From: Desulfovibrio cuneatus DSM 11391
GTDB taxonomy: Bacteria > Desulfobacterota > Desulfovibrionia > Desulfovibrionales > Desulfovibrionaceae
NCBI RefSeq assembly: GCF_000430005.1
Contig: NZ_AUCY01000004.1
Location: forward strand, 1-64,000
Direction of reading: 5' to 3'
Length of the DNA stretch: 64,000 nucleotides
The notes beneath the pieces are model-generated. The model was given only the letters and a program-made list of their open reading frames with translations, was not told the DNA's origin and did no database searches. Below, piece by piece: positions 1-64,000 of the stretch. Both the position numbers and the translations under genes were made by a program. How positions within the stretch are numbered: position 1 is the first letter of the stretch; each line of letters starts with the position of its first letter.

Positions 1-49
1 CAGGGGAAGGGGGAAAAGCCCCTTTCAAGGGGTTTTCCCCCTTCCCCTG
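1..49 (-). terminator. long GC-rich hairpin directly after the flavoprotein stop codon
   Basis: A nearly perfect inverted repeat fills the first 49 bases. The roughly 21-bp arms begin CAGGGGAAGGGGG and pair around a TTTCAA loop, with one bulged G. It abuts the TAG stop (50-52) of the minus-strand flavoprotein gene, which fits an intrinsic terminator for that gene. The T-run that would follow on the minus strand lies outside the window, so termination itself is inferred. Confidence 0.6.
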
Positions 50-1246
50 CTACTCATTAGTCTTTATAACCTCACCTGCGGCAAAGCCGCTAGCCAGGGC
101 CCAATGCAGGTTATAGCCACCCAGGCGGCCTGTCACGTCCAGCAGTTCCCCGCACACATACAGCCCCGGCATTTTGGTACTTTCCATGGTTTTGGAAGAA
201 ATTTCATGGGTGTTTACCCCGCCAGCGCAGGCTTCTGCCTTTCTGAACCCTTCATTGCCTGTGGGGGAAAGGGGAAACCGGGTACACAGGCTGGTGAGCA
301 TATCCCTGTCTTTACGGCTTGTTTCGGCAATACGTTTTTCAGCCAGGGCAGGGGGGAGCAACGCTTCCACCAGGCGGGCAGGCAGCAGGCCGCGCAGGCG
401 GTTTTTCACGAGGGTTTTGCCGCTTTCCGGGGCATCCCACAAGGCATCTACACTCGTATCGGGTAAAAAATTACACACCAGTTCTGCCCCTGGCTGGCAG
501 TAAAGAGAAGCCTGCAAGGCTGCCGGGCCGCTTACCCCTGTATGGGTGAAGAGCAAAGAAAGGTTTTGGGCCACAGGAAGGCTCTTTTTTTCACCAGGAT
601 TGGTAAGAGATAATGTCACGGGCAAGCTCATGCCAGCAAGGCCCAGTAAAGGGGAATTTTTGGGCAAATGCAACCCCACAAGGGCTGCACGGGGGGGCAC
701 CACACTGTGCCCAAACTGCTTTGCCAGGCTGAAGCCATAGGCACTCGCCCCGGTTTGGGGCCATGCCGGGCCACCCAGGGCCAGCACCAGGTGCGGGGCT
801 GTAGCCTCGCCCGCTTCCCCGCGCACCACAAACATATCCTGTTCACGGGTCACAGCATGAATGCGCCCGCCAAGCTGGAACGCAGCCGCACCGGCCCCGG
901 CAACCAGCCAGTTGCGCACATCTTCCGAAGTGCGTTTACAAAAAATTTGTCCTTCCTCCCGTTCTTCCAGGGGAATGCCCGCATCTTCCAGCATACGCAG
1001 CAGGTTAGCAGGGGTGAACCGGGTTAAGGCGGAACGGGTAAACGACGGGTTGCCGCTCAGGTAATGTTCTGGCAGCACATTACGGTTGGTAATATTGCAT
1101 TTACCGCCGCCCGTAATTAACAGCTTACGCAGCGGCTTGCGGGCGTGGTCTATAACCATGACCTTGGCCCCATTTGCGGTAGCTTTTGCGGCACAGGCCA
1201 TGCCGGAAACTCCGGCCCCAAGAATAATGCAATGTACGTGTTCCAT
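50..1246 (-). CDS. NAD(P)/FAD-dependent oxidoreductase, BaiN/HI0933 (YhiN) family
   Basis: This 398-residue flavoprotein has the dinucleotide-binding GAGVSG at residues 10-15. It also has the family signature GGGKCNITN at 46-54 and a C-terminal FAD-contact segment containing GLYVCGELLD and GRLGGYNL. Length and motif order match the HI0933/YhiN/BaiN family. Members are flavin-binding and some reduce bile-acid or other enone intermediates, but the substrate of most is unknown, so no reaction is assigned. The ATG at 1246 opens directly into the FAD-binding strand, so no earlier start is needed. No strong Shine-Dalgarno sequence is visible. It lies downstream of the SNF2 gene but is separated from it by that gene's terminator, so it is probably transcribed alone. 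Confidence 0.9.
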   Translation of the reverse strand: MEHVHCIILGAGVSGMACAAKATANGAKVMVIDHARKPLRKLLITGGGKCNITNRNVLPEHYLSGNPSFTRSALTRFTPANLLRMLEDAGIPLEEREEGQIFCKRTSEDVRNWLVAGAGAAAFQLGGRIHAVTREQDMFVVRGEAGEATAPHLVLALGGPAWPQTGASAYGFSLAKQFGHSVVPPRAALVGLHLPKNSPLLGLAGMSLPVTLSLTNPGEKKSLPVAQNLSLLFTHTGVSGPAALQASLYCQPGAELVCNFLPDTSVDALWDAPESGKTLVKNRLRGLLPARLVEALLPPALAEKRIAETSRKDRDMLTSLCTRFPLSPTGNEGFRKAEACAGGVNTHEISSKTMESTKMPGLYVCGELLDVTGRLGGYNLHWALASGFAAGEVIKTNE

Positions 1247-1281
1247 AGGTGTGTGGTGGGGGTAATATGTAAAGAAAGGAA

Positions 1282-1308
1282 AAGAGGGAAGGTTGTTCCT
1301 TCCCTCTT
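1282..1308 (-). terminator. intrinsic terminator of the SNF2 gene
   Basis: An 11-bp perfect stem (AAGAGGGAAGG paired with CCTTCCCTCTT, loop 1293-1297) is followed on the minus strand by a T-rich tract. It lies 45 bases after the helicase stop codon. Confidence 0.75.
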
Positions 1309-1352
1309 AAATGGTATATTAATGGCATAAAGGACTCAAATGGTCCCCGATA

Positions 1353-4300
1353 CTATACTTCAAAGAGCATTTCCAAGTCTTCCCGCGAGAGAGACTTGAA
1401 CGTTTCAGCGCCGGGAATAATGGAGTCTGCCACATCTTTTTTGGCACTTTGCAGAGAAAGAATTTTTTCTTCCACTGTGTTCTGACAAATAAGCTTGTAC
1501 GAGAATACCTGCTTTGTTTGCCCAATACGGTGTGAGCGGTCCGTGGCCTGGTTTTCCACAGCCGGGTTCCACCACGGGTCGTAGTGGACAACATAGTCTG
1601 CGCCAGTCAGGTTAAGCCCTGTGCCCCCGGCCTTCAAGGAAATAAGGAAGATGGGGATGGAGGGGTCGTTACTGAATTTGTCCACCTGGTCGAAGCGGTC
1701 TTTGCTTGTGCCGTCCAGGTAGCAGAAGGGCAGTTCACTGATTTGCAGCCAGGAGCGGATAATGTGCAGCATTTGCACGAACTGGGAGAAAACCAGCACG
1801 CGGTGGCCTTCTTCCACAATGTCCGTCATCATGTCTTTGAATGTATCGAACTTGCCGGAGGGCAGGTTGGTGGAAACACCAGGCATATCCAGCTTCAGCA
1901 GCCGTGGGTGGCAGCAGATTTGGCGCAGCTTGAGCAATGCATCCAGAATAGACATCTGGCTTTTGGCAATGCCATTCTTTTCCACCGTGGTCATTACCTG
2001 TTCCTTCAGCTTGCGTGCGAGCATTGAATAGAGCTCTGCCTGTTCTTCCGCAAGGCCACAATAGGTAATGTTTTCAATTTTTGGCGGCAGGTCTTTTGCC
2101 ACTTCCGACTTGGTTCTGCGCAAAATAAACGGATGCACACGGGTACGCAGGAAGGTGAGGGTGTCGTCATCTCCTTCCTTGATGGGCTTGACCACCCCGC
2201 GCTTGAAGGCGTTTTGTGCGCCAAGAAAGCCCGGCATAAGAAACTCGAACAGCGACCACAGTTCAAACAGGTTGTTTTCAATGGGGGTACCGGAAAGGCA
2301 CAGCCGCATATCGGCCTTGATGTGCCGCACGGAACGGGCTGTGATGGTGTTTGGGTTCTTAATGTTTTGGGCTTCATCCAGAATAATGGTGTTGAAATCG
2401 AACTTTTCCAGTTCTTCCAGGTCGCGCCGCAAAAGGGCGTATGTGGTAAGAACAATGTGGGACGAGTTGATTTGCTTGAACATGCTGTCGCGCCGGGTGC
2501 CATAAATGGCAAGGCACTTCAGGTCGGGAACAAACTTGGCGGCTTCACGTTCCCAGTTGGGAAGCACCGAAGTAGGCACAACAATCAGGTTTGGTCCTGT
2601 CATGCCATTTTCATACATGTACTGCAGGAAGGAAAGAGTTTGCACCGTTTTGCCAAGGCCCATTTCATCGGCCAGAATACCACCAAAGTGGTATTCGCGC
2701 AGAAAGTTCAGGTAGGCAAGGCCCTGCAATTGGTAACCACGTAAGGTGGCGTTCAAGCCACCGGGCTGGGGGATGGGTGTAATTTCCTTGAAAGTATGAA
2801 TTTTTTCACGCAACGTGTCCCAAAAACCATCGGTTACCGTACCGGGCAGGTCGTCCAGCAAGCTGTCCAGCACAGGGGCTTCAAATTGGGCAAACTGCTT
2901 TTTGGGCGGTTCGGAAGGGTCAAGGCCCAAAGCTTGCAACTTATGGGCAATGCGCTCCAGCCAACCTTCCGGCAGGCTGGTGTAGGAACCGTCTTTCAGT
3001 TGCACATACCGCTTGCCCTGTGTCCAGGCTTCCCACACTTTTTCCAGAGCAACACTTTGGCCGTCGTACTGAATATCAATATCCAGGGTGAACCATTTTT
3101 CTTTTTCATCGCTCTTAATTTCAGCAGAAATAACAGGCTGGGAAAGGCGTACCTTGTAGCGGGAAAGGGCCGTTTCCCCATACACCCGGTAGTTTTCCAC
3201 CAGCGTGGGGTACACATCCAGCAAAAAAGTAATGGCTTCCTCTGGTTCTAAAAACCAGATGCGCGAGTTACGCGGCTGGAATTTAATTTCAAGCAGCATG
3301 TTGGTAAGCGCAGCTTCTTCTTCCTGCATGCGCTTGATAAGGTAAGTTTGCCCTTCATAGGAATAGCTGCCTGTTTGAAAGTCCGGGTTGGGGCCGGGCA
3401 TGGTAAATTCACCGTGTATGGTTTCATACACGTTTTGAATCTCAAGGGTAAGCAGGCTGCCTTCTTCATCAAGAAAAAGCTTGGGGTTGTATGTGGCAGG
3501 CACCAGGTACGGTTCCATTTGCCGCATAAAATCTTCCTGCCCGTACAAGGCGGAAGAGGGGAGCTTGCTCCACACCCTGTCCAGAAATTCGGAAAGCTCT
3601 TCCTGCGGTACAGCAAGGGGGTTGCTTGTAAGTTCTTGCACCAGCTTGGAGTCAATGGTGGAATACACAGGGAAAAAGCTGTGCTTCCAGCATACCCAAA
3701 GGGGCATTTGCCCGTGGAAGGTGGTGTCTGTTCCGGCAATGGGCACTGGGGGTTTCCCTTCCCGGTGCAGGAGCACGGCAAAAGTAAGCTGATTCTCAGC
3801 GATAAATTCAGGCCGAAAGCGCAGTTGCATGGTGCGCTGTTCAATACGGCAAGGGGAATCAGAATCTTGCCAGAACATGAAATATTCTTTGCGAACAGAC
3901 CAGAGAAACCAGGTCAGCAAGCCGTCTGGAATGGTAATACGGTGGCCCAGGTAGTCGTCATACTGGCCAATAAGGGCTGCAACTTTGGGTAAGTTGGGGG
4001 AAAGTTCGCATAATTCCGGTGTGTTGATGATTTGTTCAAGAGTTACTTCATTTTGCACACTGGAAAGGCCCGACTTGTTCTGCCGGGCACGGAAAAAGGC
4101 CACCTGCAAGCGACCAGGTTCTGGGTAAAAACGCAAAATAAGGTAATGCTTTCCGGCTTCTGGTTCAATTTCAGAAGAAAAGAGAGAGCGAAATGTTTGG
4201 CGCCAGTCTACCCGGTTTCTGGTAGCGGGGGGGGCTTCATCATTATGCGCATCAAGGGTGGCAAGCAATTTTATAAGAGTGGCTGCCACGTGTGTACATA

Positions 4301-4559
4301 CACCGGAAAAGGAATCCGAACAGTTGCAATGCGAACTTACCGTCCCTTCACCAGTAAAAATAGTCAGCCGCGGAGTGTAGTGTTGCAGGTCGTCCCCTTG
4401 AATGGTGGCTTCCACCTCCCAAATGGGATCATCCTTTTTCAGGCCAAGTTTTTGCACACCCCCGGAATTGATTATATTGTGGGCTGAATCCGCAATATAT
4501 TCCGGTACAGAATCGTGCAAATATTCTTGTAAAATATTCTTTATTTTGCTTTCGTTCAT
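1353..4559 (-). CDS. SWIM zinc-finger SNF2-family DNA/RNA helicase (HepA/RapA-like ATPase)
   Basis: This 1068-residue SF2 ATPase starts with a SWIM zinc finger: C78, C80, C88 and H90 form the CxC...CxH pattern. A long central region with no recognised motif follows, then the SNF2 motor. Motif I DEMGLGKT lies near residue 630, motif II DEAQ near 728 and motif VI SHRIGQ near 1010. Bacterial proteins with this layout translocate on nucleic acid and remodel protein-DNA or RNA polymerase complexes; the target here is unknown. The frame continues upstream to a TTG at 4664, but the ATG at 4559 is preferred. It has an AAGGA sequence at ordinary spacing and makes a natural N-terminus. The gene is monocistronic on the minus strand, bounded by its own terminator and a long upstream gap. 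Confidence 0.9.
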   Translation of the reverse strand: MNESKIKNILQEYLHDSVPEYIADSAHNIINSGGVQKLGLKKDDPIWEVEATIQGDDLQHYTPRLTIFTGEGTVSSHCNCSDSFSGVCTHVAATLIKLLATLDAHNDEAPPATRNRVDWRQTFRSLFSSEIEPEAGKHYLILRFYPEPGRLQVAFFRARQNKSGLSSVQNEVTLEQIINTPELCELSPNLPKVAALIGQYDDYLGHRITIPDGLLTWFLWSVRKEYFMFWQDSDSPCRIEQRTMQLRFRPEFIAENQLTFAVLLHREGKPPVPIAGTDTTFHGQMPLWVCWKHSFFPVYSTIDSKLVQELTSNPLAVPQEELSEFLDRVWSKLPSSALYGQEDFMRQMEPYLVPATYNPKLFLDEEGSLLTLEIQNVYETIHGEFTMPGPNPDFQTGSYSYEGQTYLIKRMQEEEAALTNMLLEIKFQPRNSRIWFLEPEEAITFLLDVYPTLVENYRVYGETALSRYKVRLSQPVISAEIKSDEKEKWFTLDIDIQYDGQSVALEKVWEAWTQGKRYVQLKDGSYTSLPEGWLERIAHKLQALGLDPSEPPKKQFAQFEAPVLDSLLDDLPGTVTDGFWDTLREKIHTFKEITPIPQPGGLNATLRGYQLQGLAYLNFLREYHFGGILADEMGLGKTVQTLSFLQYMYENGMTGPNLIVVPTSVLPNWEREAAKFVPDLKCLAIYGTRRDSMFKQINSSHIVLTTYALLRRDLEELEKFDFNTIILDEAQNIKNPNTITARSVRHIKADMRLCLSGTPIENNLFELWSLFEFLMPGFLGAQNAFKRGVVKPIKEGDDDTLTFLRTRVHPFILRRTKSEVAKDLPPKIENITYCGLAEEQAELYSMLARKLKEQVMTTVEKNGIAKSQMSILDALLKLRQICCHPRLLKLDMPGVSTNLPSGKFDTFKDMMTDIVEEGHRVLVFSQFVQMLHIIRSWLQISELPFCYLDGTSKDRFDQVDKFSNDPSIPIFLISLKAGGTGLNLTGADYVVHYDPWWNPAVENQATDRSHRIGQTKQVFSYKLICQNTVEEKILSLQSAKKDVADSIIPGAETFKSLSREDLEMLFEV

Positions 4560-5107
4560 GTTTCCTTCACCAAACAATGATACAAGACACCCAACCTGGC
4601 AATGTTTGCCTTTGTTTGCTATTTGCGCATACACAATGATATCAAAAGAGTAGAGATGTGACAAGAAGGGTATAGCGGCAATTTCAAATATTTGACATCC
4701 AGATGAAAACTATCCGTTTGTGTTTTTTTTCAGGTGACGTGCCATACAAGGGAAGCACTGGCTACGTGTTTCTCTATGGTTATTGCACAGTAAAAAGACC
4801 ATAACCCATCCCTAAGGAGAATTCACTTCTTCTGTAAAGTGAGTGGATTATGTGCCTTTCCCAAACAAGTAAATGTTCCGTTGTTTGGGCATGAAGCTGC
4901 GGATTGCGAATGAACCAGCAGTTCCCATAAAAGCTTTTCTGCTTTTCTGCTACAAGTATTGCACAGAAAGCATAAAAGTTCAACGGCGTCAGCGGAAAAT
5001 ACCTTTTCCCTTTGCTTGCGTTATTCCCTCTAGTCTGCAAGAATAGAAGGAATAGTTGGAACAAGACACCTCAATACAATAAATTAACCATTTTTTTTCT
5101 GAATGCA
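4560..5107. other. divergent intergenic region with one dyad
   Basis: This AT-rich gap separates the divergent helicase and binding-protein genes and must hold both promoters. I see no coding sequence and no convincing -35/-10 pair. The clearest structure is a perfect 9-bp inverted repeat, CCCAAACAA at 4860-4868 and TTGTTTGGG at 4881-4889, with a 12-base spacer. It lacks a T-run, so it could be an operator or an RNA hairpin. Confidence 0.4.
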
Positions 5108-6784
5108 ATGATAATCCTTCCTCTACTACATCGCTTATGCCGCAAGCCCAAAGTAGCAACACTGCAAAAACAGTGTGCTGCTTTCCTTCCTTTATGCGTT
5201 ATCGCCTGCCTGTGCTTTTGGCAGGCTGCCTGTGCGCCTGCTTTTGCCCAGGGGGAGGAGTATGGCGATTCTTTTATTACCGGCACCCTAGCAGACCCCA
5301 GCAATCTTATTCCGGCGCTTTCATCTGATGCTTCTTCAAGTGAAGTTTCAGGTAATTTTTATGTTTCTCTCATAAAATATGACAAGAGCCTTGTTATAGT
5401 TCCCTATGCGGCAGAATCATTTGAAGTGTTGGATGAAGGCCTGCGCCTGCGTTTTGTGCTGCGTAAAGGTATCTTGTGGCAAGATGGCGTAGAACTGACT
5501 GCTGATGATGTGGAATTTACCTACAAGATGATGATAGACCCGGCCACCCCCACGGCCTATGCTTCAGACTTTAAAGCAGTGAAGGAATTTCGCAAGCTGG
5601 ACAAGTATACCGTTGAAGTGTTGTACGACAAGCCTTTTGCCCGCTCCCTAACCACCTGGATGAGCAGCATAATGCCAAAGCACGCCCTGGAAGGGCAAAA
5701 TTTGCGCAGCACAGCTTTTGCAAGAAAACCGTTAAGCGCCGGGCCGTATATCCTGTTTGAATGGAAGCCGGGAGCGCGGGTGAATTTGCGTGCAAACCCC
5801 ACCTATTTTGAAGGCAAGCCATATATAGATCAAATAGTATACAGAGTAATTCCAGATTTAACCACTATGTTTTTGGAATTAAAGGCTGGCAAGCTGGACT
5901 CATTGGGTAGCCTCACCCCCCAGCAGTACCGCTACCAGACCAACACTCTAGAGTTTCGCAAAGAATTTACGATTTTTCCTTCCTCCTCATTTACCTACAC
6001 TTACCTTGGTTATAACCTGAAAAGTCCGCTGTTTAGTGATAAGCGGGTGCGCCAGGCCCTGGCCCATGGCATAAACAAAGAAGATATTATTAAAGGGGCG
6101 CTTTTAGGATTGGGGGACCCCACCATTGGCCCTTACCAACCAGGCACCTGGGTGTATAACACCCACATTCAGCCCTATGCCCATAGCCTGGAAAAAGCTA
6201 AAGCCCTGCTTGCAGAAGCTGGTTGGCAGCAGGGGAAAGACGGCGTACTGCGCAATGAAAAAGGTGAGCCCTTCAGCTTTACCCTGCTGGTGAACCAGGG
6301 GAATGAAACGCGCATAAAAACAGCGGTTATTTTACAAAACCAGTTGAAAGCACTTGGCATTAATGTGAACATTCGCACAGTGGAATGGGCCGCATTTTTG
6401 CAACAGTTTGTTAACCCCGGTTTTTTTGATGCCGTTATCCTGGCCTGGACAATACCCCTTGACCCGGACGGGTATGATGTGTGGCATTCATCACGGGCAG
6501 GGGGGGGCTTGAACTTTGTCAACTTCAAGAATGAAGAAGCTGACAAGTTACTTGAAGAAGGGCGCACCACCTTTGACCGGGACAAAAGAAAACGGGTGTA
6601 CGACAGGTTTCAAGAAGTACTGCATGAAGAACAGCCATATTGTTTCTTATATGTACCGCACAGGTTGACTGTGATACAGAACCGTTTTAAAGGTTTAGAG
6701 ACCGCCCCTGGGGGTATATTTCACAATTTTACCAAATGGTGGGTTCCTGCCGGGGACCAACGCCACAGAGTGCAGGCGCAATGA
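5108..6784 (+). CDS. ABC transporter substrate-binding protein, family 5 (peptide/nickel/oligopeptide type)
   Basis: This 558-residue extracytoplasmic binding protein belongs to the SBP_bac_5 (DppA/OppA/NikA) family. A signal peptide precedes a likely cleavage after APAFAQ. The mature protein has the family start GTLADPSNLIPALSSD and the internal segment KRVRQALAHGINKEDI. Its C-terminus, around QEVLHEEQPYCFLYVP, is also family-typical. The ligand cannot be read from sequence. The ATG at 5108 is chosen because it opens the signal peptide; no strong ribosome binding site is visible and the frame extends upstream. No permease or ATPase genes are adjacent, so this is an orphan binding protein. 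Its TGA overlaps the ATG of rel (ATGA), which suggests translational coupling of a transport protein to the stringent-response enzyme. Confidence 0.88.
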   Translation: MIILPLLHRLCRKPKVATLQKQCAAFLPLCVIACLCFWQAACAPAFAQGEEYGDSFITGTLADPSNLIPALSSDASSSEVSGNFYVSLIKYDKSLVIVPYAAESFEVLDEGLRLRFVLRKGILWQDGVELTADDVEFTYKMMIDPATPTAYASDFKAVKEFRKLDKYTVEVLYDKPFARSLTTWMSSIMPKHALEGQNLRSTAFARKPLSAGPYILFEWKPGARVNLRANPTYFEGKPYIDQIVYRVIPDLTTMFLELKAGKLDSLGSLTPQQYRYQTNTLEFRKEFTIFPSSSFTYTYLGYNLKSPLFSDKRVRQALAHGINKEDIIKGALLGLGDPTIGPYQPGTWVYNTHIQPYAHSLEKAKALLAEAGWQQGKDGVLRNEKGEPFSFTLLVNQGNETRIKTAVILQNQLKALGINVNIRTVEWAAFLQQFVNPGFFDAVILAWTIPLDPDGYDVWHSSRAGGGLNFVNFKNEEADKLLEEGRTTFDRDKRKRVYDRFQEVLHEEQPYCFLYVPHRLTVIQNRFKGLETAPGGIFHNFTKWWVPAGDQRHRVQAQ

Positions 6785-8946
6785 GCATTACCATAGAGAA
6801 TATTCTTGAAAAAGTGCAGCGCTTCCATGGCCCGGAAAGCACGGTCCTGGTAAAAAAAGCCTATGCCTTTGCCAAGGAAGTGCATGCAGGGCAGGTGCGC
6901 CTTTCAGGCGAGCCCTACCTTTCACACCCCATGGCGGTGGCCTATACCCTTGCGGAAATGCGGCTTGATGTGCCTTCAGTGGTTGCTGGCTTATTACACG
7001 ACACAGTGGAAGACACCATTGCCACTATTGAAGAAATTGATGAAAAATTTGGCGAAGATGTGGCCGACATCGTAGACGGTGTGACCAAAATCAGCCTTAT
7101 GACCTTTGACAGCAAAGAAGCGCAACAGGCAGAGAACATTCGTAAAATGATTCTTGCCATGAATGAAGACATGCGCGTTTTGTTTGTAAAGCTGGCAGAC
7201 AGGCTGCATAACATGCGCACCTTGGGCTTTCAGAAGCCGGAAAAACAACGGCGCATTGGTCAGGAAACCATGGACATTTATGCACCCCTTGCCAACCGGC
7301 TGGGGATGCACCGCATTAAACTTGAACTTGAAGATTTAAGCTTTCGCTATATTTCACCCGATGAATACAACCGCATTGCCGAATGGCTGCAACGGCATGA
7401 AGCAGATGACATGCAGTATATTGACGGAGTTATCAGCAAACTTCGAAAAATTCTGTATCAAAACGGCATTAAGGCGCAAATTAAGGGCCGTATTAAGCAT
7501 ATTTACAGTATTTACCGTAAAATGCAGGCTCAAAATACCACACTGGATGAGATGCATGACATTATAGCCTTCCGGGCCATTGTAGATGACCTGAAAGACT
7601 GTTACGCCGCCCTGGGGCTAGTGCATGCTACATGGAAGCCCGTACCTGGGCGCTTTAAAGACTACATTTCCATGCCCAAGCAGAACATGTACCAAAGCTT
7701 GCACACCACCGTTATTGGCCCGCGGGGTGAACGCATGGAAGTACAGATTCGTAGCGAAGAAATGGACAAGCTGGCTGAACATGGGCATGCCTCCCACTGG
7801 CTTTACAAGGAAGGCGGGCGCATTAAGCAAAAAGATGCCCGGGAATTTGCCTGGCTGCGTGAAATGCTGGACTGGCAAAAAATGGAGAGCAATTCCCAGG
7901 AGTTTTTACGCACCCTGCGCTTTGATTTGTTCAAAGACGAAATTTACGTTTTCACCCCGCGCGGTGCAGTAAAAGAATTGCCTGAAGGGGCCACCTCCAT
8001 TGACTTTGCCTACCTCATTCACACAGACCTTGGTGACCATTGCGCCGGGGCCAAGGTGAATGGCAAGTTGGTGCCACTTTCCACAGCCCTGAAAAGTGGC
8101 GATACGGTAGAGGTTATTATTGACCAAAACCGCTTCCCCAGCCGCGACTGGCTGAATTTTGTAAAAACCGCCAAGGCCCGCACACGGGTGCAGCACCACC
8201 TGCGCACCAAGGAACGTGACCGCAGCATTACTGTGGGTAAGGAGATTCTGGAAAAAACAGGCCGCCGCATGAACGTGAACTTCAATAAGGTCTTGAAAAA
8301 TGGCACCATTGCTGCCATTGCCAAGGAATTGAAGTTTGCTGAAGTGGGCGACCTTATTTCGGCTGTAGGGTATGCCCGCATTTCAGCGCGCAAAGTTTTT
8401 AACCTGATGCAGCCCAAAGAAGCTACGCCCCATGGGCACCCCCCGGTAGAGGAAGCAGCAGAGAAGGGCGGTAATGCTTCAAAATCTACGGGTGTTACCA
8501 TTAAGGGCATTGGTGACTTGCTTACCAAACTTGCCAAGTGCTGCAACCCTGTACCCGGTGACGCTGTAGTGGGCTTTTCCAGCCGCGGGCGCGGTATTAT
8601 TGTACACCGTACAGACTGCCCGCACATTGCCACCATGGAACCGGAGCGCCTGCTCAATGTGACCTGGGAAGGGCGGGAAGACAACAGTGCGCCATTCCCG
8701 GCACGTATTAGTGTTTTTTGCGTTAACAAGCGGGGTATGCTGGCCCAGGTTGCTTTAGTTATTGATAAAGAAGGCGCTAATATTGACTCCGGCTTTATCC
8801 GTTCCCACGTGGATGGCAAATCAGAATTTGAATTGCTTATTCAGGTTTCTGACGTAGCCCACCTGTTTCGTATTGTGGGGATGCTGCGCAAGGTGGATTC
8901 AGTATTCGAAGTTATTCGTTCCGCCGTTTCTTCGCACCCGGAATAG
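6781..8946 (+). CDS. bifunctional (p)ppGpp synthetase/hydrolase, Rel/SpoT family
   Basis: This 721-residue RSH enzyme has the full long-form layout: HD hydrolase, synthetase, TGS, a central conserved-cysteine region and a C-terminal ACT domain. The hydrolase motif is intact (H73, D74, E77, D78). The synthetase carries RFKD at 291-294, the RXKD signature of bifunctional enzymes, plus YQSLHT and the EVQIR strand with E320. TGS spans about 385-445 and ACT about 645-721. It should both make and degrade (p)ppGpp in the cytoplasm and sense ribosomes and amino-acid state. The ATG at 6781 is preferred over an in-frame start at 6736 because it overlaps the upstream stop as ATGA and matches the usual N-terminus. 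The terminator at 8984-9027 ends the unit. Confidence 0.96.
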   Translation: MSITIENILEKVQRFHGPESTVLVKKAYAFAKEVHAGQVRLSGEPYLSHPMAVAYTLAEMRLDVPSVVAGLLHDTVEDTIATIEEIDEKFGEDVADIVDGVTKISLMTFDSKEAQQAENIRKMILAMNEDMRVLFVKLADRLHNMRTLGFQKPEKQRRIGQETMDIYAPLANRLGMHRIKLELEDLSFRYISPDEYNRIAEWLQRHEADDMQYIDGVISKLRKILYQNGIKAQIKGRIKHIYSIYRKMQAQNTTLDEMHDIIAFRAIVDDLKDCYAALGLVHATWKPVPGRFKDYISMPKQNMYQSLHTTVIGPRGERMEVQIRSEEMDKLAEHGHASHWLYKEGGRIKQKDAREFAWLREMLDWQKMESNSQEFLRTLRFDLFKDEIYVFTPRGAVKELPEGATSIDFAYLIHTDLGDHCAGAKVNGKLVPLSTALKSGDTVEVIIDQNRFPSRDWLNFVKTAKARTRVQHHLRTKERDRSITVGKEILEKTGRRMNVNFNKVLKNGTIAAIAKELKFAEVGDLISAVGYARISARKVFNLMQPKEATPHGHPPVEEAAEKGGNASKSTGVTIKGIGDLLTKLAKCCNPVPGDAVVGFSSRGRGIIVHRTDCPHIATMEPERLLNVTWEGREDNSAPFPARISVFCVNKRGMLAQVALVIDKEGANIDSGFIRSHVDGKSEFELLIQVSDVAHLFRIVGMLRKVDSVFEVIRSAVSSHPE

Positions 8947-8983
8947 TGCCCGCGCTTTCCGGCGTGCCTCCTAAGCGCTTCCA

Positions 8984-9027
8984 ATACAGAGCAACGGCCC
9001 CTCAGGTTCCTTGCTCTGTATTTTTTT
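8984..9027 (+). terminator. intrinsic terminator after rel
   Basis: An 11-bp perfect stem (ATACAGAGCAA at 8984-8994, its complement at 9011-9021) is followed by seven consecutive T residues. Confidence 0.85.
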
Positions 9028-9430
9028 GGAACAACAAAGGGACAATCAAACGTGAAAGCTGAAACAACAAACAGTGGGATATGTTCGAGCCAAAGGTACG
9101 AACAAGCAAATTCAGAGTATCAAGAACAAAAGACGCAACACGAAAAGCAATAATTACAGTAGATTATAATTGCAATTTTAGCAGGAGCATCATATTTCAA
9201 CAGAAATACGCTTTTAACGCCAATAGCCTGTGCGGCAGGGATTAAATCGTTTTACTTGCTAAAACACCGGAAAAGGGCGTTTTTGAAGCCTCGTTATTCT
9301 CGCTGAATTTGTCCCATAATGTAAATTATGTTAACTTTAAAAGAGGGAAGAAACCCTCCCCTTTACTTCTTTCATAAAATCTTTACAGTTTACAGACTTC
9401 CATTATTCGCCATTTGCAGGAGACTTCTTC
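9028..9430 (+). promoter_or_regulatory. AT-rich upstream region of the racemase gene with a candidate operator
   Basis: This stretch is clearly richer in A and T than the genes around it and holds no supported ORF. The most regular element is a 6-4-6 dyad, CATAAT-GTAA-ATTATG at 9315-9330, about 100 bases before the racemase start, which could bind a regulator. GGAGA just before 9431 is the ribosome binding site. No clear sigma-70 hexamer pair could be fixed. Confidence 0.35.
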
Positions 9431-10126
9431 ATGGAAAAACTTGGACTGATTGGTGGCATGGGGCCGGAATCCACACTCATATACTATAAACAACTCAACT
9501 ATGGTTTCCAGCAAGCAAACACGAACAACCATTTTCCAGCTTTTGTTCTTGAAAATGTTGATGTGCACCAAGTGCTTCAATTTTGCGCTGTTCAAGATTA
9601 TCCTGGGCTCTGTTCCTTTCTCCTGAATGCCATCCACAATGTGGCAAAAGCCGGAGCCACATTTGCTGCCCTGGCAGCCAATACCCCGCACATTGTTTAT
9701 GAGCAGCTTGTGCCACGTTCGCCCATTCCTCTTGTTAGCATTATTGAAACGACCTGTTCTGCCGTGCAAAAGAAACAAATGACAAAAGTAGGATTGCTGG
9801 GTACTTCATTTACCATGCAGCAAGATTTTTACAAAAAGCCATTTCACGCTGCAGGTATTTCCGTTGCCATTCCTTGTGCTGAAGATGCTGCCAAAATAAA
9901 TACCTATATCATGCAGGAACTTGAGCGTGGTATATTCCTGGAGACAACAAAACAAGAATTTTTACGTGTTATTCATAAAATGCAAGAAGATCAAGGTATT
10001 GAAGGAATTATTCTTGGATGTACGGAAATTCCATTGCTTTTGCCTGTAGCCGATGTCCCCTTGCCCGCCTTTGACACAATGCAAGAGCATATTGACGCTC
10101 TTGTACAGCGTATGCTCGGGCATTAA
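9431..10126 (+). CDS. aspartate/glutamate racemase family protein
   Basis: This 231-residue protein belongs to the Asp/Glu/hydantoin racemase superfamily, cofactor-independent enzymes that normally use two cysteines to invert an alpha-carbon. It has the N-terminal GGMGPEST at 8-15 and the C-terminal GCTE with C197. The first catalytic position, in the segment AANTPH (82-87), is alanine (A83) where classical aspartate racemases have cysteine and YgeA-type enzymes have threonine. The second nucleophile is therefore present but the first is not. The fold call is secure and the substrate and stereochemistry are open. The gene has GGAGA before the ATG and its own AT-rich upstream region. It is convergent with lptB, sharing a hairpin. 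Confidence 0.85.
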   Translation: MEKLGLIGGMGPESTLIYYKQLNYGFQQANTNNHFPAFVLENVDVHQVLQFCAVQDYPGLCSFLLNAIHNVAKAGATFAALAANTPHIVYEQLVPRSPIPLVSIIETTCSAVQKKQMTKVGLLGTSFTMQQDFYKKPFHAAGISVAIPCAEDAAKINTYIMQELERGIFLETTKQEFLRVIHKMQEDQGIEGIILGCTEIPLLLPVADVPLPAFDTMQEHIDALVQRMLGH

Positions 10127-10132
10127 TAAAAA

Positions 10133-10161
10133 ACCTTCCAAGGCTTTTGGCTTTGGAAGGT
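10133..10161 (-). terminator. terminator of the lpt/kds operon, shared hairpin with the racemase gene
   Basis: A 9-bp stem (ACCTTCCAA / TTGGAAGGT) is followed on the minus strand by six T residues, as expected downstream of lptB. It starts seven bases after the convergent racemase stop codon and may fold in that transcript as well. Confidence 0.8.
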
Positions 10162-10215
10162 GTCACTCTATCTGTGCGTATGCACTTTGCACTTGGTTGA
10201 TTCATGTAAAAGTAC

Positions 10216-10956
10216 TTACAGCGTAAAGCCTTCGCCCAAGTACACCCGGCGTGCTTTTGGGTCGTCCACCAGTTCTTGTGGCGAACCTTGCAGAATAACC
10301 TGGCCTTCAAACATCAGGTAGGCCCGGTCACAAATACGCAATGTCTCCCGCACGTTGTGGTCGGAAATCAGCACCCCAATCCCCTTATCACGCAATGCGC
10401 TGATAAGGGTTTGAATGTCATCCACAGCCAGGGGGTCAATGCCTGCAAAGGGTTCGTCCAGCAACACGAACTTGGGTTCACGCACCAGGGCCCGTGCAAT
10501 TTCCAGGCGGCGGCGTTCCCCGCCGGAAAGTGTTGCAGCGTAGGAATTGCTGATGTGCGTAATGCGAAATTCTTCCAACAGCTCCTGCGCCCTGGCTTTT
10601 TGTTGGGCTTTAGTCAGGTCTGTATATTCCAGTACAATGCGCAAGTTATCATATACTGTGAGCTTTTTAAAAATGGAGCTTTCTTGTGGCAAGTAGGAAA
10701 GCCCTTTACGGGCCCGTAGGTGTAACGGCCAAGTAGCCATGTTGACGTTATTCAGGAACACATCGCCAGACGTAGGCTTCACAATACCTGTTATCATGTA
10801 GAACGAGGTGGTTTTGCCAGCACCGTTGGGGCCAAGCAAGCCAACAATTTCCCCCTGGTGTACATCCAGGGAAACGCCCCGCACCACTTCGCGCTCTCCA
10901 TAACGTTTGCGCAGTTGGTTGGCCTGCAATACACTTGGCTGTTGTGCCCCCTGCAT
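10216..10956 (-). CDS. lptB: LPS export ABC transporter ATP-binding protein LptB
   Basis: This 246-residue cytoplasmic ATPase of the LptBFGC complex powers extraction of lipopolysaccharide from the inner membrane. The Walker A motif GPNGAGKTT is at 42-50, the signature LSGGERRR at 143-150 and Walker B LLDEP at 165-169. Length and the SDHNVRETL H-loop segment are typical of LptB. Its ATG overlaps the lptA stop by one base (TAATG). It is the last gene of an lptC-lptA-lptB run on the minus strand; lptF and lptG are not in the window. In the Desulfovibrio genomes I remember, rpoN often follows lptB. Here a terminator and a convergent racemase gene follow instead. Confidence 0.96.
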   Translation of the reverse strand: MQGAQQPSVLQANQLRKRYGEREVVRGVSLDVHQGEIVGLLGPNGAGKTTSFYMITGIVKPTSGDVFLNNVNMATWPLHLRARKGLSYLPQESSIFKKLTVYDNLRIVLEYTDLTKAQQKARAQELLEEFRITHISNSYAATLSGGERRRLEIARALVREPKFVLLDEPFAGIDPLAVDDIQTLISALRDKGIGVLISDHNVRETLRICDRAYLMFEGQVILQGSPQELVDDPKARRVYLGEGFTL

Positions 10957-11522
10957 TATTTCTTTCTCCCCGTGGGAACAAGAGATCCTTGTTCAGACTT
11001 GTCCGGGGTAACAAAATTTGCTTCCACGCCCCCCATCACTTCGCTTTTGTTGGCTGCCATGTGGTGCACAATTTTGGTGCCGCGCAAAACGTTGTCCTTT
11101 TCCCGCAGGTTGGGGGAACCTTCCATAACAAACGTGTCTGAATTTGTATGGTAGGTGGCTACTTCGCAGCGCCCTTCCTTGCCCTCACTTTTCATAACCA
11201 CATTATTCCGGGCTACAATACGGTCAATCTCCCCTGCGTTCATGTTTTGAATCGTGCCGACTTCCTCTTCACTTTCACTTTTTATCTTGTCTGAAGGCTT
11301 GAAGTATACGGTAAGCGTTTTGGACCACAATTCGAAGTCTGGACGCTTTACGTGAACATTGCCCGTGAACACGACGTTTTTCTGGTCCGCATCATAGGCC
11401 ATGTGATCGGCTTTGATGTCTGTGGGAACAGCTTTTGAAGGCGCAGCCCAGGCAGGTGCGCACAAAGAAGAAAAGAACAGGGCCGTTGCAAGTAAACGCG
11501 AGGTCATAAAAGGAGTGTGCAT
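10956..11522 (-). CDS. lptA: periplasmic LPS transport protein LptA
   Basis: This OstA/LptA-domain protein of about 188 residues has a signal peptide ending at CAPAWA. The mature beta-jellyroll follows, with the familiar openings DIKADHMAYDADQKNVVFTG and, later, IDRIVARNNVVM. LptA oligomers bridge the periplasm and pass LPS from LptC to LptD. Several in-frame ATGs exist (11594, 11522, 11507). The one at 11522 gives a compact signal peptide with a basic residue, 11507 is an equally reasonable alternative, and no ribosome binding site decides between them. It sits between lptC and lptB, overlapping lptB by one base. Confidence 0.9.
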   Translation of the reverse strand: MHTPFMTSRLLATALFFSSLCAPAWAAPSKAVPTDIKADHMAYDADQKNVVFTGNVHVKRPDFELWSKTLTVYFKPSDKIKSESEEEVGTIQNMNAGEIDRIVARNNVVMKSEGKEGRCEVATYHTNSDTFVMEGSPNLREKDNVLRGTKIVHHMAANKSEVMGGVEANFVTPDKSEQGSLVPTGRKK

Positions 11523-11621
11523 GGGGTTGTATCCGGGCAAGGTCATGGTTAGTGTGCCAAATGGTATATATTCATATACCCAAGTCACAAACACGCAGGC
11601 TTTAGGCCTGTACCAGTGGTA

Positions 11622-12638
11622 TTATTCAGTAGCTTTTGTAACTTTTTTGGCCGATTTAGTTACGCTTTTGGCACTTTTCTTCTGCCCTTTGGGCTGCGCT
11701 GTTTTTTTGGAGGCAGTCACTTTTTTGGGGCTAGGTGCTTTTTTTTGAGTAGGTGCTTTTTTTAGGACAGGTGCTTTGCTTGTTTTCGCTTTTGTATCAC
11801 CAGCGGGTTTGCTTTCCTGCACTGCTTTTGTGGCAGGTTCAGTTTGTGGCTTGCTGGCAGCTTCTTGCACAACAGGGGTTGCCCCCATTGTTTGAACGTC
11901 TTGCGCCGTATTGTCAACCTTTGCGTTGGGGGCAAGAGGATTTATTTCTTCGGGTGTGGCAGGTTTCACAGTGTCTATCGCTTCCGGTGCCGGGGGCACT
12001 TCTGGTGCAATAGGCTGTTCCGTTGCGGGCCCGCTAAGCACAGGCTTACCTTGCAGATGCACTATTACGTTACCCTGGGCTTCAATAATGCGTGTAGGCA
12101 TAAGCCACACAATCTTGTCGGCAGAGCCTTGCATGTCTTCGCCCACAAACCTGCTTGGTTCAGGAAAGCTCATGGTATGGGCTGTTCCATTATACACAAG
12201 AGTGGGCCCATAAATGGTGTTCTTTTCATATTGTGCGTCTACATCGCCCAAAAAGTGGATGGTTTGCGCAGCCTGGTCAATTTCCCCTTTCAGGGAATTG
12301 ATGAACAAGTGTTTATTGTCACTGCCCGAAAGGGCGTAGTCCAATTTGGGCTTTTCCACCACAATAACATTGTCTTCATGCCGAATATTTGCCCAATGGG
12401 CTTTCAGGCGCCACAGTTCAAGGCCGCCCTCCCCTTGCTTCATGTTTATGGATTCAAGGGCAAAGTTAATGGCAGATTGGGAGGAACTGGTGCTATTTGT
12501 ATTGGTGTCTTGAGGTTTTTGCGCTGTTTGTTCCATGGTTGGCTTTGTGGGAAAGAACAATAGCTTCCCTCCCATAAACCAAACGGCAGCCACCACAAGG
12601 CCCACACCTGCTCCCACCAGGGCAACGCGCTTTAGCAC
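11622..12638 (-). CDS. lptC: LptC-type LPS export protein with long lysine/alanine-rich C-terminal tail
   Basis: This 338-residue protein has one N-terminal transmembrane helix (about residues 5-25). An LptC/YrbK periplasmic beta-jellyroll occupies roughly 55-200. LptC anchors the LptBFG complex and hands LPS to LptA. Typical LptC proteins are about 190 residues long. Here the fold is followed by about 130 low-complexity residues, first Pro/Glu/Ala-rich, then strongly basic with repeated KAP and KK units resembling histone H1 tails. The tail would lie in the periplasm, where it could contact LPS phosphates or peptidoglycan, but that is inference. It overlaps the kdsC 3' end by seven bases, consistent with a kdsA-kdsC-lptC-lptA-lptB operon. 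Confidence 0.88.
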   Translation of the reverse strand: MLKRVALVGAGVGLVVAAVWFMGGKLLFFPTKPTMEQTAQKPQDTNTNSTSSSQSAINFALESINMKQGEGGLELWRLKAHWANIRHEDNVIVVEKPKLDYALSGSDNKHLFINSLKGEIDQAAQTIHFLGDVDAQYEKNTIYGPTLVYNGTAHTMSFPEPSRFVGEDMQGSADKIVWLMPTRIIEAQGNVIVHLQGKPVLSGPATEQPIAPEVPPAPEAIDTVKPATPEEINPLAPNAKVDNTAQDVQTMGATPVVQEAASKPQTEPATKAVQESKPAGDTKAKTSKAPVLKKAPTQKKAPSPKKVTASKKTAQPKGQKKSAKSVTKSAKKVTKATE

Positions 12639-13186
12639 GGGCAGCTCCAGGCTTGCAGCACAGCGTCATATTTTCCCTGGGCCATAAGTAACTGGCGCAC
12701 CACTTCGCGTACAGCACCCTGCCCGCCATGGGCCAGGGTTACATAATGGGCAATGGCTTTTACTTCCGGCTGGGCATTGGCTACAGCAAGGGGCAACCCC
12801 ACTTTGCTCATAACCGCCAGGTCCACCCAGTCGTCCCCCAGGTAGGCTATTTCTTCCCATTCCAGGTTATATTTACTGCGAATTGTTTCAAGGGACGCAC
12901 GTTTGTCCACATAACCAGCATAATAGTCGGTAATTTCCAGGTCGCGCATACGGCAGGCCACTGCTTTTGAATCAAGCCCGGTAATAACTGCCACAATAAT
13001 GCCTGCTTTTTGGGCAATGCGAATACCAAGGCCGTCCTGCACATCAAACCGCTTCATGGTTTGGGCTTGTAGGTCGTAATACAGGCCGCCATCCGTGAGC
13101 ACGCCGTCTACATCAAGCACCAAAAGCCGCACTTTAGCGGCTGCTTCCATGGGGGGGAATGCGTGGGGTACGAAAGATTCAGTCAT
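12632..13186 (-). CDS. kdsC: 3-deoxy-D-manno-octulosonate 8-phosphate phosphatase KdsC
   Basis: This 184-residue HAD-superfamily phosphatase removes phosphate from Kdo-8-P, the third step in making the Kdo sugar of the LPS core. The nucleophile motif DVDGVLTDG lies at 25-33, with D25 and D27. The acid/metal motif GDDWVD is at 117-122. The short, cap-less form is typical of KdsC tetramers. It abuts kdsA, the preceding enzyme of the pathway, without a gap and overlaps lptC, so co-translation is likely. Confidence 0.95.
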   Translation of the reverse strand: MTESFVPHAFPPMEAAAKVRLLVLDVDGVLTDGGLYYDLQAQTMKRFDVQDGLGIRIAQKAGIIVAVITGLDSKAVACRMRDLEITDYYAGYVDKRASLETIRSKYNLEWEEIAYLGDDWVDLAVMSKVGLPLAVANAQPEVKAIAHYVTLAHGGQGAVREVVRQLLMAQGKYDAVLQAWSCPC

Positions 13187-14020
13187 TTATTCTACCATCC
13201 ATATTGCGGAAAGCTGTTGCAAAAGGCGGGGTAAATCATCCAGGTGCAGGCTATTGGGGCCATCGCACAGGGCCTTGTCCGGGTTGGGGTGGCATTCAAG
13301 AAAAACCCCCTGCGCCCCGGCAGCGGCTGCGGCCTTGGCAATGGTGGCTACAAAACGTCTGTCCCCGCCGGAGCTTCCCCCCTGCCCGCCCGGCAATTGC
13401 ACGGAATGGGTTGCATCAATAATGGTTGGTGCGCCAAGGGCATTCATTACCGGGAAGGAGCGCATGTCTACCACAAGGTTGTTATACCCAAAGGAAGCAC
13501 CCCGTTCTGTAAGCAACACGCGGTGGTTGCCAGCCTGCACAAGCTTGTTATGCACGTTGGGCATATCCCAGGGGGCAAGAAATTGCCCTTTTTTCACGTT
13601 TACTACCCTGCCTGTTTTGGCGGCGGCCTCTAAAAGGGAGGTTTGGCGGCATAAAAAGGCGGGAATTTGTAAAATATCCACATGCTCTGCCACGGCGGCG
13701 GCTTCAGCGGGCTCATGAATGTCGGTAACAACGGGCAGGCCTGTTTCTTCCCTGATGCGGGCAAGCCAGGCAAGCCCTGTTTCCAGCCCCGGTCCACGGA
13801 AACTGCTGGCAGAAGTACGGTTTGCCTTGTCGTATGAAGCTTTAAATACGGCAAAAAGACCAGCCTGCTCTGCCGCAAGGCGTACCTTGTGGGCCACTTC
13901 AAGGGCAAGGTCAAAGCTTTCCAAAACGCATGGTCCGGCAAACACAAAGTGCCGTTCTTTCAGGGTATTATAAAGAAAATCTGGCGTGTACGGCATAATA
14001 CCAACAAGGGGTTTGCGCAT
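13187..14020 (-). CDS. kdsA: 2-dehydro-3-deoxyphosphooctonate aldolase (Kdo-8-P synthase) KdsA
   Basis: This 277-residue enzyme condenses phosphoenolpyruvate with arabinose 5-phosphate to give Kdo-8-P. Visible signatures are FAGPC near residue 28, the substrate loop [14 protein letters not shown] at 65-78 and VTDIHE. The metal/PEP-site region near the C-terminus contains [18 protein letters not shown]31 in AGPC and the cysteine-bearing C-terminal segment suggest a possible metal-dependent class, though that was not tested. It is the first gene of the kdsA-kdsC-lptCAB cluster, downstream of pyrG and separated from it by a hairpin. Confidence 0.95.
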
Positions 14021-14102
14021 GGTTGCGTTTATGTAAGATTTCTAAGTAAGTACGCCAGCCATTGTTGGCAAGTGGCTACAAAAAACACGCATAACGTGCA
14101 AG

Positions 14103-14133
14103 AGAGCCGCCCCAAGGCTTTGGCAAGGGGCGG
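14103..14133 (-). terminator. hairpin between pyrG and kdsA
   Basis: A 9-bp GC-rich stem (AGCCGCCCC / GGGGCGGCT) lies 16 bases after the pyrG stop codon. Only a weak T-rich tract follows on the minus strand, so it may terminate only partly and allow read-through into kdsA. Confidence 0.5.
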
Positions 14134-14148
14134 CTATACAAACCATCA

Positions 14149-15858
<1,710 letters not shown>

Positions 15859-15908
15859 TTAAAGCAACAACAGAGGATAATACCTCATTTTTTTATGAAG
15901 GCAATTGG

Positions 15909-15938
15909 TTGACGGCAGCATGTAGGAAAGAGTAATAT
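15909..15938 (+). promoter_or_regulatory. candidate sigma-70 promoter for the purQ gene
   Basis: TTGACG (15909-15914) and TAATAT (15933-15938) are separated by 18 bases on the plus strand. They would give an untranslated leader of about 190 bases before the ATG at 16134. The whole gap 15799-16133 holds no gene. A further TTGACA occurs near 16095 but has no good -10 partner. Confidence 0.5.
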
Positions 15939-16133
15939 GTCTACCCTTCTACTGAAAAGCACCAGTTCCACGCTTGCCTTGCATGCAGGACAATGCCCTG
16001 CTGCCCTGCCATATTATTATATGGTGCGTGTGGTTTTCAGGCACAAAGCGCATGTTGCCCTCTGTTGCCTACAATGAACGTTTTCCTGCCTTTTGACAAT
16101 CTCAATTTCTGCTTTGAGCCTTGAGGAGAACAC

Positions 16134-16949
16134 ATGGCCCCTACTGTAAAAACCCTGGTTATTACCGGCTATGGCACCAACTGCGAACACGAATGTGCCC
16201 ATGCAGCCAAAGCTGCCGGGGCAGATGAAGCCGTTATTGCCCACTTTGCCGACCTTGTGGCAGGCCGTGTGCGCCTTGGTGACTTTCAGTTCCTTATTTT
16301 TCCCGGTGGATTTTTAGATGGCGACGACCTTGGCGCAGCCCAGGCCGCAGCCCAGCGCTGGCAGCACACCGTGACCGCTTCTGGTGCTTCCCTGCTGGAA
16401 GAACTTTCTGCCTTTGTAGCTTCCGGCGGATTGGTGCTTGGTATTTGCAACGGTTTTCAGCTTATGGTGAAGCTGGGGCTGCTGCCCGCCCTGGACCTGG
16501 CTTACTTTACCCGGCAGGTTTCCTTAACCCACAACGCTTCTGCCCGTTATGAAGATCGCTGGTGCCACCTGAAGGTAAACCAGCAATCCCCCTGCGTGTT
16601 CACCAAAGGGCTGGAATCGCTTTATGTGCCTGTGCGCCACGGGGAAGGCCGTCTGGTGCCCAATTCGCCGGAAACGCTGGAACGCCTGGTGAAAGAAAAC
16701 CTTGTTGTGGTGCAGTATGCCCACCCGGAAACGGGCGAGGTAACCATGGAATACCCGCTGAACCCCAACGGCTCCCCCCAGGGCATTGCAGGCCTGTGCG
16801 ACCCCACAGGGCGTGTATTTGGCCTTATGCCCCACCCAGAAGCCTTTAACCACCCCACCAACCATCCTTCCTGGACACGGGGCGACAAACCCACCCTTGG
16901 CCTTGTGGTGTTTGAAAACGCCATTCGTCATTTGCGCGGGCTGGCATAA
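16134..16949 (+). CDS. purQ: phosphoribosylformylglycinamidine synthase glutaminase subunit (PurQ-type)
   Basis: This 271-residue class I glutamine amidotransferase supplies ammonia for the conversion of FGAR to FGAM in purine synthesis. It has the family start VITGYGTNCEHE, the oxyanion strand IFPGGFLDGDDLGA, the nucleophile elbow GICNGFQ with C105, and the MPHPEAF catalytic His-Glu near residue 230. This extended form resembles the glutaminase domain of long PurL or PurQ variants. No purL or purS gene is beside it. A clear GAGGAG precedes the ATG. The gene is monocistronic, ending at a strong bidirectional terminator. Confidence 0.9.
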   Translation: MAPTVKTLVITGYGTNCEHECAHAAKAAGADEAVIAHFADLVAGRVRLGDFQFLIFPGGFLDGDDLGAAQAAAQRWQHTVTASGASLLEELSAFVASGGLVLGICNGFQLMVKLGLLPALDLAYFTRQVSLTHNASARYEDRWCHLKVNQQSPCVFTKGLESLYVPVRHGEGRLVPNSPETLERLVKENLVVVQYAHPETGEVTMEYPLNPNGSPQGIAGLCDPTGRVFGLMPHPEAFNHPTNHPSWTRGDKPTLGLVVFENAIRHLRGLA

Positions 16950-16975
16950 AAGAACAACAGCTTTTTCCATACATT

Positions 16976-17011
16976 CCACAAAAAAACGCCCTTTTGGGCG
17001 TTTTTTTGTGG
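16976..17011. terminator. bidirectional terminator between purQ and the symporter gene
   Basis: A perfect 16-bp stem with a TTTT loop has a GGGCG core flanked by A7/T7 runs on both sides. It can therefore terminate the convergent purQ (+) and symporter (-) transcripts. Confidence 0.92.
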
Positions 17012-17028
17012 AATAACTCAGCGTTCCC

Positions 17029-18465
17029 CTAAGCCTCTTCCACCAAAGCGTCTTCTTTCTTCCCCGCCAAGGCAAGCGTCAGACCAAAACCTGCCAGGGA
17101 GAATACCATACCTACAAAAAATGGTGGCATGGCGGCCCAGTCTGCACCAAAAATGGGGGAGACCAGGGCTGTTGGCTTGTAAGCCAGCAGGTACCAGCCA
17201 AGGCAGGAAGTGAATCCGCTAATGGCAGAAGCAAGCGCGGCAGGGCCATTTTGTACATTAAACCGCACCAGAGCAATGTAAGGCACCAGGGCTGTGGCCC
17301 CCACCATGCTCCAGCTTGTGGTACACAGCAAAGCGATGAATTGCCCTTCCAACTGGGCACAGGATGCGGAAATAACAACACACAGGGCAATGCCCATAAG
17401 CCAGCCTGCTTTGCCCATTTTCCCACCGCTCAAATCTTCCGAAAAGGCTGAGGCAGCAATGTGGAACAGGGCTGTTGCTGTGGAAATGGAGGCAGAAACA
17501 ATGGCCAGCACAAACAGGTGCAAGCCAAATTCCGGCAACAGCATGTGCACCAGCTTGGGCATTACGGCATCAGGCGAGGCTTGTTCCGGCAGAAAAAGGC
17601 GGGAAAGAGAAGCCGCAAAGTAGGTGCCACCCACCATAATGGTCAGTACTGCCATGGCAAGGGGGGCAGTGCGCCCGGCCTGCTGGGGTGAGCTAACGGC
17701 AAAGTGGCGCTGAATCATTTGTGGCTGTGCCCACACGGCAACAGAGGTAACAAACACCAGGGAAAGCACAAATAATCCTTGCCCCCCACCGGAAAGAGCT
17801 GCAAAACCGTTGGTTGCTTTGGCTGTGGGGGCTAGGGCAGCAAGGCTGCGTATGCCTTCCACCGGGCCACCCACCTTACTAATAACAGCGCCAATAAGCA
17901 GGGCCATACCCAAAAACATCACCACACCTTGCATAGCTTCTGTGTACAGCACCCCGCGAAAACCCCCAATGTACACACTTACGCCCACAAGCAGGGCAAG
18001 GCCCCAAATAATGGCCCACAAGGGAATGGGCAAGAGTTCCAGAAACAGCAACCCCGCGCCTTTGAGCACGGCGGAAGCATACACCCCAAGGAACACCAGG
18101 AAGACCAGGGCAAGAAAGTTTTTCAGGGCTGGAGAATTGTGCCCCAAGGCCAAAAGGGCTGTGGGGGTGCGCGCCCCAAGGCGTTTTTGCCACTGGCGGG
18201 TAGGCCAAGAGAAAAATTTATACACAACCCAGGTGCCCAGCACCACATTGCCAATGGCCACCAGCATTATTTGCAAGCCATAGGCGTGGGCAAGGCCCCC
18301 AAAGCCCACCAGGGCCACAGCGGAAATGTAGGTGGCAACATACGCAAACGCCTGCACAACAAAGCTTACTTTTCCTGAACGGGCTATGTCGTGCCCTTGC
18401 CCCTTGCGGGCAAGAAACACAAACAGGGCAATGTACGCCGTCCAAATGGCACTGTTCAAAAGCAT
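17029..18465 (-). CDS. sodium:solute symporter (SSS) family permease
   Basis: This polytopic inner-membrane protein of about 478 residues has roughly 13 hydrophobic segments. It carries SSS-family features such as the GGFRGVLYTEAMQGVVMFLG segment and the AQPQMIQR motif after a long loop. These carriers couple Na+ influx to uptake of proline, pantothenate, acetate, sugars or similar solutes; the substrate is not evident. The frame extends to 18513, but the ATG at 18465 is preferred. It has GGAG nine bases upstream and starts directly before the first membrane helix. The stop TAG abuts a short remnant of the dispersed repeat end (17010-17028) and then the shared terminator. Confidence 0.88.
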   Translation of the reverse strand: MLLNSAIWTAYIALFVFLARKGQGHDIARSGKVSFVVQAFAYVATYISAVALVGFGGLAHAYGLQIMLVAIGNVVLGTWVVYKFFSWPTRQWQKRLGARTPTALLALGHNSPALKNFLALVFLVFLGVYASAVLKGAGLLFLELLPIPLWAIIWGLALLVGVSVYIGGFRGVLYTEAMQGVVMFLGMALLIGAVISKVGGPVEGIRSLAALAPTAKATNGFAALSGGGQGLFVLSLVFVTSVAVWAQPQMIQRHFAVSSPQQAGRTAPLAMAVLTIMVGGTYFAASLSRLFLPEQASPDAVMPKLVHMLLPEFGLHLFVLAIVSASISTATALFHIAASAFSEDLSGGKMGKAGWLMGIALCVVISASCAQLEGQFIALLCTTSWSMVGATALVPYIALVRFNVQNGPAALASAISGFTSCLGWYLLAYKPTALVSPIFGADWAAMPPFFVGMVFSLAGFGLTLALAGKKEDALVEEA

Positions 18466-18551
18466 GCTGTTTTTCTCCTGCTTGGTTGCTGAGAGTTTGC
18501 CATAATTATGCAATACCCTCGTTTTTGTCGTGTGCTGGCGGGGGCTACCAC

Positions 18552-18582
18552 AAAAAAACCGCCAGCCCAGAGGCCGACGGTT
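18552..18582 (-). terminator. intrinsic terminator of the 28-residue ORF
   Basis: On the minus strand an 11-bp stem including G-T pairs (AACCGTCGGCC with GGGCTGGCGGTT) is followed by seven T residues. It lies 25 bases after the small ORF's stop codon and upstream of the symporter gene. Confidence 0.85.
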
Positions 18583-18607
18583 CCTGATTTTGCTTTACCT
18601 GTACGTT

Positions 18608-18694
18608 TTAGAATACAGCGCACTCCACCGCTTGGCCTCGTTCATTGAAGCTGCGGTAATAATTGCTGTTAGCGAACACAAAAGATGTATTCAT
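18608..18694 (-). CDS. unrecognised 28-residue small protein or leader peptide
   Basis: A minus-strand ORF encodes a 28-residue peptide that begins MNTSFVFANSNYY and ends GQAVECAVF. It has AGGAG (18701-18705) six bases before the ATG and a strong intrinsic terminator just after the stop. This is the arrangement of a real short gene rather than chance reading. It starts about 75 bases after the acyltransferase stop codon. The upstream stretch contains TTGACA on the minus strand, so it may have its own promoter or be the last cistron of the msbA-acyltransferase operon. It has one cysteine and no transmembrane segment. I do not recognise a family; it may be a cytoplasmic small protein or an attenuator-like leader for the downstream symporter. 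Confidence 0.55.
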   Translation of the reverse strand: MNTSFVFANSNYYRSFNERGQAVECAVF

Positions 18695-18770
18695 ACTGTA
18701 CTCCTGAAAAAAAACGTAACGTAAAAGGCTTTCTTGTGTCAATACACACAAGGTAAAAAACATCATTTTC

Positions 18771-20297
18771 TTACTCTTGGTCAGAGCGCGTTTTCCACCG
18801 TTTATGCATCCAGAACCACTGTTCCGGGTATTGTTGCACGCAACGGGCCACGGCATCTGTATAATGTTGGGCAATAATGGTACAACGTTCTGCCACGCTG
18901 CCTTTGAGTGTTGCCGTGCGTAGCGGCTCGGCAACATACAGGGTATGGCCACCTTCCGGTGTACGTAACAAGAAAGAGGGATACACAGTGGCTTTGCTGC
19001 GCAGGGCAAGCAAGGCAGGACCAATGTTCACTGCGGCAATATCTTCAAGAAAGGGCAAAAATACAGATTCTTTTTTGCTGGCGTTGTGGTCCACCAAAAA
19101 AGCCACCAGCCCATTGCGCTTCAAGCTAACCAATGCCTCGGTGCTGGCACTGCGGTGCCCTACTGCACGCACTCCGCCTGCGCTACGCAGGTCATGCATA
19201 GTTTCTGTTAGTGCTTTATCTTTTTGGCTGCGCACCACCACAATGCGTTCCTTGCTGGGGGCAAGGCGTGCGGCGTGTGGTTCCATAAGTTCCCATGACC
19301 CAATATGGGCCGTTGCCACGACCAGTGGGCCCTGTTCATTGCGGAACGCTTCCAGGCCGGGGGAATCTTCATAGGCAAAAGTTTGAGGGGAAGCGTACAA
19401 AGCGCCCGAATGAAAAATTTCCAGAAATGATGCAAAGTTATGATAAAAACTGGCTTTGGCCGTGGCAGTTGCTTTGGCTGTGGGGTAGTGCAAATGCTTT
19501 TCAATAGCTTGCACAGCCACCTTGCGCCGCTTGGGCAGGCCATGCCAAGCCACAAAAGCTATGGCCTTTGCCAGGCGGTGCAGGCCTTGCAGGCTTACCT
19601 TTTGCATGGCTTTGGCAAACATACTGTAAATGCGGAACCGTAAGCTTTGCCGCACGTCTGGTGCGGGTGTTGGGTCTTGCATAGAATGCAACAAATTTTC
19701 TAGGTGCTGGCTTTGCTCTGCTGCGTACTCTGCATCCATTTTACCTTCTGGCAGTAAGTAGGGTTCGCCAATTACCATGGTAATGCGAGAAAACGGCAAC
19801 GGAAGCTGGAATTTATCCCAGGAGGAAAAACGGTAAGACCTGGAGTAAAACGAGCGTATAGGCACCATGTACGCATCGGCGCGGTGGGCCAGAAACACCG
19901 CCCCATCTTTCACTCTATGGCGCGGCCCACGCGGGCCATCCACTGTGATGCAGGCAAAATAATGTTCATCGCGCATGGTTTTTGCGGCACGTAAAAGGGC
20001 TTTTATACCCCCGCGTGAACTAGAGCCACGGGCCGTTTTTGTACCCATGGCTTCCAGTAGGCGGGCCACGTACTCGCCATCATTGCTGCCGCTCACAATA
20101 CCAATAATAGGCAGGCGCTTTCGCATGTACGCCAAAGGAAAAACTTCGTCGTGCCACAGGCTTAGCACCATAAGCTTGCCTTCATCTTGCAGGGAATCCA
20201 CCGCTTCTCGGCCCACCTGCGTAATACGCAGCGTGGAACACAGCAAACGGTACGCTGTATAGATAATCGGCGCAAGAATTCGAGGTGAAATTTTCAT
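18771..20297 (-). CDS. two-domain acyltransferase: DUF374 plus LpxL/HtrB-like
   Basis: This 508-residue protein joins two acyltransferase modules. The N-terminal half (about 1-210) is a DUF374 lysophospholipid-acyltransferase-like domain, with LWHDEVFP near 48 and DGPRGPRH near 119. The C-terminal half (about 225-505) is an LpxL/LpxM (HtrB)-type lauroyl/myristoyl acyltransferase with the HxxxxE motif in AHIGSWE and a C-terminal FWMHKRWK. LpxL-type enzymes add secondary acyl chains to Kdo2-lipid A at the inner membrane. DUF374 proteins are often neighbours of Kdo transferase or lipid A genes. The start lies two bases after the msbA stop codon, so the two are probably translated from one message and act on the same lipid A before export. 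Which chain each half transfers cannot be told. Confidence 0.85.
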   Translation of the reverse strand: MKISPRILAPIIYTAYRLLCSTLRITQVGREAVDSLQDEGKLMVLSLWHDEVFPLAYMRKRLPIIGIVSGSNDGEYVARLLEAMGTKTARGSSSRGGIKALLRAAKTMRDEHYFACITVDGPRGPRHRVKDGAVFLAHRADAYMVPIRSFYSRSYRFSSWDKFQLPLPFSRITMVIGEPYLLPEGKMDAEYAAEQSQHLENLLHSMQDPTPAPDVRQSLRFRIYSMFAKAMQKVSLQGLHRLAKAIAFVAWHGLPKRRKVAVQAIEKHLHYPTAKATATAKASFYHNFASFLEIFHSGALYASPQTFAYEDSPGLEAFRNEQGPLVVATAHIGSWELMEPHAARLAPSKERIVVVRSQKDKALTETMHDLRSAGGVRAVGHRSASTEALVSLKRNGLVAFLVDHNASKKESVFLPFLEDIAAVNIGPALLALRSKATVYPSFLLRTPEGGHTLYVAEPLRTATLKGSVAERCTIIAQHYTDAVARCVQQYPEQWFWMHKRWKTRSDQE

Positions 20298-20299
20298 GG

Positions 20300-22081
20300 C
20301 TAGGCCCCTTCCCCGTTACTTTGATATTGCATGGTATACAACTTGGCATACAGTGGGCTGGACGCCAGCAGTTCTTGGTGGGTGCCCATGGCGGCAACTC
20401 GGCCCCCTTCCATTACCATAATGCGGGTGGCATTGATAATGGTGGAAAGGCGGTGGGCAATCACAATGCTGGTGCGTTCTTCCATAAGGTTGTCCAGGGC
20501 TTTTTGCACCGTGCGTTCTGATTCTGAATCCAGTGCACTGGTGGCTTCGTCCAGAATAAGCAGGGGTGCGTCTTTTACCAGGGCGCGGGCAATGGTCAAG
20601 CGCTGGCGTTGCCCGCCGGAAAGCTTCACCCCACGCTCGCCAATAACTGTATCATATCCTTGGGGGAGTGCTTCAATAAAATCGTGGGCATAGGCTGCCT
20701 TGGCTGCTTCTATCACCGCTTCACGGTTTACATTGGCAATGCCATAGGCAATGTTTTCTTCCACCGTCAGGTTGAACAGAAAATTATCTTGGGAAACGAG
20801 GGAAACAGCATGGCGCAAGGAGGGAAGCGTGTATTCCTGCACAGGCAGGCCATTTACCAGAATGCGTCCTTCACTGGGGTCGTAAAACCGGGGAATAAGG
20901 TTCACGCAGGTGGTTTTACCGGCGCCGGAGGGGCCAACAATGGCAATGCGCTCCCCGGCCTGCACGGTAAAGGAAATATCTTTCAGGGCCTGGGTGCCAT
21001 CTGCATAGGTCAGGGAAACGTTCTGGAAGGCAAGGGACTGAAACGGGGTGTCTAGTTCCATGTTACCGCCCTGTTCCACTGTCAGGCGCGGGTCGTCCAG
21101 TAGACCAAAAATACGTTCTGCCCCGGCAAGGGCACGTTGCAGGGCGTTGTTGGCCCCGGTAAATTTTTTCACTGGTTCATACATCATAATAAGGGCAGTA
21201 ACAAAAGAAAAAAAGGTGCCCGGCGTGGTTTTTCCTTCAATAACTTGCATACCGCCCACCCAAATAACCACAGCCACCCCAAGGGCTCCCACCAATTCCA
21301 TCACGGCGGAAGAACTTTCGTTGGCAAGGCATTCCTTGCGGTTTAAGGTAAGCAGGCGCTTGTTGTTTTTGTCAAAGCGTTTTGCTTCTTCATCTTCTGT
21401 GCAAAAGGCCTTCACTACCCGTACACCACTAAGGGATTCCTGCAGCAAGGCGGTAATGTCGGCTGTTTGTTCCTGGCTTTTGCGGCCCAGTTTGCGCAGC
21501 CTGCGGGCAAAATACACAAAAGGAAAAAAGGCCAGGGGCAGGCCAATAATGGCCCACATAGCAAGGCGAAAGTCTTGGTAAAAAACCACTACCAGCAGGC
21601 TGGCAGCGCTTATTACCTGGCGGAGCATAAGCACAATGGTGGGCATGCTTACCCGTACTGCGGCAACGTCATTAATAATACGTGACATAAGCACCCCCAC
21701 CTGGGAATGCTCAAAAAAACGCAAAGGCAGCATAATAACCTTGCGGTACAGTTCGTCGCGCAACACTTCCAGCACTTTCAGGCTGGCAATTTGCATAAGG
21801 TAGTTTTGAGCAAGGCGCGTGCCCCCTTTTACCAGGGTAAGCACAACAAAAGCGATGGGAACCCAAAAAAGGGCTTGCCTGTCTCCATTTATAAAAATAT
21901 CATCCAAGGCTGGCTTTACCAACCAGGCAATTCCTGCAGAACTGAGCCCGGTAATAAGCATGGCAATGCAGGCAATAGTTATTATGAATTTGTGCGGCTT
22001 GAAGTACCCTGCACTCCGTTTCAAAATTTCCTTGGCGCTAGTGGGTGTGGCTGCTTGCGCCGCTTCTGGCTGGTGTGTCAT
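20300..22081 (-). CDS. msbA: lipid A export ATP-binding/permease protein MsbA
   Basis: This 593-residue half-transporter flips lipid A-core across the inner membrane. Six transmembrane helices occupy about residues 30-310. The ATPase follows, with Walker A GPSGAGKTT, signature LSGGQRQR, Walker B LILDEATSALD and the H-loop VIAHRLST. Length and order match MsbA and related lipid exporters. The frame opens at 22192, but the ATG at 22081 has GAGGA at good spacing and avoids an implausible basic leader. It heads an operon with the DUF374/LpxL acyltransferase, which fits a lipid A substrate rather than a drug. Confidence 0.9.
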   Translation of the reverse strand: MTHQPEAAQAATPTSAKEILKRSAGYFKPHKFIITIACIAMLITGLSSAGIAWLVKPALDDIFINGDRQALFWVPIAFVVLTLVKGGTRLAQNYLMQIASLKVLEVLRDELYRKVIMLPLRFFEHSQVGVLMSRIINDVAAVRVSMPTIVLMLRQVISAASLLVVVFYQDFRLAMWAIIGLPLAFFPFVYFARRLRKLGRKSQEQTADITALLQESLSGVRVVKAFCTEDEEAKRFDKNNKRLLTLNRKECLANESSSAVMELVGALGVAVVIWVGGMQVIEGKTTPGTFFSFVTALIMMYEPVKKFTGANNALQRALAGAERIFGLLDDPRLTVEQGGNMELDTPFQSLAFQNVSLTYADGTQALKDISFTVQAGERIAIVGPSGAGKTTCVNLIPRFYDPSEGRILVNGLPVQEYTLPSLRHAVSLVSQDNFLFNLTVEENIAYGIANVNREAVIEAAKAAYAHDFIEALPQGYDTVIGERGVKLSGGQRQRLTIARALVKDAPLLILDEATSALDSESERTVQKALDNLMEERTSIVIAHRLSTIINATRIMVMEGGRVAAMGTHQELLASSPLYAKLYTMQYQSNGEGA

Positions 22082-22281
22082 GTATCCTCTGGTTCTCGTG
22101 TTCACTGCTGGTTCGCTAGGGTTCCGTTGTTGTTGCCACGCCTGCCTTTGCAAGGCACAACAGGCTTTCTGGCACAATGAAAAACGGAACACGAATCAAC
22201 AATTGGTAATAAAACGGCAAGGCCGCAAAAGCGTGCATATTGTGCATGAAAGTTGACCCACAGGCAAGCAAGGAGTGCGTT

Positions 22282-22929
22282 ATGCCTAAAAATACTACCC
22301 TGGATTGCCGGGGGCTGGACTGCCCCACCCCGGTTTTGCTTGTGCGTGAATGCATGGAAGCAACAGCTCCGGCAGTCCTGCGCGTGCTGGTAGACAACCT
22401 GCCCGCAGCGGAAAATGTTACCCGGTTGTTGCACCACTATGGCTATGTCGCTACCGTAACTGAAACAGAGGGCGTATGGGAGCTTTGTGCCCAGCGCCAT
22501 AGCGGGGAAGAATCACCCCCCTCTGCCGCAACAACAAAACCCTCTTTCGCGGCAGCAATGCCAAAACCCCTTGCGCCCGAAGACGCACACAATGGTAAAA
22601 CCCTGGTTGTTATTCCTTGCGAAGGTTTTGGGCAGGGGGACGAGGTTCTGGCCCAGCGCCTTATGCTCAACTTTTTAGCCACCCTGCCGGAAATGGGCAA
22701 TTCCTTGTGGCGGGTGGTACTGCTTAACGGCGGGGTGCGCCTTGCCGCTACGGAAGGCCCAGCACTTGAGTCGTTACAACGCCTGGAGCGTGAAGGTGTG
22801 GACGTGCTGGTGTGCGGCGCGTGCCTTGAGTTTTTCAAACTGACAAAAGAAAAAAAGGTGGGGCAAACTACCAATATGCTTGATATTGTTACCAGCATGC
22901 AGCTTGCCGCAAAGGTTGTGCGTATATGA
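22282..22929 (+). CDS. yedF: sulfurtransferase-like selenium metabolism protein YedF
   Basis: This 215-residue protein has an N-terminal TusA-like domain with the CPTP motif at 14-17 (C14). A C-terminal DsrE-like domain contains FGQGDEVLAQRLM and VLVCGACLEFFKL. The combination defines the YedF family associated with selenium trafficking in organisms that make selenoproteins. TusA-type cysteines relay sulfur or selenium as persulfide or perselenide; the exact role of YedF is unproven. The ATG at 22282 is chosen because AAGGAG precedes it and it starts right before the TusA strand; a frame start at 22240 lacks this. Its stop overlaps the pseudouridine synthase start (ATGA). Confidence 0.9.
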   Translation: MPKNTTLDCRGLDCPTPVLLVRECMEATAPAVLRVLVDNLPAAENVTRLLHHYGYVATVTETEGVWELCAQRHSGEESPPSAATTKPSFAAAMPKPLAPEDAHNGKTLVVIPCEGFGQGDEVLAQRLMLNFLATLPEMGNSLWRVVLLNGGVRLAATEGPALESLQRLEREGVDVLVCGACLEFFKLTKEKKVGQTTNMLDIVTSMQLAAKVVRI

Positions 22930-23675
22930 GTGAAATGCGTTTGAATAAAGCCCTGGCCGAAGCCGGAGTGTGTTCCCGCCGCAAGGCTGACGAACTTATT
23001 GCCGCAGGCTGGGTCACGGTGAATGGCCAGGTGGTGCAGGAAATGGGGCTGCGCGTTACCCCCGGCAAAGACGCCATTGCCGTGCAAGGACAAAAGGTAT
23101 TTTTTACCCCAGGCCAGCAGGATGAAAAAATATATGTATTGTTGCACAAACCCGTACAGGTGGTATGCACCGCCAGCGACCCACAGGGCCGCGCTACCGT
23201 GCTGGACTACCTGCCCCAGCACCTGAAAAACAAGCGCCTGTACCCGGTGGGGCGGCTGGACTATTTCTCCGAAGGGTTGCTTTTGCTCACAGACGACGGT
23301 GAGCTGACCCACCGCCTGACCCACCCGCGCTACCACCTGCCCAAAGAATATGAAGTGCAGGTGCGGGAAATGCCCACCCAGCGCATGCTGGAAACCATGC
23401 ACCGGGGTATGACCCTGGCCGAAGGGGAACGCCTTGCCCCGGTGGAAGCCCATGTGGCCCCGGATGCCCCCAACACCTTGCACCTTGTACTGCACCAGGG
23501 GCTGAACCGCCAAATTCGGCGTATGTGCCGCGACCTTGGCCTGACCATTTTGCGTCTTACTCGCGTAAGCCTTGGTCCCATAAGCCTTGGCGATTTGCCC
23601 AGCGGGAAAGCCCGGGTGCTGTACCACGATGAAATCGTAACCCTACGCCGCGCTGCCGGGCTTGGGAAACGCTGA
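22926..23675 (+). CDS. RluB/RsuA-family 16S/23S rRNA pseudouridine synthase
   Basis: This 249-residue enzyme has an N-terminal S4 RNA-binding domain (about 2-60, starting MRLNKALAEAG). The RsuA-type catalytic domain follows, with GRLDYFSEGLLLLT and catalytic D112. The C-terminal RNA-contact motif contains GLNRQIRRMC. It isomerises a specific uridine in rRNA; RluB-like 23S specificity is likely from length, but RluE/RsuA functions are not excluded. It is translationally coupled to yedF by an ATGA overlap. The last codons (GGGAAACGC) and the TGA stop lie inside the left end of a dispersed repeat element, so the element supplies the C-terminal residues and termination codon. Confidence 0.93.
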   Translation: MSEMRLNKALAEAGVCSRRKADELIAAGWVTVNGQVVQEMGLRVTPGKDAIAVQGQKVFFTPGQQDEKIYVLLHKPVQVVCTASDPQGRATVLDYLPQHLKNKRLYPVGRLDYFSEGLLLLTDDGELTHRLTHPRYHLPKEYEVQVREMPTQRMLETMHRGMTLAEGERLAPVEAHVAPDAPNTLHLVLHQGLNRQIRRMCRDLGLTILRLTRVSLGPISLGDLPSGKARVLYHDEIVTLRRAAGLGKR

Positions 23676-23964
23676 TTTATTCCGTTTGGCGGTGTTATAC
23701 CCCTAAAGCCGACGGCAGTCGCGAGCATAGCGAGCCATGGAGTGAGGGCGGAGGGTACGGGTGGCTTTGCCGCCCGCACATTTCCACGAGGCCCGAGCGG
23801 AAAAAAGAAACAGTCGAGGACGGAAGAGTTGACTCGGCCCGTCCTGGGCCTCGGCCTTCGGCTCCCGCCCTTTGGGCAGTTCCCAATTCCGCTTTCCTGC
23901 GGAATTGTCACTCCTGCTTCAAAAAAAGCTCGCGCCTTGCCAAACGAAATAACTACGCGTTTCC
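23665..23964 (+). repeat. mosaic intergenic element, copy A (full length)
   Basis: This 300-bp element is bounded by imperfect 26-bp terminal inverted repeats, GGAAACGCTGATTTATTCCG... at 23665-23690 and its counterpart at 23939-23964, identical at 22 of 26 positions. It contains two modules. Module 1 is the AAAGCCGACGGCAGTCGCGA segment with a following GC-rich hairpin. Module 2 runs from GTTGACTCGGCCCGTCCTGG through a CCGCTTTCCTGCGG hairpin. It has no ORF that looks like a gene. The left end lies inside the pseudouridine synthase stop region. Confidence 0.8.
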
Positions 23965-24030
23965 AAAATACCATTTAAGTAGTATTTCTCTAACCAAAGA
24001 ACAAGGGAGGCAGAGCCTCACCAATGCTTA

Positions 24031-25596
24031 TTATTTTTTCAACCTGTTACGCAGCGCATGGAGCGGGGCTAGCAAGTCTGGTCGCAACAACTGGGCAAGG
24101 CCAAGGTAGACAGCGCAAAACACCACACCGCTGGCGCAGATGAATACGAATGCCCCTGCCAGAGAATATTCCGGGAACAGGCTTTGCAGCAACCGGCCTG
24201 TAAGCCCGGCAGCCAGCTTTGCCGGAATGCACAGGCATAGGGCAATAAAGGCCAAGGTAGCCACCCCGGCAAGGGCCCCTGCCCCATGCCGGCGCCACCA
24301 CACAAAGCACAACAGCCCGGTGTACAGCGCCACCCCAAAGGCCCCGGCAAAGGCAATGCCCAGCGGCCCAAGGGAAATGGCACCATAATAATAGGCCCCC
24401 AGGGTAAACACCGTAGCCAAAGTGCCCAGCAGGGCCGGGGTAAGGGTGTCTTGGCAGGCATAGTAAGCCCGGCCCATAATTTGCTGAATGGTCCAGAACA
24501 CCACGCTGGCCATCATCACCGCCAGTAAGAGGCCAGATTGCGCCGCAGCCTTGGGTGTGAAGCTGCCCTGCTGGAATACAAGGCGCATAATGGGTTCTGC
24601 CGCTACCATCATCCATAGGGAAACAGGAAACGCCACCAGCAGGGCATTTTGCAACGTGGTGTTCAGGGACGCTTCAAACCTGCGCTTGTCGCCCTTTGCC
24701 ACCAACCCTGCCAGAAACGGGAAGGACGCAAGCCCTGCGGCCTGGGCAATAACCCCCACCGGCACAAGCATAATGCGCCGGGCATAGCTGAGCAGGCTCA
24801 CGCTGCCTTCATGCGCCAACGACCCAAAAATACGGATAAACTGCTCGTCCAGGCTGACAATGGACTGCCCAAGCATAAGGGGCAGGGCCAGCTTCAGCAC
24901 TGTTTTCATCATGGGGTGGGCAAGGCGCGGGGTAAAACGCAGGCCACCAGCCCGCACAGCCCACAGGGGCAAGGCAAAGCTGCCAGCAAAGGCCCCGGCC
25001 AGCACCCCCCAGCAAAACCCTTCCATGCCTTGTTCAGGCGCAAGAGCAAGCCCGGCAAGGCCCCCCAGAATAATGGCCCCGTTGTAGAATAACGGGGTAA
25101 GGGCGGGCACGGTAAATTGCTTGCGGCAGTAAAGCACAGCCGTAAAGCAGGCCCCTGGCAGGAAAAATATTTGGGCAGGTAAAATAATGCGTAGGTAGCG
25201 GGCCAGAAGCAGGCTTTTTTCACCGGAAAAGCCGGGGGCCACCAGCTTTGCAAGCTGCGGGGCAAACAACCACCCCAGCAGGCAAAACAGGCTTATGGCC
25301 AGGGTGGCCCAGCACACGGCAGCGGAAAAAAAGCGCCAAGCGTCGTCCTCGTCTTCCAGAAAACGCCGGGAAAGCAGCGGCACAAGGGTAATGGAAAAAT
25401 ACCCGCCTGCCAGCAAATAGCTAATGAAGTCTGGCACAACGAAAGCGGTGAAATACACATCGCTTTCCATGCCAGAACCAAAGTAGTAGGAAATAATTTT
25501 ATCACGCACAAGGCCAAGAATACGCGAAAGAAAAACGCTTATTCCCAATGCCACGGCTGCCAGCCCGGCACTTTGTGCGCGCAATAGCAGCGCCAT
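24031..25596 (-). CDS. murJ: lipid II flippase MurJ (MviN)
   Basis: This 521-residue polytopic inner-membrane protein of the MOP superfamily has about 14 helices and translocates lipid II for peptidoglycan synthesis. Family features include the N-terminal SRILGLVRDKIISYYFGSG, the arginine-bearing central cavity segment and the ARRIMLVPVGVIAQAAGLAS region in TM7-8. The ATG at 25596 has AAGGAG at good spacing; an earlier frame start at 25626 has none. The gene stands alone on the minus strand. It is flanked on both sides by same-orientation copies of the dispersed element (A and B), so recombination between these copies would delete or excise murJ, an essential gene in most bacteria. Confidence 0.93.
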   Translation of the reverse strand: MALLLRAQSAGLAAVALGISVFLSRILGLVRDKIISYYFGSGMESDVYFTAFVVPDFISYLLAGGYFSITLVPLLSRRFLEDEDDAWRFFSAAVCWATLAISLFCLLGWLFAPQLAKLVAPGFSGEKSLLLARYLRIILPAQIFFLPGACFTAVLYCRKQFTVPALTPLFYNGAIILGGLAGLALAPEQGMEGFCWGVLAGAFAGSFALPLWAVRAGGLRFTPRLAHPMMKTVLKLALPLMLGQSIVSLDEQFIRIFGSLAHEGSVSLLSYARRIMLVPVGVIAQAAGLASFPFLAGLVAKGDKRRFEASLNTTLQNALLVAFPVSLWMMVAAEPIMRLVFQQGSFTPKAAAQSGLLLAVMMASVVFWTIQQIMGRAYYACQDTLTPALLGTLATVFTLGAYYYGAISLGPLGIAFAGAFGVALYTGLLCFVWWRRHGAGALAGVATLAFIALCLCIPAKLAAGLTGRLLQSLFPEYSLAGAFVFICASGVVFCAVYLGLAQLLRPDLLAPLHALRNRLKK

Positions 25597-25721
25597 ATGC
25601 TCTCCTTGCCACCACGAAACCTTCACTGGTCATCATGGGGCCTATCCCTGTGTAAGGCAGGCAACGCGCCCGCCCCGGTAAAGCGGCACTATACGCAAGC
25701 TTCCCACCCACAGCAAGACAA

Positions 25722-26046
25722 GGAAACGCTGATTTATTCCGTTTGGCTGCGTTACTTCACTTTTTTTCGCTCTTGCAGCGGGTTATACGCTTCGGCGGTG
25801 TAGCCGCCTTTGCCCCGCCGCCTCGCTCTACGGCTCGCTACGCTCGCGACTGCCGTCGGCTTTTATGAAACAGTCGAAGACAGAAGAGTTGACTCGGCCC
25901 GTCCTGGGCCTCGGCCTTCGGCTCCCGCCCTGCGGGCAGTTCCCAATTCCGCTTTCCTGCGGAATTGGGAACTCCTGCTTCAAAAAAAGCTCGCGCACAG
26001 AGCCTGTGTCCCCGACCTTGCCAAACGAAATAACTGCGCGTTTGCC
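25722..26046 (+). repeat. mosaic intergenic element, copy B (full length, module 1 inverted)
   Basis: This 325-bp element has terminal inverted repeats at 25722-25747 and 26020-26046, nearly identical to those of copy A and in the same orientation. Module 2 (GTTGACTCGGCCCGTCCTGG onward) is collinear and almost identical to copy A. Module 1 is present as the reverse complement: it reads GCGACTGCCGTCGGC here and GCCGACGGCAGTCGC in copy A. A further insert, ACAGAGCCTGTGTCCCCGAC, precedes the right end. No coding sequence is apparent. Confidence 0.8.
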
Positions 26047-26201
26047 AAATTCCCTGTAATTAGTGGTTCCTTAACGGGGGCACCCTTGACAGTTCTTGCC
26101 CTGCTTGAGTAACGTATCAAAACGATTTACATGAGTCTTGTCTTTTCTGTGGCACATGGTTTTTCCCTGCATGGCCTGCACCCATTACGGAACGAGCGCA
26201 T

Positions 26202-26756
26202 ATGGTTACCCTCCCTGCTTTCATCACTCCTTCCCCCAGCAAAATTTCGCCTGAAGGCTGCATGAGCATTGTGGGCATGGCAGGCGCTGGCAAAACCACT
26301 ATTGGCAAGGAAATTGCCACCCTGCTCAACTGGGCCCACCTGGACAGCGACCATGTGATTGAAGCAACTTACGGGGCCCCGCTGCAACACATTACCAACA
26401 GCATGAGTAAAGACGCCTTCCTTGACCTTGAAAGCGCTGTTATTCAACGCCTGAACGTGCGGCGCACCGTTATTTCCACCGGGGGGAGCGCTGTGTACAG
26501 GCCGGAAAGCATACGCTACCTGCAAAGCCTTGGCCCCATATTGTATATTGCCGTGCCTCTGGAAATTATTCTGGAGCGCATTGCCAGAAAGCCGGAACGC
26601 GGCCTTGCCATTGCCCCTGGGCAAACGGTGGAAGATTTGTATTATGAGCGCGCCACACTCTATGCCGCAGCAGCCACCTTCATTGTGCAAGGGGGCAGTG
26701 CCCCTGCCCAAGACTATGCACGTGAAGCTGCGGAATGGCTTGAGGCAACAGAATGA
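26202..26756 (+). CDS. shikimate-kinase-fold P-loop kinase, possibly homoserine kinase
   Basis: This 184-residue P-loop kinase has Walker A GMAGAGKT at 25-32 and the acidic pair D48/D50 in LDSD. It also has a lid and distal R near the ERATLY segment, so the shikimate kinase fold is clear. Several substrate-site residues are unusual. The Gly-Gly-Gly motif reads TGGS (93-96), the FREIE-type arginine is replaced in AFLDLESAV (72-80), and the RPLL arginine region reads RKPERGLA. True shikimate kinases keep these. I recall that a shikimate-kinase-like protein has been proposed as the missing homoserine kinase of Desulfovibrio, which would explain the divergence; this cannot be confirmed here. An alternative start at 26262 (M21) also has a GAAGG sequence. 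The stop overlaps the next gene by ATGA. Confidence 0.75.
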   Translation: MVTLPAFITPSPSKISPEGCMSIVGMAGAGKTTIGKEIATLLNWAHLDSDHVIEATYGAPLQHITNSMSKDAFLDLESAVIQRLNVRRTVISTGGSAVYRPESIRYLQSLGPILYIAVPLEIILERIARKPERGLAIAPGQTVEDLYYERATLYAAAATFIVQGGSAPAQDYAREAAEWLEATE

Positions 26757-27352
26757 ACAAAGAGCTTGCCGCCCGGCTTGCCACCCTGTACCAGCGCATG
26801 GAGCAGGCGTATGATACCTGTGCTAAAGAGGCAGGCCTGAGCTGCTCCGGCTGCGAAACGAACTGCTGCACCAGCTTTTTTCAACACCACACCTACAGCG
26901 AATGGCTGTATTTATGGCAAGGGGTACGCACCCTGCCCCCGCAAAAACGCCTTGCCGTGCTGGACCGCGCCCGCGCCGTGGTGGCTGCCACCCACAAGGC
27001 GCAAGCAATGGGCCTGCCCCCGCAGGAAATGTGCCCCCTGAACGAAAACGGCCTGTGCATTTTGTACCGCTACCGCCTGATGATTTGCCGTATGCACGGT
27101 ACTCGCAATGAAGTGCATAACCCGGACGGCACCCGCCGTTTATTCCCCGGCTGCCAGCGCTTTACCCACATGTACCCGCCCAACGCTGCGGCGGAACAAC
27201 AGGGGTGCATTATTCCCACCCTGAACCGCACCCCCTTCTACCAGGAACTGGCCGCCATTGAACTGGCCCTGCGCCAAAGCGTGCGCCAGCCCCTGCCACG
27301 GGTAAACATGACCCTGGCGGAAATGCTGGCAAATGGGGCACCAAGGGTGTGA
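26753..27352 (+). CDS. YkgJ-family cysteine cluster protein
   Basis: This 199-residue protein has the CxxCxxxCC pattern in SCSGCETNCC (near residues 30-40). A second cysteine set lies in CPLNENGLCILY and ICRMHG, followed by FPGCQRF. It matches the YkgJ (CxxCxxCC) family, thought to bind zinc or an Fe-S cluster, with no agreed reaction. It is translationally coupled to the upstream kinase (ATGA overlap), so the pair may act together, but the sequence does not say how. A strong terminator follows at 27421-27459. Confidence 0.85.
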   Translation: MNKELAARLATLYQRMEQAYDTCAKEAGLSCSGCETNCCTSFFQHHTYSEWLYLWQGVRTLPPQKRLAVLDRARAVVAATHKAQAMGLPPQEMCPLNENGLCILYRYRLMICRMHGTRNEVHNPDGTRRLFPGCQRFTHMYPPNAAAEQQGCIIPTLNRTPFYQELAAIELALRQSVRQPLPRVNMTLAEMLANGAPRV

Positions 27353-27420
27353 CAATGTAGGATGTAGTATTGCTTTTTACACATGAATCACCCTCTTAGT
27401 TAACGACACTTTAGATAAAA

Positions 27421-27459
27421 AAACCGCGCACTTCTGTAAAAAACAGAGGTGCGCGGTTT
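27421..27459. terminator. bidirectional terminator between the YkgJ gene and the ArnT-like gene
   Basis: A 16-bp stem (AAACCGCGCACTTCTG paired with its complement, one G-T pair) has a TAAAAAA loop. It is flanked by an A-run that becomes a seven-T tract on the minus strand, fitting termination of the ArnT-like gene. It can also serve the YkgJ gene. Confidence 0.88.
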
Positions 27460-27483
27460 GCTTTGTGCATTACCAACTATACC

Positions 27484-29934
27484 CTATTGATTTGGCTGTT
27501 TATCCCCGGCAGAGGTGCTGAAATCCTTAAGTTCTGCAGGTTCACTCTTTTCTGTGGGTTCACCCTGTTCGCCTGCGGGTTGTCCTGTAGGCTGCGGTAC
27601 GGCTTGTTCCCCCGGTATACCCTGCATTGCAGGGGATTCTTCCACAGGGGGCTCACACACGGTGGGTTTAGTCAGGTCTGGCCCATTGCTTTCGGGCGGC
27701 ACAGCTTTTTCCAATTCTGTGCTTCCTGTGCCATTGCGTTGGGGTACTATTGGGGCAATAGGAGCAATGGGGGGCACCACAGCCTCTTGGGGCAAGGGCT
27801 GGGGAATTTCCTGCCCTAACGGAGGGCAGGCTGCCAGCACGTAGCGGCTATTTTCAATCCATTGTTCATACACCGGGGTAAAGCAGGCGGGTTTATCGGC
27901 CCATTTATCAAAGCGTTTACGCTTCATGGCAACCACCACGCGGGTGCCCTGCTCTGCTTTTTGGGCAAGGTTTTCAAGGCTTATTTCCGGCACCACCTGC
28001 TCTGCATAAAAGGTATACGTGCCGCCGTAGTCGTTGTGGGTAAACGCCATATACCCGGCTTCCACATAACTTTTAAGGGTCTGGGCAATGGGTTTTGGGC
28101 TCAGGATGGCATTAAAAGCAGGCGCTACATATTTGGCCAGGGGGTAGCTTGCCAGTGTGGCGCACAGGGTCATAAGCAACAACACCCCTTCCGGCCGATT
28201 GCTGCCAAGGCCAAACACCAGCAACGCCGCTGCCCCCAGGAACAGGAGCGATACCGCAAAAAAGAAGACGTTGGGCGGAATGTGCCAGGCAGGCAGGTTG
28301 CCCAAGGCAGGCATGGGCAATGTGCCATACAGCATAAGGGTTCCCACCACACCTGCCACCCCGGCAACGGCCATGAACACTGCCATGGCGTAGCGCAGCA
28401 TGGCAGCACCCATTGGCCCAAAGCCAAGCACAGCCCGTGCAGCCAAAATAGCCAGGGCGGGCAAGGCTGGCAAAAAGTAAATAACTATTTTGCCGCTGAG
28501 CAAGGAAAGAAGCCCAAGGGTGGCAAGCACAATGCACACAAGAAAGGCCGTGCCTTCAGCTTCCGGCTTGCGGGTGGCAAGCACCCCTTTCCAGAAAGAA
28601 GGGAGCAGCACCTTGCCCCAGGGCAGGCACAGCACAATAATGCTCCAGGGCAACAGGGCAAGGGGCAGGCGCACCAAATAATAGTGCCATTGTTCTTTGT
28701 GGTGGAAGGTATTGACAGCGCGGGCAAGTACCTGTTCTTTCAACACCACATTAATAAAATAGGAAGGTCCACCCATGGTGTAGCTTACGCCAGCGGCCCA
28801 GGCCCCAACAACAAGCACAGCAACGGCAAACCCCATAAGGGAATCTCTACGGAACAACCGCCCCGGTGTGCCCCGCCAGACCGTAAATACCAGGGTGGCA
28901 AGCAGGGGCAGCGCCAGGCCAAGGGGGCCCTTTACCAAGCAGGCCAGGCCAGCTGCAAAATAGGCCAGCACCATCCACAACATTGAACGCCTATGGCCCA
29001 CGGCAATGAAAAACGCCGTAAAGCTGAGGGTAATGAGGGCGGCGAATAAAAAGTCCATGCGGCCGTAATGCAACAGCCCCATAATGTACCCGGTGCTAAG
29101 CAGCAACAGGCCAGCCCCCAGCAAGGTTTTGCCATCGGCCCTACCCGCCCCCCGGCCAAGCACCAGCGTGCTGAGCATAAACAGCACACCGGAAAGGGCT
29201 GCCCCGACAAAGAACACCACAGGAATGGACTGCCACCCGGCGGGAAGCACCTCATATAAGGCGCGCAGGAACAAAAAATACAGCGGTGGCTTGTCCGGGT
29301 ATGGCTGGCCGTTCATTTCCAGCACCAACCACTTGCCGCCATCCAGCAGGTTGCGGAAGGCATCTGCATGGCGAATTTCGTCGGAATACCACAAATCGCG
29401 GGCGTCCAGCGTAAAAATGGTTTGCAGCACCACCAGGGCAACCAGCGTAATGAAAGGGGCATAGGCCAGCACGCCAAACAGCTTGGAACTGCCGGAAGGC
29501 GGCAAAGTGCTTTCCACCCGCATTATAGGGCGCTGGGCAAAAAAGGGCGGCTCTGCCACAACAGGGGAAGAAGCAGGGGCGGTGGCAGTTTCAGCGTGCG
29601 AGTTATCCGTTATGGGATGTTGGTACGCTGCATAGCTGGCATCCAAAGGAGTATCAAAGGGAGCATCCAAGGAAGCGTCCAAAGGGGTATCCATGGGCTG
29701 TGCACCCATTAACAGGGTATCGCCGTCAAGAATGGGGTTTGTAGCAGGGTCAAGGGCGGCATGAGGCGCAGCTTCAGATTCCAGCAACGCCGTTTGCGTG
29801 GCCCCCAACGGTTGTGCCCCGTGCTTGCTAGCCGCAATTACCTGCGCCACAGTCTTTTCCGGCGCTGGAGCGGCAGAAGCAGAGGAAGTGGACGCCACTA
29901 CTTTGGAAGAAGGGGAAGAATCTTCAATGTTCAT
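27484..29934 (-). CDS. ArnT/PMT-family membrane glycosyltransferase with long disordered tails
   Basis: This integral membrane protein of about 816 residues has a GT83/PMT-type core of about 12 helices (roughly residues 145-600). The first periplasmic loop includes YSDEIRHADAFRNLL and the conserved GQPYPDKPPLYF. Such enzymes move a sugar (aminoarabinose in ArnT) from an undecaprenyl carrier to lipid A or another acceptor on the periplasmic side; donor and acceptor here are unknown. Unusually, the core is flanked by about 140 disordered N-terminal residues, including imperfect PLDA repeats, and about 110 Pro/Glu-rich C-terminal residues. The ATG at 29934 has AGGAA upstream and is preferred to 30000, which would run into the dispersed repeat. 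Confidence 0.85.
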   Translation of the reverse strand: MNIEDSSPSSKVVASTSSASAAPAPEKTVAQVIAASKHGAQPLGATQTALLESEAAPHAALDPATNPILDGDTLLMGAQPMDTPLDASLDAPFDTPLDASYAAYQHPITDNSHAETATAPASSPVVAEPPFFAQRPIMRVESTLPPSGSSKLFGVLAYAPFITLVALVVLQTIFTLDARDLWYSDEIRHADAFRNLLDGGKWLVLEMNGQPYPDKPPLYFLFLRALYEVLPAGWQSIPVVFFVGAALSGVLFMLSTLVLGRGAGRADGKTLLGAGLLLLSTGYIMGLLHYGRMDFLFAALITLSFTAFFIAVGHRRSMLWMVLAYFAAGLACLVKGPLGLALPLLATLVFTVWRGTPGRLFRRDSLMGFAVAVLVVGAWAAGVSYTMGGPSYFINVVLKEQVLARAVNTFHHKEQWHYYLVRLPLALLPWSIIVLCLPWGKVLLPSFWKGVLATRKPEAEGTAFLVCIVLATLGLLSLLSGKIVIYFLPALPALAILAARAVLGFGPMGAAMLRYAMAVFMAVAGVAGVVGTLMLYGTLPMPALGNLPAWHIPPNVFFFAVSLLFLGAAALLVFGLGSNRPEGVLLLMTLCATLASYPLAKYVAPAFNAILSPKPIAQTLKSYVEAGYMAFTHNDYGGTYTFYAEQVVPEISLENLAQKAEQGTRVVVAMKRKRFDKWADKPACFTPVYEQWIENSRYVLAACPPLGQEIPQPLPQEAVVPPIAPIAPIVPQRNGTGSTELEKAVPPESNGPDLTKPTVCEPPVEESPAMQGIPGEQAVPQPTGQPAGEQGEPTEKSEPAELKDFSTSAGDKQPNQ

Positions 29935-29978
29935 AGGTGGTTCCTGCAATACTGTCAAATAGCATTTGGGTAACGCTT

Positions 29979-30049
29979 GGTTTTTTGTTTGGCAAGGCAC
30001 GATTTTTTTGAGGAAGTAACGTAGCGAAACGGAATGAATGCGCGTTTCC
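29979..30049 (-). repeat. mosaic intergenic element, copy D (71-bp minimal form)
   Basis: Only the two ends of the element remain: GTTTGGCAAGGCACG on one side and the complement of GGAAACGCGCATTCATTCCG on the other. A short TTTTTTTGAGGAAGTAACG joint connects them, with no module 1 or 2. Read on the minus strand it begins immediately after the T-run of the mlaA terminator. Confidence 0.65.
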
Positions 30050-30050
30050 T

Positions 30051-30085
30051 AAAAAAATGGCCCACCTAGAGTACAAGGCAGGCCA
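30051..30085 (-). terminator. intrinsic terminator of the mla operon
   Basis: On the minus strand a 10-bp stem (TGGCCTGCCT with AGGTGGGCCA, two G-T pairs, 8-base loop) is followed by seven T residues. It lies 55 bases after the mlaA stop codon. Confidence 0.85.
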
Positions 30086-30139
30086 CTATTGCGGCAGCCT
30101 TGCAACACAAAGCGGGCCGTGCATGAAAAAAAACAGCGG

Positions 30140-30886
30140 TTATTTGGCAATAAGAGCCCTGCGGTGCTGTACATATGCATCCCGGAACGCCGTATATGGT
30201 TCTACTGCCATGCGGTTTATGTTGTCATATTGGTCCAGCACGCCGTCCAGCTCGTTAAACGTTCTCCCACCTTTCAGGCCAAGGCTGAGGCCCGTTGGGG
30301 AAATATACGTCAGGGGATCGAGAAAGTTGTCGCCTACCTTGCCAATAGTGTCACGCAGGGTAGAAGGGCCAAAGAACGGCAACACAAGATACACGCCTTC
30401 CCCCATGCCCCAAACGCCAAACGTTTGGCCAAGGTCTTCATCCGAAACAGGCACAATGGTTTTGTGATTCTCCGCCACATTGATAAGGCCACCCAGCCCG
30501 GCAGTGGTATTCAAAACAAAACGCGACATTTCCACCCCGGCAGCCTTGCCTTTGCCCTGTAAAATATTGTTTACAAAGCGCACCGGAAACAAGGCGTTAT
30601 GAAAGGCATTCCCAATGCCTGTTCGTACAAAGCGCGGGGTAACATAGGAATAGCCTGTGTACAGGGGGCGGGCAACGTAATCAATTACCACATCGTTGAA
30701 CGAGTGAATAACCCGGTTGATGGGCTTTAAGGGGTCTGCCACGGTAACAGACACTTTGTCCAGCATGGCGTCATCGTCATCAAGAGAAGGAGTAGAACCT
30801 ACTGCCCAGGCAGGCAGGGAACAGAAAAGCCCCCACAGGCAAAGGCACACGGCAAACCTTTTCATGGTGTTCATTGGCAGGCTCAT
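30140..30886 (-). CDS. mlaA: MlaA/VacJ outer-membrane phospholipid-removal protein
   Basis: This 248-residue protein has a signal peptide (cleavage near PAWAVG) and the MlaA domain. Signatures are DPLKPINRVIHSFND, the FVLNTTAGLGGLINVA segment and GVWGMGEGVYLVLPFFGPST. MlaA forms a ring-shaped pore that removes mislocalised phospholipids from the outer leaflet and hands them to MlaC. E. coli MlaA is a lipoprotein. Here the only signal-region cysteine is in LFCSLPA, which is a poor lipobox, so this copy is probably cut by signal peptidase I. Its ATG overlaps the mlaC stop (ATGA). Co-localisation of mlaA with mlaEFDC in one operon differs from E. coli, where it lies apart, but is common in other proteobacteria. 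Confidence 0.93.
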   Translation of the reverse strand: MSLPMNTMKRFAVCLCLWGLFCSLPAWAVGSTPSLDDDDAMLDKVSVTVADPLKPINRVIHSFNDVVIDYVARPLYTGYSYVTPRFVRTGIGNAFHNALFPVRFVNNILQGKGKAAGVEMSRFVLNTTAGLGGLINVAENHKTIVPVSDEDLGQTFGVWGMGEGVYLVLPFFGPSTLRDTIGKVGDNFLDPLTYISPTGLSLGLKGGRTFNELDGVLDQYDNINRMAVEPYTAFRDAYVQHRRALIAK

Positions 30887-31530
30887 AAGGTAATTTGTTG
30901 TTTTTTGTTATAGGCACGTGTTTCCTGGGCTTTTGCCCCCACCTGACGAATAAGCGCTTCCACGTCGCCCTTCAGTAACAGGTCTTGAAACTGGGAGCGG
31001 TAGTTTTGTACCATGCTGATGCCTTCAATCACCATATCGTACACAACCCACCCGTCTTTCTTGATTATGCGGTAGGAAACAGGAACGTCTTTGCCTTTGA
31101 TGTTAACGGAGGTAAGCACTTCCACCTTATCGCCTGCGGTGCTGGTTTGTTCCCCTTTGTATACAACGGTTTCCCCGTTATAGCCATTAAGCTTTTCCAG
31201 GTATGTTTCCCGCAACAGGTCAGAAAATTCATCAACAAAACGAGCTTTTTGGTCTGGGGTAAATTTTTTCCACCCAGGTCCCACCGTGCGTGCTGAAAGT
31301 TCTTCAAAGTCAAAAATACCCCGAATAACGGATTCAATACGCTGCAAAATGGCTTTTTGTTCTTCAACCTGATGCAGGCCCGGTTTATTCAGCTCTTGCA
31401 ATACCTGGTTTATGGAAGCTTCCAGAGTTGCCCGTGCTTCTTGGGCCGGGGTGGCAAATGCAGGCAGGCACAGGGAAACAACAAGAATACCTGCAAGAGA
31501 AAAACTGGAAATCCACTTGGGTAGCCGCAT
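30883..31530 (-). CDS. mlaC: MlaC periplasmic phospholipid carrier
   Basis: This 215-residue soluble periplasmic protein has a signal peptide ending at LPAFA. The MlaC/Ttg2D domain contains FDFEELSARTVG, FVDEFSDLLRETYLEKL and the C-terminal MVQNYRSQFQDLL. It shuttles phospholipid between MlaA at the outer membrane and the MlaFED complex at the inner membrane. It is tightly packed: it overlaps mlaD by one base on its 5' side and mlaA by four bases on its 3' side. Confidence 0.93.
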   Translation of the reverse strand: MRLPKWISSFSLAGILVVSLCLPAFATPAQEARATLEASINQVLQELNKPGLHQVEEQKAILQRIESVIRGIFDFEELSARTVGPGWKKFTPDQKARFVDEFSDLLRETYLEKLNGYNGETVVYKGEQTSTAGDKVEVLTSVNIKGKDVPVSYRIIKKDGWVVYDMVIEGISMVQNYRSQFQDLLLKGDVEALIRQVGAKAQETRAYNKKQQITL

Positions 31531-31976
31531 TACTTTACTCCTCCAAACACATATTTAGAGATAAGACTTTCAAGGTCAATCGAAGCTTCCGTTTCTGAAA
31601 TGCGCCCGCCAGCGGCAAGGGCGCTGCCCCCCCCAATGGAAAGGCTTACATACTTATCGCCAATAATACCACTTGTCTTTATGGAAGCAATGGTATCGTC
31701 GGTGATATGCACCGTCTCATTGAGGTTCATGGTAATGCGCGCGCCGTTTTCTTCGGGCAGCAGGCTTATGCTGGTTACCTTGCCCACTGAAACACCACAA
31801 ATTTCTACCCCCGCCCCAGGCCTTAGCCCGGAAACAGAGGAAAAATCGGCTTCAAACGTGTGTCCATGGGAAGCGAAAAGCTCCATTTTTCCAAGCTTGA
31901 TGGTGAGATACCCAAGGCACAGAAAGCCCACAAGAACAAATAGCCCGACTTGCAGTTCAAGAGAATATTTTTTCAT
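31530..31976 (-). CDS. mlaD: MlaD, MCE-domain inner-membrane lipid-binding protein
   Basis: This 148-residue protein has one N-terminal transmembrane helix (about 8-27). A single MCE domain includes VSGLRPGAGVEICGVSVGKV and the IIGDKYVSLSIGG segment. Hexameric MlaD rings attached to MlaE accept lipids from MlaC. The ATG at 31976 starts directly before the helix; an upstream frame start at 32057 would add a signal-less basic leader and overlaps the spacer. The stop overlaps the mlaC start as TAATG. There is an 89-base gap to mlaF upstream, the largest within the operon. Confidence 0.92.
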   Translation of the reverse strand: MKKYSLELQVGLFVLVGFLCLGYLTIKLGKMELFASHGHTFEADFSSVSGLRPGAGVEICGVSVGKVTSISLLPEENGARITMNLNETVHITDDTIASIKTSGIIGDKYVSLSIGGGSALAAGGRISETEASIDLESLISKYVFGGVK

Positions 31977-32065
31977 GCTTTGCTCATTTCCATGCTTTTT
32001 TAAAAAATGCAGTGCAGGTTGGGCATGCCCAACAGTGCATAGCGCACCATAAATCATGCCAAAGG

Positions 32066-32899
32066 TTATTGCAACTCAAGTTCCCTGTGCATATGGGCGC
32101 GGGTTGCCTCGCTTAAGGGGTAGCTTGCTCCCTGTTCTTCTTCCCGCATGGGGGCGCGGGCAAGAAACTGGAGTAAATACGGCTTTGTAGTTTCTTGCAG
32201 GTTATGTAGGCTGCCTTGAAAAATAACCTGTTTTTCATGAAGCACCAGCACATGGTCGGCTATTGCTTTCACGCTTTCCATGTCGTGGCTGACGCACACA
32301 ATGGTCATGGAAGGAAAGCGCTCCCTCATTTCCAGCAACAGGGCATCCATTTGGGCCGCACTAATGGGGTCCAGGCCAGAAGTAGGTTCGTCACACAGCA
32401 GAATGGGTGGGTCTGTAACCAGGGCCCTGGCCAAACCTGCCCGCTTACGCATACCGCCGGAAAGCTGGCTGGGGTAAAGCGCTGTCGTGTGGGCAAGCCC
32501 CACAAGAGAGAGCTTATGCAGCACAATTTCCTGCACTTCTGCTTCTTTCAGGTGGGTGTGTTCACGCAGGGGCAGGGCTATATTTTCTCCTACTGTCAGC
32601 GAACCAAGTAGCGCTCCATCTTGAAACAGAACGCCCATGCGCCGCCGCATACGGCGAAACTCTGCATCCTTCATAGCAAAAAAATCGTTGCCTCCCAAAA
32701 GCACTTTGCCTTCCATGGGGGCAGAAAGTCCAATAATTTGACGTAGTAAAGTTGATTTACCACACCCGGAACCACCAAGCACCATAGAAATTTTGCCACC
32801 GGGCAGCACGGTGCTAATATTTTCCAGCACCACTTTTGGGCCATACCCCGCCGTAAGCCCTTCCAGGGCAATGTCCCACACTTGCGTAGTTATTGTCAT
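32066..32899 (-). CDS. mlaF: MlaF, ABC ATPase of the phospholipid transport system
   Basis: This ATPase of about 277 residues has Walker A GGSGCGKST, the Q-loop LFQDGALLGSLTV, the signature LSGGMRKRAGLARAL and Walker B ILLCDEPTSGLDP. All are typical of MlaF/Ttg2A. It energises lipid movement through MlaE. The ATG at 32899 overlaps the mlaE stop (ATGA) and is preferred to the longer frame start at 33040. The C-terminal extension carries EEEQG-type acidic residues and may contact a partner, but no MlaB (STAS) gene is seen next to it. Confidence 0.93.
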   Translation of the reverse strand: MTITTQVWDIALEGLTAGYGPKVVLENISTVLPGGKISMVLGGSGCGKSTLLRQIIGLSAPMEGKVLLGGNDFFAMKDAEFRRMRRRMGVLFQDGALLGSLTVGENIALPLREHTHLKEAEVQEIVLHKLSLVGLAHTTALYPSQLSGGMRKRAGLARALVTDPPILLCDEPTSGLDPISAAQMDALLLEMRERFPSMTIVCVSHDMESVKAIADHVLVLHEKQVIFQGSLHNLQETTKPYLLQFLARAPMREEEQGASYPLSEATRAHMHRELELQ

Positions 32900-33690
32900 A
32901 GCAGCACCGAAGTAATGACGTAGTCCACCAGTAATAGCAGCACACAGGAAAGAACCACGGCAGAGGTAGTGGCATTGCCCACCGCAGCCGGGCCCATGCC
33001 GTCTTGCCGCAAGTTGGCAAAAAAGCCCTTGTAGCAACACACCGTAACAACGGTAAGAGCAAAGAACACCGATTTTATGAAGGTACCTGCCACGTCGGCA
33101 AAGACCACACTGCTTTCAATGCTGTAAAAATACACCCCTTGGTTTACCCCCAAAAGCTGCACCCCGGTAAGGTAGCCGCCCAAAATGCCCACCACGTTAA
33201 ACACAGCAGTAAGCAGCGGGAACACAAACAAGCAGGCGGTTATGCGGGGGGAAACAAGGTAGGCATAGGGGTTTATGTCCATTACTTCCAAAGCATCTAT
33301 CTGGTCGGAAATGCGCATAACCCCAATTTCCGCTGCCATGGCAGAACCGGCACGGCCAGTTACCATAATGGCCGTAAGCACTGGCCCAAGTTCGCGAATA
33401 AGCGTAAGGGCCACAGCAGAGCCCAGCATGCCAACCGAGCCATACCTTGTAAGGGTGTAATACCCTTGCAGGCCAAGCACCATGCCGGTAAACAGCCCAA
33501 TAAGCGCAATAAGGAAAAAAGAGCCAGCCCCAATAACATGCACCTGGCGCAGCACGCGTTGCAGTTGCTTGGTGGAGGAACACATGTGCCGCATGCCAAG
33601 CAGAAGGAAAATGAGCATTGCCCCCATTTCCCCCACAAAAGCAAGGCTTGCACGCCCCACTGCCACCACTGGCACTGTTACCATACGCAT
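32896..33690 (-). CDS. mlaE: MlaE, permease of the phospholipid transport system
   Basis: This 264-residue inner-membrane protein has an N-terminal amphipathic helix and about five hydrophobic segments. The conserved MlaE segment GRAGSAMAAEIGVMRISDQIDALEVMDI, here seen near residues 115-140, is intact. MlaE dimers form the transmembrane core of the MlaFEDB complex. The start ATG at 33690 lies 12 bases after the stop of the SPOR-domain gene, so that protein belongs to the same transcription unit. The 3' end overlaps mlaF by four bases. Confidence 0.94.
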   Translation of the reverse strand: MRMVTVPVVAVGRASLAFVGEMGAMLIFLLLGMRHMCSSTKQLQRVLRQVHVIGAGSFFLIALIGLFTGMVLGLQGYYTLTRYGSVGMLGSAVALTLIRELGPVLTAIMVTGRAGSAMAAEIGVMRISDQIDALEVMDINPYAYLVSPRITACLFVFPLLTAVFNVVGILGGYLTGVQLLGVNQGVYFYSIESSVVFADVAGTFIKSVFFALTVVTVCCYKGFFANLRQDGMGPAAVGNATTSAVVLSCVLLLLVDYVITSVLL

Positions 33691-33702
33691 AGCCTGACCA
33701 AC

Positions 33703-34572
33703 CTAAGAGGTTACGGGTTTTTTCGATTTACGAACAAGCGACTGCACGCCCTGGCGCTTCAGGGCCGGGCGCAGGGTTGCGTCCACCTCTTCAGGTGTGC
33801 CGCGGAAGGTAACCATGCTTTTGAACCACACAGTGCCTTTTTCGGTTACTTTTTCCACTGTGGTGGTAAAGCCTGCACGGCGCAGTTTATCTGTCATGGC
33901 CTGTGCAGGGGCATTGTCTTTGTAGGCAGCTACCTGAAATTCATATACAAAAATATTCTTCCCGTTTTTGGCTGCCTTGGCCTTGGCAGCGGCTTGTTCT
34001 GCTTCTTTGGCTTTTTGGGCAGCCGCTTTTGTTGCCGCTTCCTGCTCTTTCTTTTTGGCAGCCTCTGTTTTCTTTTCTTGGGCGCCTGCTTCCGTCTTTG
34101 CCGTGCGTTTGGCTGGGGAAGAATTAGTTACATTGGGTTTAGGCTTCAAGGCTTCATGAAAGCCAAAGTCCTGCCTGCCCATAACCTGCGGCCCTTCCTG
34201 CGTTTCCACTTCCATGGGAGTTGTGCCAGGTGCTTTTTGTGCCGGGGCAGAAGAGGCAGGCTTTGCACCTTCCGCAGCACTGGGCGGGGGGGCGTCTGCC
34301 GCAAGCAATGTAGGAACTGAAGGAACACCCTGTGGCATCAGTTTGCCAAGGCGGGGAATTTTATCTTCCGGAAAGTGCCCGGTGCCAAGAATGACCCCGA
34401 GAAAAAAAATCCACAAGCAGGCAAAGCTGGCTGCAAGCAGGGCCGTAATAAGTGTGGGCAAGGTAAAAGTAATGGTAAAGGTTCTGCCCTTTTTTTTGCC
34501 TCCCTTTCCCCCGGTGGCTTCACCGCCGCCCCCGCCGGGGCCTCCTTGTGGTGGTCTTCCTTGTTCTGCCAT
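33703..34572 (-). CDS. SPOR-domain membrane protein
   Basis: This protein of about 289 residues has a Gly-rich cytoplasmic N-terminus and one transmembrane helix (about 38-60). A long periplasmic Ala/Lys/Glu-rich linker follows, and a C-terminal SPOR domain (about 215-285) starts at FVYEFQVAAYKDNAPAQAM. SPOR domains bind glycan strands stripped of stem peptides and direct proteins to division sites. The linker includes a strongly charged, probably helical stretch. The start at 34572 has an AAGG sequence and is preferred over 34641. It is the first gene of the SPOR-mlaEFDCA run, an association suggesting a link between septal peptidoglycan and lipid trafficking, which is inference. Confidence 0.85.
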   Translation of the reverse strand: MAEQGRPPQGGPGGGGGEATGGKGGKKKGRTFTITFTLPTLITALLAASFACLWIFFLGVILGTGHFPEDKIPRLGKLMPQGVPSVPTLLAADAPPPSAAEGAKPASSAPAQKAPGTTPMEVETQEGPQVMGRQDFGFHEALKPKPNVTNSSPAKRTAKTEAGAQEKKTEAAKKKEQEAATKAAAQKAKEAEQAAAKAKAAKNGKNIFVYEFQVAAYKDNAPAQAMTDKLRRAGFTTTVEKVTEKGTVWFKSMVTFRGTPEEVDATLRPALKRQGVQSLVRKSKKPVTS

Positions 34573-34703
34573 ATGCGTAACCTTACTGCACCGTGTGCTG
34601 TATGAATAAAATTTGTTGTTCTTCAATGCTAACTGGCTCAAAAACCGGATAGTATTAATTTTTATGTTTTGGGGAATACGCGCTTAGGCCACACATGCCC
34701 ATA

Positions 34704-34892
34704 ATAGCCTACTTTTTGCCATGAACTCTTAAGCCATACCTGTAACAGGCCGTTGATGCAAGAATATTCCCGCCTCGCAAGGTGATTAACTGGTATTCTT
34801 AAGGCGGCTTCACACAGGGAAGACGCTCCCAAAAGTTCGAATAAGGGAAATTTACTTTCCCTGTTACATGAGCGCTTTTTCGGACTTAGGCC
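34704..34892. ncRNA. candidate structured non-coding RNA between argS and the SPOR gene
   Basis: The gap 34573-35052 holds no gene, yet this part is unusually rich in complementary segments. TGTAACAGG (34741-34749) pairs with CCTGTTACA (34860-34868). Inside that pair, CCGCCT pairs with AGGCGG and AAGAATA pairs with TATTCTT in an interleaved, pseudoknot-like way. An AGGGAAA/TTTCCCT hairpin also lies within it. AGCCTA near 34706 and TAGGC near 34887 could close the whole fold at about 185 bases. That size and long-rod topology recall 6S RNA, but I could not match 6S sequence motifs. The strand is undecided. Confidence 0.25.
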
Positions 34893-34978
34893 ATGTTTCG
34901 GTCTACATAGGCAGAACGAAGCAGGATGGAAAAGGCACGTAAAACGTCGTTTTGCAATGGTCTTTACCTTATTGAAAA

Positions 34979-35009
34979 GCAGGGAAAAGCGCCATGCACC
35001 TTTCCCTGC
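34979..35009 (-). terminator. terminator of argS
   Basis: A 9-bp stem (GCAGGGAAA / TTTCCCTGC) lies 44 bases after the argS stop codon and is followed on the minus strand by a short TTTT tract. Confidence 0.6.
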
Positions 35010-35052
35010 CCGGATGTTTGCGAAAATAAGCGTGTTGTTGGCCAAAAACAGG

Positions 35053-36702
35053 CTACATGCTGTCTGGAGCTTCCACACCCAAAAGCAACAGTCCATTTTT
35101 AACCGTTTGGGCAACGCTTTGCAAAAGGCGCAAGCGGGCGGCTGTTTGCTCCAGGTTTTCAGCCAGCACCACCTGGTGCACTGCATAATACTTATGCAGC
35201 AATCCGGCAAGGTCCATAAGGTAATAACTGATAAAATGCGGCGCACAGCCTGTGGCTGCATCCTGTACCACCTGGGGGAACCTGTCCAGGCAGCGCAAAA
35301 GGTCAAGGGCTTCTTCTTCCTGCAATAAAGCAAGGCTGCTGGAAGCCTGGGTGCCAATGCCCTGCTCGGCGGCACGGCGCAGCACGGCCTTTACCCGTGC
35401 ATGGGCATACTGCACATAGTATACCGGGTTGTCCATGGTACGCTGGCGCACTAGGTCCAGGTCAAAGTCCAGCTTGCTGTCGCTTTTGCGGGAAAGGAAG
35501 ATAAAACGGGCAGCATCCACCCCCACGTCTTTTAGCACATCTTCCAGGGTTTCGAACTCTCCGGCACGTGTAGACATGGCCACCTGCTTGCCTTCACGCA
35601 TCAGGTTTACCAGTTGCACCAAAATTACGTCAAAAGCTTCGGCCGGGCGGCCAAGGGCTTCAATGCAGGCCCGCATACGGGGAATATAGCCGTGGTGGTC
35701 TGCCCCCCACACATCAATAACGGCATCAAACCCACGGTTATACTTGTTGGCGTGGTAGGCGATATCGGAAGCAAAATAGGTGAGGGAACCGTCTGACTTG
35801 CGCAACACCCGGTCTTTGTCGTCGCCAAGGGCGCTGGAGCGGAACCACAGGGCACCATCCGCTTCATACACATGCCCGCTGGCCTTCATGGCATTCAGGG
35901 TGCGCTCCACTTCGCCATTGGCCACAAGGCTGAGCTCGGAAAACCATACATCGTGGTGCACGCGGAAATTTTTGAGGTCGTTTTTTATGCCATCCAGAAT
36001 AAGGGCCAGGCCTGTTTCATAGCATAGTTGCCGCCCTTCAGCTTCCGGCAACGTGGGCAGTGTGGCATTTTCCTGCAACATGCCACGGGCAATGTCCGTA
36101 ATATATTCGCCCTGGTAGCATGTTTCAGGGAATGGCACCGTGCTGTTGCCCACCAGTTCCTGCACACGCAGCCAAATGGAAAGCCCCAAGGTTTGCATTT
36201 GGTTGCCAGCATCGTTCAGGTAGTATTCTGCCTGCGTTTCATACCCGGAAAAGCGCAAAATACGCACCATGCTGTCGCCCACGGCAGCGCCGCGCCCATG
36301 GCCCACGTGCAATGGCCCGGTGGGGTTAGCGGAAACAAATTCCACCTGCATTTTTTTACCCTTACCAAGGGTGGAAGAACCGTATGCATCGCCCTGTTCT
36401 TCAGTGCGCACAATATTTGCCTGCCAAAATTGCGGGGTAAAGGTAATGTTCACAAACCCCGGGCCAGCCACTTCCGCTTTGGCAATATCGGCAGAAGCGC
36501 CCAAAAGGGCCTTTGCCATTTCTTCTGCCAGGGTGCGTGGGGGCTTGCCCACCTGCTTTGCCAACAACAAAGCACAGTTAACGGCAAGGTCGCCAAATTT
36601 TTTATCTTTTGGGGGTTCAATGGTGGTTTTTTCAGGCCACGGCAGGCCCAATTCCTGCAGCACAGTGTGCAATAACGCAGTAAGGTGTTTGGTGGAGCGC
36701 AT
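35053..36702 (-). CDS. argS: arginyl-tRNA synthetase
   Basis: This 549-residue class I synthetase charges tRNA-Arg. It has the N-terminal additional domain, then SANPTGPLHVGHGRG, the HIGH-type signature (HVGH). The C-terminal DALR anticodon domain follows, with YVQYAHARVKAVLRR at its boundary. As in many ArgRS enzymes, no canonical KMSKS is needed; the corresponding loop includes KQVAMSTRAGEF. The gene lies 248 bases after the preceding glycosyltransferase and has its own terminator. It probably is not part of the SPOR-mla operon, because a gap of about 480 bases intervenes. Confidence 0.96.
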   Translation of the reverse strand: MRSTKHLTALLHTVLQELGLPWPEKTTIEPPKDKKFGDLAVNCALLLAKQVGKPPRTLAEEMAKALLGASADIAKAEVAGPGFVNITFTPQFWQANIVRTEEQGDAYGSSTLGKGKKMQVEFVSANPTGPLHVGHGRGAAVGDSMVRILRFSGYETQAEYYLNDAGNQMQTLGLSIWLRVQELVGNSTVPFPETCYQGEYITDIARGMLQENATLPTLPEAEGRQLCYETGLALILDGIKNDLKNFRVHHDVWFSELSLVANGEVERTLNAMKASGHVYEADGALWFRSSALGDDKDRVLRKSDGSLTYFASDIAYHANKYNRGFDAVIDVWGADHHGYIPRMRACIEALGRPAEAFDVILVQLVNLMREGKQVAMSTRAGEFETLEDVLKDVGVDAARFIFLSRKSDSKLDFDLDLVRQRTMDNPVYYVQYAHARVKAVLRRAAEQGIGTQASSSLALLQEEEALDLLRCLDRFPQVVQDAATGCAPHFISYYLMDLAGLLHKYYAVHQVVLAENLEQTAARLRLLQSVAQTVKNGLLLLGVEAPDSM

Positions 36703-36924
36703 GAGGTATCCGGTATGCTTATTGGTGAAAAAAATGCCTGCAACGCAACCTGAACAGCAGTGCCACTGAGAGCTGTTGAAAATAAAGTGCTCTGCACAAG
36801 GCGCTTGATGGCAGCAAAGGCAAGGCAGTTCTTATACAGCAAAATGCAGCAGCATGCAAAGGGCAACTCGTGCCCTCTTTTTGCAGTAAAAAACAGAGTG
36901 GAGAGTCTTTTTCTTAAAAAATAT

Positions 36925-36962
36925 GAAGCAACGCCGCCAAACGGAATAACTCAGCGTTTCTC
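36925..36962 (-). repeat. dispersed element end (left arm only), copy G
   Basis: On the minus strand GAGAAACGCTGAGTTATTCC is followed by GTTTGGCGGCGTTGC, matching the left arm of copies A and B at nearly every base. No right arm or internal module follows. The TGA stop of the GT9 gene lies within the arm. Confidence 0.65.
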
Positions 36963-38498
36963 TAAGAGGCTGGTAAGCCTCTCAACCCATTGCAGCACTG
37001 TGCCCCGTGCAGCAAGGCTGCCATTAGCGTTTTGCAGGAACATTTGCGCGTACCCGGCAAGCGGGTGTACTAACTGTGGTGTTTCTTGCCACTGTTCGCT
37101 GAATTTATGGGAAAAATCTTTTGGCTCGGCAGGTAGCCGCACAGTGAACAAGGCAAGAGCACGGGCCGCACCCTGCAAGGCCTTGGCCAATTCCGGGTGC
37201 TGCTGGGCAAGGGCTGCGGCGGTGTGTTCCAGGGGTATTGCAGGGGCGTGGCCAAGAGTGCTTATAAACCATTGTTGCCAAAAATTGGCTAGCAGTTGCC
37301 GGGCTTGGGGCACGCCGGGCTCTGCAAAGGCAAGCAGTCCTGTGGTTTCTGCCTCATTGCCATTACGGGTGCTATGCTGCTGGCCCGGCAAGGCCCGGCC
37401 TGTGCACAGGGTGGTAAGGGTATAAAGGCCTTCTTTCCCCCTGCCCGACTCCAACAATTCCAGGCCTGCCAGACGTGTGGCAAGACCTGTGCGTTGAAAG
37501 GCGGCAGCCGCATCGTCCTTCTGTTGGGAGTTGCCTTGTAAAATGGCTTCTACTGCCGCAATCACCCTGGGGGGGGCTATGTGCTTGTGGCAGGTAAGAG
37601 GGGGGCAGGCGTTCCAGCACCCGGTGCAGTCCAGGTTGGCCCGCAGCACATGGTGCCCAGGAAAAAACGGCCCTGTTTCCCAGGCATGCACAGGCCCCAT
37701 GGAAAGGTTCAGCACAGGCGTCTGCGCCCACACGGCAAGGTGCATGGGGCCAGTATCCGGCGTAATGAACAAATCGAGCTCTGCAATAAATGCCACCAGC
37801 TCTGCCAGGGAAAACCGACCGCACATGTTGGTAACGTCACCCACCTGGGCGGCTACCGCCCGCCCCAGGGGTTGTTCGGCAGGTCCACCCAATAATACAG
37901 GTTTGGCACCTTTGGCGCGCAGGAGTTTTGTAAGCTCAGCCCAGAAAGAGGCATTGGGATGTTTTTCCGGTTCGCTTGCCCCCAAAAAAAGACCAATGCG
38001 TGGGCTGTGCCCCTTGGCACTAGCTGCCAAGGCACGGGGTGCAGACCATACACTGTTCTTCACTGCGGCTAAGGAAACCATGTCCAAGGCATTCAAGTCT
38101 GCCCAGTGGAACAGGTTATAGCGATTGTTGCCTGTAAGTCCGGCGCGGTACAGTTGCCATGCCCCTTGAATATGCAGCGCTTGCCCGCCAGCATCTTTCA
38201 TATACGGGCCAAACAGGGCGTCGCTGTGCAGGCTGCCTGCCAGCAGAGCCGCCTCGGGCCTGTGGCTTAAATTTAACACAATATGGAATTGGTGCTGGCG
38301 TAATTGATCCAGTTTACTGGCATCAAAATAGGTAATGCCGGGGGTAAGGGGCTGCAATGGTGCAGAAAACATGCGCTCTGCCACCACCCACACAGGGTGC
38401 CCAGGAAAAGAACGCTGCAACAGGCGCACCGCCGGGCAGGAAAGCACCAGGTCGCCCATGCGTTGCATTTGCAAAACAAGTAACGGAGCCTTACTCAT
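36951..38498 (-). CDS. glycosyltransferase family 9 (heptosyltransferase-like) with C-terminal extension
   Basis: This protein of about 515 residues has an N-terminal GT9 region (about 1-330). LQMQRMGDLVLSCPAVRLL is the usual N-terminus, and IGLFLGASEPEKHPNASFW begins the second Rossmann half. The FITPDTGPMHLAVW motif is the nucleotide-sugar site of heptosyltransferases. A cysteine-rich stretch (CTGCWNACPPLTC) follows, then about 190 residues I do not recognise. GT9 enzymes add heptose or related sugars to LPS core or to proteins. It follows a CgeB/DUF3880 glycosyltransferase on the same strand, so both probably modify one acceptor; flagellin is possible. The start at 38498 replaces 38531 because it opens directly into the fold. 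The stop codon lies within a repeat arm (GAGAAACGCTGA). Confidence 0.82.
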   Translation of the reverse strand: MSKAPLLVLQMQRMGDLVLSCPAVRLLQRSFPGHPVWVVAERMFSAPLQPLTPGITYFDASKLDQLRQHQFHIVLNLSHRPEAALLAGSLHSDALFGPYMKDAGGQALHIQGAWQLYRAGLTGNNRYNLFHWADLNALDMVSLAAVKNSVWSAPRALAASAKGHSPRIGLFLGASEPEKHPNASFWAELTKLLRAKGAKPVLLGGPAEQPLGRAVAAQVGDVTNMCGRFSLAELVAFIAELDLFITPDTGPMHLAVWAQTPVLNLSMGPVHAWETGPFFPGHHVLRANLDCTGCWNACPPLTCHKHIAPPRVIAAVEAILQGNSQQKDDAAAAFQRTGLATRLAGLELLESGRGKEGLYTLTTLCTGRALPGQQHSTRNGNEAETTGLLAFAEPGVPQARQLLANFWQQWFISTLGHAPAIPLEHTAAALAQQHPELAKALQGAARALALFTVRLPAEPKDFSHKFSEQWQETPQLVHPLAGYAQMFLQNANGSLAARGTVLQWVERLTSLLEKR

Positions 38499-38552
38499 GG
38501 CGAGGGGGCCCCCCTTCATGCAAAACCACATTCATTATCCACATGGTCCACA

Positions 38553-40313
38553 TCAGGCAAAGGCTTTACGCATGGTGGCAAAAAGTGCTTCCAGACGTTT
38601 TTCATAGGTATGGTCGGCAAGAATACGCTTGCGTGCCGCCTGGGCAACCTGGGTGCGCCGGGCTTCATGCTTGAGGTAAAAGTCCACCAGTTCTGTTGCT
38701 TCTTCCGGCGACTGGTAGCACACCACTTCCTTGTCCAGGTGGAACAGGTCGGCAATTTGTTCCCGAAAGTCGGTAACCAGAAACGCGCCTGTGGCGGGCA
38801 CATCAAACACTCGCTGGTTCACGGCCCCTTTCATCTGCTTGCTGGTGCAGTTAAAGTTCACTGTGGAAAGGGGATAAAAGCGCGGCAAATCTTCATAATA
38901 ATTCAATTCTGTAGCATAGCGCCAGCCACTTTGAGGCAGCAGGGAATGCCAGCCACCATCCCCCACAATTAGCGGGGAAAACGGCAACACCCCCTGCACA
39001 CAGGAAAGGCGGTATTGCAGCGTTGCTTCCCAGGTCAGCATAGCTTCATAACACAGCTTGCGCTCTGCCGTATCCAGCGCTTCATAGGCCGCCCCTTCTG
39101 CCGGAAAATGCGCCTGTAAAAATGCGGTTACTGAGCGTTCTGCACTTTCGCTGAACGCTGCCGCAACGTCTTTATAGCGTTCAAGCAGCACCGGGGGGAA
39201 CTCGCCTGCTTCCTTGCGGGCCTCCACCTTGTACACCATGGAATTACCCACAAAGGAAACAGGAGCACGCCAACCAGCCGGGGCAGGAGCCTGGCTTGAC
39301 TTGGGCAAGCAAAACCGCATGTGGTCCACCCCAAGGGGCAGGTAAAAGACATGCTCAAAGCCCATCTGCTTCAGGCTTGGCAGGTTGTCGCTATCCCAGG
39401 TGAAAATAGCCGTAAGGGGCGTTACCAGCCGGGAATACATGTGTAAAATAAGGTGGGGGTTATCCACAAACCAGGAAGCAAGCGGCAGTTGCAGGCGCTC
39501 CAAAAGGCCTGCCAGCACTCCTTCCCTGTCTACCCCAAGGTGGTTCAGTGTCAGCACAAAATCGGGTTGAAACTCCAGCACATGGCGCAGCAATTCTTCC
39601 ACAAATTCTTCGGAGCCTGTTTCCCCTTCGGGCAAATGTACAAGCCTGTGCGGCACGCCCATGCGGTCGCATGCGGCAATTACTTCCCCCATAAGGAAGT
39701 ATTTGCTGGTGAGCAGCAACACACGTGGCACCGGGCCAGCAAACCGGGGGTAACGCATACGTTCCCAAAAATTGGCCTTTTGGCTGGCTTCGCACGCTTC
39801 ACGCAGGGGGGCATAAAATTCTCTGTCCAGGCGCAGGTAAAAGGGGTGTACCAGGGCTTTCAAGGCAAGGCCTTCAACAGCATCCTGCTCGTGGGTAATG
39901 CTGCACAAGGCCGCTTCAATTGTGGGGGCATGCACCCAGGTAATGCCTGTGAAAGCGGCAAACCGTTCACGGCAGCCGGAAGCTTCCAGCAGCGGCAATT
40001 CCTTATCTACCACCACCAGCCGGAAGTGTGTGCCAAAGCGGCTGGCAAGTGCCTGCACCAACGCATCCAGGGCAAACCCCACCCCGGCTCCCAGCAATAC
40101 GGGCAGCACTGTTTGTGTGCCTCCACGGCTGGCTGGGCCGAGCCACTCTTCACAATAGTCCAGCAGGGCCAGTTCACGCGCAACGCCGCCTGGGCCAAGC
40201 ACACGCAAGGTACGGCCTTCATGTGTTACTTCAAGGTCGCTTACTACGCCTTGCTCACGAATGGCCTTGGCACTGTAAATTGCCCCAGACTGTGATGGAG
40301 AAGATTTTTTCAC
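38553..40313 (-). CDS. CgeB/DUF3880-family glycosyltransferase
   Basis: This 586-residue protein has an N-terminal region of unknown fold (about 1-190). A DUF3880/GT-B glycosyltransferase pair follows, with SWFVDNPHLI, FTWDSDNLPSL, VFYLPLGVD and the C-terminal VNQRVFDVPATGAFLVTDFR. These are characteristic of CgeB-like spore- and flagellin-associated glycosyltransferases. Donor and acceptor are unknown. It lies 54 bases upstream of the GT9 gene on the same strand. Flagellar genes (fliD, fliS) occur about 13 kb away, so glycosylation of flagellin is a reasonable but unproven guess. Confidence 0.8.
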   Translation of the reverse strand: MKKSSPSQSGAIYSAKAIREQGVVSDLEVTHEGRTLRVLGPGGVARELALLDYCEEWLGPASRGGTQTVLPVLLGAGVGFALDALVQALASRFGTHFRLVVVDKELPLLEASGCRERFAAFTGITWVHAPTIEAALCSITHEQDAVEGLALKALVHPFYLRLDREFYAPLREACEASQKANFWERMRYPRFAGPVPRVLLLTSKYFLMGEVIAACDRMGVPHRLVHLPEGETGSEEFVEELLRHVLEFQPDFVLTLNHLGVDREGVLAGLLERLQLPLASWFVDNPHLILHMYSRLVTPLTAIFTWDSDNLPSLKQMGFEHVFYLPLGVDHMRFCLPKSSQAPAPAGWRAPVSFVGNSMVYKVEARKEAGEFPPVLLERYKDVAAAFSESAERSVTAFLQAHFPAEGAAYEALDTAERKLCYEAMLTWEATLQYRLSCVQGVLPFSPLIVGDGGWHSLLPQSGWRYATELNYYEDLPRFYPLSTVNFNCTSKQMKGAVNQRVFDVPATGAFLVTDFREQIADLFHLDKEVVCYQSPEEATELVDFYLKHEARRTQVAQAARKRILADHTYEKRLEALFATMRKAFA

Positions 40314-40444
40314 GGCTCACCCAACGGAAAACAAATGTTAGTAAAGCAAAAGGCAATTAGTCGATTAAAAAACATGCACAATATGTGCCACCATACCAGT
40401 GGCATGGGCACAGGGCAAGGCGTATACGCAGCCAAAAACAGGAA

Positions 40445-40462
40445 GGGGGGCCAAAGCCCCCC
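40445..40462 (-). terminator. hairpin after pyrC
   Basis: A 7-bp GC stem (GGGGGGC / GCCCCCC, CAAA loop) lies 30 bases beyond the pyrC stop codon. It is followed on the minus strand by a T-rich TTCCTGTTTTTGG. Confidence 0.55.
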
Positions 40463-40492
40463 AGGTAATACGTGCTCCCTTCAGGCAGCCTG

Positions 40493-41767
40493 TTACACCA
40501 CCCGTACCCCTTGCAGGAAGTGGGCTGTCACCTTGCCTTGCAGGGTTTTGCCCCAGTACGGTGTGTTGCGGCTTTTGGAATGCGAGGTTTCCGGCCCCAC
40601 TACCCACTCTTGCGTGGGGTGAAACAGGAAGAAGCAGGCAGGTGCCCCAGTTTCCACCTTATTGGGGGTAAGGCCAAACACGGCCACGGGGTTGTCGTGC
40701 CACATGCGTATGAAGGCTTCTTCTGTAATAAGCCCTTCCCGCACCAGCCCATACGTAAGGGTAACGGCCGTTTCAAGGCCAATAATGCCGTTGGGGGTAT
40801 GGTCCAGGGGGTGTTCTTTTTCATGGGGGGCATGGGGCGCGTGGTCGGTAACAAACATATCGAACACGCCTTCCTGCACTGCCTTGCGCATAAATTCCAC
40901 ATCAGCTTTGGGGCGCAGGGGCGGGTTCATTTTTGCGTTGGAATCGTAAGTTTCCAGAGCAGTTTCATCCAGCAGCAGGTAATGGGGGCACGTTTCTGCG
41001 GTAACCTTCACCCCTTTTTTCTTGGCTGCGGCAATAAGCTCTGCAGACTGGCGGCAGCTTATGTGGGCCAAGTGCACGGGTAAATTCAGGTATTCAGCCA
41101 GCAGAATATCGCGGGCCACGTGCAAGGCTTCAGCCACAGTGCTTTGGCCCTTCACCCCAATGCGGCTGCTCACTTCGCCTTCATTCATATGGGTGCCTTT
41201 GGCAAGGTAAGGGTCTTCGCAATGGTCAATAACCACCTTACCAAACTGTGCGGCATATTCCATAGCCCGGCGGAATAGTTCCGTGTTTTCCACGGGCCTG
41301 CCGTCATTGGAAAATGCAGAACAACCCGCGTCTGCCAGTTCACCCATGGGGGCCAGTTCTTTGCCTTCAAGCCCCACTGTGAGCGCCCCAATGGGGTACA
41401 GCACCGGGCCATGGGGCCAGTGTAGGCGGGCTTTTTCCAGCATGCTTTCGGTTATGGTGGCGTTGTCGTTCACCGGGCTGGTGTTGGCCATGGCCATAAC
41501 GCCACCGAAGCCGCCATAGGCTGCGGCACAAAGGCCAGAAGCAATATCTTCCTTGTAGGTATAGCCTGGGTCACGCAGGTGGACGTGGGCATCAATAAAG
41601 CTGGGGAACAGGAGCAACCCGGCGGCATTCACCGTTTCAGCCCCTTGAGGGGGGGTAAGGGAACCTGCGGGGCCCATGGCGGCAATGCGCCCACCAGTAA
41701 CCACAACATCCACAAGCGCGCCTTTATACTGGGCCTGAGTAATATAATAAGCAGGGGCGTTGGTCAT
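40493..41767 (-). CDS. pyrC: dihydroorotase
   Basis: This type I amidohydrolase of about 424 residues cyclises carbamoyl aspartate to dihydroorotate. It has the metal motif DAHVHLRDPG near 55, the later metal histidines in HCEDP and HLAHIS, the CPHYLLLDE segment and the TDHAPHAPHEK aspartate. An in-frame start at 41815 exists, but 41767 is supported by GAGG and a natural N-terminus. It lies downstream of pyrB on the same strand, separated by copy C of the dispersed element. The two genes may still share a transcript, because no strong terminator intervenes. Confidence 0.95.
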   Translation of the reverse strand: MTNAPAYYITQAQYKGALVDVVVTGGRIAAMGPAGSLTPPQGAETVNAAGLLLFPSFIDAHVHLRDPGYTYKEDIASGLCAAAYGGFGGVMAMANTSPVNDNATITESMLEKARLHWPHGPVLYPIGALTVGLEGKELAPMGELADAGCSAFSNDGRPVENTELFRRAMEYAAQFGKVVIDHCEDPYLAKGTHMNEGEVSSRIGVKGQSTVAEALHVARDILLAEYLNLPVHLAHISCRQSAELIAAAKKKGVKVTAETCPHYLLLDETALETYDSNAKMNPPLRPKADVEFMRKAVQEGVFDMFVTDHAPHAPHEKEHPLDHTPNGIIGLETAVTLTYGLVREGLITEEAFIRMWHDNPVAVFGLTPNKVETGAPACFFLFHPTQEWVVGPETSHSKSRNTPYWGKTLQGKVTAHFLQGVRVV

Positions 41768-41868
41768 AACAGCCTCTATGGGTAAGCTAAGGGTGAAGCC
41801 AATTTCCTGACGCAAGGCCAGAGCAATGGTCTAGTAGTATTGAAGACAACCATTTTACATGGCACTTG

Positions 41869-42071
41869 GGAAGTGCTCATTTTTTCGTTTGGCAAGGCAC
41901 GAGTTTTTTTTGAGGCGGGTGCTGCCAATTCCGCAGGAAAGCGGAATTGGGAACCGCGCGCAGTGCGGGAGCCGAAGGCCGAGGCCCAGGACGGGCCGAG
42001 TCAACTCTTTGGTCCTGCCCCGCTTCAAAAAAAAGCGAGTAACGCCGCCAAACGGAAAAATGAGTGCTTCC
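41869..42071 (-). repeat. mosaic intergenic element, copy C (module 2 only)
   Basis: This 203-bp element between pyrB and pyrC is oriented opposite to copies A and B. Its 25-base arms (41869-41893 and 42047-42071) match each other at 22 of 25 positions. Both have changed in concert from GGAAACGCTGATT to a GGAAGYRCTCATT form. Only module 2 (GTTGACTCGGCCCGTCCTGG region in reverse) lies inside. It starts two bases before the pyrB stop codon. Confidence 0.8.
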
Positions 42072-42072
42072 C

Positions 42073-43023
42073 CTAGGTTTCGGCAGGGCCGGAAGACCTA
42101 GAGCCGTAGATAAATAACAGTGCCATGCGGGTGGCAACCCCGGCGGCAACCTGGTCCAGAATGCGGCTTTGCGGCGCGTCTGCCAGTTCGGAAGAAATTT
42201 CAATACCACGGTTAATGGGGCCAGGGTGCATAATAACAGCACCAGGGGCTGCCATGGCAAGGTGGCGCTGCCCAAGGCAAAACCGCGTGGCATATTCACG
42301 CAGGTCTGGCAACAGGCCTGCCTGCTGGCGTTCCAGTTGCAGGCGCAGGCACATAAGGGCGTCTGCCCCTTCCGCGGCTTCTTCCAGGGTGTGGCACACC
42401 GTGGCAGGCCAGGTAGAAACATGGGCAGGCAACAAGGTGCGCGGGGCAAACAGGCGCACGTTTACCCCCAGGCGGGAAAGCAACATGACGTTGGAGCGGG
42501 CCACACGGCTGTGGGCAATGTCCCCAAAAATACTGACCGTTTTACCGGCAAAGTTCCCGCCCCACTGCTGGTACAGGGTAAAAGCATCCAGCAGGGCCTG
42601 GGTGGGGTGGGCGTGCCAGCCGTCCCCTGCGTTCACCACACTGCATTCAAGGCGCTGGGCCAAAAAAGCGGCTGCCCCGCTGGAAGAATGGCGAATAACA
42701 ATAATATCCGGGCTCATGGCTTGCAGGGTAAGGGCAGTATCCTTCAGGGTTTCGCCCTTGTTCATACTGCTACCAGACTTGCTGAGGGAAAAGGTATCTG
42801 CTGAAAGACGCTTGCCGGCTACATCAAATGAAAGCCGGGTACGCGTACTGTCTTCCGCAAAAAAAAGTACCACGCTCTTGCCTCGAAGAGTAGGTACTTT
42901 CTTGATAGGTCTGGCATTAATTTCCTGAAACTGTTCTGCTGTACGTAAAATATGGAGTGCTTCACTGGGGGTAAGGTCGGTTACATCCAGCAGGTCTTTA
43001 TGGGGCCATGGTTTATCGCTCAT
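42073..43023 (-). CDS. pyrB: aspartate carbamoyltransferase catalytic subunit
   Basis: This 316-residue enzyme forms carbamoyl aspartate in pyrimidine synthesis. The carbamoyl-phosphate loop reads [10 protein letters not shown] (near residue 57), with the usual STRTR. The aspartate/carbamoyl domain shows [14 protein letters not shown] and [12 protein letters not shown] clear AGGAGG lies about nine bases before the ATG. No pyrI regulatory gene is nearby, so this is probably the stand-alone or PyrC-associated form. The region upstream holds a short GC hairpin followed by TTTT (43089-43104), which could be an attenuator, although this is weak. Confidence 0.95.
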
Positions 43024-43379
43024 GCGCGCATGCCTCCTGCAAAGTCCATGTGTTCCAAGGCATAAGTTTTCTCTCCGTCATGGGTAAAAGCCGCTTTGCT
43101 GCGGCAGCGTTCTTTTGTAATTTTGGCACAGGTGTGGGCAAGAGTCTAGCCAAAAATAACTAAGAAGAAGAAATTCCCATATGGTGGTTATATGCAGGTA
43201 AGCACTTAGCTTACCAACAAGGAAGCCGCCTGGATGCAAATATTCTTTTAAATACACATAATGTCCATGGATTACTCTTGACTCCAATTTCATCTTGTGC
43301 TTTACAATAACCAGATAAAATAACTTCTCAACCCAACTCATTTCGCTATTTTTAAGTGTAGCACTGGAATTTTGTACCT
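43024..43379. promoter_or_regulatory. divergent regulatory gap between pyrB and the autotransporter gene
   Basis: No gene is visible in this AT-rich gap. Two structures stand out. One is a perfect 7-bp inverted repeat, GGTAAGC-ACTTA-GCTTACC, at 43197-43215. The other is a short hairpin at 43089-43104, followed on the minus strand by TTTT, in the position of a pyrB leader attenuator. On the plus strand TTGACT is followed 19 bases later by TACAAT, a possible but loosely spaced promoter for the autotransporter. Confidence 0.35.
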
Positions 43380-46300
43380 ATGAAACACATGCACACAACA
43401 CGTTCTTCTTCTGCGTGCCCACCAACGCATGCCAGGTACCGCCAGCCATGGCAAAAAAAACATACATTTTTTGCAGTACTGGTACACCTTGTCTTGGTCA
43501 TGTGTCTTGTTTTTCCTCCCAATGCCCTGGCCATAATATTTGAGTCGGTTACTTCCTCAGCCGATGTGGGTACAATGCGCCTTACGCAAGGTTCTTTGGG
43601 GAATGGTCCTTTGACTAACCCAACCCAGTTAAGCCCGGGGAACAATCAATTTAAGTATGTTACGGTGAACTTTCGCCCAACAGAATCTGGTACCTATGTT
43701 TTTGGGCAAACGAGTTCTCCTGTTGATACCGTTATGATTGTGTATAGTGGTGGTTTTGACCCAACAGCGCCCGGAACAAACGCCGTGAAAGGCAATGATG
43801 ACACGGCGGAGAGCATCCACCGCACCACCTTGGGCGCTCTGGCCCCAACAATTATCAAGTGTGGCCCTAGTACTGGTTATTGCCCGCAAGTCGCATTGAA
43901 TGTTGTGGCCGGTCAAGTCTATACATTACTTGTTTCTGTATATAGTCCGTCATATAATGCTACTTTTACTGTTCCTTTTGATTTTTATGCCAATAGAGAT
44001 GGGGAATTCAGACAGCTTTCCAACATGACGCCCATTGATACCAACCAACCCAATTCGTCCAATGACCTAGATTTCTTGGTAAGGCGGGAGTTTAAAGGCG
44101 GCGTGTTGAAGATGGACCTGGCCAACAGCACCTACAACTTGAGCTTTACCGCCCACGGTGCTGGTGATTTTCTTCCGGGGGAGAGCAACCGCATTGACCA
44201 AAATGGCAACATCTCCATATTTTCCGGGGTCATCAGAGATTTTGACGGAAACCCAGGTGCCATGACCATCATCAACTCCGGCTCTGGTGGCAAGGTTACC
44301 TTTAAAGGCGACAATACCTATTCCGGCGGCACAACCATTGATACCAACGCCCTGCTCAGCATTGCTAAAGATGCCAACTTGGGGGAGGCGGCTGGGCGCT
44401 TGACCCTGACTGGCGGCACCTTGGAAACCACCGCAGCCATGACCTCAGGCCGTACTGTCACCTTGGGTGCAGGTGGCGGCACGTTTAACACGGCGGCCAA
44501 TTTAATCTTGAACGGGCAAATAAGCAGCGCCGCTGGTGGCGGCTTGACCAAAACTGGCGCAGGTACCATGACACTGACCAACACCGCCAACCATGTGGCG
44601 GGTTCTGTTGCCGTGCAAAACGGGGGGCTGACTCTTAGTAACCCCAATAGTACCTTCCAGGTTGACGGCAATTACAGCACAGCAAACGGGGCCACCACCA
44701 GCCTGAACACGGCGGGGACCACCCTGAATGTGGGCGGCACCTTCACCCAGGCCGCTGGCAGTACCTTGAACATGACCCTCAATGATCGCAACACGGCAAA
44801 AATCAACGCCAACAGCGCCAGCCTTGGCGGCATCCTTACCATTTTTGGTTTTTTTGAAGAGGCCCTTGCCAAAGCCAGCCTGGTCACACAGCTGAATTCT
44901 TATACGCTTATCCACACAACCTCTGGCATTGTGGGCGATTTCAGTAATACCAATTTCTCTGCCACTGGCGCAGATTATCTTATGCTGCGCAATGGCCAGA
45001 TAGTGGGCAACGACTATAAACTGACCTTTGGGCTGGCCTGGGATGACGGCGGTAACCAGTTTGGTACAGGCAGCTTCACCATGGGGGCAGGCACTGGCTT
45101 TGAGGTGGATGTGCCCCTTGTTAACCAGAGCGGGCTGTTTGCCTCGGGCTGGGACGGCACAACCCTGACCAAAAATGGAGACGGCACGCTTATCCTCTCC
45201 GCAGGCAATACTTACACCGGGGCCACCACCGTCAATGGCGGCACCTTGGCCCTTGCAGGTGCTGGCTCTATTGCGCAAAGCAGCGCCGTTGTCGTAAATG
45301 GCACAAGTACCTTTGACCTCAGCGCTCTTACACCAGGGAACACCGCTACCGTAAATAATTTTTCCGGCACGCAGAATACAGTAACAACGCTGGGCGGCAG
45401 CAGCTTGAATGTCGCCAACTCGGTTGGTACGGTGTATGCGGGCTCGTTCACTGGCACAGCAGGGAGTGCTCTGATAAAAACCGGCACTGCTGCCCTGACG
45501 CTGGAGAATGAAAATAATACAGTTGGCAGTGTGGATGTTCAGGAAGGAACGCTGCAGTTCACCCAGAACGATCCCCTTACCCCAACAACCTCCTTTGCAG
45601 CCCTTGGCTCATATACAACCCGTGACGGAGCCACCACCATACTTGGCGAAAACAACTCGGTGCTTGATATTGGCGGTGTGTTCACGCAGGAAGCTGGCTC
45701 CACTCTCAAAGTAGAGCTTGGTGCTTGGCTGGCTGGTGGGCGGGCCGATATTATAGCAGGGAGTGCTGTTCTTGATGGAACCCTGGAAATAACAGGTTTC
45801 ACAGCCAGCGACACCCCCAACCGTTCCAGCATCATTACAGACCCTGCCCAGGGATACAAGCTTATAGATGCCGTAGGTGGCATCACAGGCACCTACGGAG
45901 GTGTCAATCTGATTGGTGTCAATGATACAGGCCTGGACTACATGTCCGTCAGCAGTGCCTTGCGCGCTGGCAACACAGAACTGTGGCTTGGCTTTACTTT
46001 AAATTGGTTAGACGGTGGGCAGCAGTATGGTACTGGCAACTTCACCCTTGATAGCGGACGCTTTACTGTTGATACGGTATTAAGTGATCAAACTTCAAGC
46101 TTTAGCGGCGGCATCTCAGATAAAGGATGGAACGGTAAAGACCTGAACAAATATGGTGTGGGTACCCTGCGGCTGGACGCAGTGAATACCTACACCGGGA
46201 AAACCACGGTTCATGAAGGCATACTGCAAGCCCTGGACACCAACAACGTATTCGCCACAAGCAGCAATATTCTTGTGAACAGTGCTGGCACCCTGGACTT

Positions 46301-48068
46301 GGCAGGTACAACCCAAACAGCTCAACGCCTGAGCAACGATGGCACCGCAGGTGGCCTTGTTACCTTGAACGGTGGCACCTTCATTGCCGACAACACCAAC
46401 GGCAATAGCGCCTTTTACGGTACCATAACGGATGGAGATACCGCTGGTGGCACCTTTGTAAAAGAAGGCAGTGGGGAACTTACCCTTTTGGGAAAAACCC
46501 TTTGGCAGGGTGGAACCCATGTGAATACAGGCACCCTTACCCTTGATGGCAGCCTTGGCAACGCACAACTTACAAGCAACGTCATTGGGCAAAATGGCGC
46601 AACCCTGCAACTGCTTCATGGCGCAACGCTTACAGGCTGGGTTGACCCTCTGGACATGAACATTGACAGTTCAAGCGTATGGAATATGACCAGCAGCTCT
46701 GTTGTTTCTTCCATGCGCACTGAAGGCCGGATCAATTTTGTTCCCCCTGCCCTGCTTTCAGACATTGGCCTGCGTACCCTTAAGGTAGATACCCTTGTAG
46801 GCAACGGCGGCACCATAAGCCTGTATACGGTTCTTGGTGGTGCACCGCAAATAAGTGATAAAATTATTATTGACGGCGGCCAAGCAACCGGAAAAACTCA
46901 CATTTTCATCAACACACTCAACGCCTTGGGGGACAAGACACAAGGGCTTGGCATTCCCGTTGTTACCGTGGAAAACGGCGGCAGCACAGCACCTAATTCT
47001 TTTGACCTTGCCAACCCTGGCGGCGTTGTGTTTGGTGGCCCTTATGTATACCGTTTAAACCGCAACGCTGCAGATGAAAACTGGTATTTGGCATCTGCCA
47101 CGGTATTCCGTGCGGAAACATCACTTTACAGCAATATGTCTAACCAGGCCTTGCAATATGCAGAGCAAAGTATTGGCAGTTTGCATGAACGCATGGGGTC
47201 TGTTGCTGCGCTTGAACAATCCGGAGCAAAATTTTGGAGCCGCACCATAGGTGAACACAGAAGTAACCATGCTGGCGGGCTGGAAGACAATGCAGTGCGT
47301 ACCTCGACAGACAGCGGTGCTTTCCAGGTGGGACAAGATGTTTGGGTAAGCCACAATGAGTTTGGCAGAACCAGCTTAGGACTGTTTGGCACCTTTGGCC
47401 TTAGCAAAAGCAATGTTGACCACCGCAGCTGGGACGATTCGTTTTCCGATGCAGGCTCCAGCACCCAGAACAACTGGGGTTTTGGTGCCTACCTGACGCA
47501 CATTACCAGTAACAGAAGCTATTTTGATGCAGTTATTCAAGGCACCCGGTATGATATTGAAGCAAACTCTGTAAATCACCAGGAACTGAAAACATGGGGT
47601 GCCAGTTGGTCGGCCTCGGTTGAAGCTGGCCAAGGGTTTGAATTTGCCCCTGGCTGGGTGCTGGAACCACAAGCCCAGATTATTTATCAGCAGGTGAGCA
47701 TTAGTAGCGCACATGATAATGCAGGCCACGTTTCTTTCGACGATGCCCAAAGCACAACCTTGCGCGGTGGCCTTCGTCTGGCAAAAGAATGGGGGGAAAA
47801 CCCGGAAACCCAAAAGTCAGCTTGGGTTACATTCAATATGCTGGACACCTTTGGCAATGATACAAAAACGCGTTTTGCAACTCCTACACAAGGGGATGTG
47901 GTGTTTAAAAACACCCTGCCGGGAACCCGCATGGGCATACAAACCGGGTTTGATGCATCCATCAGCAAAAACATTTCGTTCAATGCCCGCGTAGGGTATG
48001 AGTATGGTTTTGACAAGCAAGAATCCAGAGCCATTTCCGGTCAACTGGGCCTGAAGGTGGAGTTTTAA
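43380..48068 (+). CDS. type Va autotransporter with PATR (beta-strand repeat) passenger
   Basis: This 1562-residue secreted/outer-membrane protein has an extended signal peptide of about 45 residues, with basic N-terminus, hydrophobic core and cleavage near NALA. A roughly 1200-residue passenger predicted as a beta-helix follows. It contains autotransporter-associated repeats of the form NTYxGxTTVxxGTL near residues 312, 609, 936 and 1040. The C-terminal autotransporter beta-barrel (about 1250-1562) ends in the expected aromatic residue (KVEF). Such proteins display passengers on the cell surface as adhesins or proteases. I see no catalytic motif, so adhesion is more likely. The gene is monocistronic, with a 21-bp terminator after it. 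Confidence 0.9.
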   Translation: MKHMHTTRSSSACPPTHARYRQPWQKKHTFFAVLVHLVLVMCLVFPPNALAIIFESVTSSADVGTMRLTQGSLGNGPLTNPTQLSPGNNQFKYVTVNFRPTESGTYVFGQTSSPVDTVMIVYSGGFDPTAPGTNAVKGNDDTAESIHRTTLGALAPTIIKCGPSTGYCPQVALNVVAGQVYTLLVSVYSPSYNATFTVPFDFYANRDGEFRQLSNMTPIDTNQPNSSNDLDFLVRREFKGGVLKMDLANSTYNLSFTAHGAGDFLPGESNRIDQNGNISIFSGVIRDFDGNPGAMTIINSGSGGKVTFKGDNTYSGGTTIDTNALLSIAKDANLGEAAGRLTLTGGTLETTAAMTSGRTVTLGAGGGTFNTAANLILNGQISSAAGGGLTKTGAGTMTLTNTANHVAGSVAVQNGGLTLSNPNSTFQVDGNYSTANGATTSLNTAGTTLNVGGTFTQAAGSTLNMTLNDRNTAKINANSASLGGILTIFGFFEEALAKASLVTQLNSYTLIHTTSGIVGDFSNTNFSATGADYLMLRNGQIVGNDYKLTFGLAWDDGGNQFGTGSFTMGAGTGFEVDVPLVNQSGLFASGWDGTTLTKNGDGTLILSAGNTYTGATTVNGGTLALAGAGSIAQSSAVVVNGTSTFDLSALTPGNTATVNNFSGTQNTVTTLGGSSLNVANSVGTVYAGSFTGTAGSALIKTGTAALTLENENNTVGSVDVQEGTLQFTQNDPLTPTTSFAALGSYTTRDGATTILGENNSVLDIGGVFTQEAGSTLKVELGAWLAGGRADIIAGSAVLDGTLEITGFTASDTPNRSSIITDPAQGYKLIDAVGGITGTYGGVNLIGVNDTGLDYMSVSSALRAGNTELWLGFTLNWLDGGQQYGTGNFTLDSGRFTVDTVLSDQTSSFSGGISDKGWNGKDLNKYGVGTLRLDAVNTYTGKTTVHEGILQALDTNNVFATSSNILVNSAGTLDLAGTTQTAQRLSNDGTAGGLVTLNGGTFIADNTNGNSAFYGTITDGDTAGGTFVKEGSGELTLLGKTLWQGGTHVNTGTLTLDGSLGNAQLTSNVIGQNGATLQLLHGATLTGWVDPLDMNIDSSSVWNMTSSSVVSSMRTEGRINFVPPALLSDIGLRTLKVDTLVGNGGTISLYTVLGGAPQISDKIIIDGGQATGKTHIFINTLNALGDKTQGLGIPVVTVENGGSTAPNSFDLANPGGVVFGGPYVYRLNRNAADENWYLASATVFRAETSLYSNMSNQALQYAEQSIGSLHERMGSVAALEQSGAKFWSRTIGEHRSNHAGGLEDNAVRTSTDSGAFQVGQDVWVSHNEFGRTSLGLFGTFGLSKSNVDHRSWDDSFSDAGSSTQNNWGFGAYLTHITSNRSYFDAVIQGTRYDIEANSVNHQELKTWGASWSASVEAGQGFEFAPGWVLEPQAQIIYQQVSISSAHDNAGHVSFDDAQSTTLRGGLRLAKEWGENPETQKSAWVTFNMLDTFGNDTKTRFATPTQGDVVFKNTLPGTRMGIQTGFDASISKNISFNARVGYEYGFDKQESRAISGQLGLKVEF

Positions 48069-48099
48069 ACAGGGACAACAGTGACGTATTCCTTGCCGT

Positions 48100-48145
48100 T
48101 CCCTACAAAAAAGGCCAGCACAAGCTGGCCTTTTTTGTAGGGAAC
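48100..48145. terminator. strong terminator after the autotransporter gene
   Basis: A perfect 21-bp stem with an ACAA loop has GGCCAGC/GCTGGCC at the core and A6/T6 flanks. It can work in both directions and separates the autotransporter from the convergent lipoprotein gene. Confidence 0.93.
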
Positions 48146-48207
48146 GCAAACAACGTAATCTAGAAATGCTGTAAACTCCATATGTTTCCTTATGAACTAG
48201 CGTTTGC

Positions 48208-48714
48208 TTACCTCCGTACGCGGGCAGAACCATCAGACCCGCGCAGCACCACCACCCTGTCGCCTGGGCGCATGGCACGCTCTTCCGGCCCCAGTTCCTG
48301 CACAATAGCAATGGTTTCCCCAGTTTCCAGGCGCAGGGTAATGTCAATGCCGTCGCGCCGGTTCAGGCGGCGTTCAATGCCAGCCCCCACCAGTGCCCCC
48401 AAAGCTGCGCCGGAAACACCCATGAGCACTCGGCCGGAACCGCCCCCCACAGCGCTGCCCGCAATGGCCCCTACTACAGCACCCCCAAGCGCCCCCCACA
48501 GGCTGGGATTATTTTCAATGTATGCCCTGTCGAGCTGTACAATCACCCCGCGTGTGGTGGTGTGGGTTACTTCGGCCTGCTGCGCGGAAACACTCTTTCC
48601 GGTGAGGGAAGCGCACCCGCTGAACAAGAGGGAAAACATGAGTAAAAAGCACAAAAGCTGGGACGTATGGCGCTGCACTCCAATGGAATGCAAGAAGTTT
48701 TGTGAGCTAGGCAT
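48208..48714 (-). CDS. glycine-zipper outer-membrane lipoprotein (SlyB/Pcp-like)
   Basis: This protein of about 168 residues has a lipoprotein signal with lipobox LFSGC (C34 would be lipidated). Later it has a glycine zipper rich in GxxxG spacing (GALGGAVVGAIAGSAVGGG and following). The C-terminal DITLRLETGETIAIVQEL and PGDRVVVL segments resemble SlyB/Pcp-type lipoproteins, which support envelope integrity. The ATG at 48714 has AGGAG upstream; a longer frame start at 48774 is unnecessary. No partner is evident in the neighbourhood. Confidence 0.85.
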   Translation of the reverse strand: MPSSQNFLHSIGVQRHTSQLLCFLLMFSLLFSGCASLTGKSVSAQQAEVTHTTTRGVIVQLDRAYIENNPSLWGALGGAVVGAIAGSAVGGGSGRVLMGVSGAALGALVGAGIERRLNRRDGIDITLRLETGETIAIVQELGPEERAMRPGDRVVVLRGSDGSARVRR

Positions 48715-48844
48715 AAAGTTGCTCCTGTATACTATGTGCGTTGTATGTATTGGAATAAACAACTTTTCCGACAAACGCGTTCAGTGGGAAGCCTATACCA
48801 TACATAGCCCTGCCTGTATATACTGAACAAAACAAGCCTGCTTT

Positions 48845-48881
48845 AAAAAAGAAACGCTGCTGCACACGGCAACAGCGTTTC
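48845..48881 (-). terminator. terminator of the ricT-metG unit
   Basis: A 9-bp stem (GAAACGCTG / CAGCGTTTC) is followed on the minus strand by six T residues, about 130 bases beyond the metG stop. The arm sequence GAAACGCTG is the same as the start of the dispersed element, so this terminator may have been made from two element ends. Confidence 0.8.
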
Positions 48882-48892
48882 AAATATTCACT

Positions 48893-49012
48893 CGGGCGTC
48901 GTGGAGATGCTTCGGCGGCATAGCCGCCTGTGCCCTCCGCCCTCGCTCCACGGCTCGCGACTGCCGTCGGCTTTAGGGTAGCAACGCCGCCAAGCGGAAA
49001 AAACAGCGCTTT
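48893..49012 (-). repeat. mosaic intergenic element, copy E (left arm plus module 1)
   Basis: On the minus strand, immediately after the metG TAG, the sequence AAAGCGCTGTTTTTTCCGCT and then TGGCGGCGTTGC matches the left arm. Module 1 follows in copy A orientation (GCCGACGGCAGTCGCGAGCC) with its GGCGGC/GCCGCC hairpin. Module 2 and the right arm are missing. Confidence 0.7.
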
Positions 49013-50968
49013 CTAGCTTACTTGAGAACCGTTGGGGACCACTCCGCTTGCCTGTACCAACTCCAGCCCGGTTTCTGTTTTTACTGCCAGAATCATGCCG
49101 TGGGAATCCAGCCCGCGCATGGCCCGAGGGGCCAGGTTAGCCACCACCACCACCTGTTTGCCCACCAAATCTTGCGGGGCAAAATAGGCAGCAATGCCTG
49201 CAAGCACTTGGCGGGGTTTTTCTTCCCCAAGGTCCACCAGCACACGCAACAGCTTGTCTGCATTGGGGTGCGGTTCACATTCAACCACGGTGCCAGCCCG
49301 CATGTCTATTTTGGCAAAATCTTCAAACTGAATGGTGGCAGGGGCTTCCGTTGCCTTGGCAGCTTCTTTGGCCTTGGGGGCCGGGGTCTTTTTCTCATTC
49401 ACAGGCGCGGGTGCTGGCGCTTCTTCTTTGGCGGCCAGTTCCACCCTGGGGAACAGGTTGGAGTTTTTGGCCACTTCTGTGCCCGGCACAAGGCCGTTAA
49501 AATGCCCAATTTCCCCTTGCAGGTTGGCCTTGGCACCATCAAACGGCACGCCAAGCTGTTCCAACATACGCTCTGCCTTGCCGGGCATAATGGGCCACAC
49601 GTGCAGCGCTATTTTACGCATACATTCCAGAAGCATATACAGCACAGTGTGCAGGCGTTCCGTTTCGCCATTCTTGGCTAATGCCCAAGGCGCGGCAGTG
49701 TCTACATATTTGTTCAGGCCGCGAACCAGTTCCCACAGGGCTTCAATACCCTGAGAAAAGCGCATGGACCCCAAAAGCATTTGAAAATTGCGCATACTGT
49801 CGTCTGCAAGGCGTACCAAATCTTCTTCCAGCGGGGTAAACGCCCCTGGCGCTGGAACCCGGCTGCCGCAGAACTTGGCTGTCATGGCAAGCACGCGGGA
49901 ATACAGGTTGCCAAGGTCGTTGGCAAGGTCGGCATTCAAGCGGGCCACCAAAGCATCTTCGGAAAAACTGGCATCGTTGCCAAAGTGCATTTCACGCAGC
50001 AGGAAGTAGCGGAAGGCGTCAATGCCATACTGCTCTGCCATGCCCAGGGGGGAAACCACGTTGCCAATGCTTTTAGACATTTTCATGTCCCGCACCAGCC
50101 AGTAGCCATGCACATTCAAGTGGTTGTAAATGGGCAGGTTGGCGGCTTTGAGCATGGTAGGCCAGAAAATAGCATGGGGCTTTAAAATGTCTTTTGCCAC
50201 CAGGTGCTGGGCGCTGGGCCAGTATTTGGCAAACCCTTCTGATTCCACCCCGCCAAGGGCGCTGATGTAGGTTAGCAAGGCATCAAACCACACATAGCAC
50301 ACATAGTCTTTATCAAAGGGCAGTTCAATGCCCCAGGTAAGGCGGCTTTTAGGCCGGGAAATGCACAAGTCCTCCAGCTCGCCGCTTTCCAGCAGGGCCA
50401 GAGCTTCCGTGCGGTAGCGTTCCGGGCGGATAAAGTCAGGATTATTGCGAATGTGGTCTTTCAGCCAGTCGGCATATTTGCTCATGCGGAAAAAGTAGTT
50501 TTTCTCGCTAATGTATTCCGGCTTAGTGAGGTGCTGGGGGCACATGCCGTTTTCCAGCTCTTTTTCCGTATAAAACCGTTCACAGCCAAGGCAGTAATGC
50601 CCGCCATATTCCCCAAAATAAATATCGCCGGAATCGTACACGCGCTGCAAAAACGCCTGCACTTCCTTGATGTGGGCCGGGTCTGTGGTGCGCATAAAGG
50701 CATGGGGCTCTGTTTCCAGCTTGGGCCACAAAGCGCGGAATGAATCACTCACTTCTGTGGTAAATACTTCTGGCGCTTTGCCTGCCTTTTCTGCAGCCTG
50801 CACAATTTTGTCACCATGTTCGTCTGTTCCGGTAATAAACACGGCATCATCACCCATCATGCGGTGAAAACGGGTGGCAACGTCTGCCACAATGGTGGTA
50901 AAGGCATGCCCCAGGTGGGGGTTGGCATTCACATAATAAATTGGCGTTGTTAAATAAAACTTGTTCAC
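49013..50968 (-). CDS. metG: methionyl-tRNA synthetase
   Basis: This 651-residue class I synthetase has HLGH (residues 18-21), the zinc-binding knuckle with CLGC and a later CPQH, and KMSKS near 303. The C-terminal OB-fold tRNA-binding domain (about 545-651) begins at IDMRAGTVVECEPHPNADKL. A Lys/Ala/Pro-rich linker joins the two parts. It charges initiator and elongator tRNA-Met. It starts 36 bases after the ricT-like gene's stop, so both are likely co-transcribed. The stop codon TAG is followed at once by copy E of the dispersed element. Confidence 0.97.
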   Translation of the reverse strand: MNKFYLTTPIYYVNANPHLGHAFTTIVADVATRFHRMMGDDAVFITGTDEHGDKIVQAAEKAGKAPEVFTTEVSDSFRALWPKLETEPHAFMRTTDPAHIKEVQAFLQRVYDSGDIYFGEYGGHYCLGCERFYTEKELENGMCPQHLTKPEYISEKNYFFRMSKYADWLKDHIRNNPDFIRPERYRTEALALLESGELEDLCISRPKSRLTWGIELPFDKDYVCYVWFDALLTYISALGGVESEGFAKYWPSAQHLVAKDILKPHAIFWPTMLKAANLPIYNHLNVHGYWLVRDMKMSKSIGNVVSPLGMAEQYGIDAFRYFLLREMHFGNDASFSEDALVARLNADLANDLGNLYSRVLAMTAKFCGSRVPAPGAFTPLEEDLVRLADDSMRNFQMLLGSMRFSQGIEALWELVRGLNKYVDTAAPWALAKNGETERLHTVLYMLLECMRKIALHVWPIMPGKAERMLEQLGVPFDGAKANLQGEIGHFNGLVPGTEVAKNSNLFPRVELAAKEEAPAPAPVNEKKTPAPKAKEAAKATEAPATIQFEDFAKIDMRAGTVVECEPHPNADKLLRVLVDLGEEKPRQVLAGIAAYFAPQDLVGKQVVVVANLAPRAMRGLDSHGMILAVKTETGLELVQASGVVPNGSQVS

Positions 50969-51004
50969 AAATGCTCCATTAGATCGAATTGCGGTGCGTA
51001 TGCT

Positions 51005-52315
51005 CTATTCTTCCGGGCTTTCAGCCAAACCACCTGCTCCCGGTTGGGGGGCAGCTTCATTTTGCATGTTATGCTGGCTGGCATCAGTATGTTGTTGCTG
51101 GCTTTCTACCTCTTGCAAAGGGGCGGCAGCAGGCTCTTCAGCCCCATGCCCCGGCCTTTGTCTTGGGCCTTCTTCCAGCCTGCGCTTGCCCCCGGCACGA
51201 AAGTCCCGTGGCTCACGCGGTTCTTTGAAATCCCTTCCTTCCCTTGGCTCTCGCGGTGCTCTGCCTTCGCGTGGCTCCCTTGGGGGAACAGGGTCCATTT
51301 TTTTCCCTTCAGGCGGTGTTTCCACCCGTTTTGGGTTCATATTCTCCCAATCTTCAAGGGAATAGCTCACTTCCGTATTGTTTTCCGTCACAGCAAACAC
51401 CATGCGAGAAAACAGATTGGACCGGGTTACGCGCACCACGCCTTCTTCCACCTGATAGCGCTTGCCCAGCTTGGGGGAACGGCGGTTGAATTCTTCATAG
51501 TTGCCCTGTTCAAAAGAAAGGCAACATAAAAGCCTGCCGCACATGCCGGAAAGTTTTGATGGGTTAAGGAACAGATTCTGTTCTTTCGCCATTTTGATGG
51601 TTACCGGAGCGAATTTGCGCAAATAACGCTGGCAGCAGCACACCATGCCGCAACTGCCAATGCCCCCCACCATTTGCGCTTCATGGCGCACGCCAATTTG
51701 ACGCAGTTCAATGCGCGTTCTGTAGTTCCGCACCAGGTCTTTCACCAAGTCTCTGAAATCAATGCGTGAAGGCGCTGTAAAAAAGAAAATTATTTTGCTG
51801 CGGTCGTGCAGCACGTCCACATCCACCAGCTTCATATCCAACGTGCGTTGGCGAATGCATGTTTTGCAAAATGCTGCCGCTTCCGCCGCAAGAATGCGGT
51901 TTTCCGTATTGGTGGCAATGTCTTGCGCAGTGGCACGGCTAAGCAGCTCCCCTTCCCCCAGTTCAAAGGCTGGGGCCAGTTCACCTGTGGTGTTAATGCA
52001 CACAACTTCACCCAGCACCTGGCCTTTATCCACCCCCACAAGGACGTTGTCGCCTATGCTGGCAGCTTCCTTCTGACCAGGAAAAAAAAGGACTTGCCCC
52101 ATGCGCTGCATGCGCACACCATAAAGGCACTGCTCTGCATCAAGCTGGGTAATCGCCGGTGTTTCACGTTGTGTTGGTAAGGGGGTATCGTCTTCACCGG
52201 GAACAACAAAACTGTTGTCTTCCACGGCTGGGTCAAAGCGTTGCCCTGCTTGCTTGCCTGCTTCTTTGCCAGGCTGCTGGGGCACAGGGGAAGCTTTTTG
52301 ACTATCTTCTTGCAT
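51005..52315 (-). CDS. PSP1/RicT (YaaT)-family protein with basic-acidic repeat tail
   Basis: This protein of about 436 residues has a central PSP1 domain (about 70-330). Its conserved cysteine segments are FCKTC, GSCGMVCCCQRYL and LSGMCGRLLCC. In Bacillus the RicT protein joins RicA and RicF, binds Fe-S clusters and promotes RNase Y-dependent mRNA maturation; the role in proteobacteria is not settled. The C-terminal about 100 residues are disordered, with repeated PREPREGR units followed by a Gln/Glu-rich end. These resemble RNA-binding low-complexity tails. The ATG at 52315 is preferred to a GTG at 52345; AGGAG lies somewhat far upstream. It is followed by metG in the same unit. Confidence 0.87.
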   Translation of the reverse strand: MQEDSQKASPVPQQPGKEAGKQAGQRFDPAVEDNSFVVPGEDDTPLPTQRETPAITQLDAEQCLYGVRMQRMGQVLFFPGQKEAASIGDNVLVGVDKGQVLGEVVCINTTGELAPAFELGEGELLSRATAQDIATNTENRILAAEAAAFCKTCIRQRTLDMKLVDVDVLHDRSKIIFFFTAPSRIDFRDLVKDLVRNYRTRIELRQIGVRHEAQMVGGIGSCGMVCCCQRYLRKFAPVTIKMAKEQNLFLNPSKLSGMCGRLLCCLSFEQGNYEEFNRRSPKLGKRYQVEEGVVRVTRSNLFSRMVFAVTENNTEVSYSLEDWENMNPKRVETPPEGKKMDPVPPREPREGRAPREPREGRDFKEPREPRDFRAGGKRRLEEGPRQRPGHGAEEPAAAPLQEVESQQQHTDASQHNMQNEAAPQPGAGGLAESPEE

Positions 52316-52618
52316 ACAGTTAATTTCTCCTGCCAGGCAAAACACAAATTAAGTATCAATACTGTGCGAAGACTACTCCGCGAGTATTGTTTGAGTATAA
52401 TGAATCCATGCATCCGGCTTATCAGCCAGCGGGCATTACGGATGCACAGGAAGAATGCGAAATACACTCTGCTGTTCACAGGAAACTGCCTTGCCTAGGC
52501 AAGACCAGTAACCATAGCTCTTCTTCTTTGCCCTTTTTCCCGTACTGCTGTCAATGCACGATGTGCAACATACTCTTAAGGGTGGTTCCTTCCTTTTGGC
52601 TGCAAGCAAGGCTTTTAC

Positions 52619-52647
52619 TTGTCAAGCAGGGGTGGTAGTGCTACCAT
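52619..52647 (+). promoter_or_regulatory. candidate sigma-70 promoter for the ACT-domain gene
   Basis: TTGTCA (52619-52624) and TACCAT (52642-52647) are separated by 17 bases and lie about 65 bases before the start at 52713. The rest of the gap 52316-52712 holds no supported gene. A TATAAT-like sequence near 52400 has no -35 partner. Confidence 0.45.
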
Positions 52648-52712
52648 TCTACATGGCATAATGAAAAAGCAACGGACAAGAATATTTATTAAAACATATG
52701 GGGAGAGGAAAA

Positions 52713-53138
52713 ATGAAACTGGAACAACTTTCCATATTTCTTGAAAACAGAGTGGGCCGCTTGGCGGAAATTACCAGCACCCTGAGAACTTCCGGGGTAG
52801 ACATGAAGGCTATTTCCCTGGCAGACACGTCTGAATTTGGCATTTTGCGCCTTATTGTGGATAAACACGACATTGCCAAGGCCGCGTTGAAAGAAAAAGG
52901 GTATACAGTGGGTTCTACCTCTGTTGTGGCTGTAGAAGTACCCCACACTCCCGGTGGGCTTGACAGCATTGTGCAAATGCTTGGTGAAGATGGCATTAAC
53001 ATTGAATACATGTATGGCTTTCCCTTGATGGAAAAACGAGCTATTATGGTATTTCGTATGGACAACACCGAAAAAGCCCTGGAAGTATTCAAAGAACGGG
53101 GTATTCATGTGCTGAGCAACGAAGACGTGTGCGCATAA
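52713..53138 (+). CDS. tandem ACT-domain protein
   Basis: This 141-residue protein is made almost entirely of two ACT domains: about 1-66, starting EQLSIFLENRVGRLAEI, and about 70-138, including GGLDSIVQMLGEDGINIEYM. ACT domains bind amino acids and regulate enzymes. Free-standing tandem ACT proteins are presumed sensors or regulators of amino-acid metabolism, with unknown partners. The ATG at 52713 follows GGAGAGGA at the proper distance and matches the family start; an in-frame ATG at 52698 precedes that ribosome binding site. The gene is monocistronic, with a terminator at 53239-53267. Confidence 0.88.
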   Translation: MKLEQLSIFLENRVGRLAEITSTLRTSGVDMKAISLADTSEFGILRLIVDKHDIAKAALKEKGYTVGSTSVVAVEVPHTPGGLDSIVQMLGEDGINIEYMYGFPLMEKRAIMVFRMDNTEKALEVFKERGIHVLSNEDVCA

Positions 53139-53145
53139 CCACATT

Positions 53146-53213
53146 TTTCCGCTTTCCCGCTCCTTCGGCGGGGTGCATGCTTCGGCGGCAGAGCCGCCTA
53201 CGCTCCACGGCTG
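53146..53213 (+). repeat. mosaic intergenic element fragment, copy F (module 1)
   Basis: A short fragment after the ACT gene carries the module 1 hairpin CTTCGGCGGCAGAGCCGCC followed by CTCCACGGCTGGCT. It is in copy B orientation, preceded by TTTTTCCGCTTTCC, which resembles a degraded arm. Nothing of module 2 is present. Confidence 0.55.
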
Positions 53214-53238
53214 GCTAATTTAGAAACATATCAAAACT

Positions 53239-53267
53239 GTGCCTGGGTTATCCTGGGCACTTTTTTT
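53239..53267 (+). terminator. terminator after the ACT-domain gene
   Basis: An imperfect GTGCC...GGCAC stem with additional inner pairs is followed by seven T residues. Confidence 0.75.
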
Positions 53268-53350
53268 AATCTGGTATTTTTTTACGATAATACTCGTATA
53301 GGGTATTAATGCTGATTGCTTTTTTTTGATGGCACGCAGGGCTCCCTTGA

Positions 53351-53377
53351 TAAAGTTTTTCTTCTTTCTGCCGATAC
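53351..53377 (+). promoter_or_regulatory. sigma-28 (FliA) promoter of fliD
   Basis: TAAAGTTT (53351-53358), an 11-base spacer and GCCGATAC (53370-53377) match the flagellar sigma-28 consensus TAAAGTTT-N11-GCCGATAA in 15 of 16 positions. The element lies about 100 bases before fliD, so fliD-fliS should be expressed as late flagellar genes. Confidence 0.88.
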
Positions 53378-53474
53378 AATAGGCAGCACCGTTTCTTCTG
53401 GCACTAAACTTGCTTAGTTTCCAGCACGGTGGATTATATCAATCCAGTAGGCACATTTTTCCTGGAGCAATGTT

Positions 53475-55874
53475 ATGGCTATCATGAGTGGCGGCACCAT
53501 AAACTTTGATAAGCTGGGCACAGAAACTGACTTTAGTGAACTGACAAAAAAACTTCTTGCTGTGGAACAACGCTACGGCAAACAGCTTATATCATGGAAG
53601 TCCGACTGGACAAAACGCATTGAAGCATTTGGCAAAATACGCACTGAACTGACAAGCCTACGTAGCACGCTCAGCTCGTTGCGCAGTGTAGACAGTTTTT
53701 TGGTCAAAAATACTGTTTCCAGCAAACCAGAGGTGGCAACAGCCACCGCCAGCAGCCAGGCATTGGAAGGCACCTATAAGGTAGAAGTAGATACACTTGC
53801 CACTAACGCCATGTGGAGCATAAACACTGGTCTTGCCAACAAGAATGCGGTGTTAAACCAGGGGCCGGCAACAGGTGTTTTTACATATACATACAAAGGG
53901 GAGGAACGCACCGTAAACGTGCCCCCCGGTACCACACTGGAAGGGTTCAAAAACCTTATCAACGGCAACGCCACGCACAACGGGGTTAAAGCTTCCATTG
54001 TGCAAAGTTCTGGCGGGGCTGTGCTCCAGTTGCAAGGGGCGGGCACCGGGGAAGATTCTGCCCTGGTGGTAACAAGCAGTACTATTGCGGCGTTGCCTGT
54101 AACCATCAGTTACGCCAACACCTGGAAAATGGAATCTGGCAAGGCAACGCTGGAAAGAGCTTTTCTTGGCACAGATATTTTAAACAGTAGTAGTGGAACC
54201 CAAACATTCAACTTCAAGTATAACGGCACCAGCAAAACCATGCAGGTGCCTGCAGGTACTACTGTTGACGGGTTTATTACCAAGTTTAATACAGAAAATA
54301 ATCCCCAAATGACGGCAAGCCTTAATGGCAGTGGCTACCTGGAAATTGCGTATTCTCCCACACGTTCAGAAACACCCACCCCCTTGCCCGGCGACCCATT
54401 AGCGACTGTTCTTGCCAACACCTACCCAGAAGACAGCGGGAACCAGCCTAAGATGCCTTCCAACACCTACACCTTCAAGTTTGATAAAGATGGTGACGGC
54501 GTTGAGGAAGAACATTCCTTTTCTTTGGGGGCAGACCACACACTCAATGACATTCGCGATAAAATTAATGGAATCGCTGGGCAAGATATTGCTTCTGTGT
54601 CTAAAACGGGAACAGACTATAAACTGGAAGTAGGCACAGCCACCTATAACAACTCATTTTCCATTTCCGGCACAGGCTCGCTGGAAAAACTTGCCTACAC
54701 CCCTCCCACTGCGGACGGGTGGCTTGTGCAGCATGCCCAAAACGCCAAAGTACGCATAAATGGCTGGCCAGCAGAGCCTGAATGGCTGGAAACAGCCAGC
54801 AATACCATTAGCGACGTGGTGGAAGGCATGACCTTTAACCTTGTGGGGGAAGGCACTTCACTGGTTTCCGTAAAGGTAGACAGTGCTGCCATTACAGACA
54901 ACGTGAAAAAATTTGTGGATGCCGTGAACAAGGTTCGCACTCTCATAAAGGACCTGACCAAGGTTGATAGCCAAAAAGACACCATTGACCCGAGCTTTGC
55001 GGAAAGCCAGTCTGAAATGCAGAAAGGCTCCATTCTTACAGGCAACTACGGCATTCAATTGCTCAGCTCCAAGCTGAAGCAGGCTGTGGCCTCTAGCGGG
55101 GCGGGTTTTGTCATGGCACAAGAAGTAAATGGCGTTTTGGAAGGAGATATATTCTCTTCCCTTTCTCAAATTGGCATTACTACCAACTCCAAGGAAGGCG
55201 ACCCCAACTTCGGCCTTCTGGAAATTAAAGAATGGGAAGACGACAAAGGGGGCCTTACCTTTTCACAGGCTCTCGCCAAAGACCCCATGGCCATTGCGGA
55301 ACTTTTTTCCGCAAGAAGCCAGGGTATTTCCCACTCCCCTGCTCTTGGCTTTAACAGCCACGTGGCTTCTATAACAAAGCCAGGCATTTATACTGTTTCC
55401 TATGAACTTGATGCAAACGGCAAAGTCAAGGCAGGAACAACGCCCACCATTAATGGAAAACCAGCCATTATTTATTATGATGATACTGGCAGGCCCAAAC
55501 AATTCGGCCTTAGTCGGGACATTGGCGAAGTTAACGACGCTGACGGCCTGTTCGTTGATGTTTACGACCTGAACGAAGGCGCTCATACAGGGCAGGTAGC
55601 CATTCGTGATGGTAAGGTGAACGAACTTATTAACATGATGGATGGGGAAGAAGGCCTGTTGAGCAGAGAAAAAGGCATTCTGGGTATTCTTGAAAAAAAC
55701 TATCAGCAAATTGCTGACAATATTGAAGAAAAAATAGTAAAAGAAGACGAGCGCTTGAAAAACTGGGAAGTAACTACCCGTTTGCGTTTTGCGCGGCTTG
55801 AAGAAGTTCTTTCCAAGTATAACTCGTTGCAGGCGAGCCTGAAGTCGCAACTTGCCCAGTTAGGCCAGAAATAG
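53475..55874 (+). CDS. fliD: flagellar filament capping protein FliD
   Basis: This 799-residue hook-associated protein 2 caps the growing filament and folds flagellin at the tip. The FliD N-terminal domain spans about 8-110, with GGTINFDKLGTETDF and KIRTELTSLRSTLSSL. The C-terminal FliD domain (from about 430) ends in coiled coil rich in EEKIVKEDERL. At about 800 residues it is longer than the usual 450-650. The excess lies in the variable surface domains, where an EF-hand-like DKDGDGVEEE segment (near residue 337) could bind calcium. GGAG precedes the ATG, and a consensus sigma-28 promoter lies upstream. fliS follows. Confidence 0.94.
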   Translation: MAIMSGGTINFDKLGTETDFSELTKKLLAVEQRYGKQLISWKSDWTKRIEAFGKIRTELTSLRSTLSSLRSVDSFLVKNTVSSKPEVATATASSQALEGTYKVEVDTLATNAMWSINTGLANKNAVLNQGPATGVFTYTYKGEERTVNVPPGTTLEGFKNLINGNATHNGVKASIVQSSGGAVLQLQGAGTGEDSALVVTSSTIAALPVTISYANTWKMESGKATLERAFLGTDILNSSSGTQTFNFKYNGTSKTMQVPAGTTVDGFITKFNTENNPQMTASLNGSGYLEIAYSPTRSETPTPLPGDPLATVLANTYPEDSGNQPKMPSNTYTFKFDKDGDGVEEEHSFSLGADHTLNDIRDKINGIAGQDIASVSKTGTDYKLEVGTATYNNSFSISGTGSLEKLAYTPPTADGWLVQHAQNAKVRINGWPAEPEWLETASNTISDVVEGMTFNLVGEGTSLVSVKVDSAAITDNVKKFVDAVNKVRTLIKDLTKVDSQKDTIDPSFAESQSEMQKGSILTGNYGIQLLSSKLKQAVASSGAGFVMAQEVNGVLEGDIFSSLSQIGITTNSKEGDPNFGLLEIKEWEDDKGGLTFSQALAKDPMAIAELFSARSQGISHSPALGFNSHVASITKPGIYTVSYELDANGKVKAGTTPTINGKPAIIYYDDTGRPKQFGLSRDIGEVNDADGLFVDVYDLNEGAHTGQVAIRDGKVNELINMMDGEEGLLSREKGILGILEKNYQQIADNIEEKIVKEDERLKNWEVTTRLRFARLEEVLSKYNSLQASLKSQLAQLGQK

Positions 55875-55995
55875 TTTAGCCAAACGGGCGTACCATGGTA
55901 ATAAATGTGTGCGCCTCTTATGGAAAGCTGTTGCCAAAACGGAACGCCATTAGTGACCTGAACGCGTTCAACTGACGGAAAAATAAGGATTTTTC

Positions 55996-56664
55996 ATGTA
56001 CAAAGCGGTTAATACCTACTTTCAAACCCAAATGACCACTACAACTCAAGGCGATGTGCTGCTTTCGTTGTATGATGCGGCCATTCGGTTTTTAACGGAA
56101 GCAAAAGAACGCATCGACGCAAAAGACCCGGCGGGAAAGGGCAATCTTATTTCCAAGGCATTGGATATTATAGCCGAACTTGACGGCACGCTGAACATTG
56201 AAAAAGGCAAAGACCTTGCCCAAAACCTGCATAATTTGTACTTTTTTTGCAGCAAGCATTTGCTTATGGCCAACTTGAAGATGAGTAACCCCATGATTGA
56301 TGAGGTGATAAAGATTCTTGCTGGCCTTCGTGATGCATACTCCCAAATAGCCAACCAGCCAGAAGCACAGGCAGCCGCGCGTGAAGCCGCTGAAATGGTG
56401 GCAACCACCAGCGCGCACACACGTAGCCAGCCAAGCATTGGTTCCACAGGCACCTTGCCTGGGGCCAACACGCCTGGGGTGGCACTGCGCCAGCGCAACA
56501 GCTATGCACAGGCCATGGGCCAAGGCCAGGAAGACACCAATGCCACACCTGCCCCAGAAGGCACTCAAGCCACTCCCCTTGCCCCACAGCAAGAGCAGGA
56601 AGCAGGCAGCACGGCCCCCAAGGGAATGGCTCTCAAAGGGTACAAGCTTTCCACTACCTTTTAG
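55996..56664 (+). CDS. fliS: flagellin export chaperone FliS with C-terminal extension
   Basis: This 222-residue protein has an N-terminal FliS domain (about 1-130). It includes AVNTYFQTQMTTTTQGDVLL, LYDAAIRFLTEAKERID and the IAELDGTLNIEKGKDLAQNL segment. FliS binds flagellin in the cytoplasm and prevents premature polymerisation. Usual FliS proteins have 120-150 residues. The extra about 90 residues here are Ala/Pro/Gln/Thr-rich and probably disordered. The gene is 121 bases downstream of fliD and very likely shares its sigma-28 promoter. Confidence 0.92.
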   Translation: MYKAVNTYFQTQMTTTTQGDVLLSLYDAAIRFLTEAKERIDAKDPAGKGNLISKALDIIAELDGTLNIEKGKDLAQNLHNLYFFCSKHLLMANLKMSNPMIDEVIKILAGLRDAYSQIANQPEAQAAAREAAEMVATTSAHTRSQPSIGSTGTLPGANTPGVALRQRNSYAQAMGQGQEDTNATPAPEGTQATPLAPQQEQEAGSTAPKGMALKGYKLSTTF

Positions 56665-56688
56665 AGCAATTCCAAAGTGAAATTGCTT

Positions 56689-56943
56689 GGTGGCAGCAAC
56701 GTTGCCACCCGCGGAGCGTGTCGTTTTATTATAGCAGAACAGATGACTACATTGGAAAAACTTATGCGCTGCACGGTAAGCCACTGTATACTTTCAACGT
56801 TGAACTGCTAGGCAGTGGCTCCCCCCATAGGCCCCTTATGTTACAAGCCTATGGCGCAGTAGCTGCAACGGCAAACAGCTCTATACGGTAAAACTTGCAT
56901 TGTCATTTACTGGTGGGTGTCATGTTCTTCATGGCACCCACCA
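56689..56943. other. run of inverted repeats in the gap after fliS
   Basis: The gap 56665-57298 carries no supported gene. Four separate dyads occur here: GGTGGCA/TGCCACC (56689-56709); AGCCACTG/CAGTGGCT (56779-56820), with TTCAACGTTGAA palindromic inside it; CCATAGGC/GCCTATGG (56825-56854); and a 14-bp hairpin TGGTGGGTG... (56911-56943). None has a following T-run, so they look more like a structured RNA or operator cluster than terminators. Confidence 0.35.
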
Positions 56944-57018
56944 ATTACGTTATGGCTCCCGTAAAAATTAGTTGCGTACAATCCCCATTCTAGCAAAACG
57001 TTGTTGAAATAGAGCGAT

Positions 57019-57051
57019 TACCGCAACGAAACGAAATTAATCAACGTTTCC
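57019..57051 (-). repeat. dispersed element end, copy H
   Basis: On the minus strand AGGAAACGTTGATTAATTTCG followed by TTTCGTTGCGG resembles the left arm with scattered changes. No internal module or second arm could be found, so it is a relic or a solo arm. Confidence 0.45.
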
Positions 57052-57298
57052 TAAAAAACAAAAAGCCTTAATCCCGCCCCTTCCCCTTGATTTACAACGC
57101 TCTCCACTATACACTATGCACCGCTGCACCGCACCCAAAGGGCAAATCCCCGGTGGCAGTGCTGTGTTTGTAATCTCGGCAATAAGTTGCGCTTAACAGC
57201 AGGCCTTTTCAACGCCAAGGGTATTGCCCCACAACTCTTTATTTTACGTTATGAGTTGCGCTTGTCCCTAGGCTTATTCCTGTTTTGGAAGCACCCCC

Positions 57299-59851
57299 AT
57301 GATAGTTAAATGTCCCGAATGCGCCCACGTGCGCAGTGTAAGTGAAGACTTTATTCCGGCAAAAGCGGAATTTGCAACCTGCCCACGCTGTGGTTTCAGG
57401 TTTCGCTTTCGTACGGTACCCAAAGACCCCTTGCCAAAAATTGCTGCTGCCCCGTTACTACAGGAGCAGTCGCCTGCCCCTGCGCCAAAACCTGCCCAAA
57501 CTGGCAATGGTGATATTTGGGATGCAGTGAATTCCTTGAACGACCAATGGCAAGATGTGCCTGAATGCACCCCGGCCAAAGCAGATGCACCCGAACTTGT
57601 TGGGCACGATTCTTCGTTGCCCCCATTGCCTGCACCCTCTTCCCAGCCACCATCTTCCCCATTGCCTGCCGCTGCCCCGGCGCTGCAAAAGCCCGGCACA
57701 AGGCATAAAAAAGAACGCAAGGGATTATTTTCCTTTTTAAAACGTATTGAAAAAAGTGCCACAATACCCGCCAATGCAGGTGCCACACCCGCGGGGGAAT
57801 CATCCCCCCTGAACAAAGCCCATACCCTTGCTACACAGGCGGCCAGTGACCATTCGGAGGGCTTTCCCCCTACCCAGCCCCAAGAGTTATGGGAGCAGGA
57901 GCTGGAGGCACAACCGCAGCCTTTACCCGCCCCGCAGCAGCATAACCCGCCCCGTGCCCCCCAGCAGGAAGATTTGTTGCACCCTTTTCCGGCGGAACAG
58001 CAGGTGCCAGCCCATGCACAACCTGCACCACATAGCCTTAAGGCCACTGAACAAATAACGCAGCCAGCCACGCCGCTGGTAAATTCTGCCCCCGTTGCCT
58101 TGGAACAGCCCCAGCCTGTGCCGCACAACCATGACGAGCCCAAAGGAACTGAGGCCAGCACTTCTGCCAGTGCTCCAAAACTACAGCGCATTCGGGTGCA
58201 GGCTGTTATTGTTGAAGATGCCTCGCAACCCGCTGGGGGCCCAGCAACGGCTATGCAACCCATGGCCCGCACGTTACAAACTCCGGGGCACACACCCGCA
58301 GCAGGCCGCCCGGCACCACCACCCGGTTCCCCTGCTGCAAAACTGCTGGAAAAAGCCCGAGCCCTGCAAGAAGCAGAGCTTCAGGAAAATGCCGCCCTTG
58401 CAGCCCAGGAAGAACAAGCCCTGAACGCTGCCAGGCAGGCCGAAATGGAAGAGCAGGACGCACTGCGCGAACAAGCCAGAAACACTGTGGAGTTCACCAA
58501 CGGCCTCCCCCCCCTGCTGGCAACGGAAATTCTTGGGGCAGAGAACGCAGAAGTATCCTGCATGCCCGTTACGGGCCAAAAGGATGAGGCACCCCCTGCC
58601 CCTGTAGCCAGCCAAATGCCCCCTTGGGCAGAGCAGGTACCCGCAAAAACATCTTCCGGGCATATGCTGGAAGAGAATGAACCTTCTCCCAGCAGTAATG
58701 TTGAACAAATTGAAGCCGATTTGCCAGCCGTGCTGCACGATGAAGTAATAGCACTGCAAGAACAGCAAAATAATACCTTGCCACAAAAAGAGCCTCAGGC
58801 AGAGACTGTTCCGGCCGGAGCTTTGCCGCGCATTCGGGTGCGCCCCGTGCGCCAGGAATATTTAGAACCAGAACCCCTTGCTGCAGAAAATAACGACACG
58901 GCTACTCCTGCCGTTTTCCCTGCTGGCAAGGAACCAAACCCAGCCGGGCGTTTTTTGGGCACTCTGTACCCGGAAATGGAAGACCGTCATGTTGTCACAG
59001 GAACTGAAGAACCAGCAAAGGACACTGACGAGAGCAAAGCTAAACTGACCCCCCGTGTTATGGTGGCACGCCTCCTGCCTTCCCCCCATGCAGCAGCTAC
59101 CCCTAAAGAAGTGGAGCTGCGGCCTGATGCTGCTGATGAAGCGGTGCCGGGGAGTATAGAAGAAAAAGTAGCAGGCGACCTGTTGCTTATGCTTGCCCCT
59201 GCCCAGCGCCCTGTGCGCAACCTGGGCACCCTTGACGAATTTAATGCTCATGATAGGGAAGATGGCCCCCAGTTGCTTCAGGGCATTCCATGGGAAAACC
59301 TGCGCCAAGCGGGCTGGATTCGCGGTTTTTTTTCCACCATTCACATGGTTATGTTTAACTCTGCTTTTTTCTACTCCCATATAAAAGAACGCGGCAGCCT
59401 GACTCCCAGCTACCTGTTCATGCTGCTCCTTGGCTACATTGCCCTGCTGTGTTCTTCATTGTGGGTACAAGCCCTGAATGCCTTTATGGGGGAAAGCACT
59501 GCCCCGTTGCTTACCCCGGCTTTTGCCCTGCCCACCTTGCTGTTACTTACCCCTGTGTACCTGGGGGCACTACAAATTGTTACAGCCACACTCATTCAAA
59601 GCATCCTGCGGCTTTCCACTTCGGAAAAAGGGCAGTTTCCCCTTATTTTCAAAATGCTTGGTTATGCGTTCGCCCCGCTTGTGTTAAGCGTTATTCCCTT
59701 TGTGGGGCCAGTTGCTGGTGGGGTGTGGTTTTTCTTTTCCCTTGTCACAGGGTGCAGGGTTGCCCTTGGCCTTAGCTGGGGGCAACTTGCCCCGGCATTG
59801 TTGCTGCCCCTTGCCCTGGTGGGGGGCTGTGTCGCCTTGTTGTTCATGTAG
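57299..59851 (+). CDS. zinc-ribbon plus Yip1-type membrane protein with very long disordered linker
   Basis: This 850-residue protein starts with an MJ0042-type zinc ribbon (CPEC at 5-8 and CPRC near 28-31). About 600 residues of Pro/Ala/Glu/Gln-rich disordered sequence follow, with two similar RIRV motifs (LQRIRVQAV and LPRIRVRPV). The C-terminal Yip1-like domain (about 675-850) has five hydrophobic segments and ends at the membrane. In related deltaproteobacterial proteins the zinc ribbon and a membrane domain occur together, but the function is unknown. No membrane segment precedes the ribbon, so it should face the cytoplasm. It lies in an isolated position after the flagellar genes; GGAAG precedes the ATG. 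Confidence 0.75.
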   Translation: MIVKCPECAHVRSVSEDFIPAKAEFATCPRCGFRFRFRTVPKDPLPKIAAAPLLQEQSPAPAPKPAQTGNGDIWDAVNSLNDQWQDVPECTPAKADAPELVGHDSSLPPLPAPSSQPPSSPLPAAAPALQKPGTRHKKERKGLFSFLKRIEKSATIPANAGATPAGESSPLNKAHTLATQAASDHSEGFPPTQPQELWEQELEAQPQPLPAPQQHNPPRAPQQEDLLHPFPAEQQVPAHAQPAPHSLKATEQITQPATPLVNSAPVALEQPQPVPHNHDEPKGTEASTSASAPKLQRIRVQAVIVEDASQPAGGPATAMQPMARTLQTPGHTPAAGRPAPPPGSPAAKLLEKARALQEAELQENAALAAQEEQALNAARQAEMEEQDALREQARNTVEFTNGLPPLLATEILGAENAEVSCMPVTGQKDEAPPAPVASQMPPWAEQVPAKTSSGHMLEENEPSPSSNVEQIEADLPAVLHDEVIALQEQQNNTLPQKEPQAETVPAGALPRIRVRPVRQEYLEPEPLAAENNDTATPAVFPAGKEPNPAGRFLGTLYPEMEDRHVVTGTEEPAKDTDESKAKLTPRVMVARLLPSPHAAATPKEVELRPDAADEAVPGSIEEKVAGDLLLMLAPAQRPVRNLGTLDEFNAHDREDGPQLLQGIPWENLRQAGWIRGFFSTIHMVMFNSAFFYSHIKERGSLTPSYLFMLLLGYIALLCSSLWVQALNAFMGESTAPLLTPAFALPTLLLLTPVYLGALQIVTATLIQSILRLSTSEKGQFPLIFKMLGYAFAPLVLSVIPFVGPVAGGVWFFFSLVTGCRVALGLSWGQLAPALLLPLALVGGCVALLFM

Positions 59852-59963
59852 CCTGCTGCATAGGTTCCCCCTGTAACAGGCAGCTCCATTTTTGCCCGCA
59901 ACAGCTCTCCAACCTTGTTCAGGAAACCACTGCTTCTACCGCGTTTCCTCAGGAACCTTGCCC

Positions 59964-60482
59964 ATGCGTGCCATAGCCCACCCCTTTTTTGAAACCCTGT
60001 ATATAGACCCGGAAACCGGTCTTTATTGGGAAGAAGTAAAAAACTGGGGCAAGGGCAACTCCTGCCTGTTTTCCCTGCTTATTGAAGACCCAGCCAAGGT
60101 CACGCCCGAAGCTGTGGAATTTGCTGTTTCTGCCCTGGCCGACGTTGCCGCCCTGAACACCCTTGCCCGAAAAGCCCTGCAAAATAACAGAACCCACCAG
60201 CCCCATGGTCCTGTAGCGACGTTTTGTGAGCAGTGCGTTGCGCCTGTTTCCGGCTCATTACTCAGCCAAAGTATTCAGGAAGATGCCGCCCAAACATTGA
60301 CCGAAGATAATTTTTTGCAGCTTCTGCGTCTACCATTGGTAGCCGTTTACCCGGAACAGGAAGAAGCCCCCCTGATGCTTGAGTATGCCCTGCCCTTGGG
60401 GTTTGAGTCCCAAAAAACGCTCCAGGTGCTATTTTCCCGGCTTGGCGACCCTTTGGATGTGGTGTTTAATAATGGATTATAA
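59964..60482 (+). CDS. unrecognised cytoplasmic protein, possibly DUF2004-like
   Basis: This 172-residue protein has no signal peptide or membrane segment. It starts RAIAHPFFETLYIDPETGL and contains an amphipathic helix around residue 55 (EAVEFAVSALADVAALN). It ends with a beta-rich segment (LQVLFSRLGDPLDVVF). The arrangement loosely recalls DUF2004/immunity-like domains, but I cannot name a family with confidence. The ATG at 59964 has AGGAA upstream; the longer frame start at 59892 reads through a region without coding character. It lies 112 bases after the zinc-ribbon gene, before the secreted protein-transpeptidase pair, and may or may not be part of that cassette. Confidence 0.6.
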   Translation: MRAIAHPFFETLYIDPETGLYWEEVKNWGKGNSCLFSLLIEDPAKVTPEAVEFAVSALADVAALNTLARKALQNNRTHQPHGPVATFCEQCVAPVSGSLLSQSIQEDAAQTLTEDNFLQLLRLPLVAVYPEQEEAPLMLEYALPLGFESQKTLQVLFSRLGDPLDVVFNNGL

Positions 60483-60632
60483 TCTATTATTGCATATAGT
60501 CAAAAATTGTAACACGTCATACAATCCAAACCATTGCTTACGCTCACATGCCATTTGCAACATGTAACGCCTCAAACCCACGCTTGCAAAAAATTGAATA
60601 TTCTATAAATGATGCAAAAAAGGAGATTGCTT

Positions 60633-61151
60633 ATGTCTCGCTGGACTATCCTATTTTCTTTTGCTGCCTGGGTCTTTTTGCTAACAAATGCACACGCCGC
60701 CGCTACTTCGCCTCAGCTCTCTCCTGCAAGGGCTGCAGTGTTTGAATTATGCAACAGCCCTGATTTGGAAACACATCTCGCGGCGGTGCTTTTATCGACC
60801 GATCTGGCTAGACCTGACGAAATTGAACAATGTTTACTGGAACGTATGAAAACAACTACTGTTCCCTGGGCCAAGAGCATTCAACTCTACGCCCTAGCCA
60901 AGATACGGCTAGAGGAATCAGATGACCTCCGGTTTGTAGAAGGTTTGCCCAGCGACCAAAAAAACTTTAGGCAACTGATTGATTTTGAATCCAATATGTA
61001 TCGCCATCCCCCCAGCCACATTCTTGGCTACCTGATGGACTTGGCTGAAAGAAAAGAACGTCCAGATTTGCAAATGAAAAGTAGAGCCAAGCAGTCAGCG
61101 CTTTTTGAGATGGCGGACGGTTGGATTGCGGACTTTTTACAGCCCCAATAA
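60633..61151 (+). CDS. secreted protein, candidate periplasmic immunity protein
   Basis: This 172-residue protein has an N-terminal signal peptide (MSRWTILFSFAAWVFLLTNA, cleavage near AHA). The mature part of about 150 residues is mostly helical, with no cysteine pair or metal motif. I do not recognise a family. The start at 60633 has AAGGAG seven bases upstream and is preferred to 60609. Only 15 bases separate it from a downstream L,D-transpeptidase-like ORF, which again has AAGGAG. A secreted partner encoded next to a peptidoglycan-targeting effector is the arrangement of effector-immunity pairs such as Tlde1-Tldi1, so immunity is a reasonable hypothesis. The local base composition is more AT-rich than lpxB, which may point to transfer. 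Confidence 0.6.
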   Translation: MSRWTILFSFAAWVFLLTNAHAAATSPQLSPARAAVFELCNSPDLETHLAAVLLSTDLARPDEIEQCLLERMKTTTVPWAKSIQLYALAKIRLEESDDLRFVEGLPSDQKNFRQLIDFESNMYRHPPSHILGYLMDLAERKERPDLQMKSRAKQSALFEMADGWIADFLQPQ

Positions 61152-61166
61152 GTAAGGAGAGACACT

Positions 61167-61514
61167 ATGCCTTGGTTATTTGATGGAGAGAATCTACAAG
61201 ATGCAGCAGGCAATTCTTAGACAGCACTGAGCGGCCCCCATAAAAAAGGAAGTCTCCCCGCTGGAGAATACACCATTGGTACTGCTACAGCCATTGCCAA
61301 TGTTGCCAGCAATAAAAGCTTTAAAGACCCATCTGGGAATTATTGGTGGTGCGACATAACTCCTAATTTTTCTACAGACAGGAAAGATCTTGGTATACAC
61401 CCGGATGGTGGAACACGTGGAACAGAAGGGTGTATTGGTATGACAAGCTACAATACCATGGCAACATACAGGGCCCTGCGCGAAGCAAATGGCCAAAAGC
61501 TTGTTGTTAAATAG
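61167..61514 (+). pseudogene. L,D-transpeptidase-like (Tlde1/DUF2778-type) ORF interrupted by an in-frame TAG
   Basis: A frame of 115 sense-or-amber codons starts at an ATG with AAGGAG seven bases upstream (61154-61159). It opens PWLFDGENLQDAAGNS, meets TAG at codon 18 (61218-61220), then continues in frame with GSLPAGEYTIG, a G(P/S)xPxGxYxI motif. It ends with LGIHPDGGTRGTEGCIGM. H78 and C89 fit the catalytic His and Cys of L,D-transpeptidase-like T6SS effectors. The stop would need a single base change from TTG. It may be a pseudogene, a sequencing error or a suppressed stop. The terminator at 61544-61585 follows. The immunity-like gene ends 15 bases upstream. Confidence 0.6.
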
Positions 61515-61543
61515 CCAACATACACCAAAAATAATGTACAGAT

Positions 61544-61585
61544 TATACGAAAAAGCCCCAGCTTGCACTGGGGCTTTTTCGTATA
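61544..61585. terminator. bidirectional terminator between the transpeptidase-like ORF and lpxB
   Basis: A perfect 18-bp stem with a CTTGCA loop (GCCCCAG / CTGGGGC core) is flanked by A5 and T5 runs. It serves both the plus-strand cassette and the minus-strand lpxB. Confidence 0.93.
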
Positions 61586-61606
61586 AAAGAATGCACAACA
61601 AAAAAA

Positions 61607-62731
61607 CTATTCTGCAAAATCACCCAGAATAAGATTAGCAGCCCGCTTCGGTGCGCCCTTTTCCCCCAGCATGGGGCGCAAGGTGGCAAGGGTTTGGCGT
61701 ATGTCTTCCAGGGGGTTGCTGCCATCTGCCGGGGCAAGCCAGCGCAAAGCCGCTTCCGCAAGGGGCCCGGCATTACAGGCAGCTTGCAGCATTTCCGGGA
61801 ATACCTGACGGTTTAAGATGAGGTTGGGCAAACTGATGTACGGCACCCGCACGAACTGCTTGAGCACATGGTAAGAGAAAGAGGAAAGCTTGTACGTAAC
61901 CAGGGTGGGCGTGCCTGCCAGGGCACTTTCCAGGGTAACCGTGCCGGAAGCCACAATAAGCATTTGGCACTGGCGCATAAAGGCCCAGCGGTTATCCGGT
62001 TCTTGCAGGGTCATGGGCACGTCAGCAGGCCAAAATGAACGGATAAATTCTTCACTCAGCCCAGGGGCGCGGGTAATGGCAAAGCGCAAATGGGGCAAGC
62101 GCTGCAATAGAATGCGGGCTGCCCCGCCAAATTCCGGCAACAGGGCGGAAACCTCTTTTTTGCGGCTGCCGGGCAGCAAGCCAATAAGTCCAGGCTGCGG
62201 CGTTATGCGTGCCAAGGCGGCTTCATCCACCACATCCACCAGGGGGTTGCCCACATAATCCACTTCCATGCCAAACTTTTGGTAAAAGGGCACTTCAAAA
62301 GGAAGAATGGAGATAACCCTACGTACATTTTCTTTAATAAATTGAGCACGGTTCTGGCGAGAAGCCCACACCTTGGGGCTTATGTAGTAGTATACCGGAA
62401 TGCCCAATTTACGGGCCGCCTTGATGAGGGGAAAATGGAAGCTTGGGGCATCAATGACCACCACAGCCTGGGGCCGCAGCCGGGCAAGGGTGCGTTCCAT
62501 TTCCCGGAGCATACAAAAAATACGGGGCAGGTGCCCCAGTACTTCCGTAAAGCCCATAACAGAAAGAGACTCCGTGCGGAACAACGCTTCCAGCCCGGCG
62601 GCACGCATGGCAGCCCCCCCCATACCCTGGCACACAATACCGGGCTGGGCAGCACGCAATGCTTCCACCAAAAGGCCGCCGTGCAGGTCGCCGGAAGCTT
62701 CCCCGGCGCTAATCCAAATTCGTTCCAGCAA
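61607..62731 (-). CDS. lpxB: lipid-A-disaccharide synthase LpxB
   Basis: This GT19 enzyme of about 374 residues joins UDP-2,3-diacylglucosamine and lipid X at the inner membrane. Signatures are WISAGEASGDLHG at the N-terminus, IDAPSFHFPL, YYYISPKVWAS, the GSRKKE segment and ASGTVTLE near 270. Full length agrees with the family. No ATG opens the frame at a suitable place. The TTG at 62731 has GGGAG/AGGT upstream and starts LLERIWISAGEASGD; the frame also extends to a TTG at 62746. It is followed by the terminator and lies downstream of the dTDP-rhamnose genes on the same strand. Confidence 0.95.
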   Translation of the reverse strand: MLERIWISAGEASGDLHGGLLVEALRAAQPGIVCQGMGGAAMRAAGLEALFRTESLSVMGFTEVLGHLPRIFCMLREMERTLARLRPQAVVVIDAPSFHFPLIKAARKLGIPVYYYISPKVWASRQNRAQFIKENVRRVISILPFEVPFYQKFGMEVDYVGNPLVDVVDEAALARITPQPGLIGLLPGSRKKEVSALLPEFGGAARILLQRLPHLRFAITRAPGLSEEFIRSFWPADVPMTLQEPDNRWAFMRQCQMLIVASGTVTLESALAGTPTLVTYKLSSFSYHVLKQFVRVPYISLPNLILNRQVFPEMLQAACNAGPLAEAALRWLAPADGSNPLEDIRQTLATLRPMLGEKGAPKRAANLILGDFAE

Positions 62732-62787
62732 AATACCTACTCCCAATAATGTTCGGTTATCTTTTTGTTGCCGGGCTAGCTTCCCCT

Positions 62788-62821
62788 CCTTGCAATCCTG
62801 CTCATGCGCACGGTTGCAAGG
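62788..62821 (-). other. hairpin between rfbD and lpxB
   Basis: An 8-bp inverted repeat (CCTTGCAA / TTGCAAGG) begins one base after the rfbD stop codon. No T-run follows on the minus strand, so it is more likely a processing or pausing hairpin than a full terminator. Confidence 0.35.
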
Positions 62822-62822
62822 C

Positions 62823-63695
62823 CTATTCCGTTAAAAATTCCCGAAACACATAGTCGCGCAGGGCCTGGGGCCACGGGCGCGGAGTTACCCCGGTAAGCGC
62901 GGTAAAGGCCGAAGTATTCAGCACCGAATAGGCCGGGCGTACCGCTTTTTGCGGATATGCGGAAGAAGGCACGGGCTGCACCGCGCAGGGAAGGCCCGCC
63001 AGTTGCACTGCCTCGTCTGCCAGTTCACACCAGCTTGCTTCCCCACTGTTCACCACATGAAATAACCCTTCCGCTTTTGCTTTCACCAGTTGCATGGAAT
63101 GGGTGGCAAGGTCTACTGTGTAGGTGGGGGAGCCAATCTGGTCATGCACCACCTTCAATTCTGCGTTGGTTTTGCACTTTTCAAGAATGGTACGAACAAA
63201 ATTGCCTTTGCCTGGGCCGAACAGCCACGCGGTACGCACCACACAGCAGCCTTTCAGCCCGGCCTGGAGTAATGCTTGTTCCCCGGCGAGTTTTGTTTTT
63301 CCATACACACTCAAAGGGCCTATTTCATCTTCCACCAAATAAGGAGTGCGTTTTTTTCCGTTGAAGGCAAAGTCTGTGCTGTAATGCACCAAATGGCAGG
63401 GGAAGCGGCGCAGCACCCGCGCAAGCAGGGCAGGCACCTGTACGTTGAGCAGGGAAGCTTCCTCCGGGCACTCTTCGGCCTTGTCCACCGCTGTGTACCC
63501 CACCGTATTGAACACGCAGCCAGGTTCCGTGCGCTCCACAAGGTTGGCCAGGGCCGTTTCCACCCCTTGGGCCGCAAAATCCACATCATGCCGGGTTGAA
63601 GCCGTTACCTCCCAGCCATTCTTGGCAAGCACTTCACACAAGGCCTGCCCCACAAGTCCGGTTTTTCCGCCAAGAACAAGAGCTGTGCGCTTCAT
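62823..63695 (-). CDS. rfbD: dTDP-4-dehydrorhamnose reductase
   Basis: This SDR-family enzyme of about 290 residues reduces dTDP-4-keto-rhamnose to dTDP-rhamnose. The NAD(P) motif GGKTGLVGQAL replaces the more common GxxGQLG form. FNTVGYTAVDKAE, the catalytic YGKTKLAGE (YxxxK) and the C-terminal RPAYSVLNT are all present. The ATG at 63695 overlaps the rfbB stop (TAATG) and is preferred to the longer frame start at 63764. It lies in an rfbB-rfbD run supplying rhamnose for O-antigen or other surface glycans. Confidence 0.93.
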   Translation of the reverse strand: MKRTALVLGGKTGLVGQALCEVLAKNGWEVTASTRHDVDFAAQGVETALANLVERTEPGCVFNTVGYTAVDKAEECPEEASLLNVQVPALLARVLRRFPCHLVHYSTDFAFNGKKRTPYLVEDEIGPLSVYGKTKLAGEQALLQAGLKGCCVVRTAWLFGPGKGNFVRTILEKCKTNAELKVVHDQIGSPTYTVDLATHSMQLVKAKAEGLFHVVNSGEASWCELADEAVQLAGLPCAVQPVPSSAYPQKAVRPAYSVLNTSAFTALTGVTPRPWPQALRDYVFREFLTE

Positions 63696-64000
63696 TATTG
63701 CCTGCCCCCATACCACAGTTTGGCAAACTCGCGGTAAGCCCCGCTTGTTACATCCCCCACCCATTGCTGGTTGTTGGCGTACCAGTTCAACGTTTGTTCC
63801 AGCCCCTTCTCAAACGTCCAGGCCGGAACAAAGCCCAATTCTTTTTGGGCCAGGGAAAAGTCCATGGCATAGCGTTTGTCGTGCCCAGGGCGGTCTGTTA
63901 CATGGCGAATAAGGCTGTGCGGCTTGTTGCAGTAATCCAAAATGCTGGTGACCACCTGCATGTTGGTGCGCTCTGCGTCGCCCCCCAGGTTATACACCTT
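63695..64000 (-). CDS. rfbB: dTDP-glucose 4,6-dehydratase, C-terminal part (cut by window end)
   Basis: The last 101 residues of an extended SDR enzyme are visible. YNLGGDAERTNMQVV is the RfbB/RmlB C-terminal substrate-domain signature. HVTDRPGHDKRYAMD contains the conserved RPGHDxRY motif, and FEKGLEQTLNWY is the closing helix. The start and the cofactor domain lie beyond the window. The stop overlaps the rfbD start by one base. Confidence 0.93.
   Translation of the reverse strand, partial: KVYNLGGDAERTNMQVVTSILDYCNKPHSLIRHVTDRPGHDKRYAMDFSLAQKELGFVPAWTFEKGLEQTLNWYANNQQWVGDVTSGAYREFAKLWYGGRQ

Follow-up and report, generated by a model that had tools for sequence, protein, structure and literature searches.

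The 64,000-nucleotide stretch analysed here (hereafter the window; C2:1-64000 of a 3.36-Mb draft genome in 76 contigs) carries short repeats with inverted ends, and the question that they raise is what kind of element they are, what moved them and whether the host keeps them for a reason. An earlier note had described three copies, A, B and C, as sharing inverted ends and a near-identical internal module, had seen no transposase in any of them, and had likened them to MITEs or REPINs. The repeats are real: the left end GGAAACGCTGATTTATTCCGTTTGGC occurs without mismatch at 23665 and 25722 and with two mismatches on the minus strand at 36936-36961, and these three matches in the window compare with none in 100 shuffles. 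The internal module agrees at 96% between copy A (23807-23907) and copy B (25867-25967), its counterpart in copy C agrees with the complement of B at 86% and with that of A at 91%, and no transposase was seen in any copy in the window. The analysis presented below makes it very probable that the repeats are an IS5-type MITE family, moved in trans and mostly immobile in this genome, whose hairpin appears to have been retained.

The left ends had been placed correctly, and the right ends about 25 bp too far in. Between its true outer ends, copy A (23665-23989, plus strand) is 325 bp long, and its left end supplies gene 22926-23675, which encodes an rRNA pseudouridine synthase, with its last two codons and its TGA. 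Copy B (25722-26070, plus strand; 349 bp) lies between murJ and a homoserine kinase gene (NF040667), while copy C (minus strand, 41844-42071) has a decayed right end near 41844 and a left end (42071) 1 bp from the stop codon of pyrB (42073-43023). Three optional modules are found in these copies. M1 (~102 bp) occurs in both orientations, at 25762-25863 on the plus strand in copy B and inverted relative to it at 23705-23805 on the minus strand in copy A, and in some copies of the family substitutes for part of the left stem. M2 (80 bp, beginning GACTCGGCCCGTCCTGG) is located in the central loop, at 23831-23910 in A and 25891-25970 in B, both on the plus strand, and at 41923-42002 on the minus strand in C. 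M3 (21 bp, CACAGAGCCTGTGTCCCCGAC) was identified from the sequence at 25996-26016 on the plus strand of copy B.

Most of the shorter relatives that had been listed were recovered, all on the minus strand. They comprise the short, diverged copy D (29944-30049, the lower bound of its right end being extrapolated), a solitary left end (36915-36961) whose TGA terminates gene 36951-38531 (with a weak likeness to heptosyltransferases, below cut-off), a left end directly next to the stop codon of metG (gene 49013-50968) and joined to M1 (48885-49013, with M1 itself at 48885-48974 on the plus strand), a diverged single end (57019-57051), and a left-end stub (17010-17028) adjoining the stop codon (17029) of gene 17029-18513, which is symporter-like, below cut-off. 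The stretch 53146-53213, with no strand assigned, is an M1-like fragment by eye; it has no MITE end and is absent from the M1 matches at E<1e-3.

The family extends well beyond the window. With copy B as query, the whole draft gave at least 86 matches, on many contigs, when 40 of 444 first-look candidates were scored. Profiles of the two ends, run over 864 kb (C1-C4, window included) at E<0.01, returned 89 left and 102 right matches, two sets that overlap because the profiles partly match the same arms, and none in reversed sequence; merged at E<1e-4 the end matches form 74 clusters, which by extrapolation would correspond to some 290 clusters genome-wide. The copies were not contained in any annotated IS, as far as tested. 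A complete unit with its flanks reads YTAR/GGAAACGCTGATTTATTCCGTTTGGC...GCGTTTCC-AAAATGCCATTTAATCAGTGCTTCC/YTAR, starting with GGAAACGCTGATTTATTCCG and finishing with AAAATGCCATTTAATCAGTGCTTCC, with YTAR-like flanks at either side. From 99 raw pairings of left and right ends, 29 were kept for the duplication count and 35 for the stop-codon count given below, the dropped pairings being those with weak ends or mispaired inner right arms. All but one of the 35 complete units measure 148-349 bp, too short for a transposase gene, as is the remaining one at 492 bp; the core is 148-152 bp, and units with optional modules reach 228-349 bp, apart from that of 492 bp.

No MITE end was present within 160 bp of 15 of 42 M1 matches and 6 of 23 M2 matches, some of which adjoin another repeat, GGGGAGGCTCTGCCTCCCC. 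Because M1 and M2 are present away from MITE ends, the mosaic structure is best read as a MITE that received other repeat modules. We also considered whether a 126-bp unit with its end at the inner GCGTTTCC moves separately, and rejected this, since a duplication at that point was seen in 0 of 52 copies; the tail fades continuously past the inner GCGTTTCC, with a mean likeness of 0.68 vs 0.43 for control DNA. Rfam gave no match above gathering score in the window and only 6S RNA at loci L031, L064 and L269, and phage and plasmid records gave no match to the family. We found no name for it, as the earlier note had supposed, in the literature searched, including that on Desulfovibrio, a search outside which most subscription papers fall; an IS5-type MITE family of this kind is thus apparently undescribed so far in the searchable literature.

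Copies in relatives are the fresher ones. Family matches were found in at least 6 of 149 genomes, this one included, with five candidates per genome scored; besides G131 and G149, related copies occur in G151 and in a further two genera of the family. Exact 4-bp duplications flank 20 of 27 copies in relatives (13/16 in G131 and 7/11 in G149; shuffles, mean 5.6 and maximum 13), these copies having been taken from the best matches listed, which favours intact ones (near-full-length blast matches: 16 of 30 in G131, 11 of 15 in G149). In the genome under study, duplications of this length flank 4 of 29 complete copies (1.04 in shuffled data, P = 0.0165), with none at 5-9 bp, and they were present in 3 of 16 own copies under selection matched to G131. 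Our initial reading of a 2-bp TA duplication was replaced by the 4-bp one on the basis of IS5 loci and of own and relatives' copies.

A copy between trpE and trpG (C4:87305-87455; gene names from reading translated sequence) provides a likely empty-site comparison. The TTAG on its left is the trpE stop, and the TTAG on its right opens a Shine-Dalgarno-like TTAGGAG before trpG, so that the gap of 164 bp is the sum of 151, 4 and 9 bp. Twelve genomes of the genus show gaps of -17 to 62 bp, among them 10 bp in G152 and 12 bp in G149, as measured at fetched loci with both genes after extending the trpE frame to its stop, and with G095 (second gene absent there) and G150 (no match) left out. The empty site is thus judged by gene spacing at one locus, in relatives whose trpE is only 54-65% identical. 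At the copy A junction, the pseudouridine synthase finishes within a few residues of it in 10 of 11 relatives (L303 diverges earlier), and no MITE end was found within 25 bp after its stop in any of the 11 examined.

These duplications bear on the REPIN half of the earlier comparison. A REPIN/RAYT or other single-strand (Y1, IS200/IS605) system would account for extragenic, high-copy hairpins, and Y1 transposases do occur in this genome, with 10 PF01797 matches, at contig ends. Y1 transposition, however, is not known to leave a target duplication, whereas the relatives' copies show 4-bp ones, and the Y1 matches resemble one multi-copy IS200-type element rather than a single-copy RAYT. No MITE ends were seen by eye in the first and last 320 bases of 8 Y1 loci, and no RAYT carrying GGAAACGC ends was found among the ten matches (8 loci viewed in part). 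We therefore hold a single-strand system to be highly improbable, and retain the comparison with MITEs alone. Separately, a GAAACGCTTGA stretch in an IS200-like end was not accepted as kinship to the MITE.

A candidate partner transposase is present in the same genus. Searches of this genome with PF01609 and PF13358 (DDE_Tnp_1 and DDE_3) found none; contigs C63-C76 (14 contigs of 1.0-2.7 kb) are N throughout in the sequence searched, and absence of the transposase from this genome is for that reason unproven. In a congener, locus L103, of which 238 residues match a public Desulfovibrio sp. Pc512_bin87 contig at full identity, carries a truncated IS5-family ORF (NF033581, 247 bits against a cut-off of 140; DUF772 + DDE_Tnp_1). 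This ORF starts 40 bp inside an end, CTAG/GGAAACGCGGATTTACTCCGTT, that differs from the MITE left end at 2 of 22 positions; no right end was found at L103. A fragment at L088/L198, 85% alike to L103, ends in GGAAGCACTGAATAAAG, with 4 mismatches in 22 to the MITE right end, so the two matches come from two different IS copies, each incomplete. No likeness to the IS interior was seen beyond ~25 bp at the L103 left end.

The flanks of IS5 loci were scanned by script for 32 of the 80 loci listed. Both ends and flanks were visible in 20 of the 32, and by eye the flanking 4-mers were identical in 14 of these 20 (TTAA, TTAG, CTAG, CTAA, CTTG, CTAT and CTAC). One published source gives YTAR as the IS5 target (PMC10359306). 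Among 17 genomes examined, an IS5-type transposase was present in 10 and was not found in G131, G149, G017, G034 or the genome studied here; G131, G149 and G017 hold good MITE copies without a detected partner. The two-ORF IS5-family transposases of G131 and G149 (L109 and L085), which we take to be of the IS427 type, were rejected as partners, being flanked by other inverted repeats. Taken together, the inverted ends, the 4-bp duplications in relatives, the short gap in relatives at the trpE-trpG site and the IS5-type ends of the candidate partner support reading the repeats as a MITE family with IS5-type ends, passengers without genes.

Copies in this genome have decayed unevenly. Among 26 core-length copies, pairwise identity is 0.93 in the left arm, 0.926 in the inner right arm and 0.78-0.82 in the stem/loop, and 0.50 in the right terminal 25 bp. 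The corresponding values are 0.948, 0.967, 0.91-0.94 and, for the tail, 0.923 in G131, and 0.908, 0.921, 0.83-0.91 and 0.806 in G149; when own copies are ranked by blast similarity to a G131 copy, in line with how the relatives' copies were chosen, the top 16 have a left arm at 0.92 and a tail at 0.62. When own copies are anchored at the centre, likeness to the consensus is 0.86-0.90 in the left arm and 0.61-0.70 in the tail, with a control at 0.44-0.48, and copies that kept the left arm and lost the tail exceed the reverse by 20:2 of 52, 9:2 of 35 and 5:2 of 27 from loose to strict anchor. Centre-anchored copies in G131 have a tail likeness of 0.96 and a ratio of 0:0 of 16, and those in G149 0.84 and 1:0 of 12. 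The loss of target duplications tells independently of tail decay that the insertions in this genome are old.

Likeness of the arms could also be maintained by homogenisation, that is, by recombination or by template switching, whether among copies or between arms, rather than by selection; in its favour, the copies are numerous and palindromic and their arms pair within copies. Tapering tracts would predict the reverse of the observed gradient, though, in which the outermost left bases beside unique DNA stand at 0.93 and the hairpin middle at ~0.78, and the same arm-to-arm differences recur in most copies, which leaves homogenisation an unlikely account. Pairing of the arms is itself extensive: 95.4% of cells pair in a set of 46 copies drawn from three genomes, and two-sided changes number 113 vs 36.3 in shuffled data and 7-18 in slid controls, counts that are inflated by related rows. 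The same copies show no excess of pair types (31 vs 31.1 shuffled), and the RNAalifold covariation term for own copies alone is nil (-0.03). One own copy has a hairpin whose stability far exceeds that of shuffles (z of -4.65 and -9.69 on the two strands). Right-to-left RNA folds stabler in 51 of 53 copies, a result that sits badly with a simple sense-strand role, the stop-codon bias described next making left-to-right the sense strand. A reading as intrinsic terminators was rejected, a scan over 23400-26400 having given 7 vs 6.2 in shuffled sequence, no excess.

Position relative to genes is asymmetric as well. With gene calls taken from codon-scored ORFs produced within this analysis, the stop codon of the gene alongside falls at the junction (-12 to +1 bp) of 30 of 61 left ends; for right ends the figure is 3 of 33, although the window there was widened to -16 to +1 (Fisher P = 8.5e-5). 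Among the 35 complete units a stop lies at 16 left and 3 right ends (binomial P = 0.0044). Genes in the window that end at a MITE left end are pyrB, metG, gene 36951-38531 and the pseudouridine synthase gene. The bias is absent in relatives (4 left and 2 right of 27 in G131 and G149), which is why docking looks like retention rather than targeting, as far as such small numbers allow.

That step is challenged by a reading in which the same IS5-type MITE has no host function, and arms, hairpin and docking are by-products of spread and insertion survival, insertions at stop codons being harmless. It leaves the rest of the account as it stands. In its favour, YTAR includes TAA and TAG, stop codons make up 143 of the 1300 non-genic YTAR sites, the young copies of relatives show neither stop nor orientation bias, and arm conservation is high in each of the three genomes. 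With random orientation, however, an estimated 5.5% or so of left ends (half of 11%) would fall on a YTAR stop, against 15 of 61 left and 1 of 33 right ends observed; the right end, equally required for transposition, has nevertheless decayed here; and the excess of tail-less over left-less copies given above, although only 5:2 at the strictest anchor, compares with 0:0 of 16 in G131 and 1:0 of 12 in G149. We rate this reading at only a little short of an even chance. The case for regarding the family as a relic in this genome is, in our judgement, good; that for a hairpin kept for a reason is moderate and falls short of proof.

Under the explanation that we favour, an NF033581-type IS5 transposase would move the MITEs in trans as non-autonomous derivatives, as their ends and duplications indicate, recognising asymmetric ends, GGAAACGCTGATTTATTCC on the left and GGAAGCACTGATTAAATGG on the right. 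The unit would insert into YTAR and duplicate those 4 bp. Since YTAR contains TAA or TAG, insertion into a stop codon would leave the stop on the left and restore the identical 4 bp on the right, where, as seen at the single trpE-trpG site, they may also open the Shine-Dalgarno of the next gene. Copies in this genome are mostly old and, their right ends and duplications having decayed and no partner having been found, probably immobile. The 126-bp hairpin has been kept and left ends lie on gene stops above chance, which suggests that the host may maintain it as a structured element at 3' ends or between cistrons. The stronger proposal, that hundreds of dead IS5-type MITEs have been co-opted genome-wide as 3'-end or intercistronic hairpins, their left ends on stop codons, while right end and duplications decay, is possible, though we offer it with some doubt.

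What emerges is an apparently unnamed Desulfovibrionaceae repeat family tied to a likely transposase, to a target rule and to an empty site. The family also amounts to a natural experiment, with young, intact-duplication copies in sister genomes and old copies here that have lost one transposon end to decay while keeping the hairpin, so that the question whether bacterial MITEs are retained for function becomes countable instead of anecdotal. Among known systems, the IS5 family of the NF033581 type shares the GGAARCRCTGATTWA end type and the 4-bp YTAR duplication, and differs in that the MITE is 150-350 bp long, without a transposase gene and with an interior hairpin and modules. REP and REPIN sequences are likewise high-copy extragenic hairpins, but the present family leaves target duplications and no RAYT with its ends was found. 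Correia (CREE) and ERIC elements are short, non-coding palindromes of variable size and mostly extragenic, and our family is like them in all of these respects; their ends and target duplications are different. According to one review, RNase III cleaves at Correia TIRs, and ERIC elements located at gene 3' ends have effects (PMC10969869). MITEAba12 of Acinetobacter, as far as its description was available, differs in its length (111-114 bp), its 9-bp duplication, its resident partner and the lack of inner modules in that text; like the family described here, it is a non-coding unit derived from an IS, with duplications in 40% of 90 copies and one gene whose 3' end is fused to the MITE (PMC6382973).

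Module M1 (window 48885-48974; locus L041, 4313-4413), found inside some copies of the IS5-type MITE family of the Desulfovibrio cuneatus genome and also away from MITE ends, is a GC-rich sequence of approximately 102 bp that forms a hairpin. It occurs in tandem pairs and also adjoins other repeats, and looks like a separate repeat family in its own right. A further repeat (L041, 4278-4312; L032, 13070-13104) adjoins stand-alone M1 and M2, the second such module, and comprises the hairpin GGGGAGGCTCTGCCTCCCC, with AAGGGCATGATTGACTCGG close by. A 6S RNA gene (Rfam RF00013, 60.2 bits) is located at L031, 6859-7045.

A multi-copy, IS200-like Y1 transposase is located at contig ends (loci L224-L231), where it seems to have broken the draft assembly. 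The 14 smallest contigs (C63-C76) contain only N in the sequence examined.

With five candidates scored per genome, the best MITE copies in G017, a genome from another genus of the same family, showed 85-88% identity to the D. cuneatus query, whereas those in the same-genus relative G131 reached only 79-81% in the same search. This closer similarity across genera may reflect horizontal transfer.
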